DNA from: Chlorobaculum tepidum TLS
Lineage (GTDB): Bacteria > Bacteroidota > Chlorobiia > Chlorobiales > Chlorobiaceae
Assembly (NCBI RefSeq): GCF_000006985.1
Contig: NC_002932.3
Coordinates: forward strand, 62,001-126,000
DNA length: 64,000 nucleotides
Reading direction: 5' to 3'
This document shows positions 1-64,000 of the stretch, piece after piece. Under the pieces are notes generated by a model. That model did not search any database. It saw only the letters and a list, made by a program, of their open reading frames with translations, and had not been told where the DNA came from. The stretch's first letter is position 1. The number at the start of each line of letters is the position of its first letter. The position numbers and the translations under genes were made by a program.

Positions 1-311
1 GCGAGTTCGGTATCCATCCGGAATTCGGCGCGGCCATCCGGCAGGTTTTTCGAGAAAGATTTGGTGCCGGTGATCTCGAACGGCGTGCCCTGGCCGGCTT
101 TGAGCGAGACCACGGAGATCGAGTCACGGTGGTCGTGCTGCACGGTAATGACGTAGCGCAGCCGTTCCCCGGCAAAGAGGCTGTCTGGCTCGGCGCTCAC
201 CCTCACGTCGGCGGGACGGAGCGTGGCACTCACGGAGGCTGGAGGTATCGCCGTGCCGAGGCCGGCGGCCATAAGCAACGCTGCAAGTTTCGATTTACAC
301 CTTGCGCTCAC
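1..311 (-). CDS. BatD-like exported protein, N-terminal part (cut by window edge)
   Basis: Partial gene; only about the first 103 codons are in the window. Reading from a GTG at 311, the first 28 residues form a signal peptide: a basic start (MSARCKSK), the hydrophobic stretch LAALLMAAGLG, then a small-residue region. The mature part is beta-rich (rough motif RVSAEPDSLFAGERLRYVI), like the Ig-like repeats of BatD-type oxygen tolerance proteins. The start lies inside the last codons of the DUF58 gene, so the two are translationally coupled. The MoxR-DUF58-BatD-like order is typical of Bat operons of the envelope stress or aerotolerance type. The family call is inferred from context and fold-like pattern, since no conserved catalytic motif exists in such proteins. 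Confidence 0.55.
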   Translation of the reverse strand, partial: MSARCKSKLAALLMAAGLGTAIPPASVSATLRPADVRVSAEPDSLFAGERLRYVITVQHDHRDSISVVSLKAGQGTPFEITGTKSFSKNLPDGRAEFRMDTEL

Positions 312-1218
312 GGTGCCGGAAGAATGCGTTCAGGCCGCCGATGATCGACTTGCCGGTATCGAGAAAGACCGCATCGACCTTCATGCGGCTCAGTTGCCGC
401 TGCACCGCCTCGCGCTTCGCCCGCTGCTCCTTGGCGTAGCGGGCCAGAAAAGCGCGGCTTCCTGCATCGATTGTCAGGCGCTCGCCTGTCTCCGGATCGA
501 CCAGATCGAGCAGCCCGGAATGGGGAAGCTCGTGGTCGAGCGGGTCGCCGATGTGGATGAGCACGAATTCGTGGCGAGCGTTGAGCAGCTTCATGCCCCG
601 CTCGTACTCCGAACCGAGCAGGTCGGTGAGCAGGAAAATAATCGACTTGCGCTTCTGCGTGCGGCGCAGGAATGAGAGTGCCGCATCGATGTCGGTTTTC
701 CGCCCGCATTGCCGCATCGAGAAGATTTCGTTCAGAATGACCAGCGCGTGGGCGCGGCCTTTGCGGGGAGGAATGTAGGTCTCGACCGTGTCGCTAAAAA
801 CGAGCAGCCCCACCATGTCGTTGTTCTGCACGGCGCTGAAGGCGAGAATTGCCGAGACTTCGGCGGCCAGCTCCTTTTTCAGCCGTCCGCTGCCGAAGAG
901 CATTGAACCGGAGCCGTCGAGCACCAGCATCAGGATGCGCTCGCGCTCCTCGGTGAAGATCTTGACGTACAGGTCGTTTTTGTGCGCCGAGGTGTTCCAG
1001 TCGATGGTGCGCACGTCGTCGCCATACTGGTACTCTCGCACCTGGCTGAACTCGATGCCGCGCCCTTTGAACGAGGAGTGGTACTCACCGCTGAACAGCT
1101 CGTTGACCAGCCGCCGCGAACGGATTTCGAGCTTGCGCACCATTGCGGAAAGCTCGCCAGGATCGGGCGCTCCGTTCCTGCCATTCCCCGTGCGGGAGTC
1201 TTCAGGGCACCTGGACAT
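295..1218 (-). CDS. DUF58 domain protein (vWA-like, MoxR partner)
   Basis: A 307-residue cytoplasmic protein of the DUF58 family. The signature GDDVRTIDW lies at residues 66-74, followed by a von Willebrand A-type metal-ion site DGSGS at 101-105. DUF58 proteins are regularly encoded with MoxR ATPases and are thought to act as vWA adaptors in chaperone-like assembly of target complexes; the substrate is unknown. It overlaps the end of the moxR gene by 17 bases and the next gene overlaps its own end, so this is a tightly coupled operon. No transmembrane segment is evident. The family is secure, the biological role is not. Confidence 0.88.
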   Translation of the reverse strand: MSRCPEDSRTGNGRNGAPDPGELSAMVRKLEIRSRRLVNELFSGEYHSSFKGRGIEFSQVREYQYGDDVRTIDWNTSAHKNDLYVKIFTEERERILMLVLDGSGSMLFGSGRLKKELAAEVSAILAFSAVQNNDMVGLLVFSDTVETYIPPRKGRAHALVILNEIFSMRQCGRKTDIDAALSFLRRTQKRKSIIFLLTDLLGSEYERGMKLLNARHEFVLIHIGDPLDHELPHSGLLDLVDPETGERLTIDAGSRAFLARYAKEQRAKREAVQRQLSRMKVDAVFLDTGKSIIGGLNAFFRHRERKV

Positions 1219-2200
1219 GTTCGAGAATGTTTCTGATGAAGTCCTCGGCCTTCATGTTTTCGGCCTCAGCTTCGTAGCTCGGGCGAACGCGGTGGCGCAG
1301 CACGTCATAGACGATGCTCTTGACATCCTCCGGTGTGGCATAGGCGCGGCGCTGCAAAAAGGCGTGAGCTTTCGAGGCAAGCAGAAGGAAAATCGAGGCT
1401 CGCGGCGACGCTCCGTATTCGATCATCGTCGAGAGACCGTCGAGGCCGTAACGCTCGGGCGATCGGGTGGCCGTGACCAGATCGACGATGTAGCGCTGCA
1501 CCCGCTGATCGACGTAGATGCGATCCACCAGGCTCCGCGACCGGAACACCTCCTCCGGCTGGACGACCGCTTGCACCTCGATGGGAGCCTGCACCGCTGA
1601 CGCCCGTTGCATCACCTCCAGCTCCTCCTCGAAGGTCGGGTACTCAACAATCACCTTCATCATGAATCGATCGAGCTGCGCCTCCGGCAGCATGTAGGTT
1701 CCCTCGTGCTCGACGGGGTTTTGGGTGGCCAGCACCATGAACGGTTCGCCGAGCGGGTAGGTGACATCGCCAATCGTCACCTGCTTCTCCTGCATCGCTT
1801 CGAGCAAGGCGGACTGCACCTTGGCTGGCGATCGGTTGATCTCGTCGGCGAGAATCACGTTGGCGAACACCGGGCCCATGCGCGGGTAGAACTCCATCGT
1901 TTTCGGATTGTAGATCATGGTGCCGATCAGGTCGGCGGGCAGCATGTCGGGTGTGAACTGGATGCGGTGGAACGAGAGGTTCATCGCAGACGCAAAGGTT
2001 CGCACGATGAGGGTCTTAGCAAGACCCGGCACCCCCTCGAGCAGCAAATGGCCGTTGGCGAGCAGGGCGATGATCACCCTGTCGATGACCGCGCCCTGGC
2101 CGATGATGGTGGAGGCAAGCACCTCTCGCACCCGGTCGATAAAAGCCGACTCCTCGGCAATTTGCCGCCCAAGCAATTCAAGATCCGTTTCCTGTTTCAT
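1202..2200 (-). CDS. MoxR-family AAA+ ATPase
   Basis: A 332-residue AAA+ ATPase of the MoxR family. The Walker A motif GVPGLAKT is at residues 56-63, Walker B is VILADEINRSPAK about 60 residues later, and the C-terminal lid domain ends near the stop. MoxR proteins act as chaperone-like remodelers together with vWA proteins; here the partner is the DUF58 protein encoded immediately downstream. It is the first gene of the minus-strand operon seen in the window. The start ATG is preceded by no strong Shine-Dalgarno sequence. Length and motif order are normal for the family. Confidence 0.93.
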   Translation of the reverse strand: MKQETDLELLGRQIAEESAFIDRVREVLASTIIGQGAVIDRVIIALLANGHLLLEGVPGLAKTLIVRTFASAMNLSFHRIQFTPDMLPADLIGTMIYNPKTMEFYPRMGPVFANVILADEINRSPAKVQSALLEAMQEKQVTIGDVTYPLGEPFMVLATQNPVEHEGTYMLPEAQLDRFMMKVIVEYPTFEEELEVMQRASAVQAPIEVQAVVQPEEVFRSRSLVDRIYVDQRVQRYIVDLVTATRSPERYGLDGLSTMIEYGASPRASIFLLLASKAHAFLQRRAYATPEDVKSIVYDVLRHRVRPSYEAEAENMKAEDFIRNILEHVQVP

Positions 2201-2283
2201 GGGTGAGAGATGAATATTCGCGTGCTTTCAGTGAACAATGTAGAGGTTATGGACGACGTGGACAACTATCAATGATCAGTTCT

Positions 2284-2511
2284 TCACTCCTGCCAGAAAA
2301 CACCTTTTATGCCAAACGCCAGCAGCACGAGACCGATGACGAGTGATGGCCAGGAGATCATGTCACCGATGTAGAAGGCGCTGTTGAGCAGCCCTATGCC
2401 TGGCGCGAAAAGCAGCACGAGATCGGCTCCGATGAGAATCATGAACGCCTTCAAAAAGCTTATCCTGACGCGCGGTTTGCTATTGTTCTCCTCTTTCTTA
2501 GCTTTGGCCAT
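2284..2511 (-). CDS. Small two-helix membrane protein
   Basis: A 75-residue protein starting at the ATG at 2511 (MAKAKKEENN), which has a good ribosome binding site (GAGAGGA) just upstream. A longer reading would begin inside tsaD on the opposite strand and is rejected. A charged N-terminus is followed by two hydrophobic segments, about residues 17-38 and 47-70, giving an inner-membrane hairpin. I do not recognise a family. The start lies 22 bases from the divergent tsaD start, so the two share a very short promoter region. Confidence 0.7.
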   Translation of the reverse strand: MAKAKKEENNSKPRVRISFLKAFMILIGADLVLLFAPGIGLLNSAFYIGDMISWPSLVIGLVLLAFGIKGVFWQE

Positions 2512-2533
2512 TACGCATTTCCTCTCTTGAGCG

Positions 2534-3595
2534 ATGAATATTTTAGGGATAGAAACCAGTTGCGACGAAACCTCGGCGGCTGTCCTCAGCGATGGATCGG
2601 TCCGGTCGAACATTGTCAGTTCTCAGCGATGCCATACCGATTTCGGCGGTGTGGTGCCGGAGCTGGCTTCACGGGAGCATGAGCGACTGATCGTCTCGAT
2701 CGTGGATGCCGCCATAACCGAAGCAAATATAGCAAAAAATGACCTCGATGTCATAGCCGCTACCGCCGGGCCGGGGCTGATCGGCGCGGTGATGGTGGGG
2801 CTTTGCTTTGCCGAGGGCCTGGCCTGGGCGCTTGGCAAGCCCTTCGTGCCGGTCAACCATGTCGAGGCGCACATCTTTTCACCCTTCATCAGCGACGAAC
2901 CTGGCCACCGCGAGCCGAAGGGCGACTTCGTTTCGCTGACCGTCTCCGGAGGCCACACATTGCTGTCGGTCGTGCGGCAGGATCTGGGCTACGAGGTAAT
3001 CGGACGCACCATCGACGACGCGGCGGGCGAGGCGTTCGACAAGACCGGCAAGATGCTTGGCCTCGGTTATCCGGCGGGGCCGGTGATCGACCGGCTTGCC
3101 CGCGAGGGCGATTCGGATTTCCACCGTTTTCCCCGAGCCCTGACCGCAAGTTCGCAGACAAGCAAGAGTTACCGGGGCAACTTCGACTTCAGCTTCTCTG
3201 GCCTCAAAACCTCCGTGCGCACCTGGCTCGAAGCTCACGACTCGGAGTATGTCCAAAAGCATCAGGCTGACCTTGCAGCCTCAATCCAGTCAGCGATTGT
3301 TGAGGTGCTGGTCGAAAAGAGCGTCGCCGCCGCGCTCTTGCATAAAGTCAATGCCATTTCGGTGGCGGGCGGCGTGAGCGCCAACTCCGGCCTCCGCTCG
3401 GCGATGCAGGCGGCCTGCGACCGGCACGGCATCGAACTCTTCATTCCCGCGCTCGCCTACTCGACCGACAATGCAGCAATGATCGCCACCATGGCGCAGT
3501 TGATGATTGCGCGAGGCAAGTACCGGATCGAGGATAATTCCTATGGCGTAGCGCCTTTTGCCCGCTTCGAGGCAGCCAGAAAAGGGGCGCGTTGA
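2534..3595 (+). CDS. tsaD: tRNA N6-adenosine threonylcarbamoyltransferase TsaD
   Basis: A 353-residue member of the Kae1/Qri7/TsaD family. With TsaB, TsaE and TsaC it makes the t6A37 modification on tRNAs that read ANN codons. The N-terminus [12 protein letters not shown] carries the ASKHA nucleotide-binding motif, and HVEAH at 109-113 gives the two metal-ligand histidines. SGGHT follows at about 139-143, and [10 protein letters not shown] forms the C-terminal part of the ATPase fold. Full length. It is divergent from a small membrane protein and followed by yajC after about 100 bases. Confidence 0.96.
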
Positions 3596-3702
3596 AATAG
3601 TTTGGGAAATAAATTATCTTCGGATTCGAAAAAAAAGCGCCCTATCCGGCCCGAATGTTGCCGGAGAGCCCAGCTCCGAATACCAACCGCAAGCTACTGA
3701 CC

Positions 3703-4056
3703 ATGTCTGACACCATCCTTGCCCTGATGCTCTTCGCCCCGCCAGCCGGAGGCGCGACGCCGAATCCGTTCGTCCAGCTCGTACCGCTCGTCCTGATCTT
3801 TGTCGTCTTTTACTTCTTCATGATCCGCCCGCAGCAGAAAAAACAGAAAGAGCGCGAATCGCTGCTCAACGACATCAAGCGCGGCGACCGGGTTGTTACC
3901 ATCGGCGGCATTCATGGGACCGTCGCCGGGATCGAAACCGAGAAAAAAACGGTTCTTGTGCAGGTTGCCGACAACGTCAAGATCAAGTTCGAACGTTCGG
4001 CGATTGCCAACATAGAAAAACAGGAAACCGGCGACAAGCTCGCCTCGAAGGAGTAA
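3703..4056 (+). CDS. yajC: Preprotein translocase subunit YajC
   Basis: A 117-residue protein of the YajC family, which associates with SecDF-YidC at the inner membrane. The start chosen (MSDTILALMLFAPPAGG) is an internal ATG that gives a normal YajC length; the upstream ATG would add 16 unlike residues. The single membrane helix is about residues 24-42 (LVPLVLIFVVFYFFMIRP). Then come the family signature RPQQKKQKER and the conserved GDRVVTIGGIHGTV region facing the cytoplasm. It precedes carA by nine bases and is likely cotranscribed with it, though the functions are unrelated. Confidence 0.93.
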   Translation: MSDTILALMLFAPPAGGATPNPFVQLVPLVLIFVVFYFFMIRPQQKKQKERESLLNDIKRGDRVVTIGGIHGTVAGIETEKKTVLVQVADNVKIKFERSAIANIEKQETGDKLASKE

Positions 4057-4065
4057 GAAGCATCG

Positions 4066-5166
4066 ATGCAGGAAATACCCGCAATTCTGGTTCTTGAAAA
4101 CGGCTCGGTCTATCGCGGCACCGCCTTTGGCCATGCTGGTGAAGCGACAGGCGAAGTGGTTTTCAACACCTCGCTGACCGGCTATCAGGAAATTCTGACC
4201 GATCCGTCCTACACCGGACAGATGGTGGTTATGACCTACCCGCTCATTGGCAACTATGGCATTACGCCGAACGATAACGAGTCGAAGAAAATCTGGGCTT
4301 CGGCGCTGATTGTGCGTGAAGCCTCCAACGTTTACAGCAACTACGAATCGACCCGCAGCCTCGACGCGACACTCAAAGAGGCTGGCGTGATGGGGCTTGC
4401 CGGCATCGATACCCGAAAGCTGGTGAGAGAGATTCGCCAGAAAGGCGCGATGCGGGCGGTGATTTCGACCTTGTGCGATGACGTCGCGGCGCTCAAGGCG
4501 CAGGCGGCGGCCATTCCCGAGATGACCGGCCTCGACCTGGTGCAGCGCGTCACCACCGGAGAGCGCTACACGGTGGACAATCCCGACGCCAAATATCACG
4601 TCGTCGCTTTCGACTATGGCATTAAGACCAACATCATCCGCCAGCTCAACGCCGAGGGGTGCAAGGTCACGGTGGTCAACGCCAAAACCACCGCTGACGA
4701 GGTGCTCGCCATGAATCCCGATGGCATCTTTCTCTCGAACGGCCCTGGCGATCCTTTTGCGGTCACTTACGCCATCGACACCATCCGGGAGCTGGCCGCA
4801 CGGAACAGCACGTTGCCGATCTTCGGCATCTGCCTTGGTCACCAGTTGCTTTCGCTCGCGTTCGGAGCGAAGACCTACAAGCTCAAGTTTGGCCATCACG
4901 GCGCGAATCATCCGGTAAAGAACCTCTTGAGCAACACGATCGAGATCACCTCGCAGAACCACGGCTTTGCCGTCGAAATGGAGAGTCTGCCGGGTGAGCT
5001 GGAGCTGACTCACAAGAATCTCTACGACATGACCGTCGAGGGTATCCGCCACCGCGAGCTGCCCTGCTTCTCGGTGCAGTACCACCCCGAAGCCGCTCCC
5101 GGCCCGCACGACTCGCACTACCTCTTCAAAGAGTTCACCGAACTCATGGAGAGGTTGAAAAACTGA
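4066..5166 (+). CDS. carA: Carbamoyl-phosphate synthase small (glutaminase) subunit
   Basis: A 366-residue glutamine amidotransferase subunit that supplies ammonia to CarB for carbamoyl phosphate in pyrimidine and arginine synthesis. The CarA-specific N-terminal domain covers about 1-170. The class I amidotransferase domain contains the nucleophile Cys256 in GICLGHQ and the His-Glu pair in QYHPE about 85 residues later. A Shine-Dalgarno AAGGAG sits at the end of yajC, rather far (about 12 bases) from the ATG. carB is not in the window. The stop codon lies only about 30 bases before a truncated outer-membrane pseudogene. Confidence 0.97.
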
Positions 5167-5195
5167 CCCGCTCCGGTGCTGGGGTTCCGAAATGA

Positions 5196-5783
5196 GCGCC
5201 AGCGCCTCTTCCGGCAGCAAGAGCCGACAACACAGGGTTTTACATCAGCGGCGCGGTTGGCATCGGAATTCCCGGCTCTTTCAAGACCGGCTGCCGCCCG
5301 GTTGTATTTGCTATACTGGCCTGTACGACCGAAATCCTGGCCTCCCCCGACACGACGAATGGCTCAAACTTCGGCCTGAAATCGGGTCTCGCGCTTAACG
5401 GAGCCGTCGGTTACAATTTCGGGTCGGCGCGGCTTGAAGGCGCGGCCGGCTACCAGAAGAACGATTTCAAAGATGCGGATCAAGACCTTTCGCCCCTGAC
5501 CGTCATGGCGAACGTCTATTACGATTTCGGCAAAGAGTCGAGTATCCGCCCCTACATTATGGGCGGCGCCGGCATGGCTCATGTCAATAGGTTGTGGACG
5601 GATGAAAACGAAGAGGTGTTCGCCTGGCAGGCTGGCGCAGGCGTTGGCGCCAAAGCCGCCAAAAACACGACACTTGATTGCGGGTACCGCTACCTGAAGC
5701 CAGACAATGTCGATACCTGCGGCCTGGGTGATGGCAAACTGGAGTGCCACACCATCATGCTTGGCCTCAGATACCAGTTCTGA
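5196..5783 (+). pseudogene. 5'-truncated outer-membrane beta-barrel protein (paralogue of the next gene)
   Basis: An open frame without a usable start codon runs from an in-frame stop at 5193 to the TGA at 5783. Its product lacks a signal peptide. It begins with an Ala/Pro-rich linker, then TGFYISGAVGIGIPGS, and matches the intact barrel protein downstream to the end (MANVYYDFGKESSIRP, CGYRYLKPDN, IMLGLRYQF at the C-terminus with terminal Phe). A Cys-rich stretch of about 15 residues near the start of the barrel (FAILACTTEILAS) has no counterpart in the paralogue. The signal sequence and promoter are missing, apparently replaced by the end of carA, so this is most likely a decaying duplicate. 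Translation from an internal ATG at 5505 would give only half a barrel. Confidence 0.75.
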
Positions 5784-5853
5784 ATGCTCCTTCCCTTTGC
5801 CATGCCGGATGAACGTTACGATCGGGAACTATTTTTTTGATTTCGTGGTTGCC

Positions 5854-5891
5854 TTCTGTGTGTTACTTCTTGGTTGTTTTCTGTGTGTTAC
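5854..5891 (+). repeat. Perfect 13-bp direct repeat upstream of barrel-protein promoter
   Basis: TTCTGTGTGTTAC occurs at 5854-5866 and again, base for base, at 5879-5891. The copies are 25 bases apart start to start, and the second ends 8 bases before the -35 box at 5900. This arrangement resembles a double activator site. The binding protein is unknown. Confidence 0.7.
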
Positions 5892-5899
5892 AAAACCTG

Positions 5900-5928
5900 T
5901 TGATAATATGTATGTTATTTTATATAAT
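5900..5928 (+). promoter_or_regulatory. Sigma-70-type promoter of the outer-membrane barrel gene
   Basis: TTGATA (5900-5905), a 17-base spacer, then a perfect TATAAT (5923-5928). The surroundings are AT-rich in an otherwise GC-rich window. Transcription would start near 5935, giving an 85-base leader. Confidence 0.75.
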
Positions 5929-5935
5929 AGGTTAA

Positions 5936-5953
5936 GCCATGCGTTACCATGGC
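5936..5953 (+). promoter_or_regulatory. Hairpin at the predicted mRNA 5' end
   Basis: Inverted repeat GCCATG/CATGGC with a six-base loop, starting at or one base after the predicted transcription start. A 5'-terminal stem-loop of this kind protects ompA mRNA in E. coli; the same role here is inference. Confidence 0.45.
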
Positions 5954-6020
5954 ATGACTGTTTGGTCAGTCAGTTGCGCAAAGAGTTCTTTTGTTAACGT
6001 TAAACCTAAAAGGAACGATC

Positions 6021-6701
6021 ATGAAACAGACATCAAAAATGGTAATGGTTGCTGTTGCGCTCTTGGCGGGCGTGAGCGGCACCGCTTGGGCGAACGGCAC
6101 GGAAGTGCCTCCTCCGGCACCGTCAACCTACACTCCTCCTCCGCCTCCGCCGCCGGTTGAAACGCCAGCTCCGGCACCGGTTGTCAAGCAGAGTAATGCC
6201 GGTCCGTACATCAGCGGCGCCGTGGGACTCGGTTTGCCTGAAAAACTTGAAGTTCTGGGTGAGGGGGATGAAAAAGTCAAGATGGATAGCGGCATAGCGC
6301 TTGCCGGAGCTCTTGGCTACAACTTCAACCCCGTAAGGCTTGAGGCTGAGGTCGGTTATCACCGTCACGACATTAGCGATGACTATGAGATTGATGGCCA
6401 TGTCTCACTGCTGACGGTGATGGCCAATGCCTACTACGACATCGATGCCGGTTCGGGCATCAAGCCGTACCTCATGGGCGGTGCTGGCTGGGGCCATACC
6501 AACGTGAGCGTTACAGACAAGAGTGACGATGTGTTTGTCTGGCAGGTCGGCGCAGGCGTTGGCGCTGAGGTTGCTCATAACACGACCCTTGATCTTGGGT
6601 ATCGCTATGTGAAGCCGAATGATTTCCTTGTCGATAATGGAGGTCCTAAAGCCAAGTGGGCGATCCACAACATCATGCTTGGCCTCAGGTATCAGTTCTG
6701 A
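6021..6701 (+). CDS. Outer-membrane beta-barrel protein with Pro-rich linker
   Basis: A 226-residue exported protein. The ATG at 6021 follows a good ribosome binding site (AAAAGGAACG). Residues 1-24 form a signal peptide (MKQTSKMVMVAVALLAGVSG...AWA). A proline-rich linker of about 30 residues (TYTPPPPPPPVETPAPAP) precedes an eight-stranded opacity/OmpX-like barrel of about 170 residues, with alternating aromatic strands (VMANAYYDI, NTTLDLGYRYVKP) and the typical terminal GLRYQF for BAM recognition. It may be a structural or adhesion-type surface protein; no substrate can be deduced. It has its own promoter, two upstream repeats and a strong terminator, so it is monocistronic and probably abundant. 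A truncated paralogue lies just upstream. Confidence 0.88.
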   Translation: MKQTSKMVMVAVALLAGVSGTAWANGTEVPPPAPSTYTPPPPPPPVETPAPAPVVKQSNAGPYISGAVGLGLPEKLEVLGEGDEKVKMDSGIALAGALGYNFNPVRLEAEVGYHRHDISDDYEIDGHVSLLTVMANAYYDIDAGSGIKPYLMGGAGWGHTNVSVTDKSDDVFVWQVGAGVGAEVAHNTTLDLGYRYVKPNDFLVDNGGPKAKWAIHNIMLGLRYQF

Positions 6702-6728
6702 TTTACGGCTGAAACATTAGCGCGAATC

Positions 6729-6760
6729 AAAACCGGAAGCCATGGCTTCCGGTTTTTTTA
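6729..6760 (+). terminator. Rho-independent terminator after barrel gene
   Basis: Perfect stem AAAACCGGAAGCC/GGCTTCCGGTTTT with a two-base loop, followed by a run of T. Confidence 0.92.
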
Positions 6761-6964
6761 TTGCCCCGCCCTCCGCTTCACGCCATCGCGTCCTGAACGA
6801 GCAGTATTCAGAGCGCCTTCAACCGCTTTACTGCTTGCCTGAAATGCTTATATTGTTCCCCTGTCTCAAATCGATCCTCGACCGCTGCATGAGTTGCGCC
6901 AGCGCCTGGTGGCGGCCGGTTTTCATCATCTAACAAAAGACGCCGCTCAGGCAATGCTTGGTTC

Positions 6965-8104
6965 ATGAAAAAACGACTCTTCACCCCTGGACCGACGCCG
7001 GTACCGGAAAACGTCATGCTTCGCATGGCCGCGCCAATCATCCATCACCGGAATCCTGAATTTATGGAGATTCTGGAGCGGGTGCACGAAAACCTCAAGT
7101 ATCTGTTTAGAACAACCCAGCCGGTGGTGGTTATGACCTGTTCGGGCACCGGCGGCATGGAGGCGGCCATTTCGAGCCTGTTTCGGCAGGGCGACAAGCT
7201 TATCACGATCAATGGCGGCAAGTTCGGCGAACGGTGGAGCGAGCTGGCGCGCATCTACACGGGCAACTGCGTCGAGGAGAAGATCGAGTGGGGCACGGCC
7301 ATTTCACCAGAACGAATCGCCGAACTGCTCGACGAGCATCCGGACGCGATGGGCGTCTGCATCACCCATTCGGAGACCTCCACCGGCACCGCATCTGACG
7401 TCAGGGCGTTGTGCGCGGCTATCCGTGAACGCTCCGAGGCGCTGATCCTTGTTGATGGTATCACCGCCATCGGCGCGCACGAGTTCCACTTCGATGACTG
7501 GGGCGCGGATATCTGCATCACCGGCTCGCAGAAGGGGCTCATGATGCCGCCCGGCCTGGCGCTGGTGGCTGTCTCGGAGCGGGCGCAGGAGATCATCCAC
7601 AACCGCAAGCATCAGCCGCAGTATTACCTGAGCCTGCGCAAGGCGCTCAAATCCCATGCAGGCAACGACACGCCTTTCACTCCGGCGGTTTCGCTTATCA
7701 TCGGTCTCGACGAGGCGTTGCAGATGCTGCGCGCCGAGGGGATCGAAAATGTCTGGGCGCGCCACGAAGCGCTCGCGGGCGCATGCCGCCTCGGCTGCCA
7801 GGCGCTCGGCATGGAGCTGTTCAGTGAGTCGCCCTCGTACGCCGTTACAGCGGTCTGGCTGCCCGAAGGCGCGGACTGGAAGGAGTTCAACACCACCCTG
7901 AAGATCAAAAACGGCATCACGGTTGCCGCCGGGCAGGACGACTTCAAGGGCAGAATCTTCCGGATTTCGCACCTTGGTTATTACGATGAACTCGACATGC
8001 TGACCCTGATGGGCGGGCTTGAGCGGTCGCTCAAAATGATGGAGATTCCTTTCAGGGTTGGCGCTGGCGTCAGCGCCGTCCAGCGGGCGTTTCTCGGGGA
8101 GTAG
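6965..8104 (+). CDS. Class V PLP aminotransferase (alanine/serine-glyoxylate type)
   Basis: A 379-residue pyridoxal-phosphate enzyme of aminotransferase class V. The Schiff-base lysine is Lys190 in ITGSQKGLMMPPG. GTGGMEAA at about 62-69 binds the cofactor phosphate, and LVDGITAIG at 162-170 holds the Asp that pairs with the pyridine nitrogen. Close relatives are annotated as serine- or alanine-glyoxylate aminotransferase and, misleadingly, as a soluble hydrogenase 42-kDa subunit. Substrate specificity cannot be read from the sequence; serine or alanine to a 2-oxoacid is likely. It stands alone, about 260 bases from the preceding gene. Confidence 0.88.
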   Translation: MKKRLFTPGPTPVPENVMLRMAAPIIHHRNPEFMEILERVHENLKYLFRTTQPVVVMTCSGTGGMEAAISSLFRQGDKLITINGGKFGERWSELARIYTGNCVEEKIEWGTAISPERIAELLDEHPDAMGVCITHSETSTGTASDVRALCAAIRERSEALILVDGITAIGAHEFHFDDWGADICITGSQKGLMMPPGLALVAVSERAQEIIHNRKHQPQYYLSLRKALKSHAGNDTPFTPAVSLIIGLDEALQMLRAEGIENVWARHEALAGACRLGCQALGMELFSESPSYAVTAVWLPEGADWKEFNTTLKIKNGITVAAGQDDFKGRIFRISHLGYYDELDMLTLMGGLERSLKMMEIPFRVGAGVSAVQRAFLGE

Positions 8105-8163
8105 GGGCCGGTTGTTTTGCAGAATGGCCGGGCGAGGTTGATTATATTGGAGAAAATGCCGCC

Positions 8164-8811
8164 ATGAAACGAGCACTGTTGTTACTGATCGCGCTCTTTT
8201 CCTTCGATGCGGTCAGGTCAAACCTCGAACAGTACAACCTGTTCTGGAAGGCGAGCCGGCAAGCCCAGGCCGGTCACTACGCGCCGGCCATTCAGCAGTA
8301 CCGGCAGTTGCTCGATCGCTATCCGGCGGGCCTGTTGCGATGCGAGGCATCCTTCAATCTCGCCTGTGCCGAGTACGCCATGAAGCACTACCGCCGTGCC
8401 GCCGAATTGTTCGCCGCGCTTCCGCCCGGTGACGCCACACTTAGCAAGACCGCTGGTTATAACCAGGGTAACGCCCTGGCGATGGAGGCGTTCCGAAGCC
8501 GCAAGGGCCCAGCCCAGGAGGCGCTGCTTGGCCGGGCGCTGGCATTCTACCGGCGCGCCCTGCTCGATAATCCGCAGAATGCAGACGCGCGAATCAACTA
8601 CGAAATCGTGCTGCGTGCTATGCAGCATCGTCAGCCACCCTCGCCTGCGCCACAAGGCGGAGGTTCTCCGGATGGCAAAGGGCAGGATGGCGGCGGCGCG
8701 GTCTCGCAGCTGATCCTCGAAAATGCCCGCCAGGAGGAGGCGCGCCAGATGCGCAAATATTTCAAGCCGCTGCCGACCAAGCCTTCGGAGCAGAACCAAC
8801 CCGACTGGTAA
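8164..8811 (+). CDS. TPR protein, BatC-like
   Basis: A 215-residue protein with a short signal or anchor sequence (MKRALLLLIALFSFDAVRS) followed by three or so tetratricopeptide units between about 22 and 155. The last unit reads ALLDNPQNADARINYEIVL, the usual BatC pattern. A Gly/Pro/Gln-rich low-complexity stretch (SPAPQGGGSPDGKGQDGGG) and a charged tail end the protein, also as in BatC. It presumably scaffolds vWA Bat proteins at the membrane. It is five bases upstream of a radical SAM gene and thousands of bases from the MoxR operon, so it is separated from its usual partners. Confidence 0.72.
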   Translation: MKRALLLLIALFSFDAVRSNLEQYNLFWKASRQAQAGHYAPAIQQYRQLLDRYPAGLLRCEASFNLACAEYAMKHYRRAAELFAALPPGDATLSKTAGYNQGNALAMEAFRSRKGPAQEALLGRALAFYRRALLDNPQNADARINYEIVLRAMQHRQPPSPAPQGGGSPDGKGQDGGGAVSQLILENARQEEARQMRKYFKPLPTKPSEQNQPDW

Positions 8812-8816
8812 GCCAG

Positions 8817-10238
8817 ATGGCGTGGAACAAGCAAGTCGCCCTGGTCTTTCTGCCCTCCGACAGCGGCGTCGATGGCGCACGCTCGCTCTACGGTGACACC
8901 GAGCCGCCCGGCCTGAGGCGATGGCTCGACAGTGGCGTCCGGAACCTCATCAAACGAACACAGTTCGCTATTCCGCCGCTTGCCCTGATGATCCTTGCCT
9001 CGATCGAGGTGCCCGGCGTCGAACAGACGCTCTGCGACCTCCGGTTCGAGGAGTTTCCCTTCGACCGGCAATGGGATCTGGTCGGCATCAGCGTGCAGAC
9101 CGGCATGGCCTCGAAAGCTTTCGAACTGGCCGACCGCTTGCGGAGCCGGGGTGTCAAAGTCGTGCTCGGCGGCCCGCACGTCACCATGTTCCCCGACTCA
9201 TGCCGCGCGCACGCGGATTGCCTCGTGCACGGCGAGGCGGACGACCTCTGGCGCGATGTGCTCGCAGATCTCGTCACCGATTCGCTCAAAGCCGAGTACC
9301 GCCCGGACGCCCCTCCGGACTTGCAGCTTCACCGCCCGGTGAGCCGCGCCTCGCTGAAAAAAAACCGCTACTTCACCACCAACCTCGTCCAGACCGGACG
9401 AGGCTGCCCCTACCAGTGCGACTTCTGCAACGTCCACGTGCTGAACGGCAGGGTGCTCCGGCAGCGCAAAATCGACCACATTGTCGATGAGGTGCGACGC
9501 TTCAGCGAGGAGGACAAGCGCATCTTCTTTTTTGTGGACGACTCCATCAACGGCGACCCGCTCTTCGCGCGGGAGCTGTTCAAACACCTGATTCCGCTCA
9601 ACATCACCTGGTTTGGTCAGGCGACCACCGCGCTCGGCCAGCAGCCGGAGCTGCTCGACACCTTTGCCCGCTCCGGCTGCCGCGCGCTGCTCGTGGGCAT
9701 CGAGAGCATCGAGCCGTCGAGCCGCATCGCCCACAAGAAGACGCAGAACCGTACCGACGAACTGGCGGGCAACATCCGGGCGATCCGAAAGAGCGGCATA
9801 AGTCTTTACGGAAGCTTCATCTACGGTCTCGACGGTGACACACTCCAGACGCCGCAAGCCATCCTCGACTTCATCGCCGACACCCGCCTCGACGTGCCTG
9901 GTATCAACACACTCCGCCCTATTCCCGGCACGAAGGTGTTCGACCGCCTGCGCGAGGAGGGACGGCTGCTCTTCGACCCGGAGGACATCACCTCGTTCCG
10001 CTACACCTTCGGCCAGGAGATGCTTTACCGCCCGAAAAACATTCCGCTGCCGGAGTTCATCGAAAGCTACTCCGAGTTGACGCGCAAGGTCTTCAATATC
10101 GGCAACGCCATCCGGCGCGGGCTGGAAGCGCCGGGCATCAACGCCGCCGTGCTTTTTTTCAACCTGTTTTACACCCATCTCTACCGCCTGTCGAGAAACG
10201 ATCTCCGCAAGCAGCTCGAAACCCTCGGAAGCGCCTGA
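8817..10238 (+). CDS. B12-binding-type radical SAM protein
   Basis: A 473-residue protein with a cobalamin-binding-like N-terminal Rossmann domain (about 55-150; VLGGPHVTMFPDSC, then VHGEADDLW) and a radical SAM core. The [4Fe-4S] cysteines are Cys197, Cys201 and Cys204 in GRGCPYQCDFC. The C-terminal DUF4070-like part follows (RPIPGTKVFDRLREEGRL). This is the architecture of BchE/BchQ/BchR and hopanoid methylases, so it may methylate or cyclise a pigment or lipid. The canonical DxHxxG histidine for base-off cobalamin is not visible, so cobalamin binding is uncertain. It starts six bases after the TPR gene. Confidence 0.85.
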   Translation: MAWNKQVALVFLPSDSGVDGARSLYGDTEPPGLRRWLDSGVRNLIKRTQFAIPPLALMILASIEVPGVEQTLCDLRFEEFPFDRQWDLVGISVQTGMASKAFELADRLRSRGVKVVLGGPHVTMFPDSCRAHADCLVHGEADDLWRDVLADLVTDSLKAEYRPDAPPDLQLHRPVSRASLKKNRYFTTNLVQTGRGCPYQCDFCNVHVLNGRVLRQRKIDHIVDEVRRFSEEDKRIFFFVDDSINGDPLFARELFKHLIPLNITWFGQATTALGQQPELLDTFARSGCRALLVGIESIEPSSRIAHKKTQNRTDELAGNIRAIRKSGISLYGSFIYGLDGDTLQTPQAILDFIADTRLDVPGINTLRPIPGTKVFDRLREEGRLLFDPEDITSFRYTFGQEMLYRPKNIPLPEFIESYSELTRKVFNIGNAIRRGLEAPGINAAVLFFNLFYTHLYRLSRNDLRKQLETLGSA

Positions 10239-10253
10239 AAGTGTTTTGAGCGG

Positions 10254-10290
10254 AGACGAATTATGATTAAAATGAAGTTCGTCTTATTTT
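10254..10290 (+). other. Weak inverted repeat between radical SAM gene and cytochrome
   Basis: AGACGAA and TTCGTCT (7-bp arms, 17-base loop) are followed by TATTTT. It could be a weak terminator or part of the cytochrome promoter region. Confidence 0.3.
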
Positions 10291-10337
10291 AGCGAGGATA
10301 CTCCCAACGACAACACCGATAAATCAAGGAGAAAGCC

Positions 10338-10769
10338 ATGAAACGTTTTTTGCCATTGCTCGCCACCGGCCTCATTGTTCTTGGTGGATGCGGCCTTGAA
10401 AAACCGCCAGCCAAACTTGCAGAAGAGATCGACAAGGCTGAAAAGGCCGATCAGCCCAAGACCGAAGCCGCGGCTCCTGCTGCCGCTCCTGCACCAGCGC
10501 CGGCAGCGACCCCGACTGATCCCGCGCTTGCGGAAGGCAAGACCATTTACGAAGGCGGCTGCAACGCATGCCACGACGCAGGTATGATGGGCGCTCCAAA
10601 ACCGGGCGACAAGGCTGCCTGGGCTCCGCGCATCGCCAAGGGCGAGGAGTCCGTGATCAAAAACACGATCAACGGTCTGAACGGCATGCCCCCCAAAGGT
10701 GGCAACGCCGCCCTGACCGACGAGCAGCTCACCAACGCCGCGAAATACCTGATCAGCATCTCGAAATAA
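10338..10769 (+). CDS. Lipoprotein cytochrome c of the c-555 family
   Basis: A 143-residue exported monohaem cytochrome. The signal peptide ends in a lipobox (IVLGGC) with the lipidated Cys18. An Ala/Pro tether (about 44-60) leads to a class I cytochrome domain with haem site CNACH (Cys75, Cys78, His79) and a likely Met ligand in GMPPKGG. The domain closely resembles the soluble c-555 encoded 220 bases downstream (shared MMGAPKxGDKAAWAPRIA). The membrane-tethered form could relay electrons on the periplasmic face, for example to the reaction centre or from sulfur-oxidising enzymes. It has a strong ribosome binding site (AAGGAGAAAG) and its own terminator. Confidence 0.92.
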   Translation: MKRFLPLLATGLIVLGGCGLEKPPAKLAEEIDKAEKADQPKTEAAAPAAAPAPAPAATPTDPALAEGKTIYEGGCNACHDAGMMGAPKPGDKAAWAPRIAKGEESVIKNTINGLNGMPPKGGNAALTDEQLTNAAKYLISISK

Positions 10770-10784
10770 GCGAGCGCAGTTTTT

Positions 10785-10822
10785 TCAGGAGGCCGAGAAA
10801 AAGCTCGCCTCCTGAAAATTTT
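10785..10822 (+). terminator. Terminator after lipoprotein cytochrome
   Basis: Stem TCAGGAGG-CGAG / CTCG-CCTCCTGA with one bulged base and an A-rich loop, followed by AAAATTTT. Confidence 0.75.
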
Positions 10823-10988
10823 CATGAAGAAAAACGTAGGCCATCAAGACAGAAATTCTCTGTTTTCTGTTGGTGTGCCCTCTTCTGAAATCATTTGGAG
10901 GTCAGCGCTCAAAATGATAAACTTCGTATCGTTAAATCGTCATTCACTCATCGAACAGCAATGAAAACTCTCAACGGAGAAAATAGCT

Positions 10989-11315
10989 ATGTCCCGTTTC
11001 GTTTCAGCCGCTCTTGTCGGCGCCGCCCTGCTCGTTTCTGGCAACGCTTTCGCTTATGATGCCGCTGCAGGTAAGGCTACCTATGATGCAAGCTGCGCAA
11101 CCTGCCACAAGACTGGCATGATGGGCGCCCCGAAAGTTGGTGATAAAGCCGCATGGGCTCCCCGTATCGCTCAGGGCATGAACACCCTGGTCTCGAAATC
11201 GATCAAGGGCTACAAAGGCACCAAAGGCATGATGCCTGCCAAGGGTGGCAACGCAAAACTGACCGACGCACAGGTCGGCAACGCCGTTGCTTACATGGTT
11301 GGCCAGAGCAAATAA
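10989..11315 (+). CDS. Soluble cytochrome c-555
   Basis: A 108-residue periplasmic class I cytochrome c. Residues 1-22 are a signal peptide cleaved after AFA. The haem site is CATCH (Cys36, Cys39, His40) and the distal Met lies in GMMPAKGGN. This is the small c-555 (also c-554) of green sulfur bacteria, which carries electrons from the Sox thiosulfate system and other donors to the cytochrome of the photosynthetic reaction centre. The mature size of about 86 residues is right. The ribosome binding site CGGAGAA is clear and a strong terminator follows, so it is a single-gene unit. Confidence 0.95.
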   Translation: MSRFVSAALVGAALLVSGNAFAYDAAAGKATYDASCATCHKTGMMGAPKVGDKAAWAPRIAQGMNTLVSKSIKGYKGTKGMMPAKGGNAKLTDAQVGNAVAYMVGQSK

Positions 11316-11336
11316 GTTCTCTTTGCATACCAGCGG

Positions 11337-11363
11337 AAAACGGGAGCCAGCCTCCCGTTTTTT
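11337..11363 (+). terminator. Terminator after cytochrome c-555
   Basis: Stem AAAACGGGAG/CTCCCGTTTT with a short loop and T-run. Confidence 0.9.
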
Positions 11364-11468
11364 GTTGCCCACCGATCCTCCGATTCACTCCCGCCGGTGA
11401 TCCGATATTTTCTTATCTTTGCCTGTAGATCGTCGAGCGAGGAATCATCACAACGACTGGAATTACCC

Positions 11469-11735
11469 ATGGACACCGAACTGCTCGGTTATGCGGCAGG
11501 CATCCTGACCACCATCGCATTTATTCCCCAGGCGATCCAGATGATCCGGACACGACAGGCGCGTGACATCAGCATGACCTGGGCCGTAACCATGACCGCC
11601 GGCGTTTTTCTGTGGCTTTGCTACGGCATCATGAAGCAAAGCTTTCCGATGATTTCAGCCAACAGCATCACCCTGCTTTTGCTCTTCATCATCCTTTTTT
11701 TCAAAATCCGGGATCAAGGCAATTCCAACTCCTGA
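11469..11735 (+). CDS. SemiSWEET/PQ-loop transporter
   Basis: An 88-residue membrane protein with three transmembrane helices (about 3-23, 36-55, 60-80). The PQ motif is in TTIAFIPQAIQMIRTRQ, followed by DISMTW, which matches bacterial SemiSWEET proteins that work as dimers to move sugars by facilitated diffusion. The start is the ATG at 11469; the longer frame upstream adds residues unlike the family. It lies 19 bases upstream of proC, though no functional tie is obvious. Confidence 0.85.
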   Translation: MDTELLGYAAGILTTIAFIPQAIQMIRTRQARDISMTWAVTMTAGVFLWLCYGIMKQSFPMISANSITLLLLFIILFFKIRDQGNSNS

Positions 11736-11754
11736 ATATCATCTTTCCATCATT

Positions 11755-12555
11755 ATGGCACGACTTTCCATAGGGTTTATCGGCACCGGACGCATTGCCC
11801 AGGCGCTTATTTCCGGACTTTCACACGACCCGAACATCGTCATCTGCGGCTACGACAAGATGCCTGATGCACTGCACTCGGTATCCCTGCAATACGGCGT
11901 CAATACCGAGGAGTCAATCGAAAGCCTCGCGCGCGACGCGGAGATCATCGTCATTGCCGTCAAGCCGTACCAGATGGCCGAAGTGCTCGCAGAGCTGAAA
12001 CCCGCACTCCACGGGCAGCATCTCATTGTCAGCGTGGCGGCAGGAATCTCGACAGGCTTCATTGAATCGAACTGCCCTGAGGGCACGAGGGTGGTGCGAG
12101 TGATGCCGAATACCCCGGCGTTTGTGGGTGAGGGGATGACCGCCTTGTGCAAAGGGATGCACGCCACAGCGGACGACCTTCTGGTTGCCGAACGGATTTT
12201 CAACGCGATTGGCAAGACGGCCATCATCGAGGAGAGCGGCATGGATGCCGCGACGGCAGTGTCGGGCAGCGGACCGGCCTACATGTTCAGGATCATCGAC
12301 TCCCTTGCCGAAGGTGGAGAGGCGTGCGGCCTCGACCGCGAAACCGCGCAACTGCTCGCTGCCCAGACGATGCTCGGCGCGGCGAAAATGGTGCTCTCGG
12401 GCCACAAAAGCCCCGAAGAGCTGGTGCGCGAAGTGACGACTCCCGGAGGTACCACCGAAGCCGGGCTGAAAGCGATGGACGAGCGCGACCTGCGTGGAGC
12501 GCTCATCGACACGGTCAGGGCCGCCGCCGCCCGTTCGAAAGAGCTGATGAAGTAG
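11755..12555 (+). CDS. proC: Pyrroline-5-carboxylate reductase
   Basis: A 266-residue NAD(P)H-dependent enzyme that performs the last step of proline synthesis. The Rossmann motif is GFIGTGRIAQALISGL at the N-terminus, VMPNTPAFVGEGMTA is the conserved central motif, and the P5C reductase signature VSGSGPAYMFRIIDSLAEGG leads into the dimerising helices with VTTPGGTTEAGL. Length is standard. The next gene starts after five bases. Confidence 0.96.
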   Translation: MARLSIGFIGTGRIAQALISGLSHDPNIVICGYDKMPDALHSVSLQYGVNTEESIESLARDAEIIVIAVKPYQMAEVLAELKPALHGQHLIVSVAAGISTGFIESNCPEGTRVVRVMPNTPAFVGEGMTALCKGMHATADDLLVAERIFNAIGKTAIIEESGMDAATAVSGSGPAYMFRIIDSLAEGGEACGLDRETAQLLAAQTMLGAAKMVLSGHKSPEELVREVTTPGGTTEAGLKAMDERDLRGALIDTVRAAAARSKELMK

Positions 12556-12560
12556 TGACG

Positions 12561-13916
12561 ATGTTCACGCGCCTCATCCTCTGGCTGCTGCCGCTCCTGC
12601 TCGTGCTTCCGGCAGCAAGCGCCGCGGAAACTGCCGGCGGAAAGCTCTTCATTGAATCAACGCTCGACAACGCTACGCCATGGGTCGGCCAGGAGGTAAA
12701 GCTCACCTACACGCTTTTTTTCAGTGGCACCGCGCCGCAGATCGAAGACAAAAGCCAGCCGGAGCATTCGGGCATATGGGTGCGCGAACTCGCCCCGGAA
12801 AACTATATCAACAGTGCGCCGGTATCGAAAAACGGCGAACTCTTCAGGAAAGCGGTCATCAAGCAACTTCGGCTGGTCCCGCTACAAAGCGGCAAACTGC
12901 CGGTTACCGGCTACCGCTTGCGCTGCCTCGTGCCGCAACAGGGCGAGGCGTCACTCGACAGCCGCAACGACACCGAGACCATCGTAACCGCGCCGACCGC
13001 CATCATTCAGGCGCGGGCGCTGCCAAAGCCCGCGCCCGCAGATTTCAGCGGAGCCGTCGGCCACTTCACCCTTTCGGTTTCACCGGAAAATAGCACGGTT
13101 CATGCTGGCGAACCGCTAAGCCTTTCAGTCGGCATCAGTGGCAAGGGAAACCTCGATACTCTGCCCCCCCTGAAGGTTTTACTGCCGGAAGGAATCCGGC
13201 AAGAGGTGTCGGTTGCATCGCCCGATACGGCTTCTGCAAAAGGTTCGACCTCGTCGGTGAACACAAAAATGCTCCTGATTGCGTCGAAAGAGGGCACATT
13301 CAGGTTTGTTCCGCTAAAGCTCACCGTTTTCGATCCTGAAACCGGGCGCTACGAAACCATAGCGTCAAACGCCATCGTGATCAAGGTCATTGCCGGTCGG
13401 ACCGCGATGATGCCGCCGCAATCTCCGCTCCCGGGTGTCATGCCTCCACCCGCCGATCCTGATCCGCTGGGCGCAGTGATCAGGCCAATCATCATGAGCA
13501 TGGGCCTTGCCGTTCTGGTGCTCATTTTCGGTCTGCACCTCCGTTACATCAAGCGGTACAAGCGTACCGGAGTCCAACAAAAAACGAGTGAAGCGGCGGA
13601 ACCAATCAGACCGACAGCGGCACCTGCGCCCGCCACTCAGACGAGCACTGGTGGCAAATCACCGCAATCCCTCCGGAACGAGCTGTACGGCGCTGTCAAA
13701 AAAACCGGAATCATGAACCCCGCGGGCCTGACCACAAAAGAACTTGGCAAGCTGCTGAAAGAAAAAGGGGTAAAGGCGCAGACCATTTCGGCGTTAACGG
13801 AACTGCTTTCAGGCATCGACCACGCCCTCTACTCGCCGGGCCAAATCTCTCCGGAAAAGCTTGAAACCATGAACCGGGACGCCAGCCGGATCATAGCCGA
13901 TCTGACTCGTTCCTGA
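12561..13916 (+). CDS. BatD-like (oxygen tolerance) membrane protein
   Basis: A 451-residue exported protein; the ATG at 12561 opens a signal peptide (LILWLLPLLLVLPAASA). Two or three beta-rich Ig-like BatD domains follow, with typical phrases ATPWVGQEVKLTYTLFF near the N-terminus, LVPLQSGKLPVTG, and HAGEPLSLSVGISGKGNLD. A single membrane helix (about 311-333) precedes a cytoplasmic tail with Pro/Ala linker and helical end domain. BatD proteins act with vWA BatA/B in aerotolerance. Here it follows proC rather than other bat genes. A longer in-frame reading through proC is a shadow. Confidence 0.75.
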   Translation: MFTRLILWLLPLLLVLPAASAAETAGGKLFIESTLDNATPWVGQEVKLTYTLFFSGTAPQIEDKSQPEHSGIWVRELAPENYINSAPVSKNGELFRKAVIKQLRLVPLQSGKLPVTGYRLRCLVPQQGEASLDSRNDTETIVTAPTAIIQARALPKPAPADFSGAVGHFTLSVSPENSTVHAGEPLSLSVGISGKGNLDTLPPLKVLLPEGIRQEVSVASPDTASAKGSTSSVNTKMLLIASKEGTFRFVPLKLTVFDPETGRYETIASNAIVIKVIAGRTAMMPPQSPLPGVMPPPADPDPLGAVIRPIIMSMGLAVLVLIFGLHLRYIKRYKRTGVQQKTSEAAEPIRPTAAPAPATQTSTGGKSPQSLRNELYGAVKKTGIMNPAGLTTKELGKLLKEKGVKAQTISALTELLSGIDHALYSPGQISPEKLETMNRDASRIIADLTRS

Positions 13917-13946
13917 CAATTATGGACCATCAAACCTGTCAGGAAC
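13909..13946. terminator. Inverted repeat at the convergent ends of two genes
   Basis: GTTCCTGACA and TGTCAGGAAC form a perfect 10-bp stem with an 18-base loop, spanning the stop codons of the BatD-like gene and the GDPD gene. There is no T-run, so it may be a bidirectional or Rho-assisted terminator. Confidence 0.5.
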
Positions 13947-14742
13947 CGTTCAGCCCTGACAGATGCAGGGCGACTTCAGGATGATCGGTGATGATGCCAT
14001 CGGCACCAAAACGTTTCATCCTGAGCATGTCTTCTGGGTGATTAACCGTCCAGACAACCACCTTCGCGCCAAGACCGTGCAGCCATGACACCAGCGACTC
14101 ATCGACCAGATCGAGCCGGGGATTGACATATTCCGGCACGAACCCGGGGCGCTCCGGGAAACGGTCGAAAACCGCTCGTTCCTCCACAAGCAAACCGTAG
14201 CAGAGCGTGGGGGCGAGATTTCTGGCGGCAACAAGAATGCGATCGTCAAACGACTGAAGCCGCACGCGGCGCTCAAGCTCCGAGGCTGCGATCTCCCGGG
14301 TCACGAGCGCGGCATACTCCTCAGGCAGAGGATGCGCCGCTCCGTCCAGACCAGGCCACGACTTCACTTCGAGATTGTAGATCATTTCCCCCGGACGCCC
14401 GGCACGGCGAAGCTGCTCTTCTACCGTGCCGAACACCTCGGACAATATCGGACGAACCGCCCGGACGCTGTGCCGAAAAGGGAAATCGGCCGACGCCTCG
14501 CCGCAATCGAGCTGCGCGATCTCGTCATAGTTCATGGCGTAGAGATAATGCTTCGACGGATTGTCACCAGATGCGCAACTCACCCACGGATCGTGGGACA
14601 CGACCATGCGAAGGTCTCTGGAAACGTTGAGATCGAGTTCAATCACGCGACAGCCAAGATCGGCCGCCTTGCAAAACGCCTGAAGGGTATTGTCTGGATA
14701 AAAAGCCCTGGCTCCGCGATGAGCCTGAATTTCAAACGTCAT
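13939..14742 (-). CDS. Glycerophosphodiester phosphodiesterase
   Basis: About 267 residues. The GDPD catalytic motif HRGARAFYPDNT is near the N-terminus, and the acidic metal ligands and second His lie in ELDLNVSRDLRMVVSHDP. The C-terminal WTVNHPEDM, GADGIITDHPE completes the TIM barrel. It hydrolyses glycerophosphodiesters to glycerol-3-phosphate and an alcohol. No signal peptide is seen, so it is probably cytoplasmic. A TTG start at 14772 with a GAGGAAGG sequence upstream would add 10 residues; the ATG at 14742 better matches family length but has no ribosome binding site. Confidence 0.88.
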   Translation of the reverse strand: MTFEIQAHRGARAFYPDNTLQAFCKAADLGCRVIELDLNVSRDLRMVVSHDPWVSCASGDNPSKHYLYAMNYDEIAQLDCGEASADFPFRHSVRAVRPILSEVFGTVEEQLRRAGRPGEMIYNLEVKSWPGLDGAAHPLPEEYAALVTREIAASELERRVRLQSFDDRILVAARNLAPTLCYGLLVEERAVFDRFPERPGFVPEYVNPRLDLVDESLVSWLHGLGAKVVVWTVNHPEDMLRMKRFGADGIITDHPEVALHLSGLNGS

Positions 14743-14870
14743 AAGAACGGCTTGATGAACTTCACAGGCCAAAGGCCTTCCTCGCCGGGTTCCTGCTTGA
14801 TGGATCCGTGAAAAGGCAAAATCTTTTTGCGCGATCTATCAAAATAAGCCCTGACGGTTTCTGTGGCAGC

Positions 14871-15176
14871 TCAGGCGCTCTTGTTTCCGTTCGAAGCCCG
14901 GAACGGTTTGGACGCAACGGCTTTTTTGCCTCTCTTTTTCTGAATGTTCTTGCCTGCAGGCTTGGTACCGTTTACCGGAACAAGCCCGTGAGTACCGTAA
15001 AGACCAGGTGAGGTGTTGGTGCGGGTCTTGTTGAATTTGTTCTTACGATACTTTTTTTCAAGGTCGGCGTAAGGACTCGGTGGGTCCGGCGACGTATTAA
15101 AATTATTATAGTTAGGCTCATCGAGAGCCTCGTCAGCCTCATCCAGGACCACGTCAGGATGAATCTTATTGTACAA
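14871..15176 (-). CDS. Possible small basic protein without an ATG start
   Basis: An open frame of up to 101 codons whose only candidate starts are TTG at 15176 or a GTG a few codons on. An acidic start (DEADEALDEP) is followed by a Lys/Asn/Pro-rich basic tail (KKYRKNKFNKTRTN, KKRGKKA). Codon usage looks like coding DNA (third positions C/T, few rare codons), and no shadow gene explains it on the other strand. No family is recognised and no ribosome binding site is evident. It could be a real small nucleic-acid-binding protein or the tail of a decayed gene. The rest of the 14743-15408 gap shows nothing firm. Confidence 0.35.
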   Translation of the reverse strand: MYNKIHPDVVLDEADEALDEPNYNNFNTSPDPPSPYADLEKKYRKNKFNKTRTNTSPGLYGTHGLVPVNGTKPAGKNIQKKRGKKAVASKPFRASNGNKSA

Positions 15177-15408
15177 GTTGGTATACGTTTAGTTTACAAA
15201 ACCTTGAGCGGCAAACCCAGCTTTGGGGCGTTTTCGGCAAGGACTTGTAGTTAACAATTTCGCCCGTAAAAAGCAAGATGGTGTTTTGCTGTTGTGATGT
15301 CGTCAAAATCGCTTCCAAGGGGCGAGGGGTGGCTTTGTCATTGTTTGTTGTTGTTGCAAATCGTAACTTTCATTCCAGTAAACACAACCATCAAACCTGG
15401 AGATCATC

Positions 15409-15585
15409 ATGGACATTCGCCGCCTGATTCTGGCCTTCATCCTGCCGCCCGCAGCTGTCATGAACAAAGAAGCCGGCACCATCATGCTAACCGGAATTCT
15501 TACCCTCTGGGGCTGGATCCCCGGTGTGGTGGCAGCCCTTATCATGATCTCGAAAGAGCAGTCCGGCAAAACTGCGGAAGCGTAA
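15409..15585 (+). CDS. YqaE/Pmp3-family small membrane protein
   Basis: A 58-residue protein. The ATG has a good ribosome binding site (GGAG, six to seven bases upstream). Two hydrophobic helices span about 5-17 and 24-46; the sequence LILAFILPPAAV then TGILTLWGWIPGVVAALIMI follows the YqaE/Pmp3 (UPF0057) pattern of a PP-containing first helix and a G-W/IPG turn. These tiny proteolipids affect membrane potential and salt or cold stress tolerance in yeast and plants; the bacterial role is unclear. A hairpin terminator follows about 55 bases later. Confidence 0.8.
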   Translation: MDIRRLILAFILPPAAVMNKEAGTIMLTGILTLWGWIPGVVAALIMISKEQSGKTAEA

Positions 15586-15639
15586 AGTTCTTTCGAACTT
15601 CCAGTAAGTACACTGGCCACTCCATAAGAGTTCCTCACT

Positions 15640-15685
15640 GGCCCGGCATTTTCTGAAAAAAAAGAAATCCGGGCCGGGTGTTTTT
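15640..15685 (+). terminator. Terminator after YqaE-like gene
   Basis: Stem GGCCCGG/CCGGGCC extended by partial pairing of CATTTTCT with AGAAAT, followed by GGGTGTTTTT. Confidence 0.7.
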
Positions 15686-15720
15686 ACCAATGTTCAGAGC
15701 ACATCGACTCCTGATCCATA

Positions 15721-15750
15721 CAGCGTCTGAACCTTTCAGTTCAGACGCTG
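15721..15750 (+). promoter_or_regulatory. Perfect 12-bp inverted repeat ahead of ruvX
   Basis: CAGCGTCTGAAC, six-base loop, GTTCAGACGCTG. It ends 23 bases before the ruvX ATG and is not followed by a T-run. It may be an operator or a leader hairpin. Confidence 0.55.
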
Positions 15751-15773
15751 CAGAGGCTCAACCAGCGACAACC

Positions 15774-16202
15774 ATGTCTTCATCCAGCCACAAGCGCATC
15801 ATCGGAATCGATTTCGGCACCAAGCGGATCGGAGTGGCGCTGAGCGATCCGTTGCGGATGTTCGCGCAGCCTCTTGGTACGTTCGATATGGAGGGGCTCG
15901 TCAGGGTGCTGTCGAGGGTACGGGACGATGAGGGAATCGAGCTGGTCGTGGTTGGCTATCCGATGAGCGACAAGGGTGAAGAGAACCGCATGACCGGCGT
16001 GATCGACCGTTTCGTCGCGGAGCTTCGGGAGTCGTTTCCGGGCACTTTGATCGAGACTTTCGATGAGCACCGCTCGTCACGCACGGCGATGAAAATCCTG
16101 GCCGCTTCGGGAAGCAGCCGGAAGAAACGCAACGAGAAAGGACGGCTCGACACCGCCGCAGCCTGCCTGATTCTGCAAGGATACCTCGATAGCCATTCCT
16201 GA
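15774..16202 (+). CDS. ruvX: YqgF/RuvX-family RNase H-fold nuclease
   Basis: A 142-residue protein of the YqgF family, proposed Holliday-junction resolvase or pre-16S rRNA 5'-end nuclease. The RNase H-fold opening is IIGIDFGTKRIGVALSDP with the catalytic Asp; VVVGYPMS and the acidic EHRSSRTA region follow, and the last conserved part is DTAAACLILQGYL. The start chosen is the ATG at 15774, which puts the GIDFGTK motif close to the N-terminus as in the family; an earlier ATG at 15678 would run through the hairpin. Confidence 0.9.
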   Translation: MSSSSHKRIIGIDFGTKRIGVALSDPLRMFAQPLGTFDMEGLVRVLSRVRDDEGIELVVVGYPMSDKGEENRMTGVIDRFVAELRESFPGTLIETFDEHRSSRTAMKILAASGSSRKKRNEKGRLDTAAACLILQGYLDSHS

Positions 16203-16337
16203 GCGCACCAACACCGTGCGTCAAGGGATTTTAGGTTTAACATTTCACACGGGCTTCTGTATCTTTATCGTTAGGTGTCTGGTGTTTGCGGATACCCGGA
16301 ATTTCCTTTTTCACGCATCATTGACCGATTTTTCCTC

Positions 16338-16919
16338 ATGACCAATTCGGAAACCCTCGCGATGTTCAAGTCGAGCGGCGCCTTGCTCGATGGCCATTTC
16401 CGGCTCACTTCTGGCCGCCACAGCAACTCCTATTTCCAGTGCGCCAAGGTGCTGCAATACCCGGAATATCTTTCGGCGATCTGCGGCCAAATCGCCGGAT
16501 TTTTCAGGGAGAGCGGCATCACGACGGTCATTTCGCCCGCCATTGGCGGCATCGTCGTCGGCACGGAGGTCGGTCGGCAGCTTGGCGTCAAGACTATCTT
16601 CGCCGAACGCAAAGAGGGTGCGATGATGATCCGGCGCGGCTTCTCCATCGATCCCTCCGAGCAGGTGCTGGTGGTCGAGGATGTAATCACCACCGGTGGC
16701 TCCGTCGCCGAGGTGATCGAGCTGGTCAAGGCCGCCGGAGCGACTGTGGCCGGAGTCGCCTCGGTAGTTGACCGTAGCAACGGCAAGGTACGGCTGGCGG
16801 ACAAGCAGTTCTCGCTGCTCACGATGGAGGTGGTCAGCTACGCGCCGGAGGAGTGCCCGCTCTGCAAGGAGGAAATCCCGATTTACGCGCCGGGCAGCCG
16901 AACCAATCCCCAGTGCTGA
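16338..16919 (+). CDS. pyrE: Orotate phosphoribosyltransferase
   Basis: A 193-residue enzyme that joins orotate and PRPP to orotidine 5'-phosphate. The N-terminal [19 protein letters not shown] is typical, [15 protein letters not shown] is the flexible central part, and the PRPP-binding motif is [14 protein letters not shown]. The internal ATG at 16338 is preferred because it gives the normal length. First gene of a compact plus-strand group with tyrA and nadK; pyrF is at the far right of the window, so pyrimidine genes are scattered. Confidence 0.95.
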
Positions 16920-16927
16920 GCAGCCAG

Positions 16928-17794
16928 ATGCAGCAGGGCATCCACACCATTTCGTTCGTCGGACTCGGGCTTATCGGCGCCTCGCTGATGCAGGCGCTCA
17001 AGCGCGCTGCCGGGGCGACAGGGCGGAACATCGAGATGATCGGCTTTGATCCGGCCTTTGACGCAGCAGACATCGTGGCGATTACCGGCGAGTGCGGTCT
17101 CGACCGCTTCGAGCCTGATCCGGCGAAATTGTACAACGCTGATCTCGTCGTGCTCTGCGCGCCGGTTGTCACCAACATCGCCCTGCTCGATGAGGCGAAA
17201 CGGCACATCCGCAAGGATACCTTGGTGAGTGACGTGTCGAGCACCAAGGCTGAAATCGCTGCCAAAGCGCAGGAGCTCGGCATCGAATTCATCGGGATGC
17301 ACCCCATCGCCGGGCGTGAACAGCAGGGCTACCAGGCGGCCTCGCCAGAGCTGCTCGACGGCCGACTTGTGATTCTCTGTACCGAATGCGCCACTCTTGA
17401 AACAACCCTTGCCACAGAACTGGCCGGGCTGCTCCGGGCCGCCGGATGCAAGCCGCTCTTCATGAGTCCGGAAGAGCATGACCGGGTCTACGCCAACATC
17501 AGCCACCTGCCGCAGCTTATTTCGACTGCGCTGATGGCTCACTGTCGTGAGAATGTCGAATGGGCAGGCCCCGGATTCGCGTCGATGGCGCGGCTGGCGG
17601 GCAGCCCCTGGGCGGTCTGGCGGGACATCGTGGAAACCAACAGAAGCAACATCGCTGACGAGATGGAGGCATTTTCCGCGCTTCTTGCCGACGTAGCCGG
17701 AGAAGTTCGCGGCGGCAACTTCGAGGCGCTCGAATCAAAATTCCGCGAAGCGAACGATCTCTATCAACGCCTTCAGGAGAGGAGCAGCTCATGA
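16928..17794 (+). CDS. tyrA: Prephenate/arogenate dehydrogenase
   Basis: A 288-residue NAD(P)-dependent dehydrogenase in tyrosine synthesis. The dinucleotide motif is GLGLIGAS near the N-terminus, VSDVSSTK lies mid-domain and [12 protein letters not shown] contains the catalytic His. The helical C-terminal dimerisation region follows ([22 protein letters not shown]). No ACT domain or chorismate mutase is fused, so feedback control by tyrosine through an ACT domain is absent. The start lies eight bases after pyrE; the stop overlaps the nadK start (ATGA). Confidence 0.92.
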
Positions 17795-18642
17795 AGTTCG
17801 CCATCTTCGTGAACACTACCAGGGAGAAAGCGCTGGAGCTGGCCCGAGAGCTGACGGCGTGGCTCGATGCGCGGTCGATCGATTACGTCTTCGATCCCCA
17901 GTCGGCCAAAGCGCTCGGCTGCGGCAAATGGGAGGAGAAGGCAGACCTCAGCCAGCACTGCGACGCCTTCGTCGCGCTTGGCGGCGATGGCACGCTTCTG
18001 CTTGCTTCGCACTATTCCCGCTCCAAGCCGGTGGTGGGCATCAATGTGGGCGACCTCGGCTTTCTGACCGAGTTCAGTCCGGACGAAATGTGGGTGGCCA
18101 TGGATCATCTGGTGAGCGGTAACTACTCGATCCACACGCGCTCGCAGCTCGAAGCCACGCTTGAATCGGGAGAATCGCTGACTTCGCTCAACGACGTTAT
18201 CTTCGAAAAAGGCTCCGCTGCACGGCGGCTGCCAGCCTTCACCATCCTGCTCGACGATGAAATGCTCGGATCATACCGTGCCGATGGCATCATCATCGCC
18301 ACCTCGACCGGTTCGACGGCCTACTCGATGTCCGCAGGCGGCCCGATCATCGCCCCGAAATCGAATGTGTTCGTCATTACCCCGATCTGTCCGCACATGT
18401 TGACGGTCAGACCGATCGTTATCAGCGACGACAAAACCATCAAAATTTCGGTCGATTCGCAATCCGGGGAGTTTCCGCTGAAAATGGATGGCATCCAGAA
18501 AAAACTGCTCGCTCCTGGTGAAGTGGTCACGGTGAAAAAGTCGCCACACCACATCAATCTGGTGGCCAACGAAAAAAGGAACTACTGCGAAATCCTTCGC
18601 AAAAAGCTGCTCTGGAGTCACGAACATCCCACGGGAGAGTGA
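17791..18642 (+). CDS. nadK: NAD kinase
   Basis: A 283-residue ATP/polyphosphate-type NAD kinase that makes NADP. The catalytic GGDGT is at 64-68, and the second family motif is in [20 protein letters not shown]. Length and order fit bacterial NadK. Coupled to tyrA by an ATGA overlap. Confidence 0.96.
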
Positions 18643-18670
18643 CTTCCACAGTCTTTTCCGATACCCTCTC

Positions 18671-20158
18671 ATGATCGATCAAAGAACGAGTTACCCTTCT
18701 TCCATGACCCGACACCTTTCCCCATTCTGGCTGAACCGGCTGCTCGGCATTCCCTCCTCGACGCCGCTCACCCCCCGCCTCATGGCATCGACGTTGCGCG
18801 TGGCCTTCTGTCCGTTGCAGGAAGAGAGTCCCCGGCTTGACCACTTCATCACAGCGTTGCGAGAGTCATTCGTGGAGTGCGGGGTAACGATAGTCGAAGA
18901 GGCTGCAGGTGAAGGACGGGATTCGCGCGTCGAGGCGGGGACGGCGCTCATCGCGCCGGGCAGATTCGAGGACCATCAGCTGCCGATCAGCCGCGTCTCG
19001 ACGCTCTACAACAACCTGATCGTCGGCGTCTACGACGAGCCGCCGCCGGTGCATGGTGGTCAGACGCCGCAGGAGAGGCTCGACGCGGTGGTCGGCAAGC
19101 TCGCTTGGGAGATGGTGCATCTGTTGATCTATGTGACCGAAAATTCGTGGACGGTGTGCAGCATGAACGGTGGCATCACCACCTTCGACACGCCGCTGCC
19201 GGAGTCGCGTGACGTACTCGAATCGCTGATTCCGAAGCTCACCGCGCAGGTGGTGCCGCCACGCGACGGCGAGCTGGAGCTTCGGACCGGAGCGCTCGAC
19301 ACCTCGGCCCCAGAGTTCCTGGAGTTCGCCGCTGATTTTGTGGAGTGTGGACGCATCTGGGCGGGAAACGAGCGCTTCATGAACCACACCTCGCGCGAGT
19401 CGCTCGACTACCGTAACGGCTTCTGCCGCAAGATCGTTTCGCGCTACCTTGACGAGCGTAACGGTATGAGCTACGGTTTCTTCGCCCGCCAGCTCCCGGT
19501 GAAGGTCGCGCCTGCAATCGAGGCTGATGACCTCGGCGGAACATCAGTCGGCGACGCATTGGTGCCGGTGACAATCGCCGGGAAACAGCTGCTCGTGCCC
19601 GTGCCCGGCGTGCGTATCCTTACAACACGGTCGGGATGCCGGAAAACCGCCATCGACCCGCGCCATGACCTGGTGGAGATCGGTCTCGACAACGGACATG
19701 CATGGCTGGTCACACCTGCCGGATTGCCGGAGGGCCTCGTCTCGAAGCCCTCGTTCGACACGCTGACCATCATAGCCCACGCTATCGGCAATGCGATGAT
19801 CGCCAGCATTCTGCTCGCGCTTGCACCTGGCAACCGCTTTCCCGGTCTGCTGGCGCGCTTTGGCTGTGGCATGACGCATTGGCACTACTATCTCGACGAG
19901 GAGATGATTCCGGACGGCTACGTGGTGCATGGTTTCGACAATCCACCGGTGTCGTGCTCAACACCGCAATCGGCGGCCTACAGCCTGCTCGGGAAGCTCG
20001 ACGCGCTGGAACGGGCGCTCGAAGGCGGTACCGATTACCTCGGTGACGTGCACATCGAACCGGGCCATGGCACTAACGTGGTCGGCACGAGATCACTGGC
20101 CAAAATGGCGATGTTTCTGAACGCCGATAGTTGCGTTTGTTCGCAACGGGAGGGGTGA
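18671..20158 (+). CDS. Conserved-looking protein of unknown function
   Basis: A 495-residue protein I do not recognise. No signal peptide is clear and no P-loop, Rossmann or iron-sulfur motif is seen. A moderately hydrophobic helix (ANAMIASILLALAPG-like region, about residue 373-387) could be buried rather than membrane-spanning. A His/Trp/Tyr-rich segment near the C-terminus (GCGMTHWHYYLDEEMIPDGY) followed by PPVSCSTPQSAAYSLLGK looks like a catalytic or metal-binding patch. Codon usage matches the neighbours, so it is a genuine gene. It follows nadK by 28 bases and may be cotranscribed. An internal ATG at 18704 is an equally plausible start. Ten or so cysteines are scattered without CxxC pairs. 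Confidence 0.75.
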   Translation: MIDQRTSYPSSMTRHLSPFWLNRLLGIPSSTPLTPRLMASTLRVAFCPLQEESPRLDHFITALRESFVECGVTIVEEAAGEGRDSRVEAGTALIAPGRFEDHQLPISRVSTLYNNLIVGVYDEPPPVHGGQTPQERLDAVVGKLAWEMVHLLIYVTENSWTVCSMNGGITTFDTPLPESRDVLESLIPKLTAQVVPPRDGELELRTGALDTSAPEFLEFAADFVECGRIWAGNERFMNHTSRESLDYRNGFCRKIVSRYLDERNGMSYGFFARQLPVKVAPAIEADDLGGTSVGDALVPVTIAGKQLLVPVPGVRILTTRSGCRKTAIDPRHDLVEIGLDNGHAWLVTPAGLPEGLVSKPSFDTLTIIAHAIGNAMIASILLALAPGNRFPGLLARFGCGMTHWHYYLDEEMIPDGYVVHGFDNPPVSCSTPQSAAYSLLGKLDALERALEGGTDYLGDVHIEPGHGTNVVGTRSLAKMAMFLNADSCVCSQREG

Positions 20159-20259
20159 GGAGGGGCCGGTTCTAACTGGCTTGGCAGTGCAGGTCTTTTT
20201 CTGGAACTCCCTGTCGATGTCGGGATCGATTCACCGGCGCAACGATTTCGACTTTTCAA

Positions 20260-20832
20260 CTACCCCTGAGCCTGCTTTTCGCTGTACTTCCAGCGGCCCT
20301 GGTGGTCGAGCACCATCTCGACGATCTCGCGAACGCAGCCGCGTCCACCTTCGAATACCGAGATGTAGGCGACGCGGTTGCGGAGGTACTCCGCGCCATT
20401 GATCGGCGTTACTGGCAATCCGGCCTTTTTCAGCAATTCCAGATCGTCGATATCGTCGGCAATGCAGGCACACTCATCGTCCTGCAGGCCGTGGCGGCTT
20501 TTGAATGCTTCGTAAGCGTCAAGTCGCTCCTCGCCGTCGAGGAAGAGATCGATTGGCCCTGTGGCTTCGAGCATCTGGCGGAAGGCTCCGGCCTGCCGCC
20601 CGGCGATGATCGCCACCTTCATGCCGAGACGCAGCGCCTCGCGGAGTCCGGCCAGGTCGCGGGCAAAAAGGGTGGGCATTTCGCGCCCCTCGCCGTCGAG
20701 AGTGATCACGCCGCTGGTGAGGACGCCGTCGAGGGAGATGACCAGCGCCTTGATGCTATCGAGGGCGGCGTTGATCTGCGAAGAGGGATCAGCCTGGTAG
20801 GGCTGCATACCGAAAAACTGGAAAGAGCTCAA
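20260..20832 (-). CDS. kdsC: KdsC-like HAD protein lacking the nucleophile Asp
   Basis: A 190-residue HAD protein resembling 3-deoxy-D-manno-octulosonate 8-phosphate phosphatase (KdsC), which removes phosphate from Kdo8P in lipid A core synthesis. Expected motif I is DxDG; here residues 33-36 are Ser-Leu-Asp-Gly, so the phosphate-accepting Asp is replaced by Ser while the second Asp stays. The Lys expected in motif III appears as Arg103. VAIIAGR (motif II) and the acidic IADDIDDLELL (124-133) remain. It sits 12 bases after kdsA, the gene that makes its substrate. It may be inactive or act as a regulatory or scaffold protein, with another phosphatase doing the step. Confidence 0.82.
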   Translation of the reverse strand: MSSFQFFGMQPYQADPSSQINAALDSIKALVISLDGVLTSGVITLDGEGREMPTLFARDLAGLREALRLGMKVAIIAGRQAGAFRQMLEATGPIDLFLDGEERLDAYEAFKSRHGLQDDECACIADDIDDLELLKKAGLPVTPINGAEYLRNRVAYISVFEGGRGCVREIVEMVLDHQGRWKYSEKQAQG

Positions 20833-20844
20833 GAGTGTATCTGG

Positions 20845-21687
20845 TTAACGTGAATGAAATTCTTCCCGGATCGACTGCATGCAGCGCTGAAGCTGCATCA
20901 GCTCCCGCACCATTTCGCCGAATCCGGCGAGCGGAGCCTGGGTCGAAGCGTCGGACATGGCGGTCGCCGGATCGGGATGCACCTCGAAAAAGAGGCCATC
21001 AACTCCCGCGGCAACGGCGGCGCGGGCAAGCGGCATGAGGAACCGGCGGTCGCCTCCGGAAACGCCTGCTCCGGCACCCGGCAACTGGACGCTGTGGGTG
21101 ACATCGAGAATGACCGGCCAGCCGGATTCGGCCATGATTGGCAGCCCCCGGTAATCGACCACGAGATTGTGGTAGCCAAAGGTGGTGCCCCGTTCGGTAA
21201 GCATAATCTTTTTGTTTCCCGTTGCGGCGGCTTTGGCCGCGGCAAGAGCCATGTCTTCCGGCGCGAGAAACTGCCCTTTCTTGATGTTGACGGCAAGCCC
21301 CGTCGATGCTGCGGCCACGATCAGGTCAGTCTGGCGGCAGAGGAACGCGGGAATCTGGAGCACATCGACATAGGATGCCGCGAGTTCGACCTCGGAGGTT
21401 TCGTGAACATCGGTTAGCACCGGCATCCCGAAATAGTCTCTGATCTCGCGCAGGATTTCAAGTGCCTGGCGGTCCCCAATGCCAGTGTATGAAGAGGCCG
21501 ACGAGCGATTCGCCTTGCGGTAAGAACCTTTGAAGATGACGCGCACATCTTCCTTTTTGCGGATGCGGTCGAGTTCGGCGGCCACATCCATCGCCATCCG
21601 CCGGTTTTCGATAAGGCAAGGCCCCGCGATGAGAAACAGGCCCTTCGGCCCTGGCAGCGATACAGTGCCAACCGAGAACTTTTGCAT
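20845..21687 (-). CDS. kdsA: Kdo-8-phosphate synthase
   Basis: A 280-residue aldolase that condenses arabinose-5-phosphate with phosphoenolpyruvate. The opening motif is [11 protein letters not shown] with Cys24, the metal ligand of the metallo-KdsA class (non-metal enzymes have Asn here). [30 protein letters not shown] and VTHSVQLPG are all typical. First gene of a two-gene kdsA-kdsC unit and divergent from the half-ClpB gene. Confidence 0.95.
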
Positions 21688-21815
21688 CCGTTGTCCTGTT
21701 TGATTAAAGAGTTAACGCCAGTAACAAGCGAAGCCGGTTTGTTTTGACTTGATAAATTAGGCTGTAAATTTAATCAATAATTTCTCTTTTCACTCTTCAA
21801 CAGGAATAGCTGTTT

Positions 21816-23132
<1,317 letters not shown>

Positions 23133-23143
23133 CAACAAGCCTC

Positions 23144-23182
23144 GGGCTGGTCTTATCAAAAAAAGGCCAGCCTGTTTTTTAT
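23144..23182 (+). terminator. Terminator between half-ClpB and nagZ
   Basis: GGGCTGGTCTT pairs with AAGGCCAGCCT through an A-rich loop, followed by GTTTTTTA. It ends about five bases before the nagZ ATG. Confidence 0.7.
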
Positions 23183-23186
23183 TTCC

Positions 23187-24305
23187 ATGAAAGCGACTCT
23201 CCTTGCGGCGCTGCTGCTTTTTTTGAGCTTTACCTCCGCGCTGGCCGCGCCATCCACGCCCGACAGTCTTTCGATCAAGATCGGCCAGATGCTTATGATC
23301 GGCTTCCGTGGCATGGAGGCCAAAGACGATTCAGCTATCGCCGCTGATATTCGCGAGCGGGGCATCGGCGGCGTGGTGCTGTTCGATTACGACGTGCCAT
23401 CAAAATCTCCAATTCGCAACATCGAGTCGCCGGAGCAGCTCCGGCGTCTTACCTCGGAGCTGCAAAAGCTCTCGACCACTCCGCTTTTCATTGCTGTCGA
23501 TCAGGAGGGTGGGCGCGTCTGCCGCCTCAAGCCGTCGCGCGGCTTTCCGCCGACCGTTTCCGCCGCTTATCTCGGCACACTCAATAATTCCGACAGCACA
23601 TGGCAGGCCGCCGGATCGACCGCCGCTTTACTCAAAAGTCTCGGTATCAACGTGAATCTCGCGCCGGTGGTTGATCTGAACGTCAACCCAAGCAATCCCG
23701 TCATCGGCAAGCTCGACCGGAGCTTCTCGGCAGATCCGGTTGTCGTTGCCCAGCAGGCTCGAATGGTCATCGATGCGTTCCACCAGCAAGGCATCATTGC
23801 TGCGCTGAAGCACTTCCCCGGCCACGGCAGCTCGACCACCGATACGCACAAGGATTTTACCGATGTCACCGCCACCTGGTCAAAAAAAGAGCTTGATCCC
23901 TACTGGGCGCTGATCCGTGAAGGGTATAGCGATCCGGTCATGACAGCGCACGTTTTCAACGCCCGCCTCGACAGCCTCTACCCGGCGACGCTCTCGAAGG
24001 CGACGATTGACGGCCTGCTTCGCAAACAGCTCGGCTTCCGGGGTGTGGTACTCAGCGACGACATGCAGATGAAAGCTATCGCCGACCGTTATGGCCTCGA
24101 AGAGGCGATCCGGCTGGCGATTGACGCAGGGGTCGATGTGCTGATTTTCGGCAACAACGTCAGCTACGACCCGGAGATCGCTAGCAAAGCAACGAGCATT
24201 ATCCGCCACCTCGTTGAAAAAGGGGCTATTTCGCCGGAGAGGATTAACGAATCGTACCGGCGGATCATGACCTTGAAAACCCGAACTATCATTTCTCGCC
24301 CATGA
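23187..24305 (+). CDS. nagZ: Beta-N-acetylhexosaminidase, GH3 family
   Basis: A 372-residue glycoside hydrolase family 3 enzyme that removes N-acetylglucosamine during murein recycling. A signal peptide is present ([18 protein letters not shown]), so this one is exported, unlike the cytoplasmic E. coli NagZ. The NagZ signature [17 protein letters not shown] carries the catalytic His-Asp dyad loop, and the nucleophile Asp lies in [12 protein letters not shown]. The ATG has no ribosome binding site and follows a terminator directly. The last codons overlap sixA (ATGA). Confidence 0.9.
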
Positions 24306-24793
24306 AAACCCTCTACCTCGTACGCCACGCCAAGGCGGGCTGGAAAGATCCGGCCCAGTCCGACTTCGACCGCTCCCTCACCAAACAAGGCCGCCGCCAG
24401 GCCGAAGAGATGAGTGAGCGCCTGCGCAAAAAAGGCATCACTCCGGAACGGCTCATTTCAAGCCCTGCGCACAGAGCACTCGAAACGGCGGAGATTTTCG
24501 CGGATACGCTGGGCATCGAGCGGCGGGAGATCGTGCAGAAGATCGAAATCTACGAGGGCGGTATTGATGCACTTGCCGTCATTGTCCGGTCGCTTGCGGA
24601 CGAGGATAATACGGTCATGCTCTTCGGCCACAACCCGATGATCAGCCATTTCGTCCAGTGGCTCACTGCCAAACCCGCCGAAGCGATGAATACCTGCGGA
24701 ATTGCAAAGATCGAGCTGGACTGCGACCATTGGCGCGATACCGCCGAGGGTAGCGGCAAGCTGGTGTGGTACAAATTCCCGGAGCGGGAGTGA
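24302..24793 (+). CDS. sixA: SixA-type phosphohistidine phosphatase
   Basis: A 163-residue histidine phosphatase of the SixA branch. The phosphate-binding motif with nucleophile His is LVRHAKAG (residues 6-13), and the second conserved His is in FGHNPMIS. SixA dephosphorylates phosphohistidine on HPt or PTS-Ntr proteins in E. coli; the target here is unknown. Coupled to nagZ by an ATGA overlap, which suggests joint expression rather than shared function. Confidence 0.85.
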
Positions 24794-24838
24794 GGGCTGG
24801 CCAACCGCAGGGGCGCATTATGTGCGCTCTTGAGAGCT

Positions 24839-24883
24839 TATAGGTCATATAGGTCTTATAAGTCCTACACGACCTATACGCTT
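24839..24883. repeat. Five degenerate 9-bp tandem units between convergent genes
   Basis: Units TATAGGTCA, TATAGGTCT, TATAAGTCC, TACACGACC, TATACGCTT follow one another exactly. The first and fourth/fifth parts are also inversely related (TATAGGTC against GACCTATA), so the array can fold. It ends five bases before the gpsA stop codon. Confidence 0.75.
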
Positions 24884-24888
24884 AAACT

Positions 24889-25890
24889 TCAATAATGCTC
24901 CGGCTTGGGATCCCTTTCCATCAGCTCCAGAATGGCTTGCGGGGCGGGTTTGTTTTCGTAGAGCATTTCATAGACGGCTTGCGAGATGGGCATTTCGACG
25001 CCGAGGCGTTCGGCGAGCTTGACTACGGCTTTGGAGGTGAGCACCCCTTCGGCTACCATGCTCATCTCTCCGATCACTTCGTCGAGCTTGCGGCCCTTGC
25101 CAATCTGCTCGCCGACGTAGCGGTTGCGGCTGTGCTGGCTCAGGCAGGTTACGACCAGGTCGCCGATGCCGGACAGACCCGATAGGGTCAGCGGGTCGGC
25201 GCCAAGCTTCGAGCTGAGGCGCGAGATTTCAGCCAGGCCGCGCGTGATGATCGCCGCCTTGGCGTTGTCGCCGAAGCCGAGTCCGTCGGAAATTCCGGCG
25301 GCGATGGCGATGACGTTCTTGACTGATCCGGCGATCTCGACGCCGATGAGGTCGGTGTTGACATAGACGCGGAAGCTGCTGGTGTGAAACGCCTCCTGAA
25401 CCCGGCGGGCGGTCGCTTCCGAAACAGAGCAGGCGACAACGGTGGTCGGCTGCTGGCGGGCGACCTCCTCGGCATGGCTTGGGCCGTAGAGCACGGCGAT
25501 CTGCTCCGGCGCGATGCGGGGCAGCGCTTCGAGTAACACCTCGGACATGCGCTTTCCGGTGTGCTGCTCGATCCCCTTGGCGACGTTGACGATGATTTTG
25601 CCGTCGAGAGGCAGGTGCGCAAACGCCGCCGCCGTCTCCCGCAGCGCATGCGACGGCACTGCTGTCACGATCATCTCCGCTGTTTCGACGGCGTCGTGAA
25701 GATTTTCGACCACACGCAGGTTGTCGGGAAAAAGAACCCCTTTGAGGTAGCGCTTGTTTTCGCGGTCGGCCTCAAGCGCGCGGGCGAACTCCGGGCGGTG
25801 CGCCCACAGCCGTACTTCGTGGCCTTTATTGGCCAGCAGCATGGCAAGCGTGGTTCCCCAACTTCCTGCGCCGAGAACAGTGATCTTCAT
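24889..25890 (-). CDS. gpsA: Glycerol-3-phosphate dehydrogenase [NAD(P)+]
   Basis: A 333-residue enzyme that makes sn-glycerol-3-phosphate for phospholipids. The dinucleotide motif [10 protein letters not shown] is at the N-terminus, VNVAKGIE and GPSHAEEVA are family motifs, and the catalytic Lys region is [19 protein letters not shown]. Directly downstream of plsY, whose product uses glycerol-3-phosphate, so the two genes form a functional pair in a lysC-purM-plsY-gpsA run. Confidence 0.96.
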
Positions 25891-25903
25891 TGTAAACAGC
25901 CGC

Positions 25904-26602
25904 TCAGTTTTTCCGCCCGAAGCTCAGGCGGTTTTCGGTTCCAGAAAAGAGGCGCTTGATGTTGGCACGGTGCGTGTAGATGATCGCCACGGCTACAATG
26001 CCTCCAAATATGAGCAGGTGATAGTCGAGGCTGTCATGCACGAACCAATGGTCGAAAAAGCGGTAATCGAGGCCGGAGCCGAGATCGAAGACATATTTGC
26101 GGATGGCGATGATCAGCGGGAAGGCGATGGCCGCAAGAATCGATCCTACCGAGACGTAGCGCGAAATCGTAACGGCCAGAAGGAAGATGCCAATCACCAT
26201 CAGCATGCTTACCGGTGCGATACCGATCAGCATACCGGCGGCGGTGCTGACCCCCTTGCCCCCCTTGAAACCGGCAAAGACCGTGAAAACGTGGCCGATG
26301 ACGGCGGCCATGCCTGCGATCAGGCTCAAAGCGATCTCGTTCATGTCGGGAAACGCGCCGAGGGGGTGCGCCTTGAAAAAGCCGACCACCGGCACGGCGG
26401 CGATGGTGCCTTTGGCAATGTCGATGAGTGTTACGACCAGTCCTGCCTTCCAGCCGAGCACGCGGAAGGCGTTGGTGCCGCCGGCATTGCCACTGCCGAA
26501 CTCGCGGATATCGATGCCCTTGAGCAGCTTTCCGGCAATGATGCTGGTCGGAATGGAGCCAATCAGGTACGCGACGACGATGATGGCAAGAAATGTCAGC
26601 AT
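25904..26602 (-). CDS. plsY: Acyl-phosphate:glycerol-3-phosphate acyltransferase
   Basis: A 232-residue inner-membrane protein with at least five hydrophobic segments. The three PlsY motifs are visible: IGSIPTS at the N-terminus, [15 protein letters not shown] in the first loop, and [12 protein letters not shown] in the middle. It acylates glycerol-3-phosphate from acyl-phosphate. The start is the ATG at 26602 ([10 protein letters not shown]); an upstream start would add a non-conserved leader. Confidence 0.94.
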
Positions 26603-26644
26603 ATCAGTCTCGATTAAATGACAGACAAACACATAATCGAATGG

Positions 26645-27634
26645 TCAGGCCTTGACGACCTCTCCAACAATGTAGGCATTTTCATCCTTCGACTTCAAGT
26701 AGCCCATGATGTGATCGACGCGATCTTTCGCGACAATCATCACCAGACCGAGGCCCAGGTTGAAGGTGCGGCGCATATCCTCTTCGGGCACCGAGCCCTC
26801 CTTGCGGATCAGGTCGAAAATCAGCGGTTCCGGCCATGAATTCCAGTCCACCGAAAGGGCGAGGCCTTCCGGCACGATGCGCATGGTGTTCCCCATGAGA
26901 CCACCGCCGGTGATATGCGACATGCCGCGCAGGTCGCCAGTGCCAAGCAGCGGTTCGATGACCGGCAGGTAGGAGCGGTGCACCTTCAAGAGCTCCTCGC
27001 CGACCGTACCGTCAAGCTCGGCAAACGTCTCGTTCATCCGCCCCTCGAACACCTTGCGGGCTAGCGAATAGCCGTTGGTGTGCAGGCCGGTCGAAGGCAG
27101 GCCTATCATCACGTCGCCCGCCTCGATCTTCGAGCCGTTGATGATGTGCGGCTGATCGACCATGCCGACAATCGTACCAGCGAGATCGAAATCCTCCACG
27201 TCGTACACGCCCGGCATCTCGGCGGTTTCGCCACCGATGAGCGCCGCGCCGTTCTCGCGGCACGCCTTCACCATGCCGGTCACCACGGACGCGGCAATCT
27301 CAGGCTTGAGCTTGCCGCAGGCATAGTAGTCGAGGAAAAAGAGCGGGCGGGCGCCGCAGACCAGAATGTCGTTCACGCAGTGGTTGACCAGGCAGGAGCC
27401 GACCGTGTCGTACTTGCCGAGCTCGATGGCGATCTTGAGCTTGGTGCCCACGCCGTCGATGCTGCTGACCAGCACCGGCTTCTCATACTTCGCGAAATCG
27501 GGCTGAAAGAATCCGCCGAACGCGCCGATGTCGGTCATCACCTGCGGAGTGAAGGTCTGGCGGACATGGGGTTTGATGAGGCGGACGAACTCTTCACCTG
27601 CGGAAATATCGACTCCGGCTTTCTTGTAATCCAT
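26645..27634 (-). CDS. purM: Phosphoribosylformylglycinamidine cyclo-ligase
   Basis: A 329-residue AIR synthetase of the PurM/PurL/SelD/ThiL fold, fifth step of purine synthesis. It carries GVGTKLKIA, the metal and ATP region [11 protein letters not shown], and the conserved [10 protein letters not shown] region. Length normal. It lies 48 bases downstream of lysC, with no functional link beyond likely cotranscription. Confidence 0.96.
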
Positions 27635-27682
27635 AGCTCTTGTTCGTGATTATCCTTTTAATTTTTTTTTGCGTTTGCGGTC

Positions 27683-29095
27683 TTAGCTGCCCGCCGGTTT
27701 CTCGAAAATCGCGTCGCACTGCGATTCCGCAAAGAACTCGCAGTGCAGACTTGCAACCGCCGCCTGCACGTCACTTTCATCAACCACCACGCCCACGTTA
27801 ATCTCCGATGCGCCCTGCGAAATCATGCGCAGGTTGACGTTGCGAAGCGAGTTGAAAATCCTGCCGGCAACGCCCTTCGACATACGGAGATTGTCGCCAA
27901 CCACGCTGACCGTGGCTACCTTGTGCTCAATCTCGACCTCACCGAGCGCGCCGAGCGCCTTGATGAGCGGCTCGCTCACCACGGCATCGTCAACCGTCAG
28001 GGAGACCGAGACTTCGCTGGTCGAGATCATTTCGACCGAAATGCCAAAGCGCTCGAACACGTCGAACAGCTCGCTCATAAATCCGTGGCGGCCAAACATC
28101 CGGTTCGAGCGGATATTGAGAATCGCCTGCGCTTTCTTGACGGCAATGGATTTGACCAGACCGCCGTGGCTCTTTCCTGCCAGCAGCTCCGGATCGTTGG
28201 TGATCAGCGTGCCTTTGGAATCCGGGTGCCAGGTGTTGAGCACATAAACCGGAATGTTCTTTTGGACCGCTGGGGCGATGGTGTCGGGATGGAGCACTTT
28301 CGCGCCGAGATAGGCCAGCTCGGCAGCTTCGGAAAAGGTCATGACCCTGATGCTCTTCGCCTCCGGAACTATTCGGGGATCAGTCGTCATGACGCCATCA
28401 ACGTCCGTCCAGATTTCGATAGACTCCGAATGCAGCCATGCGCCGAAAAGTGCTGCCGACAGGTCGGAGCCTCCGCGTCCCAGTGTGGTGGTACGGCCCG
28501 ACTCGGTCGCGCCGATGTAGCCCTGCGTCACGACGACTGTGCCTGCATCGAGCAGTGGCTTGATGATCTCGCTGGTGTTTTTCTGGCAAATCTCGGCGAG
28601 TGGGCGGGCAAAGCCGAATCGGTCGTCGGTGATCATCACCGTCCGCACGTCGATCCACTTGCAGCTCACGCCCGCTTCGTTCAGTGCGGCGGCGAACACG
28701 GAGGTCGAAAGCAGTTCGCCGAATGAGCAGAAGCGGTCTTTCGAGCGCTCGGTCAGCTCACCGACGATCTCGATGCCCTCGGTGAGGCGTTCGAGCCGGG
28801 TGAGATAGACCTCGATCTTTGCGATCACCTCCTGTTGGAGCTCCTCGCTTTCGATCAACTCCCCGATCAGATCGAGGTGAAACTGGCGAACCTCGCCAAC
28901 AAGCTGCTGGGCCTCTTCGAGACAGCCGGAGCCGGCCGCATCGGCGATCTGGATCAGTTTGTTGGTTATTCCGCTGCACGCGCTTAAAACGACGAGCGGC
29001 GCGCTCGATTTCTTCTTTTCCGCGACATTGGCGATCACCTGCCGCATGGCCGCAGCCGAGCCAACAGAGGTGCCGCCAAATTTCATGACTACCAT
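27683..29095 (-). CDS. lysC: Aspartate kinase
   Basis: A 470-residue monofunctional aspartokinase, first step to lysine, threonine and methionine. The kinase domain starts [10 protein letters not shown] and contains [15 protein letters not shown]; two C-terminal ACT domains begin about 310 ([15 protein letters not shown] and [15 protein letters not shown]). The ACT pair implies allosteric control by an end product. No homoserine dehydrogenase is fused. First gene of a four-gene minus-strand run. Confidence 0.94.
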
Positions 29096-29181
29096 ACTCT
29101 CAATCGAAAGAATTGGATTTTGATTGTTTCAGGATCGTTTTCCGGTTCGGATTTACTATACTTCCATGATCGACTCACTTC

Positions 29182-29829
29182 ATGAATCCGGAACACCGGA
29201 AATCCAGTTTCACCGGCCCCATGAACGAGATCACCCGGTTCGCTCCGAAAGCCGCAAAAGCGACAAGCATACTCAGAGCACTGGCGCTCATGGTGCTCGC
29301 GTCCCTGATGCTTACGCTTGGCGCATGCCAGAGCATACGGCCACTCTCCGATCGCATGGAGAGCAAATATAGTTTAAAAAAGAGAAAAACTTCTATCTCA
29401 CGCCTCCGTCCTCAAGGCCCGGAACGGTGCAGTGTGCCGGTACAGGTTTCCGCACGGGCCTTCAGGGCGATGCTCGATTCTATCGAAGAGGCCAGAGGAG
29501 TGAAATATCGCTTTGGCGGAACCACGCCGGAAGGATTCGACTGCTCCGGCTTCGTGCAATATCTCTACAACCGTTCGTTCCAGATGATCTTGCCCCGTGC
29601 CTCGAATGATCTCGCACTGGTGGGCCCGATCATTCACAGAGATCGCCTGCAACCCGGTGACCTGGTCTTTTTCGCCGCCGGGGACGAGATTACCCACGTC
29701 GGAGTCTACCTCGGTAACGAACGCTTCGCCCACGCATCTTCAAAAGCAGGCATCAGCATCAGCACGCTTTCCCAGAGCTATTACGCCACCCATTTCGCTT
29801 TCGGCACGAGGATCATCCGGGTTGAGTAG
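29182..29829 (+). CDS. NlpC/P60 lipoprotein (cell-wall endopeptidase)
   Basis: A lipoprotein of up to 215 residues with an NlpC/P60 domain. A long charged start is followed by the hydrophobic core ALALMVLASLMLTLGAC with lipobox Cys near residue 49. The catalytic Cys is in FDCSGFVQYLY and the His in THVGVYLG, with a third polar residue further on. Such enzymes cut the gamma-glutamyl-diamino acid bond in peptidoglycan stems. A second ATG at 29221 shortens the cytoplasmic start and is a possible true start; neither has a clear ribosome binding site. Confidence 0.85.
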   Translation: MNPEHRKSSFTGPMNEITRFAPKAAKATSILRALALMVLASLMLTLGACQSIRPLSDRMESKYSLKKRKTSISRLRPQGPERCSVPVQVSARAFRAMLDSIEEARGVKYRFGGTTPEGFDCSGFVQYLYNRSFQMILPRASNDLALVGPIIHRDRLQPGDLVFFAAGDEITHVGVYLGNERFAHASSKAGISISTLSQSYYATHFAFGTRIIRVE

Positions 29830-29962
29830 CCACGCGGATGATCCTTGAAGTTTCGTGGTTCTTTTCCATCAGTCCCAAAAGTCTTGTCAGCCCCCCATCG
29901 TTCCATTCTCGCCGTTTTGCTATCTTCCCACACAGCACTCACTCACAGTAACAACATCGTCA

Positions 29963-30832
29963 ATGCAGCCGCCGAAAACTCACAACCATATCGAACTCGC
30001 GTTCGAAATTGACAGCGACCTCTACGAACTCTATATCGCCGTGCTTTCCCAGGTCGGCATCGAATATTTCCTCGAAGATGACCACAAGCTGCTTGCCTAC
30101 CTTCCCGAAAGCGACTGGAACGCCGACAAAGAGGCGTCCATAAATATCATGCTGCAGGAGACCTTTGGCTCGGTGCCGCGCTTCACGGCATCGTTTATGG
30201 CCGACCGGAACTGGAACGCTGAGTGGGAGGCGCACCTGCAGCCGGTGGAAATCTCCGACCGCTTCCTGATCATCCAGCACCAGAAGGAGTACGATGTCAA
30301 ACCGGGGCAGATTGTCATCGCGATCAATCCGAAGATGTCGTTTGGCACCGGTTACCACGCCACCACGCGCCTGATGCTTCGCCAGATGGAGGAGCTTGAC
30401 CTCGCCGACAAAAAGATCATGGACATCGGCACCGGCACGGGCGTGCTCGCCATCGCGGCCCGCAAGCTCGGCAACCGCAATCCGATTCTCGCCTTCGACA
30501 ACAACGCCTGGGCGGCGGAGAACGCCGTCGAGAACGTCGCCGAAAACGACGTGGCGGATATCCGCGTCGAGCTGCTCGACGCCGAAGAGGAGCTGGCGGC
30601 AACCCTCGAAGAGGGCTATGACCTGATTCTGGCCAACATCAACAAGAACGTACTCGACCGCATCCTGCCGACCATCCGCCGTCACGCGCCGAACGCCCAG
30701 GTGCTGCTCTCCGGCGTGCTGGTCTATGACGAGCCGTGGCTGAAGCAGCTGCTCAAGCGGATCAAATACACCAACGTCAAGACCATTTACGAAGACGAGT
30801 GGCTCTCGGCGCTCGTTGAACCAAAAAACTGA
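29963..30832 (+). CDS. prmA: Ribosomal protein L11 methyltransferase
   Basis: A 289-residue SAM-dependent methyltransferase. The N-terminal substrate domain covers about 1-120. The SAM site is IMDIGTGTGVLAIAARKLG, preceded by NPKMSFGTGYHATTRLML, the PrmA-specific signature, and followed by motif IV LILANINKNVL. Starts at the ATG at 29963 (MQPPKTH). Confidence 0.92.
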   Translation: MQPPKTHNHIELAFEIDSDLYELYIAVLSQVGIEYFLEDDHKLLAYLPESDWNADKEASINIMLQETFGSVPRFTASFMADRNWNAEWEAHLQPVEISDRFLIIQHQKEYDVKPGQIVIAINPKMSFGTGYHATTRLMLRQMEELDLADKKIMDIGTGTGVLAIAARKLGNRNPILAFDNNAWAAENAVENVAENDVADIRVELLDAEEELAATLEEGYDLILANINKNVLDRILPTIRRHAPNAQVLLSGVLVYDEPWLKQLLKRIKYTNVKTIYEDEWLSALVEPKN

Positions 30833-30981
30833 TTGAGACCGACGATTCAGAATCAGGGGAGCGAACTCTGCCCCGCCCCGGCTTGAAAGCCGAGGCAACA
30901 TGAATGCAAGAGATTTGAAGGGCCACGGGGCTGAAGCTCTGCTGAATGCAAGGTCGGGTTCTCGCTAATAATTGTAAAACC

Positions 30982-31938
30982 ATGTCCAACGCAACCGAAC
31001 GCATTGCCTGCATCGATGTCGGCACCAATACGGCCCTGCTGCTGGTCGCCGATCTTGACGCTGCGGCCAGCAACATCGTGACCGTCGATCACCGCCAGAC
31101 CATCGTGCGCCTCGGCCAGAACGTCGATGAATACCGGATGATCCACCCTGAAGCGCTCGACCGGCTGATTGCCTGCATGACGGAGTACCGGAATCTGTGC
31201 GATGGACTTGGCGTGCAGCGGATTCTGGCCGTCGGTACCAGCGCCCTGCGTGACGCGGCCAACCGCGATGAAGTCATCGCGGCGGTCAAGGGCGAGACCG
31301 GCATCGAAATCCGCTGCATCAGCGGAGACGAGGAGGCCGCGCTCACCTTTTTCGGCGCGGTGGCCGGGCTGCCGGAGGTGCCGGAACCGTTCACGGTGAT
31401 CGACATCGGCGGTGGCAGCACCGAAATCATCATGGGCACAGTCGAGCAGGTTGACAGCGCGGTCAGCATAAACATCGGTTCGGTGAGAATGACCGAACGC
31501 TTTTGCGCCGCGCAGCCCCCGTCGCCGGAGGCGTTCGAGGCGGCAAAAAAGGAGATTAACCGCAAGCTCGCCAGAAGCCTGCCGCCGTTTTTCGCGGGTC
31601 GCCAGCAGGTTTTCGGCGTCGCGGGCACGCTGACCACCATTGCACAGGTGTGCCTCGGTGACCGCCATTTCGACGCGGCGAAAGTGCAGGGCTACCGGCT
31701 TGAATACGATGCGGTGCACGAGCTGCTCGACCGGCTCCGCGCGATGAAGCTCAACGAGATCGTGGCGCTCGGCATCCCAGAAGGGCGCGCCGACGTCTTT
31801 ACGATGGGCGTGCTCATCCTGCATCAGTTCATGCGGATGCTCGGCGTCGGCAGCCTGACGGTGAGCATCCAGGGCCTGCGCTACGGCGTGGCGCAGCAGG
31901 AGCTTCAGAAGCTTCTGATGCTTCGCAACCGGACCTGA
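30982..31938 (+). CDS. ppx: Ppx/GppA-family phosphatase
   Basis: A 318-residue exopolyphosphatase/guanosine pentaphosphatase family protein of the ASKHA fold. The N-terminal phosphate loop is IDVGTNTALLLVADL, the second motif is VIDIGGGSTEIIMG and a further loop is FGVAGTLTTIAQ. Being about 320 residues, it lacks the C-terminal HD-like domain of long E. coli Ppx, as is common in bacteria outside the Proteobacteria. Whether polyphosphate or pppGpp is the substrate cannot be told. It ends three bases from the convergent methyltransferase gene. Confidence 0.88.
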   Translation: MSNATERIACIDVGTNTALLLVADLDAAASNIVTVDHRQTIVRLGQNVDEYRMIHPEALDRLIACMTEYRNLCDGLGVQRILAVGTSALRDAANRDEVIAAVKGETGIEIRCISGDEEAALTFFGAVAGLPEVPEPFTVIDIGGGSTEIIMGTVEQVDSAVSINIGSVRMTERFCAAQPPSPEAFEAAKKEINRKLARSLPPFFAGRQQVFGVAGTLTTIAQVCLGDRHFDAAKVQGYRLEYDAVHELLDRLRAMKLNEIVALGIPEGRADVFTMGVLILHQFMRMLGVGSLTVSIQGLRYGVAQQELQKLLMLRNRT

Positions 31939-31941
31939 AGC

Positions 31942-33141
31942 TCACGGCTTTCTGCACGAGAGCCAGATGAGACTGCCCGTAGCGTTTTTCGTGAAAAAGA
32001 GATAGCGCTCGCTGCTCTCCCCGATTTTGTACCGCTTGCGCAGCTCCTCGACCGACAGCGGAAAATCGCGCCGCTGGATGGCCGCATTCGTGATTTCCAG
32101 TTCAGCAAGCTCCTTCCGGAAACTCTTCTGCCTGAATGGACGGCACTCCTCGATCCGGAAGCTTCTGCCCGGAAATGGCTCGATCAACCGATCTGACGTC
32201 AGATAATCCACCGTGCGATTGAGAAATTCAAGATGGAATTGACGCGCAAGCTCGCCCGTCAGCCGCGCCTTGATGATCGCCGTGTCCGGCTCGTAGAGCC
32301 ACGTGCCGGGCGCTTCGGCGACCACGCGAGCGGGCGGCACGCCACCAGATGAAACGATCTCGAACGTCTCGCTTCCGAGGCACACCGCACGAATCTCCGG
32401 CGTCAAGCCAGCTTCGCGTTCGCGGTAGAGCAGCAGTAGCACCTCCTTGCACTCCCCATCCACCGACACGGCGATAACTTCCGAGAGCGTCGGCAGTTGT
32501 GTTTCCAGACCGCTGATTTCCAGCGCGGGTGACGCCTTGATGCAGACTCGTCGTGCCTTGCGGAGCAGCATGTCGTGCAAGCGTACCACATCGGGACTCG
32601 ACGCCGATAGCCCCGCCGAGCGCCCGCCGTGCTCGCGCCGCGCCGGATCGACCAGTACCCAGTCGAACGAATCGTCGGCATACCCTGCCAACAGTTCCTC
32701 ACTGTCGCCAATGAGCGTCTCGACATTCGTCACCCCCATCATGCGCCGGTTCGCTTCGGCTAGCCGTGCCAGCGCCTCGTTCCGCTCGCACGATACCACC
32801 GAGTCGAAGCGCTGGGCGAGAAAGAGCGTATCGATTCCGAGACCTCCCGTCAGATCAATCGCCCGCCACCCCCGCATAAGCGACGCTTTCCACTCCGCAG
32901 CCCGCTCGCCGGAAGCCTGTTCGAGGCCGAGCCGCGTATAGAGCATCGGAAAGCGCGACAGCGATGGCAGCTTCGCGGCAGCCTTTTTCCGGCAGGCAAT
33001 CTGCTCGGCTATCGCCCGCACCGGCAAATCGCCCCTTCCGTGAAATTGCATCGCAAACGTCGCCGGATCGTCACTGGCGTGGGCGTCGATCAACGCAAGC
33101 ACCTGCGGATCGAGCAGCCTGTTGAGTTCGTCGAGGGTCAT
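31942..33141 (-). CDS. THUMP-like-domain class I methyltransferase
   Basis: A 399-residue protein with a SAM-binding core (AIDLTGGLGIDTLFLAQRF, about 94-112) and the motif WVLVDPARREHGGR. A THUMP-like C-terminal domain follows (EIVSSGGVPPARVVAEAPGTWLYEPD, ending RKP). Related proteins are uncharacterised or suspected RNA methyltransferases. It stands alone on its strand, three bases from ppx at its end, and about 270 bases from the next gene at its start; that gap shows nothing firm. Confidence 0.82.
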   Translation of the reverse strand: MTLDELNRLLDPQVLALIDAHASDDPATFAMQFHGRGDLPVRAIAEQIACRKKAAAKLPSLSRFPMLYTRLGLEQASGERAAEWKASLMRGWRAIDLTGGLGIDTLFLAQRFDSVVSCERNEALARLAEANRRMMGVTNVETLIGDSEELLAGYADDSFDWVLVDPARREHGGRSAGLSASSPDVVRLHDMLLRKARRVCIKASPALEISGLETQLPTLSEVIAVSVDGECKEVLLLLYREREAGLTPEIRAVCLGSETFEIVSSGGVPPARVVAEAPGTWLYEPDTAIIKARLTGELARQFHLEFLNRTVDYLTSDRLIEPFPGRSFRIEECRPFRQKSFRKELAELEITNAAIQRRDFPLSVEELRKRYKIGESSERYLFFTKNATGSLIWLSCRKP

Positions 33142-33411
33142 AGTGAAAAAAAGATTTCATGGGGAGCGCCGCGTTGCGCGGGTACATTCCCTTGCTTCAG
33201 TATCCATTTTTTGTTCATATCACCCGGTTTCAGCAGCCGTTGTCTCTCTTTGTTTCGAAAGCCGTTGATGGTCCGAATAAACTGAAAGGCCAACTGATCA
33301 CCATGTGCTTTCGTGGTGGCTACGAGACAGGAACTTATGGAATTGATCTACTTTTTTCTACTTTTCGTCCGGCTTTACCTTCCGTTACGAATGACTGTTG
33401 AGTGACGACCA

Positions 33412-34734
33412 ATGAGCACTGTTCCTGAAGAGGATTTTTCCGGAAATCACGATGACTCGCTTCCCTTGCCGTCCGGCGGCGGCCTGAAATCGAAGCTGCT
33501 GGCAGCGTTTCCTCCTTTTGCGAGCCGGAACTTCCGGCTCTATTTCGTTGGGCAGATCGTGTCGATGATCGGCACCTGGCTTCAAATGGTGGCCCAGGGG
33601 TGGCTGGTGCTCGAAATGACCGGTTCGGCGTTCTGGGTTGGCGTCACGGCGGCCACCTCGACCGTGCCGACGCTGCTGCTCTCGCTTTTTGGCGGTATGA
33701 TTGTTGACCGCTATTCGCGGCGCACGATACTCCTCTGGACGCAGGCGCTCTCGATGATGCTCGCCCTCATCCTCGGAGCGATCACCCTCAGCGGCCATAT
33801 CACCATTCCCGCAATTCTCGTGCTGGCCTTCCTGCTCGGCAGCGTTGGCGCACTCGCCACGCCGGCGATTCAGGCGTTCATCAGCGAAATGGTCGAGCGC
33901 AAGGATCTGCCTTCGGCGGTGGCGCTCAACGCCTCGATTTTCAATGCGTCGAGGGTGGTCGGGCCGGTGCTGGCCGGCTTCATGATTACCTGGGTCGGCA
34001 CCGGCGGGGCGTTCATTGCCAACGGCGTCAGCTACGTGGCGGTCATCGCCGCGCTTCTGGCGATCCGGCCGACAGCCGCGCCGCCGCGTCCGGCGGTGGA
34101 GGAGCGCCCGATCCAGTCGATCCGTTCGGGCATCGCCTATACCCGCCGGCATCCGGTTATCAGGGCGATCGTGCTGTTCGTGGGTGTGGTTTCGATCTTT
34201 GGCTGGTCGTTCATGTCGATGCTGCCGGTGGTGGCCAGGCAGACCTTCGGTATCGGCGCGGCGGGGATGGGCTACCTCTATTCGGCGTTCGGCCTCGGCT
34301 CGCTCTCCGGCACTGTGGTGGTGTCGATGACGAGCGGCAAGGTGCGCGCCGACCGGCTGGTGATCGGCGGCATACTGACCTTCGCCGTCGCGCTGGCGGC
34401 CTTCACCTTCGCGACATGGTTGCCGCTAGCGCTCTTTTTTCTCTACCTCTCTGGGCTCGGGATGCTCTCGGCTTTTGCCACGATGAGCGCCACCGTGCAG
34501 CGGCTGGTCGATGACCGCTTTCGCGGGCGCGTCATGAGCATCTACCTCATGGTGTTGCTTGGCTTGATGCCTTTCGGCAATCTGCTGATGGGCTTGCTAT
34601 CGGAGCATTTCGGTACTCCGGCTGCGCTCAGAACCGGCGCGATGGTAACCATCGCCGCTACGATCTTTCTGTTTATGTCGCGCGGGGAGATTACGAAGGC
34701 CTGGCAGGAGTATCGCACCACAACGGAAGCTTAG
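33412..34734 (+). CDS. MFS exporter (DHA3/EntS-like)
   Basis: A 440-residue major facilitator with about twelve membrane helices starting near residue 37. FASRNFRLYFVGQIVSMIGTW is typical of the EntS/DHA3 branch, and GGMIVDRYSRRTIL is the loop 2-3 MFS motif. It probably expels a small molecule or drug; no ligand can be inferred. The 20 or so residues before the first helix are polar. Confidence 0.85.
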   Translation: MSTVPEEDFSGNHDDSLPLPSGGGLKSKLLAAFPPFASRNFRLYFVGQIVSMIGTWLQMVAQGWLVLEMTGSAFWVGVTAATSTVPTLLLSLFGGMIVDRYSRRTILLWTQALSMMLALILGAITLSGHITIPAILVLAFLLGSVGALATPAIQAFISEMVERKDLPSAVALNASIFNASRVVGPVLAGFMITWVGTGGAFIANGVSYVAVIAALLAIRPTAAPPRPAVEERPIQSIRSGIAYTRRHPVIRAIVLFVGVVSIFGWSFMSMLPVVARQTFGIGAAGMGYLYSAFGLGSLSGTVVVSMTSGKVRADRLVIGGILTFAVALAAFTFATWLPLALFFLYLSGLGMLSAFATMSATVQRLVDDRFRGRVMSIYLMVLLGLMPFGNLLMGLLSEHFGTPAALRTGAMVTIAATIFLFMSRGEITKAWQEYRTTTEA

Positions 34735-34785
34735 CCGGAACGCTTGCGAGGGCAATGCGGTTATGGTGGAAAAACCCTGACCGCC

Positions 34786-35343
34786 ATGAGACGAGTGACC
34801 ACATTGCTGGTTATGATGCTGACCGTGTTATCCGCTTGTCAGGCCTCACCGAAAGCTTCGCCAACGAAACCGGGCAACGCCATGAGCAACAATCATCCGC
34901 AGAATCCCTACTACTCCCGCACCGATACTACCCGGCTTGATTTGCCGAACGAGGTCTGGAAAAAGGTGCTCTCTCCTGAACTCTATGCCGTGGCCCGGCT
35001 TGCCGAAACCGAACGGGCTTTTACCGGCAAATACTGGAATTACGAAGGTCTTGGGACCTACTACTGCGCGGCCTGTGGCAATACCCTGTTCCGGTCGGAT
35101 GCCAAGTTCGCCAGCACCTGTGGCTGGCCGAGCTTTTTCGAGACGGTACGTCCTGGCAGTGTCGCGTATCGTGAAGATACCTCGTTCGGCATGGTGCGTA
35201 CCGAAGTGCTTTGCGGACGTTGCGGCGCGCACCTTGGTCACGTCTTCGACGACGGTCCGCCTCCGACCGGCAAGCGCTTCTGCATGAACTCGATCTGCCT
35301 CGATTTTGAGCCGGATCAGCCTGAAACAGCAAAGCCGCAGTGA
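34786..35343 (+). CDS. msrB: Peptide-methionine (R)-S-oxide reductase, lipoprotein form
   Basis: A 185-residue MsrB with a lipoprotein signal (LLVMMLTVLSAC, lipidated Cys18). The zinc cysteines are Cys94/Cys97 and Cys143/Cys146, and the catalytic Cys166 is in KRFCMNS. GWPSFF and GHVFDDGPPPTG complete the substrate pocket. A Cys111 in the position used as resolving residue is present. Being tethered outside the cytoplasm, it would repair oxidised methionine in exported proteins, a notable trait for a strict anaerobe. Confidence 0.93.
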   Translation: MRRVTTLLVMMLTVLSACQASPKASPTKPGNAMSNNHPQNPYYSRTDTTRLDLPNEVWKKVLSPELYAVARLAETERAFTGKYWNYEGLGTYYCAACGNTLFRSDAKFASTCGWPSFFETVRPGSVAYREDTSFGMVRTEVLCGRCGAHLGHVFDDGPPPTGKRFCMNSICLDFEPDQPETAKPQ

Positions 35344-35361
35344 TCTTCTGCGGCTTTGCTG
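35327..35361 (+). terminator. Stem-loop overlapping the msrB stop codon
   Basis: CAGCAAAGCCGCAG/CTGCGGCTTTGCTG, 14 perfect pairs with a seven-base loop, no T-run. The left arm ends just before the TGA. It lies between convergent genes and could stop both. Confidence 0.6.
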
Positions 35362-35407
35362 GACCGTTGTGCGGCATGTCAGGCACACGGTCATATCACG
35401 ATATTTT

Positions 35408-37012
35408 TCAGTGCACCGATGACATATCCACCGTCTCTTTTTTGTCCACCCTGATAAAGAGCAGCAGTGGCAGGCAGACAGCGAAGAGGATGGCGATCAT
35501 CTTGAAGGCGTCCATGTATGCCAGGTGGTAGCTCTGGCGGACGACGATGCCTTCGAGCGCAGCCATTGCTGCCTGTCCTGCTTCGACCGGCGAACTCATG
35601 TACTGACCGAGCGCCTGCTTCATGTCCTGCAACCGCTGAACGGCGGCGGGGTCGTAGGGCGAGAGGTGGCTGAGAATGTCGATGCGGTGCGCGGCCACGC
35701 GCTGGGTGACGTAGGTGTTGGTGATGGCGATGCCGAACGAACCGCCAAGCTGACGCACCATATTGTTCAGGCCGGTCGCCTGCCCGATATCCTTGCCGTG
35801 CAGTCCCGTGACGGCGAGCAGGGTGACCGGAATGAAGATGAAGCCGAGGGCGAAGCCGCGAATGAGCAGCACGAGAAAAAAGTTCTCCGCGCCCGACATG
35901 AGCGTCTGGTTGCCAAGCTCCCAGCAGAACCAGAAGAAAGCGACCATGCCGACCGTCATGAGCAGCTTCGGCGACGCACCCTTTTGCAACGCGATACCGA
36001 GCGGCATCGAAATGATGCCGGTGAGCATGGCGCTCGGAAAGAGCACCAGACCGGTCAGGAGCGCCGTGAAGCCGAGGAGTCGCTGCACGAAAACCGGAAA
36101 GATGAAGAGTGAACCGTACAGGCCGAAGCCGACGATGAAGGTCAGTACCGCGCCGATGGCGAGGTTTTTGCTTCGCGCCAGCACGGAGAGGTCAACCGCC
36201 GGATGGTCGGTGTGCAGCTCCAGCCAGACAAACGCGATGAGCGAAACCACGGCGATGATGGTGAACCAGACGATATAATCGGTCTCGAACCAGTCCTTCT
36301 GTTCGCCCCGCTCAAGCACGAACTGGAGCGAGCCGATGCCGACGGAGAGCAGGCCGATGCCCGCCCAGTCGATTTTTTCGACCACAGGCTTCACCTTCGG
36401 CTCTTTCACGAAGGTGAGCGACGCCCAGGCCGCCGCGATGCCGATCGGGATGTTGACGAAAAAGCACCACTCCCATGCGAAGTAATCGACCAGATACCCG
36501 CCAAGCAGCGGGCCGATGGTGGGGCCGAGCACCAGCCCCATCGAAAAGATGCCCGTTGCCGCGCCGCGCTCCTCCGGCCTGAAGGTTTCGTACAGGATCG
36601 CCTGCGAGGTGGGCAGCAGTCCTCCTCCGCCGATACCCTGGATGAAGCGGAAGAAGACCAGCATCCAGATGTTTGTCGAGATGCCGCACAAAAACGAGGC
36701 GCCCGTGAAGAGCACGATCGAGGCCACGAAGTAGTTGCGGCGCCCGAACAGGTTGCCGAGAAATCCCGACAGTGGAATGACAATCACGTTGGCGATGGCG
36801 TAGCTCGTGACCACGTAGGAAACATCCTCGATGCTCGCGCCGAGGTTGCCGCTGATGTGGTTGAGGGCCACGTTGACGATGGTGGTGTCGATCAGTTCGA
36901 GCATCGCCGCGATGATCACCGTTGCTGTGATGATCCATTTTCTGGCCCCGGTTTCGTAATGATGTTCCAGCGCCTGAGCGCCCGGTATGGTTGTTGCGGT
37001 ACTTGACATCAC
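35408..37012 (-). CDS. emrB: DHA2-family (EmrB/QacA) efflux permease
   Basis: A 534-residue inner-membrane permease of the 14-helix DHA2 family. ELIDTTIVNVALNHISG is the helix-1 signature, FRFIQGIGGGGLLPTSQAIL helix 4, and VLGPTIGPLLGGYLVDYFAWEWCFFVNIPIG motif C and the next segment. It would work with EmrA and TolC as a tripartite drug/proton antiporter. The start overlaps the emrA stop (ATGA). Last gene of tolC-usp-emrA-emrB. Confidence 0.9.
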   Translation of the reverse strand: MMSSTATTIPGAQALEHHYETGARKWIITATVIIAAMLELIDTTIVNVALNHISGNLGASIEDVSYVVTSYAIANVIVIPLSGFLGNLFGRRNYFVASIVLFTGASFLCGISTNIWMLVFFRFIQGIGGGGLLPTSQAILYETFRPEERGAATGIFSMGLVLGPTIGPLLGGYLVDYFAWEWCFFVNIPIGIAAAWASLTFVKEPKVKPVVEKIDWAGIGLLSVGIGSLQFVLERGEQKDWFETDYIVWFTIIAVVSLIAFVWLELHTDHPAVDLSVLARSKNLAIGAVLTFIVGFGLYGSLFIFPVFVQRLLGFTALLTGLVLFPSAMLTGIISMPLGIALQKGASPKLLMTVGMVAFFWFCWELGNQTLMSGAENFFLVLLIRGFALGFIFIPVTLLAVTGLHGKDIGQATGLNNMVRQLGGSFGIAITNTYVTQRVAAHRIDILSHLSPYDPAAVQRLQDMKQALGQYMSSPVEAGQAAMAALEGIVVRQSYHLAYMDAFKMIAILFAVCLPLLLFIRVDKKETVDMSSVH

Positions 37013-38001
37013 TTCACCTTCACTTCTGCGATCACATTCATTCCAGCGGCAAGCGGCAGGTCGGTTTTTTCGTCGAAGACGATCTTGACCGGCACACGCT
37101 GGGTCACTTTTACGAAGTTGCCGCTGGCGTTATCGGGGGGAAGCAGGGCGAACTCGGCGCCTGTTCCTGCGGAGATTGAATCGATATGGCCTTTCAGCTC
37201 CTTGCCTGGGAAGGCATCGACTTTGATGATTACCTTTTGGCCGGGGCGCATGTGTTCGAGTTGCGTTTCCTTGAAGTTGGCCACGACCCACAAGTCGCCG
37301 CTGCCGACAATGGCGATGAGCTGTTGGCCGGGAGTAACATACTGGCCGGGCTGGACGTTCTTTTTCGAAACCTTGCCGTCAGCCGGAGCGGTAATGGTTG
37401 TCCATGACAGCTGGAGTTCGGCGTTTTTCAGCTCGGCCTCGGCAAGTTTTGCCTGGGCGAGTGCGGCCTTGTAGTTGTCTCCGGCGGCGGCGTGCTGTGC
37501 AGACGCGGCGGTCGCGCCAGCCGTGGCGGCATCGAGCTCCGCTCGGGAGATCACATCCTGTTTCTGGAGGTTCTGGCTGCGGCGAAGGTCGGCGGCAAGC
37601 TTGATTTGCGCCGCCGCCGCCGCTATGATGTCGGCCTTCGCTCCCGATACTGCCGCCCGCGCTTTCAGGAGCTGCGCTTCGGCCATATCGCGCTTGATCT
37701 GGTAGTCCGAAGGATCGAGCCGGATGAGCACGTCGCCTTTTTTCACCATCTGGTTGTCGTTGGCAAGCACTTCGACCACCTTGCCCGGCACGCGCGGAAT
37801 GACCGGATAGATGTTGCCGGCGATCTGCGCGTCATCGGTCTCTTCGTAACTGAGCGAGCGGATGAGCTTCATGCCGCCCCAGACAAGGCCGATGGCCAGC
37901 AAAATGCCGAAGATGACCAGGCGGCCCATCGAGCGTTCCGGTTTTGGCTTGCCTTTTTCGTTGTCCGGTGCTTCGATGTTGGATTGCTGCGTTTCTGCCA
38001 T
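37009..38001 (-). CDS. emrA: EmrA/HlyD-type periplasmic adaptor
   Basis: A 330-residue membrane-fusion protein. One N-terminal helix (about 28-45), a biotinyl-lipoyl half (VPGKVVEVLANDNQMVKKGDVLIRLD), a long alpha-helical hairpin rich in Ala/Lys/Gln (about 100-200), then the second lipoyl half (APADGKVSKKNVQPGQYVTPGQ) and a beta-barrel end. It links the EmrB permease to TolC. Confidence 0.92.
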   Translation of the reverse strand: MAETQQSNIEAPDNEKGKPKPERSMGRLVIFGILLAIGLVWGGMKLIRSLSYEETDDAQIAGNIYPVIPRVPGKVVEVLANDNQMVKKGDVLIRLDPSDYQIKRDMAEAQLLKARAAVSGAKADIIAAAAAQIKLAADLRRSQNLQKQDVISRAELDAATAGATAASAQHAAAGDNYKAALAQAKLAEAELKNAELQLSWTTITAPADGKVSKKNVQPGQYVTPGQQLIAIVGSGDLWVVANFKETQLEHMRPGQKVIIKVDAFPGKELKGHIDSISAGTGAEFALLPPDNASGNFVKVTQRVPVKIVFDEKTDLPLAAGMNVIAEVKVK

Positions 38002-38025
38002 GGATAGTAAATCTGTCGTTGGTGT

Positions 38026-38496
38026 TTACAGGATTGCTTCTTTTTGTTTCCGCTGAACCGTTCCGGTTTCATTGACGCCTTCCGGCGAGCGGAGCACCAG
38101 CACCGGGCACGGCGCGTGGCGCATCACCGATTCAGCAGTGCTGCCAACCAGCAGGCGCCCCAGATTGCTCGCGCCGTGCGAGCCGAGCACGATCATAGCT
38201 GCCCCGGTTTTCGACGCATATTCGATGATGGTCGCGCCGGGCGAGCCGTACTCGACGGCGAAACGCACCCGGCAGCCGTAGGCAGAGAGCAGGTCGGAAT
38301 AGCTCGAAAACTGATGGAGATGCTCTCTGAGCATTGTGCCCCGGTCGCCGTTTCCGGCGTCGCCGACATACAGCACGATCAGCTCGGCGTCAGCCGGGCA
38401 GTGTTCGGCGGCATAAAGCAGCGCCCTTTCGGAAGATGGCGAAAAATCGACAGGGCAGAGCATAATTTTCGATGGTTTTACATGGTTTGTCGTCAT
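38026..38496 (-). CDS. Universal stress protein (UspA family)
   Basis: A 156-residue UspA-domain protein, probably cytoplasmic and dimeric. The nucleotide-binding motif is present (VLGSHGASNLGRLLVGSTAESV: G-x2-G-x9-G-S), so it is likely the ATP-binding class. The ATG at 38496 has a Shine-Dalgarno GGAGTGA; a GTG three codons upstream is less likely. Its place inside an efflux operon, 15 bases after tolC, is unusual and suggests a sensing or tuning role. Confidence 0.9.
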   Translation of the reverse strand: MTTNHVKPSKIMLCPVDFSPSSERALLYAAEHCPADAELIVLYVGDAGNGDRGTMLREHLHQFSSYSDLLSAYGCRVRFAVEYGSPGATIIEYASKTGAAMIVLGSHGASNLGRLLVGSTAESVMRHAPCPVLVLRSPEGVNETGTVQRKQKEAIL

Positions 38497-38510
38497 GATT
38501 ATCACTCCGT

Positions 38511-39842
38511 TTATCGCTCGATCAGATCGCCAGCGGCGCGTCTGACCGAATAGGCATTCATCACATATTCATATCGGGCCTGCAAGTTCGCCAGCTCGGC
38601 TTCGGCCAGCGCCGCTTCGGCGTCGAGCAGATCGAGCGTGGTGGCCAGCCCATTGTCGTAGCGGATTCGCGCGTGTTTGGCCGCAAGATCAGCCTGCGAA
38701 ACCTGCAAGCGGGTGGTCTGGATTTTTTCGGCGCTGCTCTTCAGATCGTTGACCGACTGGCGCACCTCGGCCTGACTCACCTGCTCGGCGTCGAGCTGCT
38801 GCTGCTCCGCCGAGCGCTTCATCGCCGTAGCCTCCCTGAGCGCGGCGCTCTTCCTGAATCCATCAAAAATCGGCACCTGAAGCTCGACGCCCACCGCGAC
38901 GTTGGTGCGCATCTTGTCGAGGTCGGGCACATAGCCATTGGTGCTTCCCCACGAAGCGCTGCCTACGATCTTCGGCAGAAACTCACGGGTAGCGAGATTT
39001 TTTTTGTACGACGCCGCCTTGAAATTCTCGCGGGCGAGCATCACCTCCGGCCGGTGGTCGAGCGCCGAAGCGGCAAGCTTGTCGGCATCCATATCGGCAG
39101 CCGTAATATCAAACGACCCCTTCAGGCTCAGTGGCGCTTTTTCGTCGAGACCACAGAGGCGACGCAGCGTAATCTCCTGATTGCGGAGCTGGTTCTGGTA
39201 ATCGATCTCGCGATTGGCCGCGCCCGCCAGCCGCACCTGGGTCGTCAGCAAGTCGAAGCGGGTGGCTGCACCCTGGTCATAGCGCTTCTGCATGTGGTCG
39301 AGGTTCGTTTGCAGCGCGGCAACCTCCTTCTGCTGAACCCTGACCGCCTCCTGCAAAAAGAGCACCGAGTAGAACGCCTGCACGGTCGCCAGCGAAAGGT
39401 CGCGGAGGGTCATGTCCTGCCGGAGCCTTGCCGAGTTGCGAGCCGCTTTGGCCAGATCGACGGTGCTTGCGGTGCGCCCGAAATCGTAGAGCATCATCTC
39501 GGCGGTGAATCGCGCATTGTAATTGTTGTTCGGCATGAACTTCATGGCGAGGCCGCCGAAGGTCATTTCGGAGACCGGATCGAGGTAGGTGTAACCCGCC
39601 TTGCCCGAGATTTGCGGAAACCAGGCGCTGCGGCTTTCGGTGACTTTCGCGTCGGCAGCGTTCAACTCCTCCAAGGCCTGCCGGGCTTTCGGGTTGTGCT
39701 CGCGCGTCATGCGCAGCGCCTCGTCGAGTGTCAGCGGCGCGCCGCTGGTTTCAGCCGCCAGCAAAGGCTCGCCCGCCGAAAAGGAAACGGCGATCATGAG
39801 CAGGGCGGCGATGGTATTTCTTTTTTTCATAGTATGCGACAT
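38511..39842 (-). CDS. tolC: TolC-type outer-membrane efflux channel
   Basis: A 443-residue outer-membrane factor. A signal peptide (NTIAALLMIAVSFSAGEPLLA) precedes two TolC repeats of long helices and short strands; the opening LTLDEALRMTREHNPKARQALEE and the repeat near DLLDAEAALAEAELANLQARYEYVMNAYSVRRAAG are characteristic. It leads the minus-strand operon and faces the sigma-54 activator gene. A second ATG four codons on is a possible start. Confidence 0.93.
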   Translation of the reverse strand: MSHTMKKRNTIAALLMIAVSFSAGEPLLAAETSGAPLTLDEALRMTREHNPKARQALEELNAADAKVTESRSAWFPQISGKAGYTYLDPVSEMTFGGLAMKFMPNNNYNARFTAEMMLYDFGRTASTVDLAKAARNSARLRQDMTLRDLSLATVQAFYSVLFLQEAVRVQQKEVAALQTNLDHMQKRYDQGAATRFDLLTTQVRLAGAANREIDYQNQLRNQEITLRRLCGLDEKAPLSLKGSFDITAADMDADKLAASALDHRPEVMLARENFKAASYKKNLATREFLPKIVGSASWGSTNGYVPDLDKMRTNVAVGVELQVPIFDGFRKSAALREATAMKRSAEQQQLDAEQVSQAEVRQSVNDLKSSAEKIQTTRLQVSQADLAAKHARIRYDNGLATTLDLLDAEAALAEAELANLQARYEYVMNAYSVRRAAGDLIER

Positions 39843-39865
39843 GGTTAAATCGACAGGAAATCAAC

Positions 39866-39881
39866 ATCAATTTCCATGCCA
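39866..39881 (-). promoter_or_regulatory. Candidate sigma-54 (-24/-12) promoter for tolC-usp-emrAB
   Basis: Read on the minus strand: TGGCATGGAAATTGAT. It matches TGGCACG-N4-TTGCW at the GG doublet and the TTG, with GA in place of the -12 GC. Start of transcription would be about 39855, just ahead of the tolC ATG at 39842. The divergent neighbour encodes a sigma-54 activator, which supports the reading. Confidence 0.5.
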
Positions 39882-39962
39882 TAATTTCTTTTTCACGCCA
39901 AAGTTGCTTAACTCTTTTTTATTGTTTGACTTATCTGTCATGACCCGATTTCGCGGCTTTTG

Positions 39963-42134
<2,172 letters not shown>

Positions 42135-42233
42135 GCAAGGATTTGCTTACATTGACCCATATGCTTCTTTTTTTCAGTCTTATCGTTGCTTCCGGTTCTT
42201 TTGAAACAACGCCACCCCTAAATCAAAAAGATC

Positions 42234-43055
42234 ATGAAAACCATCACCCGTCGATTGTTTGCTGCCGTGCTTGTGCCGGGTCTGTTGTTGCTCTCGGCAT
42301 GCGGCAAGAAAGATTCCAGTGCTCCCGATTCTGCCGGTGTCGAGCATGCGGCTCCCGCCATAGCCGGTCCCTTTACCGGTGTACTTACCATGAAGACTAC
42401 CATACCCAAGGCCGGAACGAGCGATATGAAGCTTTACATCGGCCCGAAAGGGATGCGTGCCGAAAGCAAGACCAACATCGGTGCTCACGGCGGAGAGGTG
42501 TCCATGACCATCCTTTCGCTGAAGGACAGCCCCGACAAGATTTACATGATCAATGGCGCGACCGGCGCCTGCATGGAACTTGATGTGTCGAAGGTGAAAA
42601 AGCAGCCGGGCGGCGACCCGTACAAGAATGCCAAGATCGAAAATCTGGGCAGGGAGCGCGTCAATGGTTACGACTGCAACCATGTCAGGATTTCGTGGCC
42701 TGACAAACAGAACACCGTCGATCTCTGGGTGAGCAAGGATATTCTCGACTATTTCGCTTATGCCAAGATGCAGGGTTCGGATGACCAGACCGATACCCAG
42801 CTTGCCGAAAAGCTGAGGGCTGCCGGCCTCGACGGCTTCCCTGTCAAGACGCTGCTTTCTCCGGAAGGCGTGGTCACCGAGCTGGTCAAAGCTGAGCGCA
42901 CCACTCCGGACGACAAGCTCTTCGAGGTGCCAGCCAACTGCACGAAGATGGAGATTCCCGCCATTCCGGCCTCCCCGCAGGGCATGAGCAAGGAGGACGT
43001 GAAAAAGATGCAGGACTGGGCGCGCAAGATGCAGCAGCAGATGCCGAAGCAGTAA
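42234..43055 (+). CDS. DUF4412-like lipoprotein
   Basis: A 273-residue lipoprotein. The lipobox is LLLLSAC (Cys23). The mature part has paired beta strands with GPFTGVLTMKTTIPKAGTSDMKLYIGPKGMRAE, and GATGACMELDVSKVKK in the middle, resembling DUF4412. A charged Lys/Gln/Met-rich tail (VKKMQDWARKMQQQMPKQ) may interact with other proteins. Function unknown. It follows the sigma-54 activator by 100 bases and has a strong terminator. Confidence 0.75.
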   Translation: MKTITRRLFAAVLVPGLLLLSACGKKDSSAPDSAGVEHAAPAIAGPFTGVLTMKTTIPKAGTSDMKLYIGPKGMRAESKTNIGAHGGEVSMTILSLKDSPDKIYMINGATGACMELDVSKVKKQPGGDPYKNAKIENLGRERVNGYDCNHVRISWPDKQNTVDLWVSKDILDYFAYAKMQGSDDQTDTQLAEKLRAAGLDGFPVKTLLSPEGVVTELVKAERTTPDDKLFEVPANCTKMEIPAIPASPQGMSKEDVKKMQDWARKMQQQMPKQ

Positions 43056-43080
43056 TCAGAACAACGATGACATAATTGCC

Positions 43081-43117
43081 ACGAAACCCCCGCAACGTCG
43101 GGGGTTTCGCATTTTTT
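43081..43117 (+). terminator. Terminator after DUF4412-like gene
   Basis: ACGAAACCCCCGC with CGGGGGTTTCG around a short loop, followed by CATTTTTT. Confidence 0.9.
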
Positions 43118-43167
43118 GGCCGTTCGCAATCCTGGCGAGTGTGCCGAGGCTTTTTGGTGTGATGTTT

Positions 43168-44361
43168 TTACCCGCACACCTCGCGGATGGCGCGGGTGAT
43201 GATGGGAATGCCGCGTTCGATCTCTTCCGGGGTGTTGTTGCAGTAGGAGAGGCGCATGGTGTTGTTGCGTGTTCCTTGCGGGTCGAAGGTGCTGCCGGTG
43301 ACGAAGACCGCGCCGCCTTCGATGGCGCGCTTGAGTATTTCAGTGGCGTCGGCTCCCTCCGGCAGGGTCAGCCAGATGTAGAACCCGCCTTTCGGTTCGT
43401 TCCAGCGGACGTAGGCGGGCAGGTTGCTTCGCAGGGCTTTGACCATGGAGGCGGCGCGGCGCTTGTACTCTTCGCGCACCGAAGCGACGTATGTATCGAT
43501 CCTGCCCGAGCGGATGAATGCGTCGGCGATGACCTGGGTGAAGCTTGACGAACAGGCGTCGGCGGACTGCTTGATCAGCTCGCACTTTTCGTAGATTGCC
43601 TCTGGCGCCAGCATCCAGCCAAGGCGCAGGCCCGGGCCGAGAATCTTGGAGAAGGAGCCCATGTAGCAGACGTCGATGTCCTCCGGATCGATCGCCTTGA
43701 TGGGTTGCAGGGCTTCGCGGTGTTCGTCGCTGAACCAGAGGTCGCCGTAAGCGTCGTCTTCGAGCAGCGGAATGTCGCGCCCCTGTAACGCTTTGATCAG
43801 CTTCCTCTTGCGGTTGGTGCTGTAGAGCATTCCCGCCGGGTTGTGGAAGTACGGTGTGATGTAGAGAAACTTCGCCGGGTCGGGATTCTCCACCTCCTGA
43901 CGGAGCATGGCGATGTCGATGCCCGCTTCATCGACCGGCAGCGAGACGATCTCGGCTCCGCAGGCGCGGAACGCCGCGATGGCTCCGATGAAGCAGGGGT
44001 ACTCGGTCAGCACCCGGTCGCCCGGATCGACGAAAGCGCGGGCAAAAATACTCAGAGCCTGCTGTGATCCGGTGGTGATCATGAGGCGGTTCTTCTTGAC
44101 TGGCAGGCCTTTGCGTTCCAGAAAACCGCCAAGCGATTCGAGCAGTGAGGGCAGGCCGGGTGTCGGGCCGTACTGGAACGCGGCCTGTTTGGTTTTGGTG
44201 TCGAGGTTCCGGAACAGCTCCTCGACCTCATCGATCGGAAACAGCTCGTTACCCGGCATTCCTCCCGCAAACGAGAGAATATCAGGGCGAGAAGCGAGGC
44301 TCATTAGCTCCCTGATCGCTGAGGAGCGCAATGCAGAAACGGATTTCGAAAATCGTGGCAT
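43168..44361 (-). CDS. PLP aminotransferase class I/II (2-aminoadipate/MocR-like)
   Basis: A 397-residue fold-type I aminotransferase. Cofactor Lys is in YMGSFSKILGPGLRLGW, the Asp/Tyr pair is around LLEDDAYGDLWF, and the substrate carboxylate Arg near the C-terminus is in RLSYCNN. It resembles LysN-type and aromatic or aminoadipate aminotransferases without the MocR DNA-binding domain. It lies 24 bases after the ACT gene and probably ends the iorA-iorB-paaK-ACT operon, which would suit a role with aromatic 2-oxoacids. Confidence 0.88.
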   Translation of the reverse strand: MPRFSKSVSALRSSAIRELMSLASRPDILSFAGGMPGNELFPIDEVEELFRNLDTKTKQAAFQYGPTPGLPSLLESLGGFLERKGLPVKKNRLMITTGSQQALSIFARAFVDPGDRVLTEYPCFIGAIAAFRACGAEIVSLPVDEAGIDIAMLRQEVENPDPAKFLYITPYFHNPAGMLYSTNRKRKLIKALQGRDIPLLEDDAYGDLWFSDEHREALQPIKAIDPEDIDVCYMGSFSKILGPGLRLGWMLAPEAIYEKCELIKQSADACSSSFTQVIADAFIRSGRIDTYVASVREEYKRRAASMVKALRSNLPAYVRWNEPKGGFYIWLTLPEGADATEILKRAIEGGAVFVTGSTFDPQGTRNNTMRLSYCNNTPEEIERGIPIITRAIREVCG

Positions 44362-44385
44362 TGGGTTTCAATGATTGGCCTTTTC

Positions 44386-44814
44386 TCAGAGCTGGTACAC
44401 ATCGCCCGTCTTGAGCAGCTCCATCTTGTGCAGTTGCAGCACCTCGATGGCCTTCTGTGGCGTATCGGTTCGGATGACGGCGGTCGCCCGCCCTTCGCCA
44501 TTGGTAAAGGCGTACATGTACTCGATCGATATGCCGTTATCGGTCAGGATTTGCAGCGCATGGTGCAGCGCTCCCGGTTTGTTGGGCATGATCATGCCGA
44601 TGACGTCAGTGATCTTGACGGCAAATCCCTGCTCTTTCAGCACCTTTTCAGCCAGCTCCGGCTTGCCGGTGATGACACGCAGGATGCCGAAATCGGTTGT
44701 GTCGGCGATGCTGAATGCCGAGATGTTGATGTCGTTGTCGGCCAGGATGCCGGTCAGCTCGGTCAGTCTTCCGGCGCGGTTTTCGAGAAACACCGAGAGT
44801 TGTTTGATGATCAT
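44386..44814 (-). CDS. Tandem ACT-domain protein
   Basis: A 142-residue protein of two ACT domains: the first [24 protein letters not shown], the second [26 protein letters not shown] pairs bind amino acids and regulate metabolism. Similar ACT proteins are linked to paaK-like and ior genes, so it may sense aromatic amino acids. The ATG overlaps the paaK stop (ATGA). Confidence 0.88.
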
Positions 44815-46130
44815 GGCGTCTCCTTGTGTTCGTTGAGTTTGCGTTTGTCCACGACGCGCTGTGCCTTGCCCTGGCTGCGTTCGATGGTGCCAGGTTCGAC
44901 CAGCCTGACATTTGCATGCAGGCCGAGGATGCTGGTCAGGTTGCCGCTGATGCGTTTGCGGAGACCTTCGAGCTCTTTGACTTCGTCGGAGAAGAACTGG
45001 TCTTCGACTTCGACCTGGATTTCGAGGGTGTCGAGGTTGTTCTGGCGATCGACCACGAGCAGGTAGTGCGGTTTGGTTTCGCTCATTTCGAGCAGCACCG
45101 ATTCGACCTGCGACGGGAAGACGTTCACGCCGCGAATGATGAGCATGTCGTCCGAACGCCCGACGCACTTCTCCATGCGCACCAGCGTGCGACCGCAGTC
45201 GCAGCGCTCGACGTGCAGGCGGGTGAGGTCGCGCGTGCGGTAGCGCAGGAGCGGCAAGGCCTCCTTGGTGACCGCGGTGAAGACCAGTTCGCCCAGCTCG
45301 CCGTACGGCAGCACCTCGCCGGTTTCAGGATTGATGATTTCTGGAATGAAGTGATCCTCGAAGACGTGCATCCCGTGCTGGATGCTGCACTCCATCGAGA
45401 CGCCCGGTCCGATCACTTCGGAGAGGCCGTAGATGTCGTACGCCTTGATTCCGAGGAGCTGCTGGATCTGCGAGCGCATCTCCTCCGTCCACGGCTCCGC
45501 GCCGAAGATACCCGCTTTCAGCTTGATCTTCGAGCGGTCGAGCTTCTCCTCCATGATGGCCTCGCCGAGGTATGCCGCGTAGGAGGGGGTGCAGGCGATG
45601 GCGGTCGAACCGAAATCCTCCAGCAGCTGGAGCTGCTTTTTGGTGTTGCCGCCGGAGATCGGGATGACCGACGCGCCGATTTTCTCGGCGCCGTAGTGCA
45701 GGCCAAGACCGCCGGTGAAGAGTCCGTAGCCGTAGGCGACCTGGATGATGTCGTGTTTCGTGACCCCGGCCATCGTGAGCGAACGGGCGACCACCTCGGA
45801 CCACATCATGATATCGTTATGGGTGTACCCGACCACGGTCGACTTGCCGGTGGTGCCGCTTGAGGCATGGAATCGCACGATATCCTGCTGAGGCACAGCA
45901 AACAGCCCGAACGGGTAGTTGTCGCGCAGGTCCTGCTTGGTGGTGAAGGGCAGCTTTTTCAGGTCGTCGATCGAGCGGATGTCTCCCGGCTCGATGCCCA
46001 TCTCCTGCAGCTTGTTGCGGTAGAATGGCACGTTGTAGTAGATCCGTTCGACCATTTGGCGAAGGCGTTCGCCCTGCAGCGATGCCAGCTGGTCGCGCCC
46101 CATGCATTCGTGATGCTCGTTCCAGATCAT
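44811..46130 (-). CDS. paaK: Phenylacetate-CoA ligase-type aryl-CoA ligase
   Basis: A 439-residue adenylate-forming enzyme of the PaaK family, with the AMP-binding loop in [17 protein letters not shown] and the second motif around [13 protein letters not shown]. The C-terminal hinge region contains [20 protein letters not shown]. No other phenylacetate catabolism genes are seen, so it more likely activates aryl acids for reductive carboxylation by IorAB, as proposed for methanogens. The start overlaps the iorB stop (ATGA). Confidence 0.92.
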
Positions 46131-46717
46131 GGATGGTGAAGTTCGGTGTTGGAAAGCTGCAGTCCCTTGCGGAACGCCCTGATATTGATGTCGACGACCT
46201 CCTGCCCCTTGGTGCTGAAAAGCGCCTCGATGCTCGCTTCGAGTTTCGACGGCGCAATACCGGCGAATGGTGCTCCCGCACCCAGCATGACCATGTTCGA
46301 CGCCCTTGCGCTTCCGGCATCTTTGGCCAGATCGGCGGCATGAACCAGTACCGGACGACCGGTTTTGCCCAGTTCTGCTTCGATCTCCTCCATCGGCGGG
46401 TAGCCGGTCATGTTCACGAACGGATCGAGCGAGGTGACGATGCGTCCGTCAGGTGCGAGGTATGGAAGGTATCGAAGGGCTTCGAGCGGTTCGACTGAGA
46501 GGATGAGATCGCCCGTGCCGAGCCCGATGAGGTCGGCGAAGAGCTCCTGATCCGAAATTCGCAGATGTGACTGCACGGCACCGCCACGCTGGCTCATGCC
46601 GTGTACCTCCGCCTGGCGGATATTGAGTCCCTCATGGAGTGCCGCCCAGTCGATGACCGCGGCGATGCTGAGAATTCCCTGACCGCCGACACCGGCGAGA
46701 ATGATGTTTTTCTGCAT
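46127..46717 (-). CDS. iorB: Indolepyruvate:ferredoxin oxidoreductase beta subunit
   Basis: A 196-residue gamma-type subunit of 2-oxoacid:ferredoxin oxidoreductases. [17 protein letters not shown] is the signature, and [16 protein letters not shown] is the second conserved region. It pairs with IorA, encoded six bases upstream. The complex converts aryl pyruvates to aryl-CoA, or runs backwards with reduced ferredoxin. Confidence 0.94.
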
Positions 46718-46723
46718 GTTCGT

Positions 46724-48334
46724 TTACTGCGCTGATGCCGCGGCGCGGCGTTTTTTCTTTGCTGCCGTCTCGATGCACTCACGCTGGGCGATGACCACCG
46801 AGACGCCGTTGTACGCAAACTCGTCGCGCAGCACGGAGACGTTTTCGTGGAGATGCTGGCGCAGTGGCACGATGGTTCTGATGTGCGCCTCTTCGACGCC
46901 GAGGCCGATGCAGATATTCACCAGCTTCGAGCCGGAGGCCGACGAGCACTGCCCGCCGGTCATGGCGGTGGTGTTGTTGTCCGCAATGATCACCGTCACC
47001 GGTGTCCGGTCGTTGACCGCGTCGAGCAGGCCGGTCATGCCGGAGTGGGCGAAGGTCGAATCGCCGATGACGCATACGGCCGGCCTCAGTCCCGCATCTG
47101 CGGCACCCTTGGCCATGGTGATGGCAGCGCCCATGTCCACGCAGGTATGGATCGCGTTGTAGGGAGGCAGGGCTCCGAGCGTGTAGCAGCCGATGTCCGA
47201 AAAGACATGGTGGTCGGCGTTTTCTTTGATGGCGATGTTGATCGCGTCGAACATGTCGCGGTGTCCGCAGCCCTTGCAGAGCTCCGGCGGCCGTCCCACG
47301 ACGATCTCCGGCGTGGTGGCGGTCTCAGGCGGCTTTACGCCGAGCGCCGCAGCAACCAGGTCGGTGGTCAGCTCGCCGTCACGCGGTAGGGTCCCGTCCA
47401 TGCGCCCACGTACTTTCGCCGAACCGAAATAGCCTCGGAACAGCTCTTCGTAGACAGGATAGCCCTCCTCGACGACAAGCACCTCGGAGCAGGCCTCGAA
47501 CAGTTCGTTCACCTGCGTCCGTGGCAGCGGATACTGCCCGATTTTCAGCAGCCGGCATTCGATGCTGTGGGCTTTCCGTGCCTCCATCGCGTAATTGTAT
47601 CCGATGCCGAAAGCGATGATGCCAAGAGGGCCGTGCCCCTCGACTGGCTGGTTGAGAAACGACGACTCCGACAGCGCTTCGAGCATTGGCTGGAGGTCGA
47701 GCAGATGGCGGTACTGTACGCGGGCGTTTTGCGGCATCAGCACGAACCGGCCGGGCGCGTACTCGGCGCTGAGAGGATTCTGCTCCAGCGAGGCTTTCAG
47801 TTCGACGCCCGCGCGGGAGTGCGATAGTCGCGTCGTCATGCGCATGATGACCGGCAGGCGCACAGCTTCGGAGAGTTCGAAAGCGTGGAACATCGCGTCG
47901 TACAGCTCCTGCTGGGATGCCGGTTCGAGCACTGGCACCATGGCGAAACGCCCGTACACGCGGCTGTCCTGTTCGTTCTGTGACGAGTGCATCGACGGGT
48001 CGTCGGCCACGGCGAGCACCAACCCTCCGTTTACGCCCGTGATGGCCGAGTTCATGAAAGCGTCAGCAGCGACGTTCAGCCCGACATGCTTCATACACAC
48101 GAGGCTTCGCTTTCCGGCGTACGACATGCCGAGGGCCGCTTCGTACGCGGTTTTTTCGTTCGCCGACCAGGCGGAGCGGATGCCGCTTTGGCGAGCCGGT
48201 GCGGAGCGCTGGATGTATTCGGTGATTTCAGTGGACGGGGTGCCGGGATAGGCATAGACGCCGGACAGTCCGGCATCGATCGCGCCCTGCGCGACAGCCT
48301 CGGCACCAAGAAGAAGTAAGCGGCTACGATTCAT
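46724..48334 (-). CDS. iorA: Indolepyruvate:ferredoxin oxidoreductase alpha subunit, no ferredoxin domain
   Basis: A 536-residue thiamine-diphosphate enzyme subunit. The N-terminal pyrimidine-binding part (YPGTPSTEITEYI) and the C-terminal TPP part (ELCKGCGHRDMF, then GDSTFAHSGMTGLLDAV) are complete. Usual IorA proteins continue with two CxxCxxCxxxC clusters of a ferredoxin domain; here the protein ends soon after VSVVIAQREC with a Lys/Arg/Ala tail. The Cys pair in CKGCG may hold the proximal cluster. The stop is clean and iorB follows at once, so the short form looks genuine. First gene of the operon. Confidence 0.92.
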   Translation of the reverse strand: MNRSRLLLLGAEAVAQGAIDAGLSGVYAYPGTPSTEITEYIQRSAPARQSGIRSAWSANEKTAYEAALGMSYAGKRSLVCMKHVGLNVAADAFMNSAITGVNGGLVLAVADDPSMHSSQNEQDSRVYGRFAMVPVLEPASQQELYDAMFHAFELSEAVRLPVIMRMTTRLSHSRAGVELKASLEQNPLSAEYAPGRFVLMPQNARVQYRHLLDLQPMLEALSESSFLNQPVEGHGPLGIIAFGIGYNYAMEARKAHSIECRLLKIGQYPLPRTQVNELFEACSEVLVVEEGYPVYEELFRGYFGSAKVRGRMDGTLPRDGELTTDLVAAALGVKPPETATTPEIVVGRPPELCKGCGHRDMFDAINIAIKENADHHVFSDIGCYTLGALPPYNAIHTCVDMGAAITMAKGAADAGLRPAVCVIGDSTFAHSGMTGLLDAVNDRTPVTVIIADNNTTAMTGGQCSSASGSKLVNICIGLGVEEAHIRTIVPLRQHLHENVSVLRDEFAYNGVSVVIAQRECIETAAKKKRRAAASAQ

Positions 48335-48378
48335 CTGTGGATTCTAACCTGGTCAATTGACAAAAATCAGAAAAATTT

Positions 48379-48395
48379 TGATTCCAAAGGAATCA
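48379..48395. promoter_or_regulatory. Palindrome upstream of iorA
   Basis: TGATTCC-AAA-GGAATCA, perfect 7-bp arms, 45-60 bases from the iorA ATG. It is a plausible operator. The rest of the gap 48335-48651 shows only a hairpin CAGGGCGA/TCGCCCTG near 48588-48617 beyond the end of the ATPase gene, without a T-run. Confidence 0.4.
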
Positions 48396-48651
48396 TAAAA
48401 AACGATAAGACTGCTCTCCGCTTACAGAAGAGCTGTGAATAGCCGTTATGGTCGGAAAGATAGTGAGGCGGACGTGCTTTTCTGAGACGTTTCAAACGCA
48501 GAGAGGCGTTGTTGACATCATCGCCTGTGGATTTTGCGAAACCCATGACGATGAAGGCTCGTTCGGTTTGACTCCATGAGAATGGTCAGGGCGATCCTCT
48601 TTTGTTCGCCCTGCGAGTGTTGTGAATTTCGGGAATGGCGATTCCTTTAAC

Positions 48652-49848
48652 TCATTTTGCCGTCTCCTTCTTCCTGAACTCGATTGCCAGCCATTTTTCC
48701 TCGTATCCGGCGTGGGTGACTTTCATGCCGGCCAGGAAGGTTGGGAGGACGACACTTTTCTGGTGGTTGCCGATTCTGATCGTCAGCAAGTCGCCGACCT
48801 GCACGATGTTGGCTTCCATGCGGTTGTCAAAGACAAAGGGCAGGCGCAGCTTCATGACGTAATGCCCTTCGCCGGGCTTGACGATCTCTGTATGCTCTTC
48901 GTGGTAGAAGATGTCGAGCGGGTTGCGGTCGCCGTAAACTGTTTCGCCCACCTTTTTAAGCATCTCAAGACCGAGCACCTCGGTGCGGAAGAGCGGCACC
49001 CGGGTGATGGGAATCGGCCCGAAAGAGGATTCGATCTCTGCGATGTATTTTTTCTGAATCTCTTTCCACCCTTTGAAATACTGGCCGTCAACGTCGTCCA
49101 TGTAAACGCGGTTGATGACGATCTGATCAATCGTGATGTTGTACAGATTGAGGTAGGTGAGTGCCCGCATCGACTCCTTGACGACCATTTTCTCCGGATT
49201 CATGACAAGTCGCACGGTGGTTTTCGAGTTGTCCGACAGGAGTTCGATGATCCCTTCGACCGACGAAAAGAGGTGATCGACCTGGTCATAGACGTCGGTG
49301 TCGGGCACGAAGTCGTGCAGGCGGCTGATGCGTTTGGAGAGCGGCCTGATGACCGGCTTGACGACGTACTTCTCCATGTTGCGCATCAGCTTGAGCATCC
49401 AGCCGAAGGTTTCCGGAATGGAGAGCAGGCGCAAGGTTTCGCCGGTTGGCGCACAGTCAACCACGAGCAGGTCATACTCGCTGGACTCGTTGTAGCGCTT
49501 GATGTAGGAGAGCGAGAAAAGCTCCTCCATGCCCGGCAGAACGCCCATCTCCTCGACGTAAATTCCCTCGATGCCCTGCACCTCCATCAGGTGGGCGAAG
49601 TGTTCGCGCACCACCTCCCAGTTGAGCGACAGATCGCCGTAAACGCTCACCTCCTGGCCCCAGAGATTTTCGGCCACCTTCACCGGCGATGGGCCGAGTT
49701 CGATGTCGAAGGAGTCGCCGAGGCTGTGGGCGGGATCGGTCGAGATGACCAGCGTTTTGTAGCCGAGAGCCGCGGCTCTGACGGCGGTCGACGCCGCGAT
49801 GGAGGTTTTGCCGACGCCCCCCTTGCCCGTAAACACGATGTTTCTCAT
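48652..49848 (-). CDS. ArsA/Get3-family ATPase with HSP20-like C-terminal domain
   Basis: A 398-residue P-loop ATPase. The deviant Walker A is GKGGVGKT near the N-terminus; switch-region [13 protein letters not shown] and [14 protein letters not shown] follow. The last 90 residues are a beta-sandwich like ArsA_HSP20 ([31 protein letters not shown]). The arsenite-binding Cys set of classical ArsA and the zinc CxxC of Get3 are not evident. Chlorobi carry several such proteins of unknown task, possibly in membrane-protein delivery. It is divergent from the sulfide:quinone oxidoreductase gene. Confidence 0.88.
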
Positions 49849-50430
49849 GCTGCCTCCTGTGAGGGAATTTTTTTGCCAATGTGCGGTCGTAACCTTTTAC
49901 AACCGATTCGGGGAGCTGATAATTTCTGTGGAAAGCAAGTGGGCCGCAGGCCGTTGCAGGGGCTGTTCGCGCGCAGCAACAATCGGAATGTCGTTATTTG
50001 AGAATACGTTGCAGGAGTGAGCCCGTGTACCTGCCCGGAAGTTGGTCGTTATGGGCGTCATTCTCAGGCACTTTTGAGGGCTGTTTCCCGTTTGTGCGAA
50101 ATCAGGAGCAATTTCCTTTCTCAATACGCCTCTTTTTTATGCTAAAAATGAGCAGGCGCTTGATTAATTATGAGCATATGGTTATAGTTGAGGCGCATGA
50201 CTTGCGGCATCCATTTCAGCCTTTTTGTTTCAGCAGCGAGCGAGCCGTTGCCGGAATTTTCAAGGATTATTATTGTTTCATGATCGCGGACATGCCTTCA
50301 CGTAATTATCAGTGTATCCATTTCGCTGCTCTGGCTGAGGTGTAGCCGTCGTTCTTTTTTCGGCCCGGGCAGGAGTGTTTGAGGTGTCTATTTGTTTTTA
50401 AATGGTTTAACAATGAAAATCTGACTCGTT
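49849..50430. other. Intergenic region between ArsA-like gene and sqr
   Basis: About 580 bases holding the divergent upstream regions of both genes. Several AT-rich stretches (TTTTTTATGCTAAAAATGAG near 50130-50150, TTTTTAAATGG near 50395) could contain promoters, but I find no confident -35/-10 pair. A 115-codon open frame on the plus strand looks unlike a protein. Confidence 0.5.
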
Positions 50431-51888
50431 ATGGCAAAGGTTGTTGTTTTGGGAGCTGGCGTTTCGGGGCATACCTGCGCATCCTTTCTCAAGAAAAAAC
50501 TTGGAAAGCAGCATGAGGTTGTGGTTATCTCGCCCAACAGCTATTACCAGTGGATTCCGTCGAATATATGGGTCGGCGTGGGCCATATGACCATCGACGA
50601 TGTGCGCTTCAAGCTCAAGAAGGTTTATGACCGCTGGGGCATCGATTACAAGCAGGCGAAAGCCGTTTCGATTCATCCCGAGGGCGACGCCAACATCAGC
50701 AAGGGATACGTCACCATCGAGTACACCGACGAGGAGCACGCCGGGTACACCGAGACGGTCGATTACGACTACCTTGTCAACGCCACCGGTCCAAAGCTGA
50801 ACTTCGAGGCTACCGAGGGGCTTGGGCCTGACAAAAACTCGCTGTCTGTCTGCACCTACAGCCACGCGGCTCATGCGTGGGAGGAGTTGCAAAAAAGCAT
50901 CGAAAAGATGAAGAATGGTCAGAAGCAGCGTTTCCTCATTGGCACCGGCCATGCGATGGCTACCTGTCAGGGCGCAGCTTTCGAGTATATCCTGAACGTC
51001 GCTCACGAAATCTCCCGTCGCGGCCTGAGCCACATGGCGGAGCTGACCTGGATTTCAAACGAGTACGAGCTGGGTGATTTCGGTATGGGCGGCGCGTTCA
51101 TCAAGCGCGGCGGTTACATTACGCCGACCAAGGTCTTTACCGAATCGCTGCTCGCTGAGTACGGCATCAAGTGGATCCGCCGGGCGGGTGTCTACAAGGT
51201 GGAGCCGGGCGTGGCCCACTACGAAACGCTCGACGGCGAAATGCTTTCGCAGGAGTTCGACTTTGCGATGCTTATTCCGTCGTTCTCCGGCGTTGGCCTG
51301 ACCGCCTTCGACAAAAGCGGCAACGACATCACCGACAAGATGTTTCTGCCGAACAAGTTCATGAAGGTCGATGCGGACTACACCGCCAAGCCGTTCGGCG
51401 AGTGGGGCGCTAACGACTGGCCGACCATCTACCAGACGCCGATGTACAGCAATATCTACGCCGCGGGCATCGCCTTCGCGCCGCCGCATTCGATCTCGAA
51501 GCCCATGACGAGCGTGAATGGCCGCCAGATTTTCCCGACGCCGCCGCGCACCGGCATGCCGTCGGGCGTTATCGGCAAGATCATTGCGCTCAATATCTCC
51601 GAGCAGATCAAGGGCAACCACAAGGAGCACCATCACAAAGCCTCGATGGCCCGCATGGGCGCAGCCTGCATTGTGTCGGCCGGCTTCGGTTCGTTTGACG
51701 GACTCGGCGCGTCGATGACCGTGTTCCCCATCGTGCCCGATTGGGAGAAGTATCCGGAGTGGGGCCGCGACATGACCTACTCGGTCGGCGAAGTGGGGCT
51801 TGCCGGTCACTGGCTGAAGTTCATGCTGCACTACCTCTTCTTCCACAAGGCGAAAGGCTATCCGTTCTGGTACCTGATTCCGGAATAA
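50431..51888 (+). CDS. sqrD: Sulfide:quinone oxidoreductase (type IV, Chlorobi)
   Basis: A 485-residue FAD flavoprotein that oxidises sulfide and passes electrons to the quinone pool. The FAD-binding start is VVVLGAGVSGHTCASFL; VNATGPKLNF is the second nucleotide motif. The redox cysteines probably include those in SVCTYSH (about residue 132), MATCQGAAFEY (about 175), and AACIVSAGFG. The C-terminal amphipathic region (LKFMLHYLFFHKAKGYPFWYLIPE) should attach it to the periplasmic face of the membrane. It matches my memory of C. tepidum CT0117 (SqrD). A tiny ORF follows after 50 bases. Confidence 0.93.
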   Translation: MAKVVVLGAGVSGHTCASFLKKKLGKQHEVVVISPNSYYQWIPSNIWVGVGHMTIDDVRFKLKKVYDRWGIDYKQAKAVSIHPEGDANISKGYVTIEYTDEEHAGYTETVDYDYLVNATGPKLNFEATEGLGPDKNSLSVCTYSHAAHAWEELQKSIEKMKNGQKQRFLIGTGHAMATCQGAAFEYILNVAHEISRRGLSHMAELTWISNEYELGDFGMGGAFIKRGGYITPTKVFTESLLAEYGIKWIRRAGVYKVEPGVAHYETLDGEMLSQEFDFAMLIPSFSGVGLTAFDKSGNDITDKMFLPNKFMKVDADYTAKPFGEWGANDWPTIYQTPMYSNIYAAGIAFAPPHSISKPMTSVNGRQIFPTPPRTGMPSGVIGKIIALNISEQIKGNHKEHHHKASMARMGAACIVSAGFGSFDGLGASMTVFPIVPDWEKYPEWGRDMTYSVGEVGLAGHWLKFMLHYLFFHKAKGYPFWYLIPE

Positions 51889-51938
51889 GATGGGGCAACA
51901 TTCAAGAGATATCGATTTCAATCTAAAACTCGTGAATC

Positions 51939-52097
51939 ATGGGTAACTATAAATTCAAGGCATACTACGACGAAGCCTATCCTCCGGTGCCCGACAAGGC
52001 GACGCTTTTTTGGCGCAAGTTTATACCGTGGCAGCTCTTCAGGTTTTTCATCCTGAACATCAAGATGATCCGCATCGTCGTCGGCGGTCACTCCTGA
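51939..52097 (+). CDS. 52-residue membrane-associated companion of sqr
   Basis: A very short reading frame, starting MGNYKFKAYYDEAYPPVPDK and ending IRIVVGGHS. The N-terminal half is polar and aromatic, while the second half (FWRKFIPWQLFRFFILNIKM) is a hydrophobic, basic helix that would lie in or along a membrane. It is 50 bases behind sqr and ahead of the shared terminator, so the two are one transcript. No strong ribosome binding site is seen; the codons are well used and no other frame explains the stretch. I know no family for it. Confidence 0.7.
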   Translation: MGNYKFKAYYDEAYPPVPDKATLFWRKFIPWQLFRFFILNIKMIRIVVGGHS

Positions 52098-52127
52098 TCG
52101 TTCCATCGCGCATTCGGGAATGAGCCA

Positions 52128-52176
52128 CAAAGCCCCGGAAGTTCCGGTTTCATCCGTGAACGTCCGGGGCTTTTGC
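52128..52176 (+). terminator. Terminator after sqr unit
   Basis: AAAGCCCCGGA pairs with TCCGGGGCTTTT across a 23-base loop that can itself fold (TTCCGG...), followed by a short T-run. Confidence 0.85.
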
Positions 52177-52188
52177 GTGTTCCGTCAC

Positions 52189-52216
52189 TTGACACCGTTT
52201 GCTGATTCTGTATTCT
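52189..52216 (+). promoter_or_regulatory. Strong-looking promoter before lysozyme stub
   Basis: TTGACA (52189-52194), 16-base spacer, TATTCT (52211-52216). It points toward the lysozyme fragment and lies just after the sqr terminator. Confidence 0.6.
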
Positions 52217-52299
52217 CAAGTTGAGAGCCATTTTGTTATACAGCTCCTTCGTTTAGCCATGCTTGTGCCCGGTGTTTCCAATTCAAAACAGGAGTGATC

Positions 52300-52383
52300 A
52301 TGCAGGTATCCGAAGCTTGCCTGAATATCATCAGAGATTTTGAAGGGTTCATGCCAATGCCCTATCGTTGTCCAGCCGGTGTT
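52300..52383 (+). pseudogene. 5' stub of a phage-type (GH24) lysozyme
   Basis: The frame opens with an excellent ribosome binding site (GGAG) and encodes MQVSEACLNIIRDFEGF... then PYRCPAGV, the first 28 residues of a GH24 endolysin, including the catalytic Glu (Glu15). The following WTIGYGHT part of the active site is missing; the frame runs on to 52533 in unrelated sequence over the end of the nitroreductase gene. It has an upstream promoter-like element. It is probably the leftover of a prophage or captured lysozyme gene, cut by a deletion. Confidence 0.65.
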
Positions 52384-52460
52384 CGATGCCCGGTTTTCGG
52401 TGACAGCGTTGAGCCTGCCAGTCTGTGGGCTATCAGACGCTTGTTGGCCTCCTCTCTTTC

Positions 52461-52979
52461 TCACAAATACCGGACGACTTCGTTGAGTGGCTTGCGGCTT
52501 TTCGGGCGGGTCTGTGCGTCGGCGGAGGCGTAACCGATCGGGGTGATGGCGAAAACTTCTTCGGATGGTTTCAGATCGAGCGCTTCGCGCAGCATTGCCG
52601 GGTCAAAGGCTGAAATCCAGCAGGTGGCGAGGCCTTCGGCATGCGCGGCCAGAATCAGCTGATCCATTGCGATGCCGAGGTCGGTTTCGATCGAGTTCCA
52701 GCCGTCTGACGGGCGCACCCAGGCATCATTGCGGTCACCGGTGACGATGAGGATGTGCGGCGCTTGCTGGAACCAGTCGCGCTTGTAGCAGGAGCGGATT
52801 TTCGCAAGCATCTCAGGCGAGCTGACCAGCAGGAACGTCCATGGCTGAAGGTTTTTGGCCGACGGGGCGAGCCGCCAGGCATCGAGCACCCGTTCGAGAA
52901 TTTGTGGAGTCACGGGTTGGCTTGTGTCGTAACTGCGGACGTTTTTGCGGGATTCTGCAAGATCGTGCAGGTTTGTCAT
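52461..52979 (-). CDS. Nitroreductase-family flavoprotein
   Basis: A 172-residue FMN-type oxidoreductase. SRKNVRSYDTSQPVT is the FMN-binding start, APSAKNLQPWTFLLV the next conserved part, and ISAFDPAMLREALDLKPSEEVFAITPIGY near the end. Substrate unknown. Its start overlaps the stop of the K+ channel gene on the same strand, so it is not the first gene: the channel gene lies upstream and is translated just before it. Confidence 0.88.
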   Translation of the reverse strand: MTNLHDLAESRKNVRSYDTSQPVTPQILERVLDAWRLAPSAKNLQPWTFLLVSSPEMLAKIRSCYKRDWFQQAPHILIVTGDRNDAWVRPSDGWNSIETDLGIAMDQLILAAHAEGLATCWISAFDPAMLREALDLKPSEEVFAITPIGYASADAQTRPKSRKPLNEVVRYL

Positions 52980-54007
52980 CGCTGCGTTTCTCCCTGGGCC
53001 AGCTTGCAGAGCATTTCGAGATCATCGCTTTTGCCGATAACGATGATCGTGCCGTTTTTCTGGATGATCTCCGCTGGGCGCGGCGTGGTGTGCAATTCGC
53101 CGTCCGGCAGCTTGTAGCCAACCACGTTGATGCGGTGGTTGTTGTACAGATCGACCTCCTGAAACGATTTGCCGACGAGCGGCGAATTGTCGCCAACCAG
53201 GTACTGGGCGATCCGGAGATTGAGGTTGTTGGCGTTGCTCAGCTCGTCGAGGTACTCTTCGAGTTCAGGTTCGGTCAGGAGGCTGGCCATGCGCTTGCCT
53301 GCCGAGCGGTAGAGCATCACCACCTTTTCAGCGCCTGCCCTGCGAAGCTTGCTTTCAGACCCGTCGCAGTCAGCCCGCGCCACGATGTACAGGTTTGGCT
53401 TGAGATTCCGCGCCGTCAGCACGATAAAGACGTTTTCAGCGTCGTTGCCTGCGGCGGCGATCAGCCCCTTTGCCCGGTGCAATCCGGCATCGGCCAGCAC
53501 CTCTTCATCCGCGGCGTTGCCCTTGATGGCCAGGAATCCTTCATCGCGGGCGCGGAGCACGTTGTCGATCATGTTGTCGATGACCACGAAGGGGACCGCC
53601 TTGGCCCGAAGCTCTTCGGCGACGCTTCCCCCGAGACGACCGTAACCGCAGATGATGAAATGGTCGTTCAGTTTCCGAAGCATGCGTTCATTGCGTTGTT
53701 GTTCCCAATGCTCCTTCCACTCGCCCGAGACGAAGAAGACGGCCACACTGGTCAGGGTGAAGAAAAAGATGCCCGTGCCGCCGACGATCAGCACCATCGT
53801 GAAAATCTTGCCCACATCGTCCAGCGGACGGACTTCGCTGAAACCAACGGTGGCCACCGTGATGACCGTCATGTAAAGTGCGTCCAGGAGGCTCATGTTT
53901 TCGAGGTACATGTAGCCAACCGTTCCCGAAATGACCAGGAGTGCCACGCTGATGATCGAGACCGAGAACCGGCGGAGGGCGGAAATCTGTTGTGCGTCCT
54001 TGCTCAA
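52976..54007 (-). CDS. Two-helix K+ channel with RCK (TrkA) domains
   Basis: A 343-residue channel. Helix one is about 13-33, the pore loop has the filter TVATVGFSE (50-58), and helix two is about 66-92. The RCK N domain follows with HFIICGYGRLGGSVAEELR and VIKGN/AIKGNA, then an RCK C domain. The filter reads GFSE instead of GYGD, an altered but known variant that could change selectivity. It overlaps the nitroreductase gene by four bases. Confidence 0.9.
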   Translation of the reverse strand: MSKDAQQISALRRFSVSIISVALLVISGTVGYMYLENMSLLDALYMTVITVATVGFSEVRPLDDVGKIFTMVLIVGGTGIFFFTLTSVAVFFVSGEWKEHWEQQRNERMLRKLNDHFIICGYGRLGGSVAEELRAKAVPFVVIDNMIDNVLRARDEGFLAIKGNAADEEVLADAGLHRAKGLIAAAGNDAENVFIVLTARNLKPNLYIVARADCDGSESKLRRAGAEKVVMLYRSAGKRMASLLTEPELEEYLDELSNANNLNLRIAQYLVGDNSPLVGKSFQEVDLYNNHRINVVGYKLPDGELHTTPRPAEIIQKNGTIIVIGKSDDLEMLCKLAQGETQR

Positions 54008-54043
54008 GCGGCGATGGTGGTCATGGCGGTTAACGGAGCGCTC

Positions 54044-54658
54044 TCAGAGCTTGCGTATCTTGCCGAACTCTTTCGAGATTTTCTGGAACATATGATTGGT
54101 CGCTGTCTGCATGATGAGTGACATGCCGGTGCTGACCATGGTGCGCACAACCTTCTCGGGCACAATGCGGAAGGCCGGATAGAGCAGGAACGCGACATTG
54201 ACCCAGAGGTCGAAATCAACTCTTGTCTGCTCTTGCTGTACCGGAACGATCAGCATGTCGGCCGTGACCTGGCCTTCGAAGAGGTACTTTTCAGGCATGG
54301 TGAATGTCTTGTCCTGGGCCAACGGCCGCCAGGTAATCTTCCGGCCCACCGTGAACTGGCGGATCATCTCGTCGCTCATCTCTTCGGGGTCCATCGAGGC
54401 GACCTCATCCGGAAGGTCGACGAGGATTTCGGTCTCCTGCTGGATGTTGAAGATCACGTCGAACGGGTTGTTCTGGGGATCGGTGACCCGGAAATGCCAG
54501 CGGTAGGCTTCATCCCGGTCGAGCGGCTCGACTTTGTGGCAGAATGGGTTGTAGGAGAGAATTCTCGTATGGTCGGAGAGATAGTCAACCGTGTCATCGA
54601 AGTTCCGGTAAAACATCCATTGACCCTTGCTCTTGCCCGTGGCTTTCATTTCCAGCAT
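54044..54658 (-). CDS. DUF1997/SRPBCC-like protein
   Basis: A 204-residue soluble protein. The pattern of strands and one long C-terminal helix (ALIFQ...TATNHMFQKISKEFGKIRKL-like) fits the START/SRPBCC fold, and the family looks like DUF1997, shared by cyanobacteria and plants. A ligand-binding role is inferred. Ribosome binding site GGAGAAG is good. It sits 37 bases upstream of the K+ channel gene and may be cotranscribed. Confidence 0.65.
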   Translation of the reverse strand: MLEMKATGKSKGQWMFYRNFDDTVDYLSDHTRILSYNPFCHKVEPLDRDEAYRWHFRVTDPQNNPFDVIFNIQQETEILVDLPDEVASMDPEEMSDEMIRQFTVGRKITWRPLAQDKTFTMPEKYLFEGQVTADMLIVPVQQEQTRVDFDLWVNVAFLLYPAFRIVPEKVVRTMVSTGMSLIMQTATNHMFQKISKEFGKIRKL

Positions 54659-54815
54659 ATCGTCTTCTCCGGCTCATGCGCGAATCAGCTCCACATGAGC
54701 GATCTTCATATCCTTTGGTTGAAAAAAATGGCCGGGTGGTCGGCGTTATCTCTGAAAATATAGCGAGTTCCCGGCAAAATTGCGCACATCCGCGCGTGCA
54801 TCGCGGGCAACGAGG

Positions 54816-55889
<1,074 letters not shown>

Positions 55890-55910
55890 GGTTGCTCGCC
55901 GCTGCCGGAA

Positions 55911-57272
55911 TCAGGGGTTCAGGAGGTCGTTTATCATGAAGTAGGCGAAGAGCATCAGCAGAAGAGTCATGCCGACCTGCTGGATACGCATTTTGACCTC
56001 GAACGGAATCTCCCTGCCCATGATGCCCTCGATGGCGTTGAGCACGAACTGCCCGCCGTCGAGCGCAGGGATGGGCAGAATATTGATGATCGCCAGCGAG
56101 ATTGAGAGCACGGCCACAAAGTACATGAAGCTGATTGGTCCCTGCTCGGCGCTCTGGTTGGCGATGCGGGCGATCTTGATCGGGCCGCCGACCGACTTGC
56201 GGAAATCCTCCTTGCCGCTGAAAATTTTACCGAATCCCTGGACGGTCAGCACGGTGGTTTTCCAGGTCTGGTTCAGGCCGCTGGCGATGGCCTGCGGAAG
56301 CGAAAGCTTGATGCGTTCGGTCTCGATGGTCTGCTTGAGCGAAATGCCGATTTTGCCTGAGTTGTTCGGCGTCACCTCGGTGGTAATGGTTTGCCCCTTT
56401 TTGCGGATGAGAGCGGCGGTCAGCGGTTCGCCAGTCGAGTTTTTCAGATGCATCCAGGTGACGGTGAGCTTTTTGCCTGCGTTCGCGGAGATGATATTGA
56501 CCACCTCGCTCCAGTCGGCCACTGGCGAGCCATTGATGGCAGTGATGAGGCCGCCCGGCATGATACCGGCTTTAGCCGCCGGATCGCCGGGCAGCACCTG
56601 GTCTATGACTGGAGGCACGGTTGGCCTGATGCCGATCGACTGGTTTCCGTTGATCCGGGAGATAATGTCTTTCGGCGCCGTGAGTGTCAACTCCTCTCCG
56701 TTCCGCTCAATGGTGTATTGCAGTTTTCCCGATGCCAGGCGCTCGGGATCGAGGGCCTCTTCCCAGTAGTGCAGTTTCTGGCCGTTGATCGCTACCAGAT
56801 GGTCGCCGCTTTGCATGCCCATCGAAGAGAATACGGACTTCGGTTCGATAAAGGCTGGCGTGGTTATGGGAGTACGTGATTCTCCGAAAATGCTGGTGAT
56901 ACCGATGAAGATAACGGCGGCCAGCACCATGTTCATCGCCACGCCGCCAGCCAGCACGATGAGGCGCTGCCAGACCGGTTTGGCCCTGAACTCCCACGGT
57001 TGGACCTCTTGTGATACATGGTCGGTGTCCATGCTTTCGTCGATCATGCCGGCGATCTTGACGTAGCCGCCAATCGGGAAGGCGCCGATACCGTATTCGG
57101 TTTCTCCGATCTTTTTCTGCCACAGCTTGATGCCCCAGAAATCGAAACCGATGAAAAACCGGTCGACCCGCATGCCGAACATCCTCGCCGTGATAAAGTG
57201 GCCGAATTCGTGGGCCGTGACGAGGATGAAGATGGCGATGACGAAGAAGAATATCGTGTTCAGTAGCTCCAT
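55911..57272 (-). CDS. rseP: RseP site-2 zinc metalloprotease
   Basis: A 453-residue intramembrane protease. The zinc site HEFGH is at about 21-25 in the first membrane helix, the third ligand LDGG is in [11 protein letters not shown] near the C-terminus, and two PDZ domains lie between (about 125-200 and 205-285). It would cut membrane-anchored anti-sigma factors in envelope stress signalling. Located between dxr and prfA. Confidence 0.94.
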
Positions 57273-57317
57273 GTCAAATGCAGGTCGTTCGGTTGTTTCG
57301 TGATGTTTAGCCCGGAA

Positions 57318-58466
57318 TTATCCGATAAGCTGCCGTGCGGTTTCGCGGGCCCATTTGTCTGCCTGAAGGTACTCCTCCAGCGTGATCGGCGTCCATGCTT
57401 CGTGTGCCTGCATGGTTTTATCGACCGTTCCGGCGATGTCGGTAAAGCCGATTTTCTTGTCGAGGAACGCCGCGACAGCGATTTCGTTGGCCGCGTTCAG
57501 TACCGCAGGATAGGTCTGGCCCGCCTTGAGGGCGTCGAAGGCCAGGCGCAGGGCCGGGAAGCGCTCCATGTCTGGCTCCTCGAAGGTGAGTGTGGCGACC
57601 TTGGTGAGATCGAGCTTGCCGATGCCGGTTTCGCAGCGCTCCGGCCAGGCGAGGGCATAGGCGATGGGAGCGCGCATGTCGGGCACGCCGAGCTGGGCGA
57701 TGACGCAGCCGTCGATGTACTCAACCATCGAGTGAATGATGCTCTGCGGGTGCACCACGACGCCGATCTTCTCTGCGGGCATGTCGAAGAGCCAGTGCGC
57801 CTCGATTACCTCGAGCCCTTTGTTCATAAGGGTCGCCGAGTCGATGGTGATCTTCGCGCCCATCGACCACTGCGGGTGCTTGAGCGCCTGTTCCGGGCCG
57901 ACGTTTTTCAACTCTTCGGCGGGCGTTTTACGGAATGGGCCACCTGATGCGGTCAGGATGATGCGTTCGATATCTTCCGTGCGGTGGCCGACCAGCGACT
58001 GAAAGATCGCCGAGTGCTCGCTGTCCACTGGCAGCAGTTTGACATCGTGCTTTTTGACGAGGTCCGAAACGAGCTGACCGGCGACGACGAGCGTCTCCTT
58101 GTTGGCCAGCGCGATGTCCTTTCCGGCTTCAATAGCCCTGACGGTTGGCACCAGTCCTGCCGCACCCACGATGGCCGAAACTACCATGTCTGCTCCATCG
58201 ACGGCCGCAACTTCAGCTGCACCTTCGAGGCCGCAGAGAATTTCGGGCTTGTGATCGCCGAGCATCCCCTTGAGGCGCTCCCGCGACGCCTCGTCACGCA
58301 CCGAGACCAGTGACGGCCTGAATTCATCGATTTGCTTGAGAAGCATTTCGACGTCGTGGCCCTCGGCAAGGGCCGCAATCGAAAACCTTTCAGGATGACG
58401 CCTGACGACGTCGAGTGTGCTGAGTCCAATGGAGCCGGTACTGCCGAGAATGGATAAGGATTTCAT
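57318..58466 (-). CDS. dxr: 1-deoxy-D-xylulose 5-phosphate reductoisomerase
   Basis: A 382-residue enzyme of the MEP isoprenoid pathway, feeding bacteriochlorophyll tails, carotenoids and quinones. The NADPH motif [13 protein letters not shown] is near the N-terminus, and [12 protein letters not shown] and [13 protein letters not shown] hold the metal-binding acidic residues. TASGGPFR and [31 protein letters not shown] complete the site. First gene of the dxr-rseP-prfA unit. Confidence 0.96.
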
Positions 58467-58579
58467 GTGTCATGACATTGGCGTGAAAAGAGGGACGAAT
58501 TCGAGGCCTGAATTTATGCTTTTTCGGAGCGTCGAACAAACAAGGCTTTTCGACGCGGCGGGTACATAGCGGATTCTGT

Positions 58580-58607
58580 TTGTTATCTATTGAAAATGTG
58601 TTATACT
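58580..58607 (+). promoter_or_regulatory. Promoter of tRNA-Val
   Basis: TTGTTA (58580-58585), 16-base spacer, TATACT (58602-58607); the tRNA starts 17 bases later. Confidence 0.6.
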
Positions 58608-58623
58608 GTCAACCCTTTTTCAT

Positions 58624-58697
58624 GGGTCTCTAGCTCAGCTGGTTAGAGCGACTGGTTTACACCCAGTAGGTCGGGGGTTCGAATCCCTCGGGACCCA
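58624..58697 (+). tRNA. tRNA-Val (anticodon UAC)
   Basis: A 74-base tRNA. The acceptor stem is GGGTCTC/GGGACCC with one T-G pair, the D arm AGCTCAGCTGGTTAGAGC, the anticodon arm ACTGG-TTTACAC-CCAGT with anticodon TAC, and the T arm CGGGGGTTCGAATCCCTCG. The 3' CCA is not encoded: A is followed by CCC. Confidence 0.97.
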
Positions 58698-58742
58698 CCC
58701 CTTCTCACTATCTCTTTTGATTTTCCGGTTTTTGCAGCGTTT

Positions 58743-59021
58743 TCAGGTCAGGATGCGAAACTCCCTGCAGGAGGTATCGACCTCTATTTCTTTTACTTTG
58801 ATCGAGGTGACGCTTGAGCGTGAGGGGCCGATCCGGATCTGCCGGATCAGTTCGTCCACCCGTCCGCTGTCGCCCTGAGCTTCGACTTCGACTGTGCCGT
58901 CCGGCAGGTTGCGCGTCCATCCGGAAAGGCTTCGAGCGGAAGCTTCACGCAAGACGAACATGCGGAAGCCTACGCCCTGCACCAGGCCGCTGACGATGAT
59001 GTGAACCCGTTTTTCCGTCAT
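58743..59021 (-). CDS. acyP: Acylphosphatase
   Basis: A 92-residue acylphosphatase that hydrolyses acyl phosphates. The phosphate-binding motif GLVQGVGFRMF with catalytic Arg is near the N-terminus, and the Asn comes in GWTRNLPDGTVEVEAQGD. The ATG at 59021 was chosen as it starts MTEKRVHIIV. It lies five bases after ftsH. Confidence 0.93.
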   Translation of the reverse strand: MTEKRVHIIVSGLVQGVGFRMFVLREASARSLSGWTRNLPDGTVEVEAQGDSGRVDELIRQIRIGPSRSSVTSIKVKEIEVDTSCREFRILT

Positions 59022-59026
59022 AGCGA

Positions 59027-61147
59027 TCAATTCGACGACAGGTTTCTGGACTGCCGGAGCCTTTCGACGGCCTCTTCCAGTTCCTTGCGCTCCGGATCTG
59101 TTGCCGTTTCCTGCTGGGCAGAAACTGCAGGAGATGCAGCCTCTTCAGGTTCGGTATGGAGCTGTGACATCGCCATATCGACACCGTTCTGGCAGTCGTG
59201 GGCAAGGTGTTCGCTGAACTTGCCTGCCGGGCGCTTGCCGAGAATCTCCTCGATCCGGCAGTACTGCACGATCTCCTTCGAGAGCAGCTCTTTGGCAAGC
59301 ATTTCGAGCTTGTCACGATTGTCCGAAAGCATCTGGTGAACCTGCTTGCGGGCGGCCTCGACGATCTCCTTGACCTCGTTGTCGATCAGCCTGGCGGTTT
59401 CGTCGCCATACTTCTTGTCAATGCCGGGGCCGCCGTAGTACGGGTTGTTGCTTTCGAGGAACGACAGGTAGCCGACCTTTTCGCTCATGCCGTACACGAT
59501 CACCATGTTGTAGGCGATTTCAGTCACCCGTTCGAGGTCGTTTTGCGCGCCGGTCGAAATTTCGCCGAAGATGATCTCTTCGGCAACGCGCCCGCCGAGG
59601 AGGCCGCAGATGCGGGCGATCAGCTCGCTGCGGGTCATCAGGTAGCGGTCTTCGAGCGGGATGTTCAGAGTGTAGCCAAGCGCGCTGACGCCGCGTGGCA
59701 CGATCGAAATCTTCTGCACCGGGTCGTTTTCCGGCATCAGCCAGCTTACAATGGCGTGGCCGGACTCGTGATAGGCCACGATCTCCTTTTCGCGCGGGTT
59801 GATCACCTTGTTTTTCTTTTCCAGACCGGCGATGACTCGCTCGATGGCGTCCTCGAAATCCTTCATTTCAATGCTCTGCTTGCCGCGCCTCGATGCGAGC
59901 AGGGCCGCTTCGTTGGCCGCATTGGCAATCTCCGCGCCCGCGAAACCGGGTGTCTGCGAGGCCAGCGCCTTGAGGTTGACGTCGGGCGAGAGCGAGAGGT
60001 TCTTGGTATGCACCGCGAAGATGTCGGTACGTCCCTTCAGGTCGGGCCTGTCAACCACGATTTGCCGGTCAAAGCGGCCCGGTCTGAGCAGCGCCGAGTC
60101 GAGCACATCCGCGCGGTTGGTGGCGGCCATGAGGATCACGCCCTTGTCGGTGGCGAAGCCGTCCATTTCGACCAGAAGCTGGTTCAGGGTGTTTTCGCGT
60201 TCGTCGTTTGCGCCCATCATAAAGCCCTTGCCACGGCTGCGTCCGACTGCGTCGATTTCATCGATGAAGATGATGCAAGGCGCTTTTTCCTTGGCCGACT
60301 TGAACAGATCGCGCACGCGCGCCGCGCCAACGCCCACAAACATCTCGACGAAGTCCGAGCCGCTGATGCTGAAAAAAGGCACGTTGGCTTCGCCCGCAAC
60401 CGCTTTGGCGAGCAGCGTCTTGCCGGTGCCGGGAGGACCGACCAGCAGCACGCCCTTGGGCAGCTTGCCGCCGAGCTTGGTATACTTTTTCGGATCCTTG
60501 AGGAAGTCGACCACCTCCATCACCTCGGCCTTCGCTTCGTCCAGTCCGGCAACATCCTTAAAGGTGATGCGGGTGTGCTCGTCGAGGTTTTCATAGAGCG
60601 CGGCCTTGTTCTTGCCGATGTTCATGAACTGCGAACCGGGGCCGCCCATTCTGCGGAACATGAAGAAATAGATGCCGATAAGAAGCCCGAAGGGCAGAAG
60701 CCATTGCAGCAGTTCATTGATCCAGCCGTTGCCCGGGATCGCTTCGTAATGGATACCTTTCGATTCAAGAAGCGGAATCAGCTGCTCGTCCCGCACGGGG
60801 TTGACCGTCACCTCGTTTTTTGATGAGTTTTTGCCTGGCATCTGGAACGCCGGCGGATTTTGCCCGAAGGGTTTGTTTGTCGCTGTTGAGAGGGAGTCCT
60901 CCTTGAGCTGGACGTAGATTTTTTCGGGAGCGAGTTTGACCGATTCGACCCTGTTCTGGTCGATCAGTTTGCGGAAGTCACTGTAGGCGATCTCGCGGGT
61001 TGAGCCTGACCAGAAAAAGGCGAGTTGAAAACCGATGATCAGCAGGATGACTGCTATGTAGTAGAATATCGAAAACCGGGGCTTGCGCGGCCCGTTATCC
61101 GGCTCGTTATTGTATGGATTGTTCAGCTTGAATGGGTTGTTTGCCAT
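59027..61147 (-). CDS. ftsH: ATP-dependent zinc metalloprotease FtsH
   Basis: A 706-residue membrane AAA+ protease. Two N-terminal membrane helices (about 28-47 and 140-162) flank a periplasmic domain. Walker A is GPPGTGKT, the Walker B and second region of homology follow ([15 protein letters not shown]), and the zinc site HESGH sits in the C-terminal protease domain. A charged Glu/Ala-rich tail of about 60 residues ends the protein. It has a good promoter about 90 bases upstream. Confidence 0.96.
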
Positions 61148-61236
61148 CGAGTGCGTTCATGATTAAAGATATTCATCGTGACATCGTTGCCGTTGCTCAG
61201 ACTCTTCATTTGCAATGAGTTGGCAAGTCAGCAAAA

Positions 61237-61264
61237 ATAATACACCATTTTATTTGACTCGCAA
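61237..61264 (-). promoter_or_regulatory. Promoter of ftsH
   Basis: On the minus strand TTGCGA (61264-61259), 16-base spacer, TATTAT (61242-61237). Leader to the ftsH ATG would be about 83 bases. Confidence 0.65.
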
Positions 61265-61312
61265 GATACATAACTCTGTTGGATTAATATATTCTTTCGA
61301 CTAATAGTTTCT

Positions 61313-61351
61313 TGATCACCAGTGGCTGCGGCGCTCAGGGATGGGTGATCA
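61313..61351. promoter_or_regulatory. Inverted repeat between ftsH and pyrF
   Basis: TGATCACC and GGTGATCA, 8-bp arms 23 bases apart, possible regulator site for either divergent gene. Confidence 0.35.
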
Positions 61352-61421
61352 CTGTTCATTCATCGGGCGCCATCAGTTATATTAAAAAACGGCAGTGTGT
61401 GAACTGACCCGATAATTTTTC

Positions 61422-62264
61422 ATGTTTTTGCCATCAGTTATGAGTTCAGCAAGAGATAAGGCGAACCGCCGGATAGCTTCGCTCCAGTCGATGCTTTGTG
61501 TCGGGCTCGACAGTGATCCTTCGAAGATCCCCACGCTCTTCCATTCGATGGAGCGCCCGGTGCTTGAGTTCAACCGGGCGATTATCCGCGCGACTGGCGA
61601 GCACGCGGCAGCCTATAAAGTCAATACAGCATTCTACGAATCGCGGGGGCTTGCCGGAATGCGCGATCTTGACGATACACTCCAAGCGCTTCCGCCGGAG
61701 TGTCTGAGCATCGCGGACGCCAAGCGGGCCGACATCGGAAACACCAGCCGGCACTACGCAAAGGCATTTTTCGAGACATGGCCGTTCGATGCCATCACGG
61801 TGGCGCCTTACATGGGGTTCGATTCGCTCGAACCGTTTTTCGAGTATGACGACAAACTTGTCTTTGTCTTGTGCCTCACCTCGAATCCTGGCTCTGCTGA
61901 TTTCGAAGAGCGCATTCTCGACGATGGCCGTCCGCTCTACCGCGCCGTGCTCGACAGGGTTCGGAGCTGGCAGCGCAACGGAAATGCCGGAATCGTCGTC
62001 GGCGCAACCAAGGCCAGCTTGCTGCAAGAGCTTCGGCAGGAAGCGCCGGAGCTGTTTTTCCTGATTCCCGGTGTCGGTGCGCAGGGCGGGTCGATGCAGG
62101 AAGCTGTCAATCAGGGTGCCGATCCGGATCGCGGTGGCGCGGTGGTCAACGTGAGCCGGGCGCTCATTTTTCCGAAGGGCGACTTCCGGAGTATCTCGGA
62201 GTTCGAGGAGGCGGTGCGTCGCGAGGCGGCAAAGTTGCATGATGATATAAAAGAGGTACTGTAA
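61422..62264 (+). CDS. pyrF: Orotidine 5'-phosphate decarboxylase (type 2)
   Basis: A 280-residue OMP decarboxylase of the longer type 2 group. It carries LCVGLDSDPSK at the start, the catalytic DAKRADIGNT, and PGVGAQGGSMQEAV near the end. Final step to UMP. An ATG at 61440 (MSSARDK) is another possible start. Confidence 0.93.
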   Translation: MFLPSVMSSARDKANRRIASLQSMLCVGLDSDPSKIPTLFHSMERPVLEFNRAIIRATGEHAAAYKVNTAFYESRGLAGMRDLDDTLQALPPECLSIADAKRADIGNTSRHYAKAFFETWPFDAITVAPYMGFDSLEPFFEYDDKLVFVLCLTSNPGSADFEERILDDGRPLYRAVLDRVRSWQRNGNAGIVVGATKASLLQELRQEAPELFFLIPGVGAQGGSMQEAVNQGADPDRGGAVVNVSRALIFPKGDFRSISEFEEAVRREAAKLHDDIKEVL

Positions 62265-62385
62265 ATTTGTGCGCATATAGTATATTGGGAGCAGAATTCT
62301 TTTCATAATACGGTTTTTTTTGCCTCAAAAGGGTGCGGCTACCGGCAGGAAGCAGCGGTAACGTTTTACAAAAGATTGTTTATCT

Positions 62386-64000
62386 ATGTGCGGAATCATT
62401 GGTTATATCGGCAGGCGCGAAGCTGCGCCTCTCTTGCTGAACGGTTTGAAACGGCTGGAGTATCGCGGTTATGACTCGGCAGGCATGGCCGTCCTGAACG
62501 GCTCGATGAAGATGCTCAAAAAGAAGGGGAGCGTCAGCAATCTTGAAGAGCTTCTGAATGTGTCGGGCACCGTCATGCTCGGCGCGACGGTCGGCATCGC
62601 CCACACCCGCTGGGCGACCCATGGCGATCCGAGCGACCGGAATGCTCATCCTCACATGAATGTTTCCGGCGATATCGCCCTGATCCACAACGGCATCATC
62701 GAAAACTATTCTGCCCTCAAGCAGGAGTTGATGGGCGAGGGCTATGTCTTTGAAAGTGATACCGATTCAGAGGTGCTCGTTCACCTGATTGACCGCATCT
62801 GGAAAAACGATTCGGCGCTCGGTCTTGAAGGTGCGGTGCGTCAGGCGCTCCGGCATGTCGAGGGCGCATATGGTATCTGCGTCGTCTCCTCGCGCGAGCC
62901 GGACAAGATCGTGGTGGCTCGCAAGGGCAGCCCTTTGGTGATCGGTCTCGGTGATGGCGAGTTCTTCATCGCTTCCGATGCGGCACCCATCGTCGAGCAC
63001 ACCAACAAGGTGGTTTATCTGTCGGACGGAGAGATGGCGGTTGTGACGCGCGACAGCTACACGGTCAAGACGATTGAAAATGTCGAGCAGCAAAAAAGGG
63101 TGACGGAGCTCGACTTCAGCCTTGAAAAGATCGAGAAGGGCGGGTTCGAGCACTTCATGCTCAAGGAGATTTTCGAGCAGCCCGAGGTGATGCGCGATGT
63201 CATGCGTGGCCGGGTGCGTGTCGAGGAGGGACGGGTGCATCTTGGTGGCATCCACGACTATCTCGACCGGCTGAAGCAGGCCAAGCGGATCATGATCTGC
63301 GCCTGTGGCACGAGCTGGCACGCCGGTCTGATCGGTGAGTATCTGATCGAGGAGTTTGCCCGGATTCCGGTAGAGGTCGATTACGCCTCGGAGTTCAGGT
63401 ACCGCAACCCGATTGTCTCTTCCGACGATGTGGTGATCGTGATCTCCCAGTCGGGCGAAACCGCCGACACGCTGGCCGCACTCAGGCTGGCCAAGGAGAA
63501 GGGGGCCATGGTGATGGGAATCTGCAATGTGGTCGGTTCGACGATTCCGCGCGAGACGCTGTGCGGCATGTACACCCACGCTGGGCCTGAGGTGGGCGTG
63601 GCCTCGACCAAGGCGTTTACGGCGCAGGTGATAGTGCTCTTCATGCTCGCTATGGCGTTGAGCAAAGGGCGCACCATTTCGCAGGAGGAGATCAAGCTCA
63701 ATCTGAGGGAGCTGGCTGAAGTGCCGGACAAGGTTGCATGGATTCTGGAGCAGAACGACGCGATCAAGGAGATTGCCGTCAAGCTCAAGGATGCACGCAA
63801 CGCGCTTTATCTTGGCCGGGGATATAACTTCCCCGTTGCGCTCGAAGGCGCGCTGAAACTCAAGGAGATTTCCTACATCCATGCCGAGGGCTATCCAGCC
63901 GCCGAGATGAAGCACGGTCCGATCGCCCTGATTGACGAGGATATGCCGGTAATCGTTATTGCCACCCGTGACAATACCTATGCCAAGATTCTGAGCAACA
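62386..64000 (+). CDS. glmS: Glutamine-fructose-6-phosphate aminotransferase, 5' part
   Basis: Partial gene cut by the window end; about 538 codons seen of about 610. The N-terminal glutaminase starts MCGIIGYIG with Cys2 as nucleophile, and TRWATHG and HNGIIENY are typical. The two SIS sugar-isomerase domains begin about 285, with ACGTSWHA and VISQSGETADTLAALR, then GRGYNFPVALEGALKLKEISYIHAEGYPAAEMKHGP. Supplies glucosamine-6-phosphate for peptidoglycan and lipid A. No glmS ribozyme is evident in the short leader. Confidence 0.96.
   Translation, partial: MCGIIGYIGRREAAPLLLNGLKRLEYRGYDSAGMAVLNGSMKMLKKKGSVSNLEELLNVSGTVMLGATVGIAHTRWATHGDPSDRNAHPHMNVSGDIALIHNGIIENYSALKQELMGEGYVFESDTDSEVLVHLIDRIWKNDSALGLEGAVRQALRHVEGAYGICVVSSREPDKIVVARKGSPLVIGLGDGEFFIASDAAPIVEHTNKVVYLSDGEMAVVTRDSYTVKTIENVEQQKRVTELDFSLEKIEKGGFEHFMLKEIFEQPEVMRDVMRGRVRVEEGRVHLGGIHDYLDRLKQAKRIMICACGTSWHAGLIGEYLIEEFARIPVEVDYASEFRYRNPIVSSDDVVIVISQSGETADTLAALRLAKEKGAMVMGICNVVGSTIPRETLCGMYTHAGPEVGVASTKAFTAQVIVLFMLAMALSKGRTISQEEIKLNLRELAEVPDKVAWILEQNDAIKEIAVKLKDARNALYLGRGYNFPVALEGALKLKEISYIHAEGYPAAEMKHGPIALIDEDMPVIVIATRDNTYAKILSN

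Follow-up and report, generated by a model that had tools for sequence, protein, structure and literature searches.

A small gene accompanying type IV sulfide:quinone oxidoreductase probably encodes a membrane-facing partner of the enzyme

Introduction

In the 64,000-nucleotide stretch of the Chlorobaculum tepidum TLS chromosome analysed here, referred to as the window, a frame of 52 codons follows a gene for a sulfide:quinone oxidoreductase (SQR), raising the question of whether this frame is a gene and, if so, what its product does for the enzyme. In the available text of PMC9666304, SQRs are described as monotopic: membrane binding and the quinone site both belong to the C-terminal domain, in which most SQRs have two amphipathic helices. 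CT0117 of C. tepidum is treated as a characterised type IV SQR in the accessible part of PMC4584964, and the portions of PMC4584964 and PMC3368242 available to us describe type IV SQR as a single protein and mention no small partner. A search of the openly licensed literature brought up no paper on a small companion of SQR, and the small gene apparently has no name.

Results

The sqr locus and the small frame

The sqr gene (50431–51888, plus strand) encodes a type IV SQR (SqrD) of 485 amino acids according to the list of open reading frames, the domain match, and the solved relatives. The enzyme is of the same type as CT0117 and Alvin_2145 of A. vinosum, and its gene is presumably CT0117 itself. 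The Pyr_redox_2 match of the window SQR exceeds the cut-off, and SQRs in the PDB match it at E values of 1e-33 to 1e-54, with the type I SQRs 3hyv/3sz0 as the best solved relatives. A model of a relative compared with the solved SQR fold gave Z values of 35–37. Furthermore, the three cysteines with a redox role in SQRs, C139, C177, and C417 in the numbering of the first alignment row, are invariant in seven divergent members.

The frame of the 52-amino-acid protein, identified from the open reading frame list and its conservation, begins with ATG and occupies 51939–52097 on the plus strand. It is separated from sqr by an intergenic gap of 50 nt (51889–51938, plus strand, from the frame coordinates), within which the scan found no promoter-like or terminator-like site. 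Because the gap is 50 nt, sqr and the small gene are likely co-transcribed. Folding of 52128–52178, downstream of the small frame, gave a structure of −31.1 kcal/mol whose outer stem comprises 11 bp and which ends in CTTTT; this strong hairpin with a short T run (52129–52173, plus strand), which was not called by the automatic terminator scan, is the probable end of the transcript of sqr and the small gene. The first-pass annotation had placed the frame between sqr and its terminator, and the frame indeed lies 50 nt past sqr on the same strand, with the hairpin on its 3′ side. An arsA-like gene (48652–49848, minus strand) precedes sqr, and a nitroreductase-like gene (52461–52979, minus strand) comes after the small frame. 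Adjoining the latter, 52976–54007 on the minus strand encodes a protein that resembles potassium channels and contains an ion channel domain and a TrkA domain.

The small frame is a gene

Frame length by itself is no proof of a gene, because 58 frames of at least 30 amino acids overlap 49000–54000. Among 31 Chlorobi-type coding sequences, codon positions 1, 2, and 3 hold 24.6%, 10.8%, and 64.6% of the differences, respectively, and the median dN/dS of the small gene is 0.097 over 328 of the 465 pairs, the remaining pairs being left out owing to saturated or too few synonymous differences. The small frame is a conserved coding gene under purifying selection. The many chance frames of similar size nearby might suggest yet another chance open frame, a reading to which the dN/dS of 0.10 and the conservation across phyla leave practically no probability. 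The possibility that the sequence is an RNA element mistaken for a frame was ruled out by the coding constraint together with the lack of any Rfam match in 48000–54000. The gene had been expected to escape most gene finders; this expectation is not supported, the gene being annotated as ‘hypothetical protein’ in all three plasmid records with a type IV SQR.

Linkage of the small gene to type IV SQR

In 394 genomes of the Bacteroidota phylum, the type IV SQR family gave 105 matches in 96 genomes (E ≤1e-78) and the small protein gave 109 matches in 97 genomes (E ≤1.5e-7). These counts leave out 12 small-protein matches with E values of 7e-4 to 9e-3 and five distant SQR matches with E values of 1e-47 to 6e-41, beside which no small protein was listed. 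The small protein was present in all 96 SQR genomes, which represent 18 genera and nine families, and 103 of the 105 SQR matches were followed by the small gene at a distance of no more than 254 nt, with a median of 41 nt. Both unpaired SQR matches are contig-edge fragments. Six small genes have no paired SQR; five of them are also at contig edges, and the sixth is a broken frame in genome G349. This apparently decayed copy (4293–4520 of locus L153, on contig C37) belongs to the only one of the 97 genomes with the small protein that has no type IV SQR, as if the function had been lost once the enzyme was gone. In 150 genomes of a class of Campylobacterota, the sets of genomes with SQR and with the small gene were identical, comprising 35 genomes and 36 pairs out of 36. 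The Fisher values for the two sets, 2e-92 and 5e-35, are not readable as probabilities, because shared ancestry is ignored and one family supplies 77 of the 96 SQR genomes.

A profile built from Chlorobi only matched the small protein in 78 of 80 loci of Bacteroidota, Chlorobi, and Campylobacterota, which were picked by SQR rather than by the small protein and come partly from the same genomes as the phylum set. The two missed loci have no downstream DNA (L059) or 354 nt only (L124). In each of the 78 loci the small gene shares the strand of sqr and follows it, and relatives of other flanking frames (at least 100 amino acids) were present in at most 8 of the 80 loci, versus 78 for the small gene. 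The gap is about 270–800 nt in four of the 78 loci (L055, L056, L074, and L096). In L055 and L056, the roughly 700-nt gap contains a frame that matches PF05635, the family of 23S rRNA-intervening-sequence proteins, with an E value of 8e-14 in L055, and behind this frame the small gene is kept. Duplicated SQRs occur with a duplicated partner, for example in G472 and G210, and plasmids of Sulfurovum (Campylobacterota), Thiodictyon (Gammaproteobacteria), and Marivivens (Alphaproteobacteria) bear the pair. Furthermore, a 38-amino-acid version with the same core was found in all seven loci of a paralogous SQR clade of Chlorobiaceae, which is 38–42% identical to the window SQR. This clade (L042–L048) contains the sole SQR of the family in G022, G028, and G036.

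No small protein was found near the genome's other flavoproteins at 19 loci (L133–L151, two of them in one gene), including the type VI-like SQR at L144, which is probably CT1087, nor near three type I-like plasmid SQRs (L163–L165), the best E value among all these loci being 0.56. Next to these plasmid SQRs stand DUF2892 genes, on the upstream side in L164, on the downstream side in L165, and on both in L163, and the DUF2892 protein, a different small protein, may be a separate companion of those type I-like SQRs. All accepted small-protein matches in the phylum and Campylobacterota sets were in frames shorter than 100 amino acids, and no fusion with SQR was found among them. Weak matches in long frames of G048 and G042 were rejected as fusions, the frames being multi-helix, transporter-like, and without SQR. 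The small gene is thus an almost obligatory and exclusive neighbour of type IV SQR across several phyla, and the partnership between the two is well supported. The first-pass annotation had staked its proposal on conservation of the frame in relatives with the same sqr, in which the frame proved strongly conserved.

Features of the small protein

Pro18, Arg26, and Gln32 are invariant across the 78 loci, and Tyr8, Arg35, Asn40, Lys42, and His51 are near-invariant. The small protein has no conserved cysteine, position 28 being Cys in 24 of the 78 loci, and a sulfur-carrier role through Cys is therefore unlikely. The C-terminal half was correctly described at first as hydrophobic and basic, residues 27–52 having a net charge of +4. 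Of the initial description as a 52-residue amphipathic protein, the 52-residue frame is real and the amphipathicity is weak: the core has a helical moment of 0.31, a value that was reached in 2842 of 10000 shuffled orders of these residues and is thus not above composition. Segments of 18 residues in the core average 0.27–0.42 on the Eisenberg scale, and four or five of their residues are strongly polar.

Read-through models of a Chlorobium locus and a Hydrogenimonas locus gave a confident SQR fold; for the small protein they predict two helices at moderate confidence (pLDDT about 55–80). In the first of these (Chlorobium), the helices comprise residues 20–27 and 29–50. By homology to the modelled relatives, the main helix of the window protein is predicted at residues 29–50 (52023–52088, plus strand; pLDDT about 55–80), with Gln32, Arg35, and Lys42 inside an 80-degree arc. 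This predicted helix has too many polar residues (Gln, Arg, Asn, Lys, and Arg) for a typical transmembrane helix, and a position at the membrane surface is more likely. The 52-amino-acid protein of the window had no sequence match in Pfam, NCBIfam, or the PDB, and 18 members of its family compared with Pfam-A and NCBIfam gave only stray single-member matches at E values of 0.02–0.11.

The C-terminal end of type IV SQR

The type I SQRs of A. aeolicus (3hyv) and A. ferrooxidans (3t31) share the core fold of the window SQR and are its closest solved relatives. They have two C-terminal amphipathic helices in one chain, whereas the window SQR has one, and another helix is predicted in the product of a separate gene. 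The only C-terminal helix of the window SQR, GHWLKFMLHYLFFHKAKG, with its fixed xPE/D end, was located at 51805–51885 (plus strand) by alignment and a structure model. In the alignment, all 11 type IV or paralogue SQRs stop about nine residues past this single helix with the xPE/D end, and a second C-terminal segment present in all three type I-like SQRs is absent from the type IV chain. An insertion of about 20 residues, xTVxPxVPDxxxYPxxGRD (about 51714–51790 in the window), precedes the C-terminal helix of type IV SQRs and is absent from type I-like SQRs; it is perhaps a candidate docking site for the small protein.

When the two read-through models were superposed on solved structures, 3hyv, 3t2z, and human SQOR aligned with either model over a range that reached the small protein, and with most other entries of A. 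ferrooxidans the range stopped earlier. It also ended in the small protein for some flavoproteins without known membrane helices, such as the soluble 1xhc and 1f8w. Because such unrelated flavoproteins align in this way too, we downgraded the superposition as support for a split-off SQR tail, with which it is compatible without being decisive. In solved SQRs, the second C-terminal helix showed no sequence similarity to the small protein.

Discussion

Because the small gene accompanies type IV SQR almost everywhere searched, type IV SQR probably consists of two parts and not of one protein. We consider it probable that the small protein serves type IV (SqrD) SQR as a subunit, binding its C-terminal, membrane-facing side and aiding membrane hold and/or quinone entrance. 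The small protein would be made from the same short operon as SqrD and would dock on the C-terminal, membrane-facing side of SQR, its hydrophobic basic helix lying in or on the membrane surface beside the single C-terminal helix of the enzyme. There, it may help to hold the flavoprotein on the membrane and/or to shape the quinone entrance. That the small protein would complete the membrane face of the type IV enzyme is proposed because the SQR chain ends after one helix where type I chains continue; physical binding, membrane placement, and an effect on quinone reduction are inferred. Anchoring or stabilising of the enzyme, the role suggested in the first-pass annotation, would fit best.

According to the available text of PMC9666304, an archaeal SQR lacking one or two C-terminal helices became soluble and inactive (Lencina et al., cited therein), and a type VI SQR lacking its single helix stayed membrane-bound. 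The type VI result cautions against regarding C-terminal helices as the only anchor. The absence of a fusion between SQR and the small protein among the genomes searched, a helix that is not clearly more amphipathic than expected from composition, and the moderate confidence of the small protein in the read-through models argue against the binding model.

A more specific reading, which we hold to be possible but rather doubtful, is that type IV SQR is a split enzyme, in which the second C-terminal membrane helix that type I SQRs have where the quinone channel opens is encoded as a separate gene. If so, type IV SQRs would be obligate two-subunit enzymes, preparations of the large chain only would be incomplete, and the 38-amino-acid version beside the paralogous clade would date the split before that divergence.

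The one-to-one occurrence and adjacency of the two genes would be explained equally well by a factor that is dedicated to type IV SQR and acts transiently in its assembly, insertion, or stability, for example in FAD loading or membrane delivery, without belonging to the mature enzyme, and small basic proteins can serve in this way. We regard such a factor as unlikely, since the invariant residues are spread over the whole protein (Tyr8, Pro18, and the core helix) and since the type IV SQR is without a C-terminal segment present in its relatives, which fits a structural part slightly better. The strict linkage of the small protein to sulfide oxidation might instead point to an independent membrane protein handling polysulfide, sulfur, or quinone beside SQR. 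However, such a role is quite improbable given that the small protein has neither a conserved cysteine nor a cofactor motif and follows only one SQR type, other SQR types of the same genome being without it. A short gene at the transcript end could also regulate sqr expression or quinone/sulfide sensing, either as a feedback peptide or as an RNA element read as a frame, but the strong coding constraint, the lack of an Rfam match around the locus, and a spacing that varies while the protein is kept make this very improbable.

The proposed subunit resembles known partners of respiratory enzymes in part. In Bacillus, YjlC is a separate partner of YjlD. That pair (entry 9a63, ‘Integrative model of YJLC-YJLD’) is likewise a monotopic quinone-reducing flavoprotein, NADH dehydrogenase 2, with a co-encoded partner, and is a precedent for such an arrangement; a difference is that the small protein has no Pfam family match. 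CydX is a tiny single-transmembrane subunit of a respiratory enzyme, and the small protein is like it in being tiny and encoded last in the operon of the enzyme served. Unlike the single transmembrane helix of CydX, the helix of the small protein is polar and apparently interfacial. Neither SQRs nor small accessory subunits are new in kind, and an obligate small subunit, possibly a split-off SQR tail, would be a variation on them. The first-pass annotation was right about the partnership with SQR and about how to test it, and understated its reach.

Active SQR is hard to obtain from other hosts, as stated in the available text of PMC9666304, and the partner could help to explain this difficulty. 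A universal partner would alter the expression, purification, and modelling of type IV SQR, and the small gene could serve as a genomic marker distinguishing type IV SQR from other flavoproteins. Type IV SQRs rank among the chief enzymes that oxidise sulfide in Campylobacterota and in green and purple sulfur bacteria, and SqrD, central to sulfide-driven photosynthesis and to chemolithotrophy at vents and in sediments, belongs to enzymes treated as one-protein membrane enzymes.
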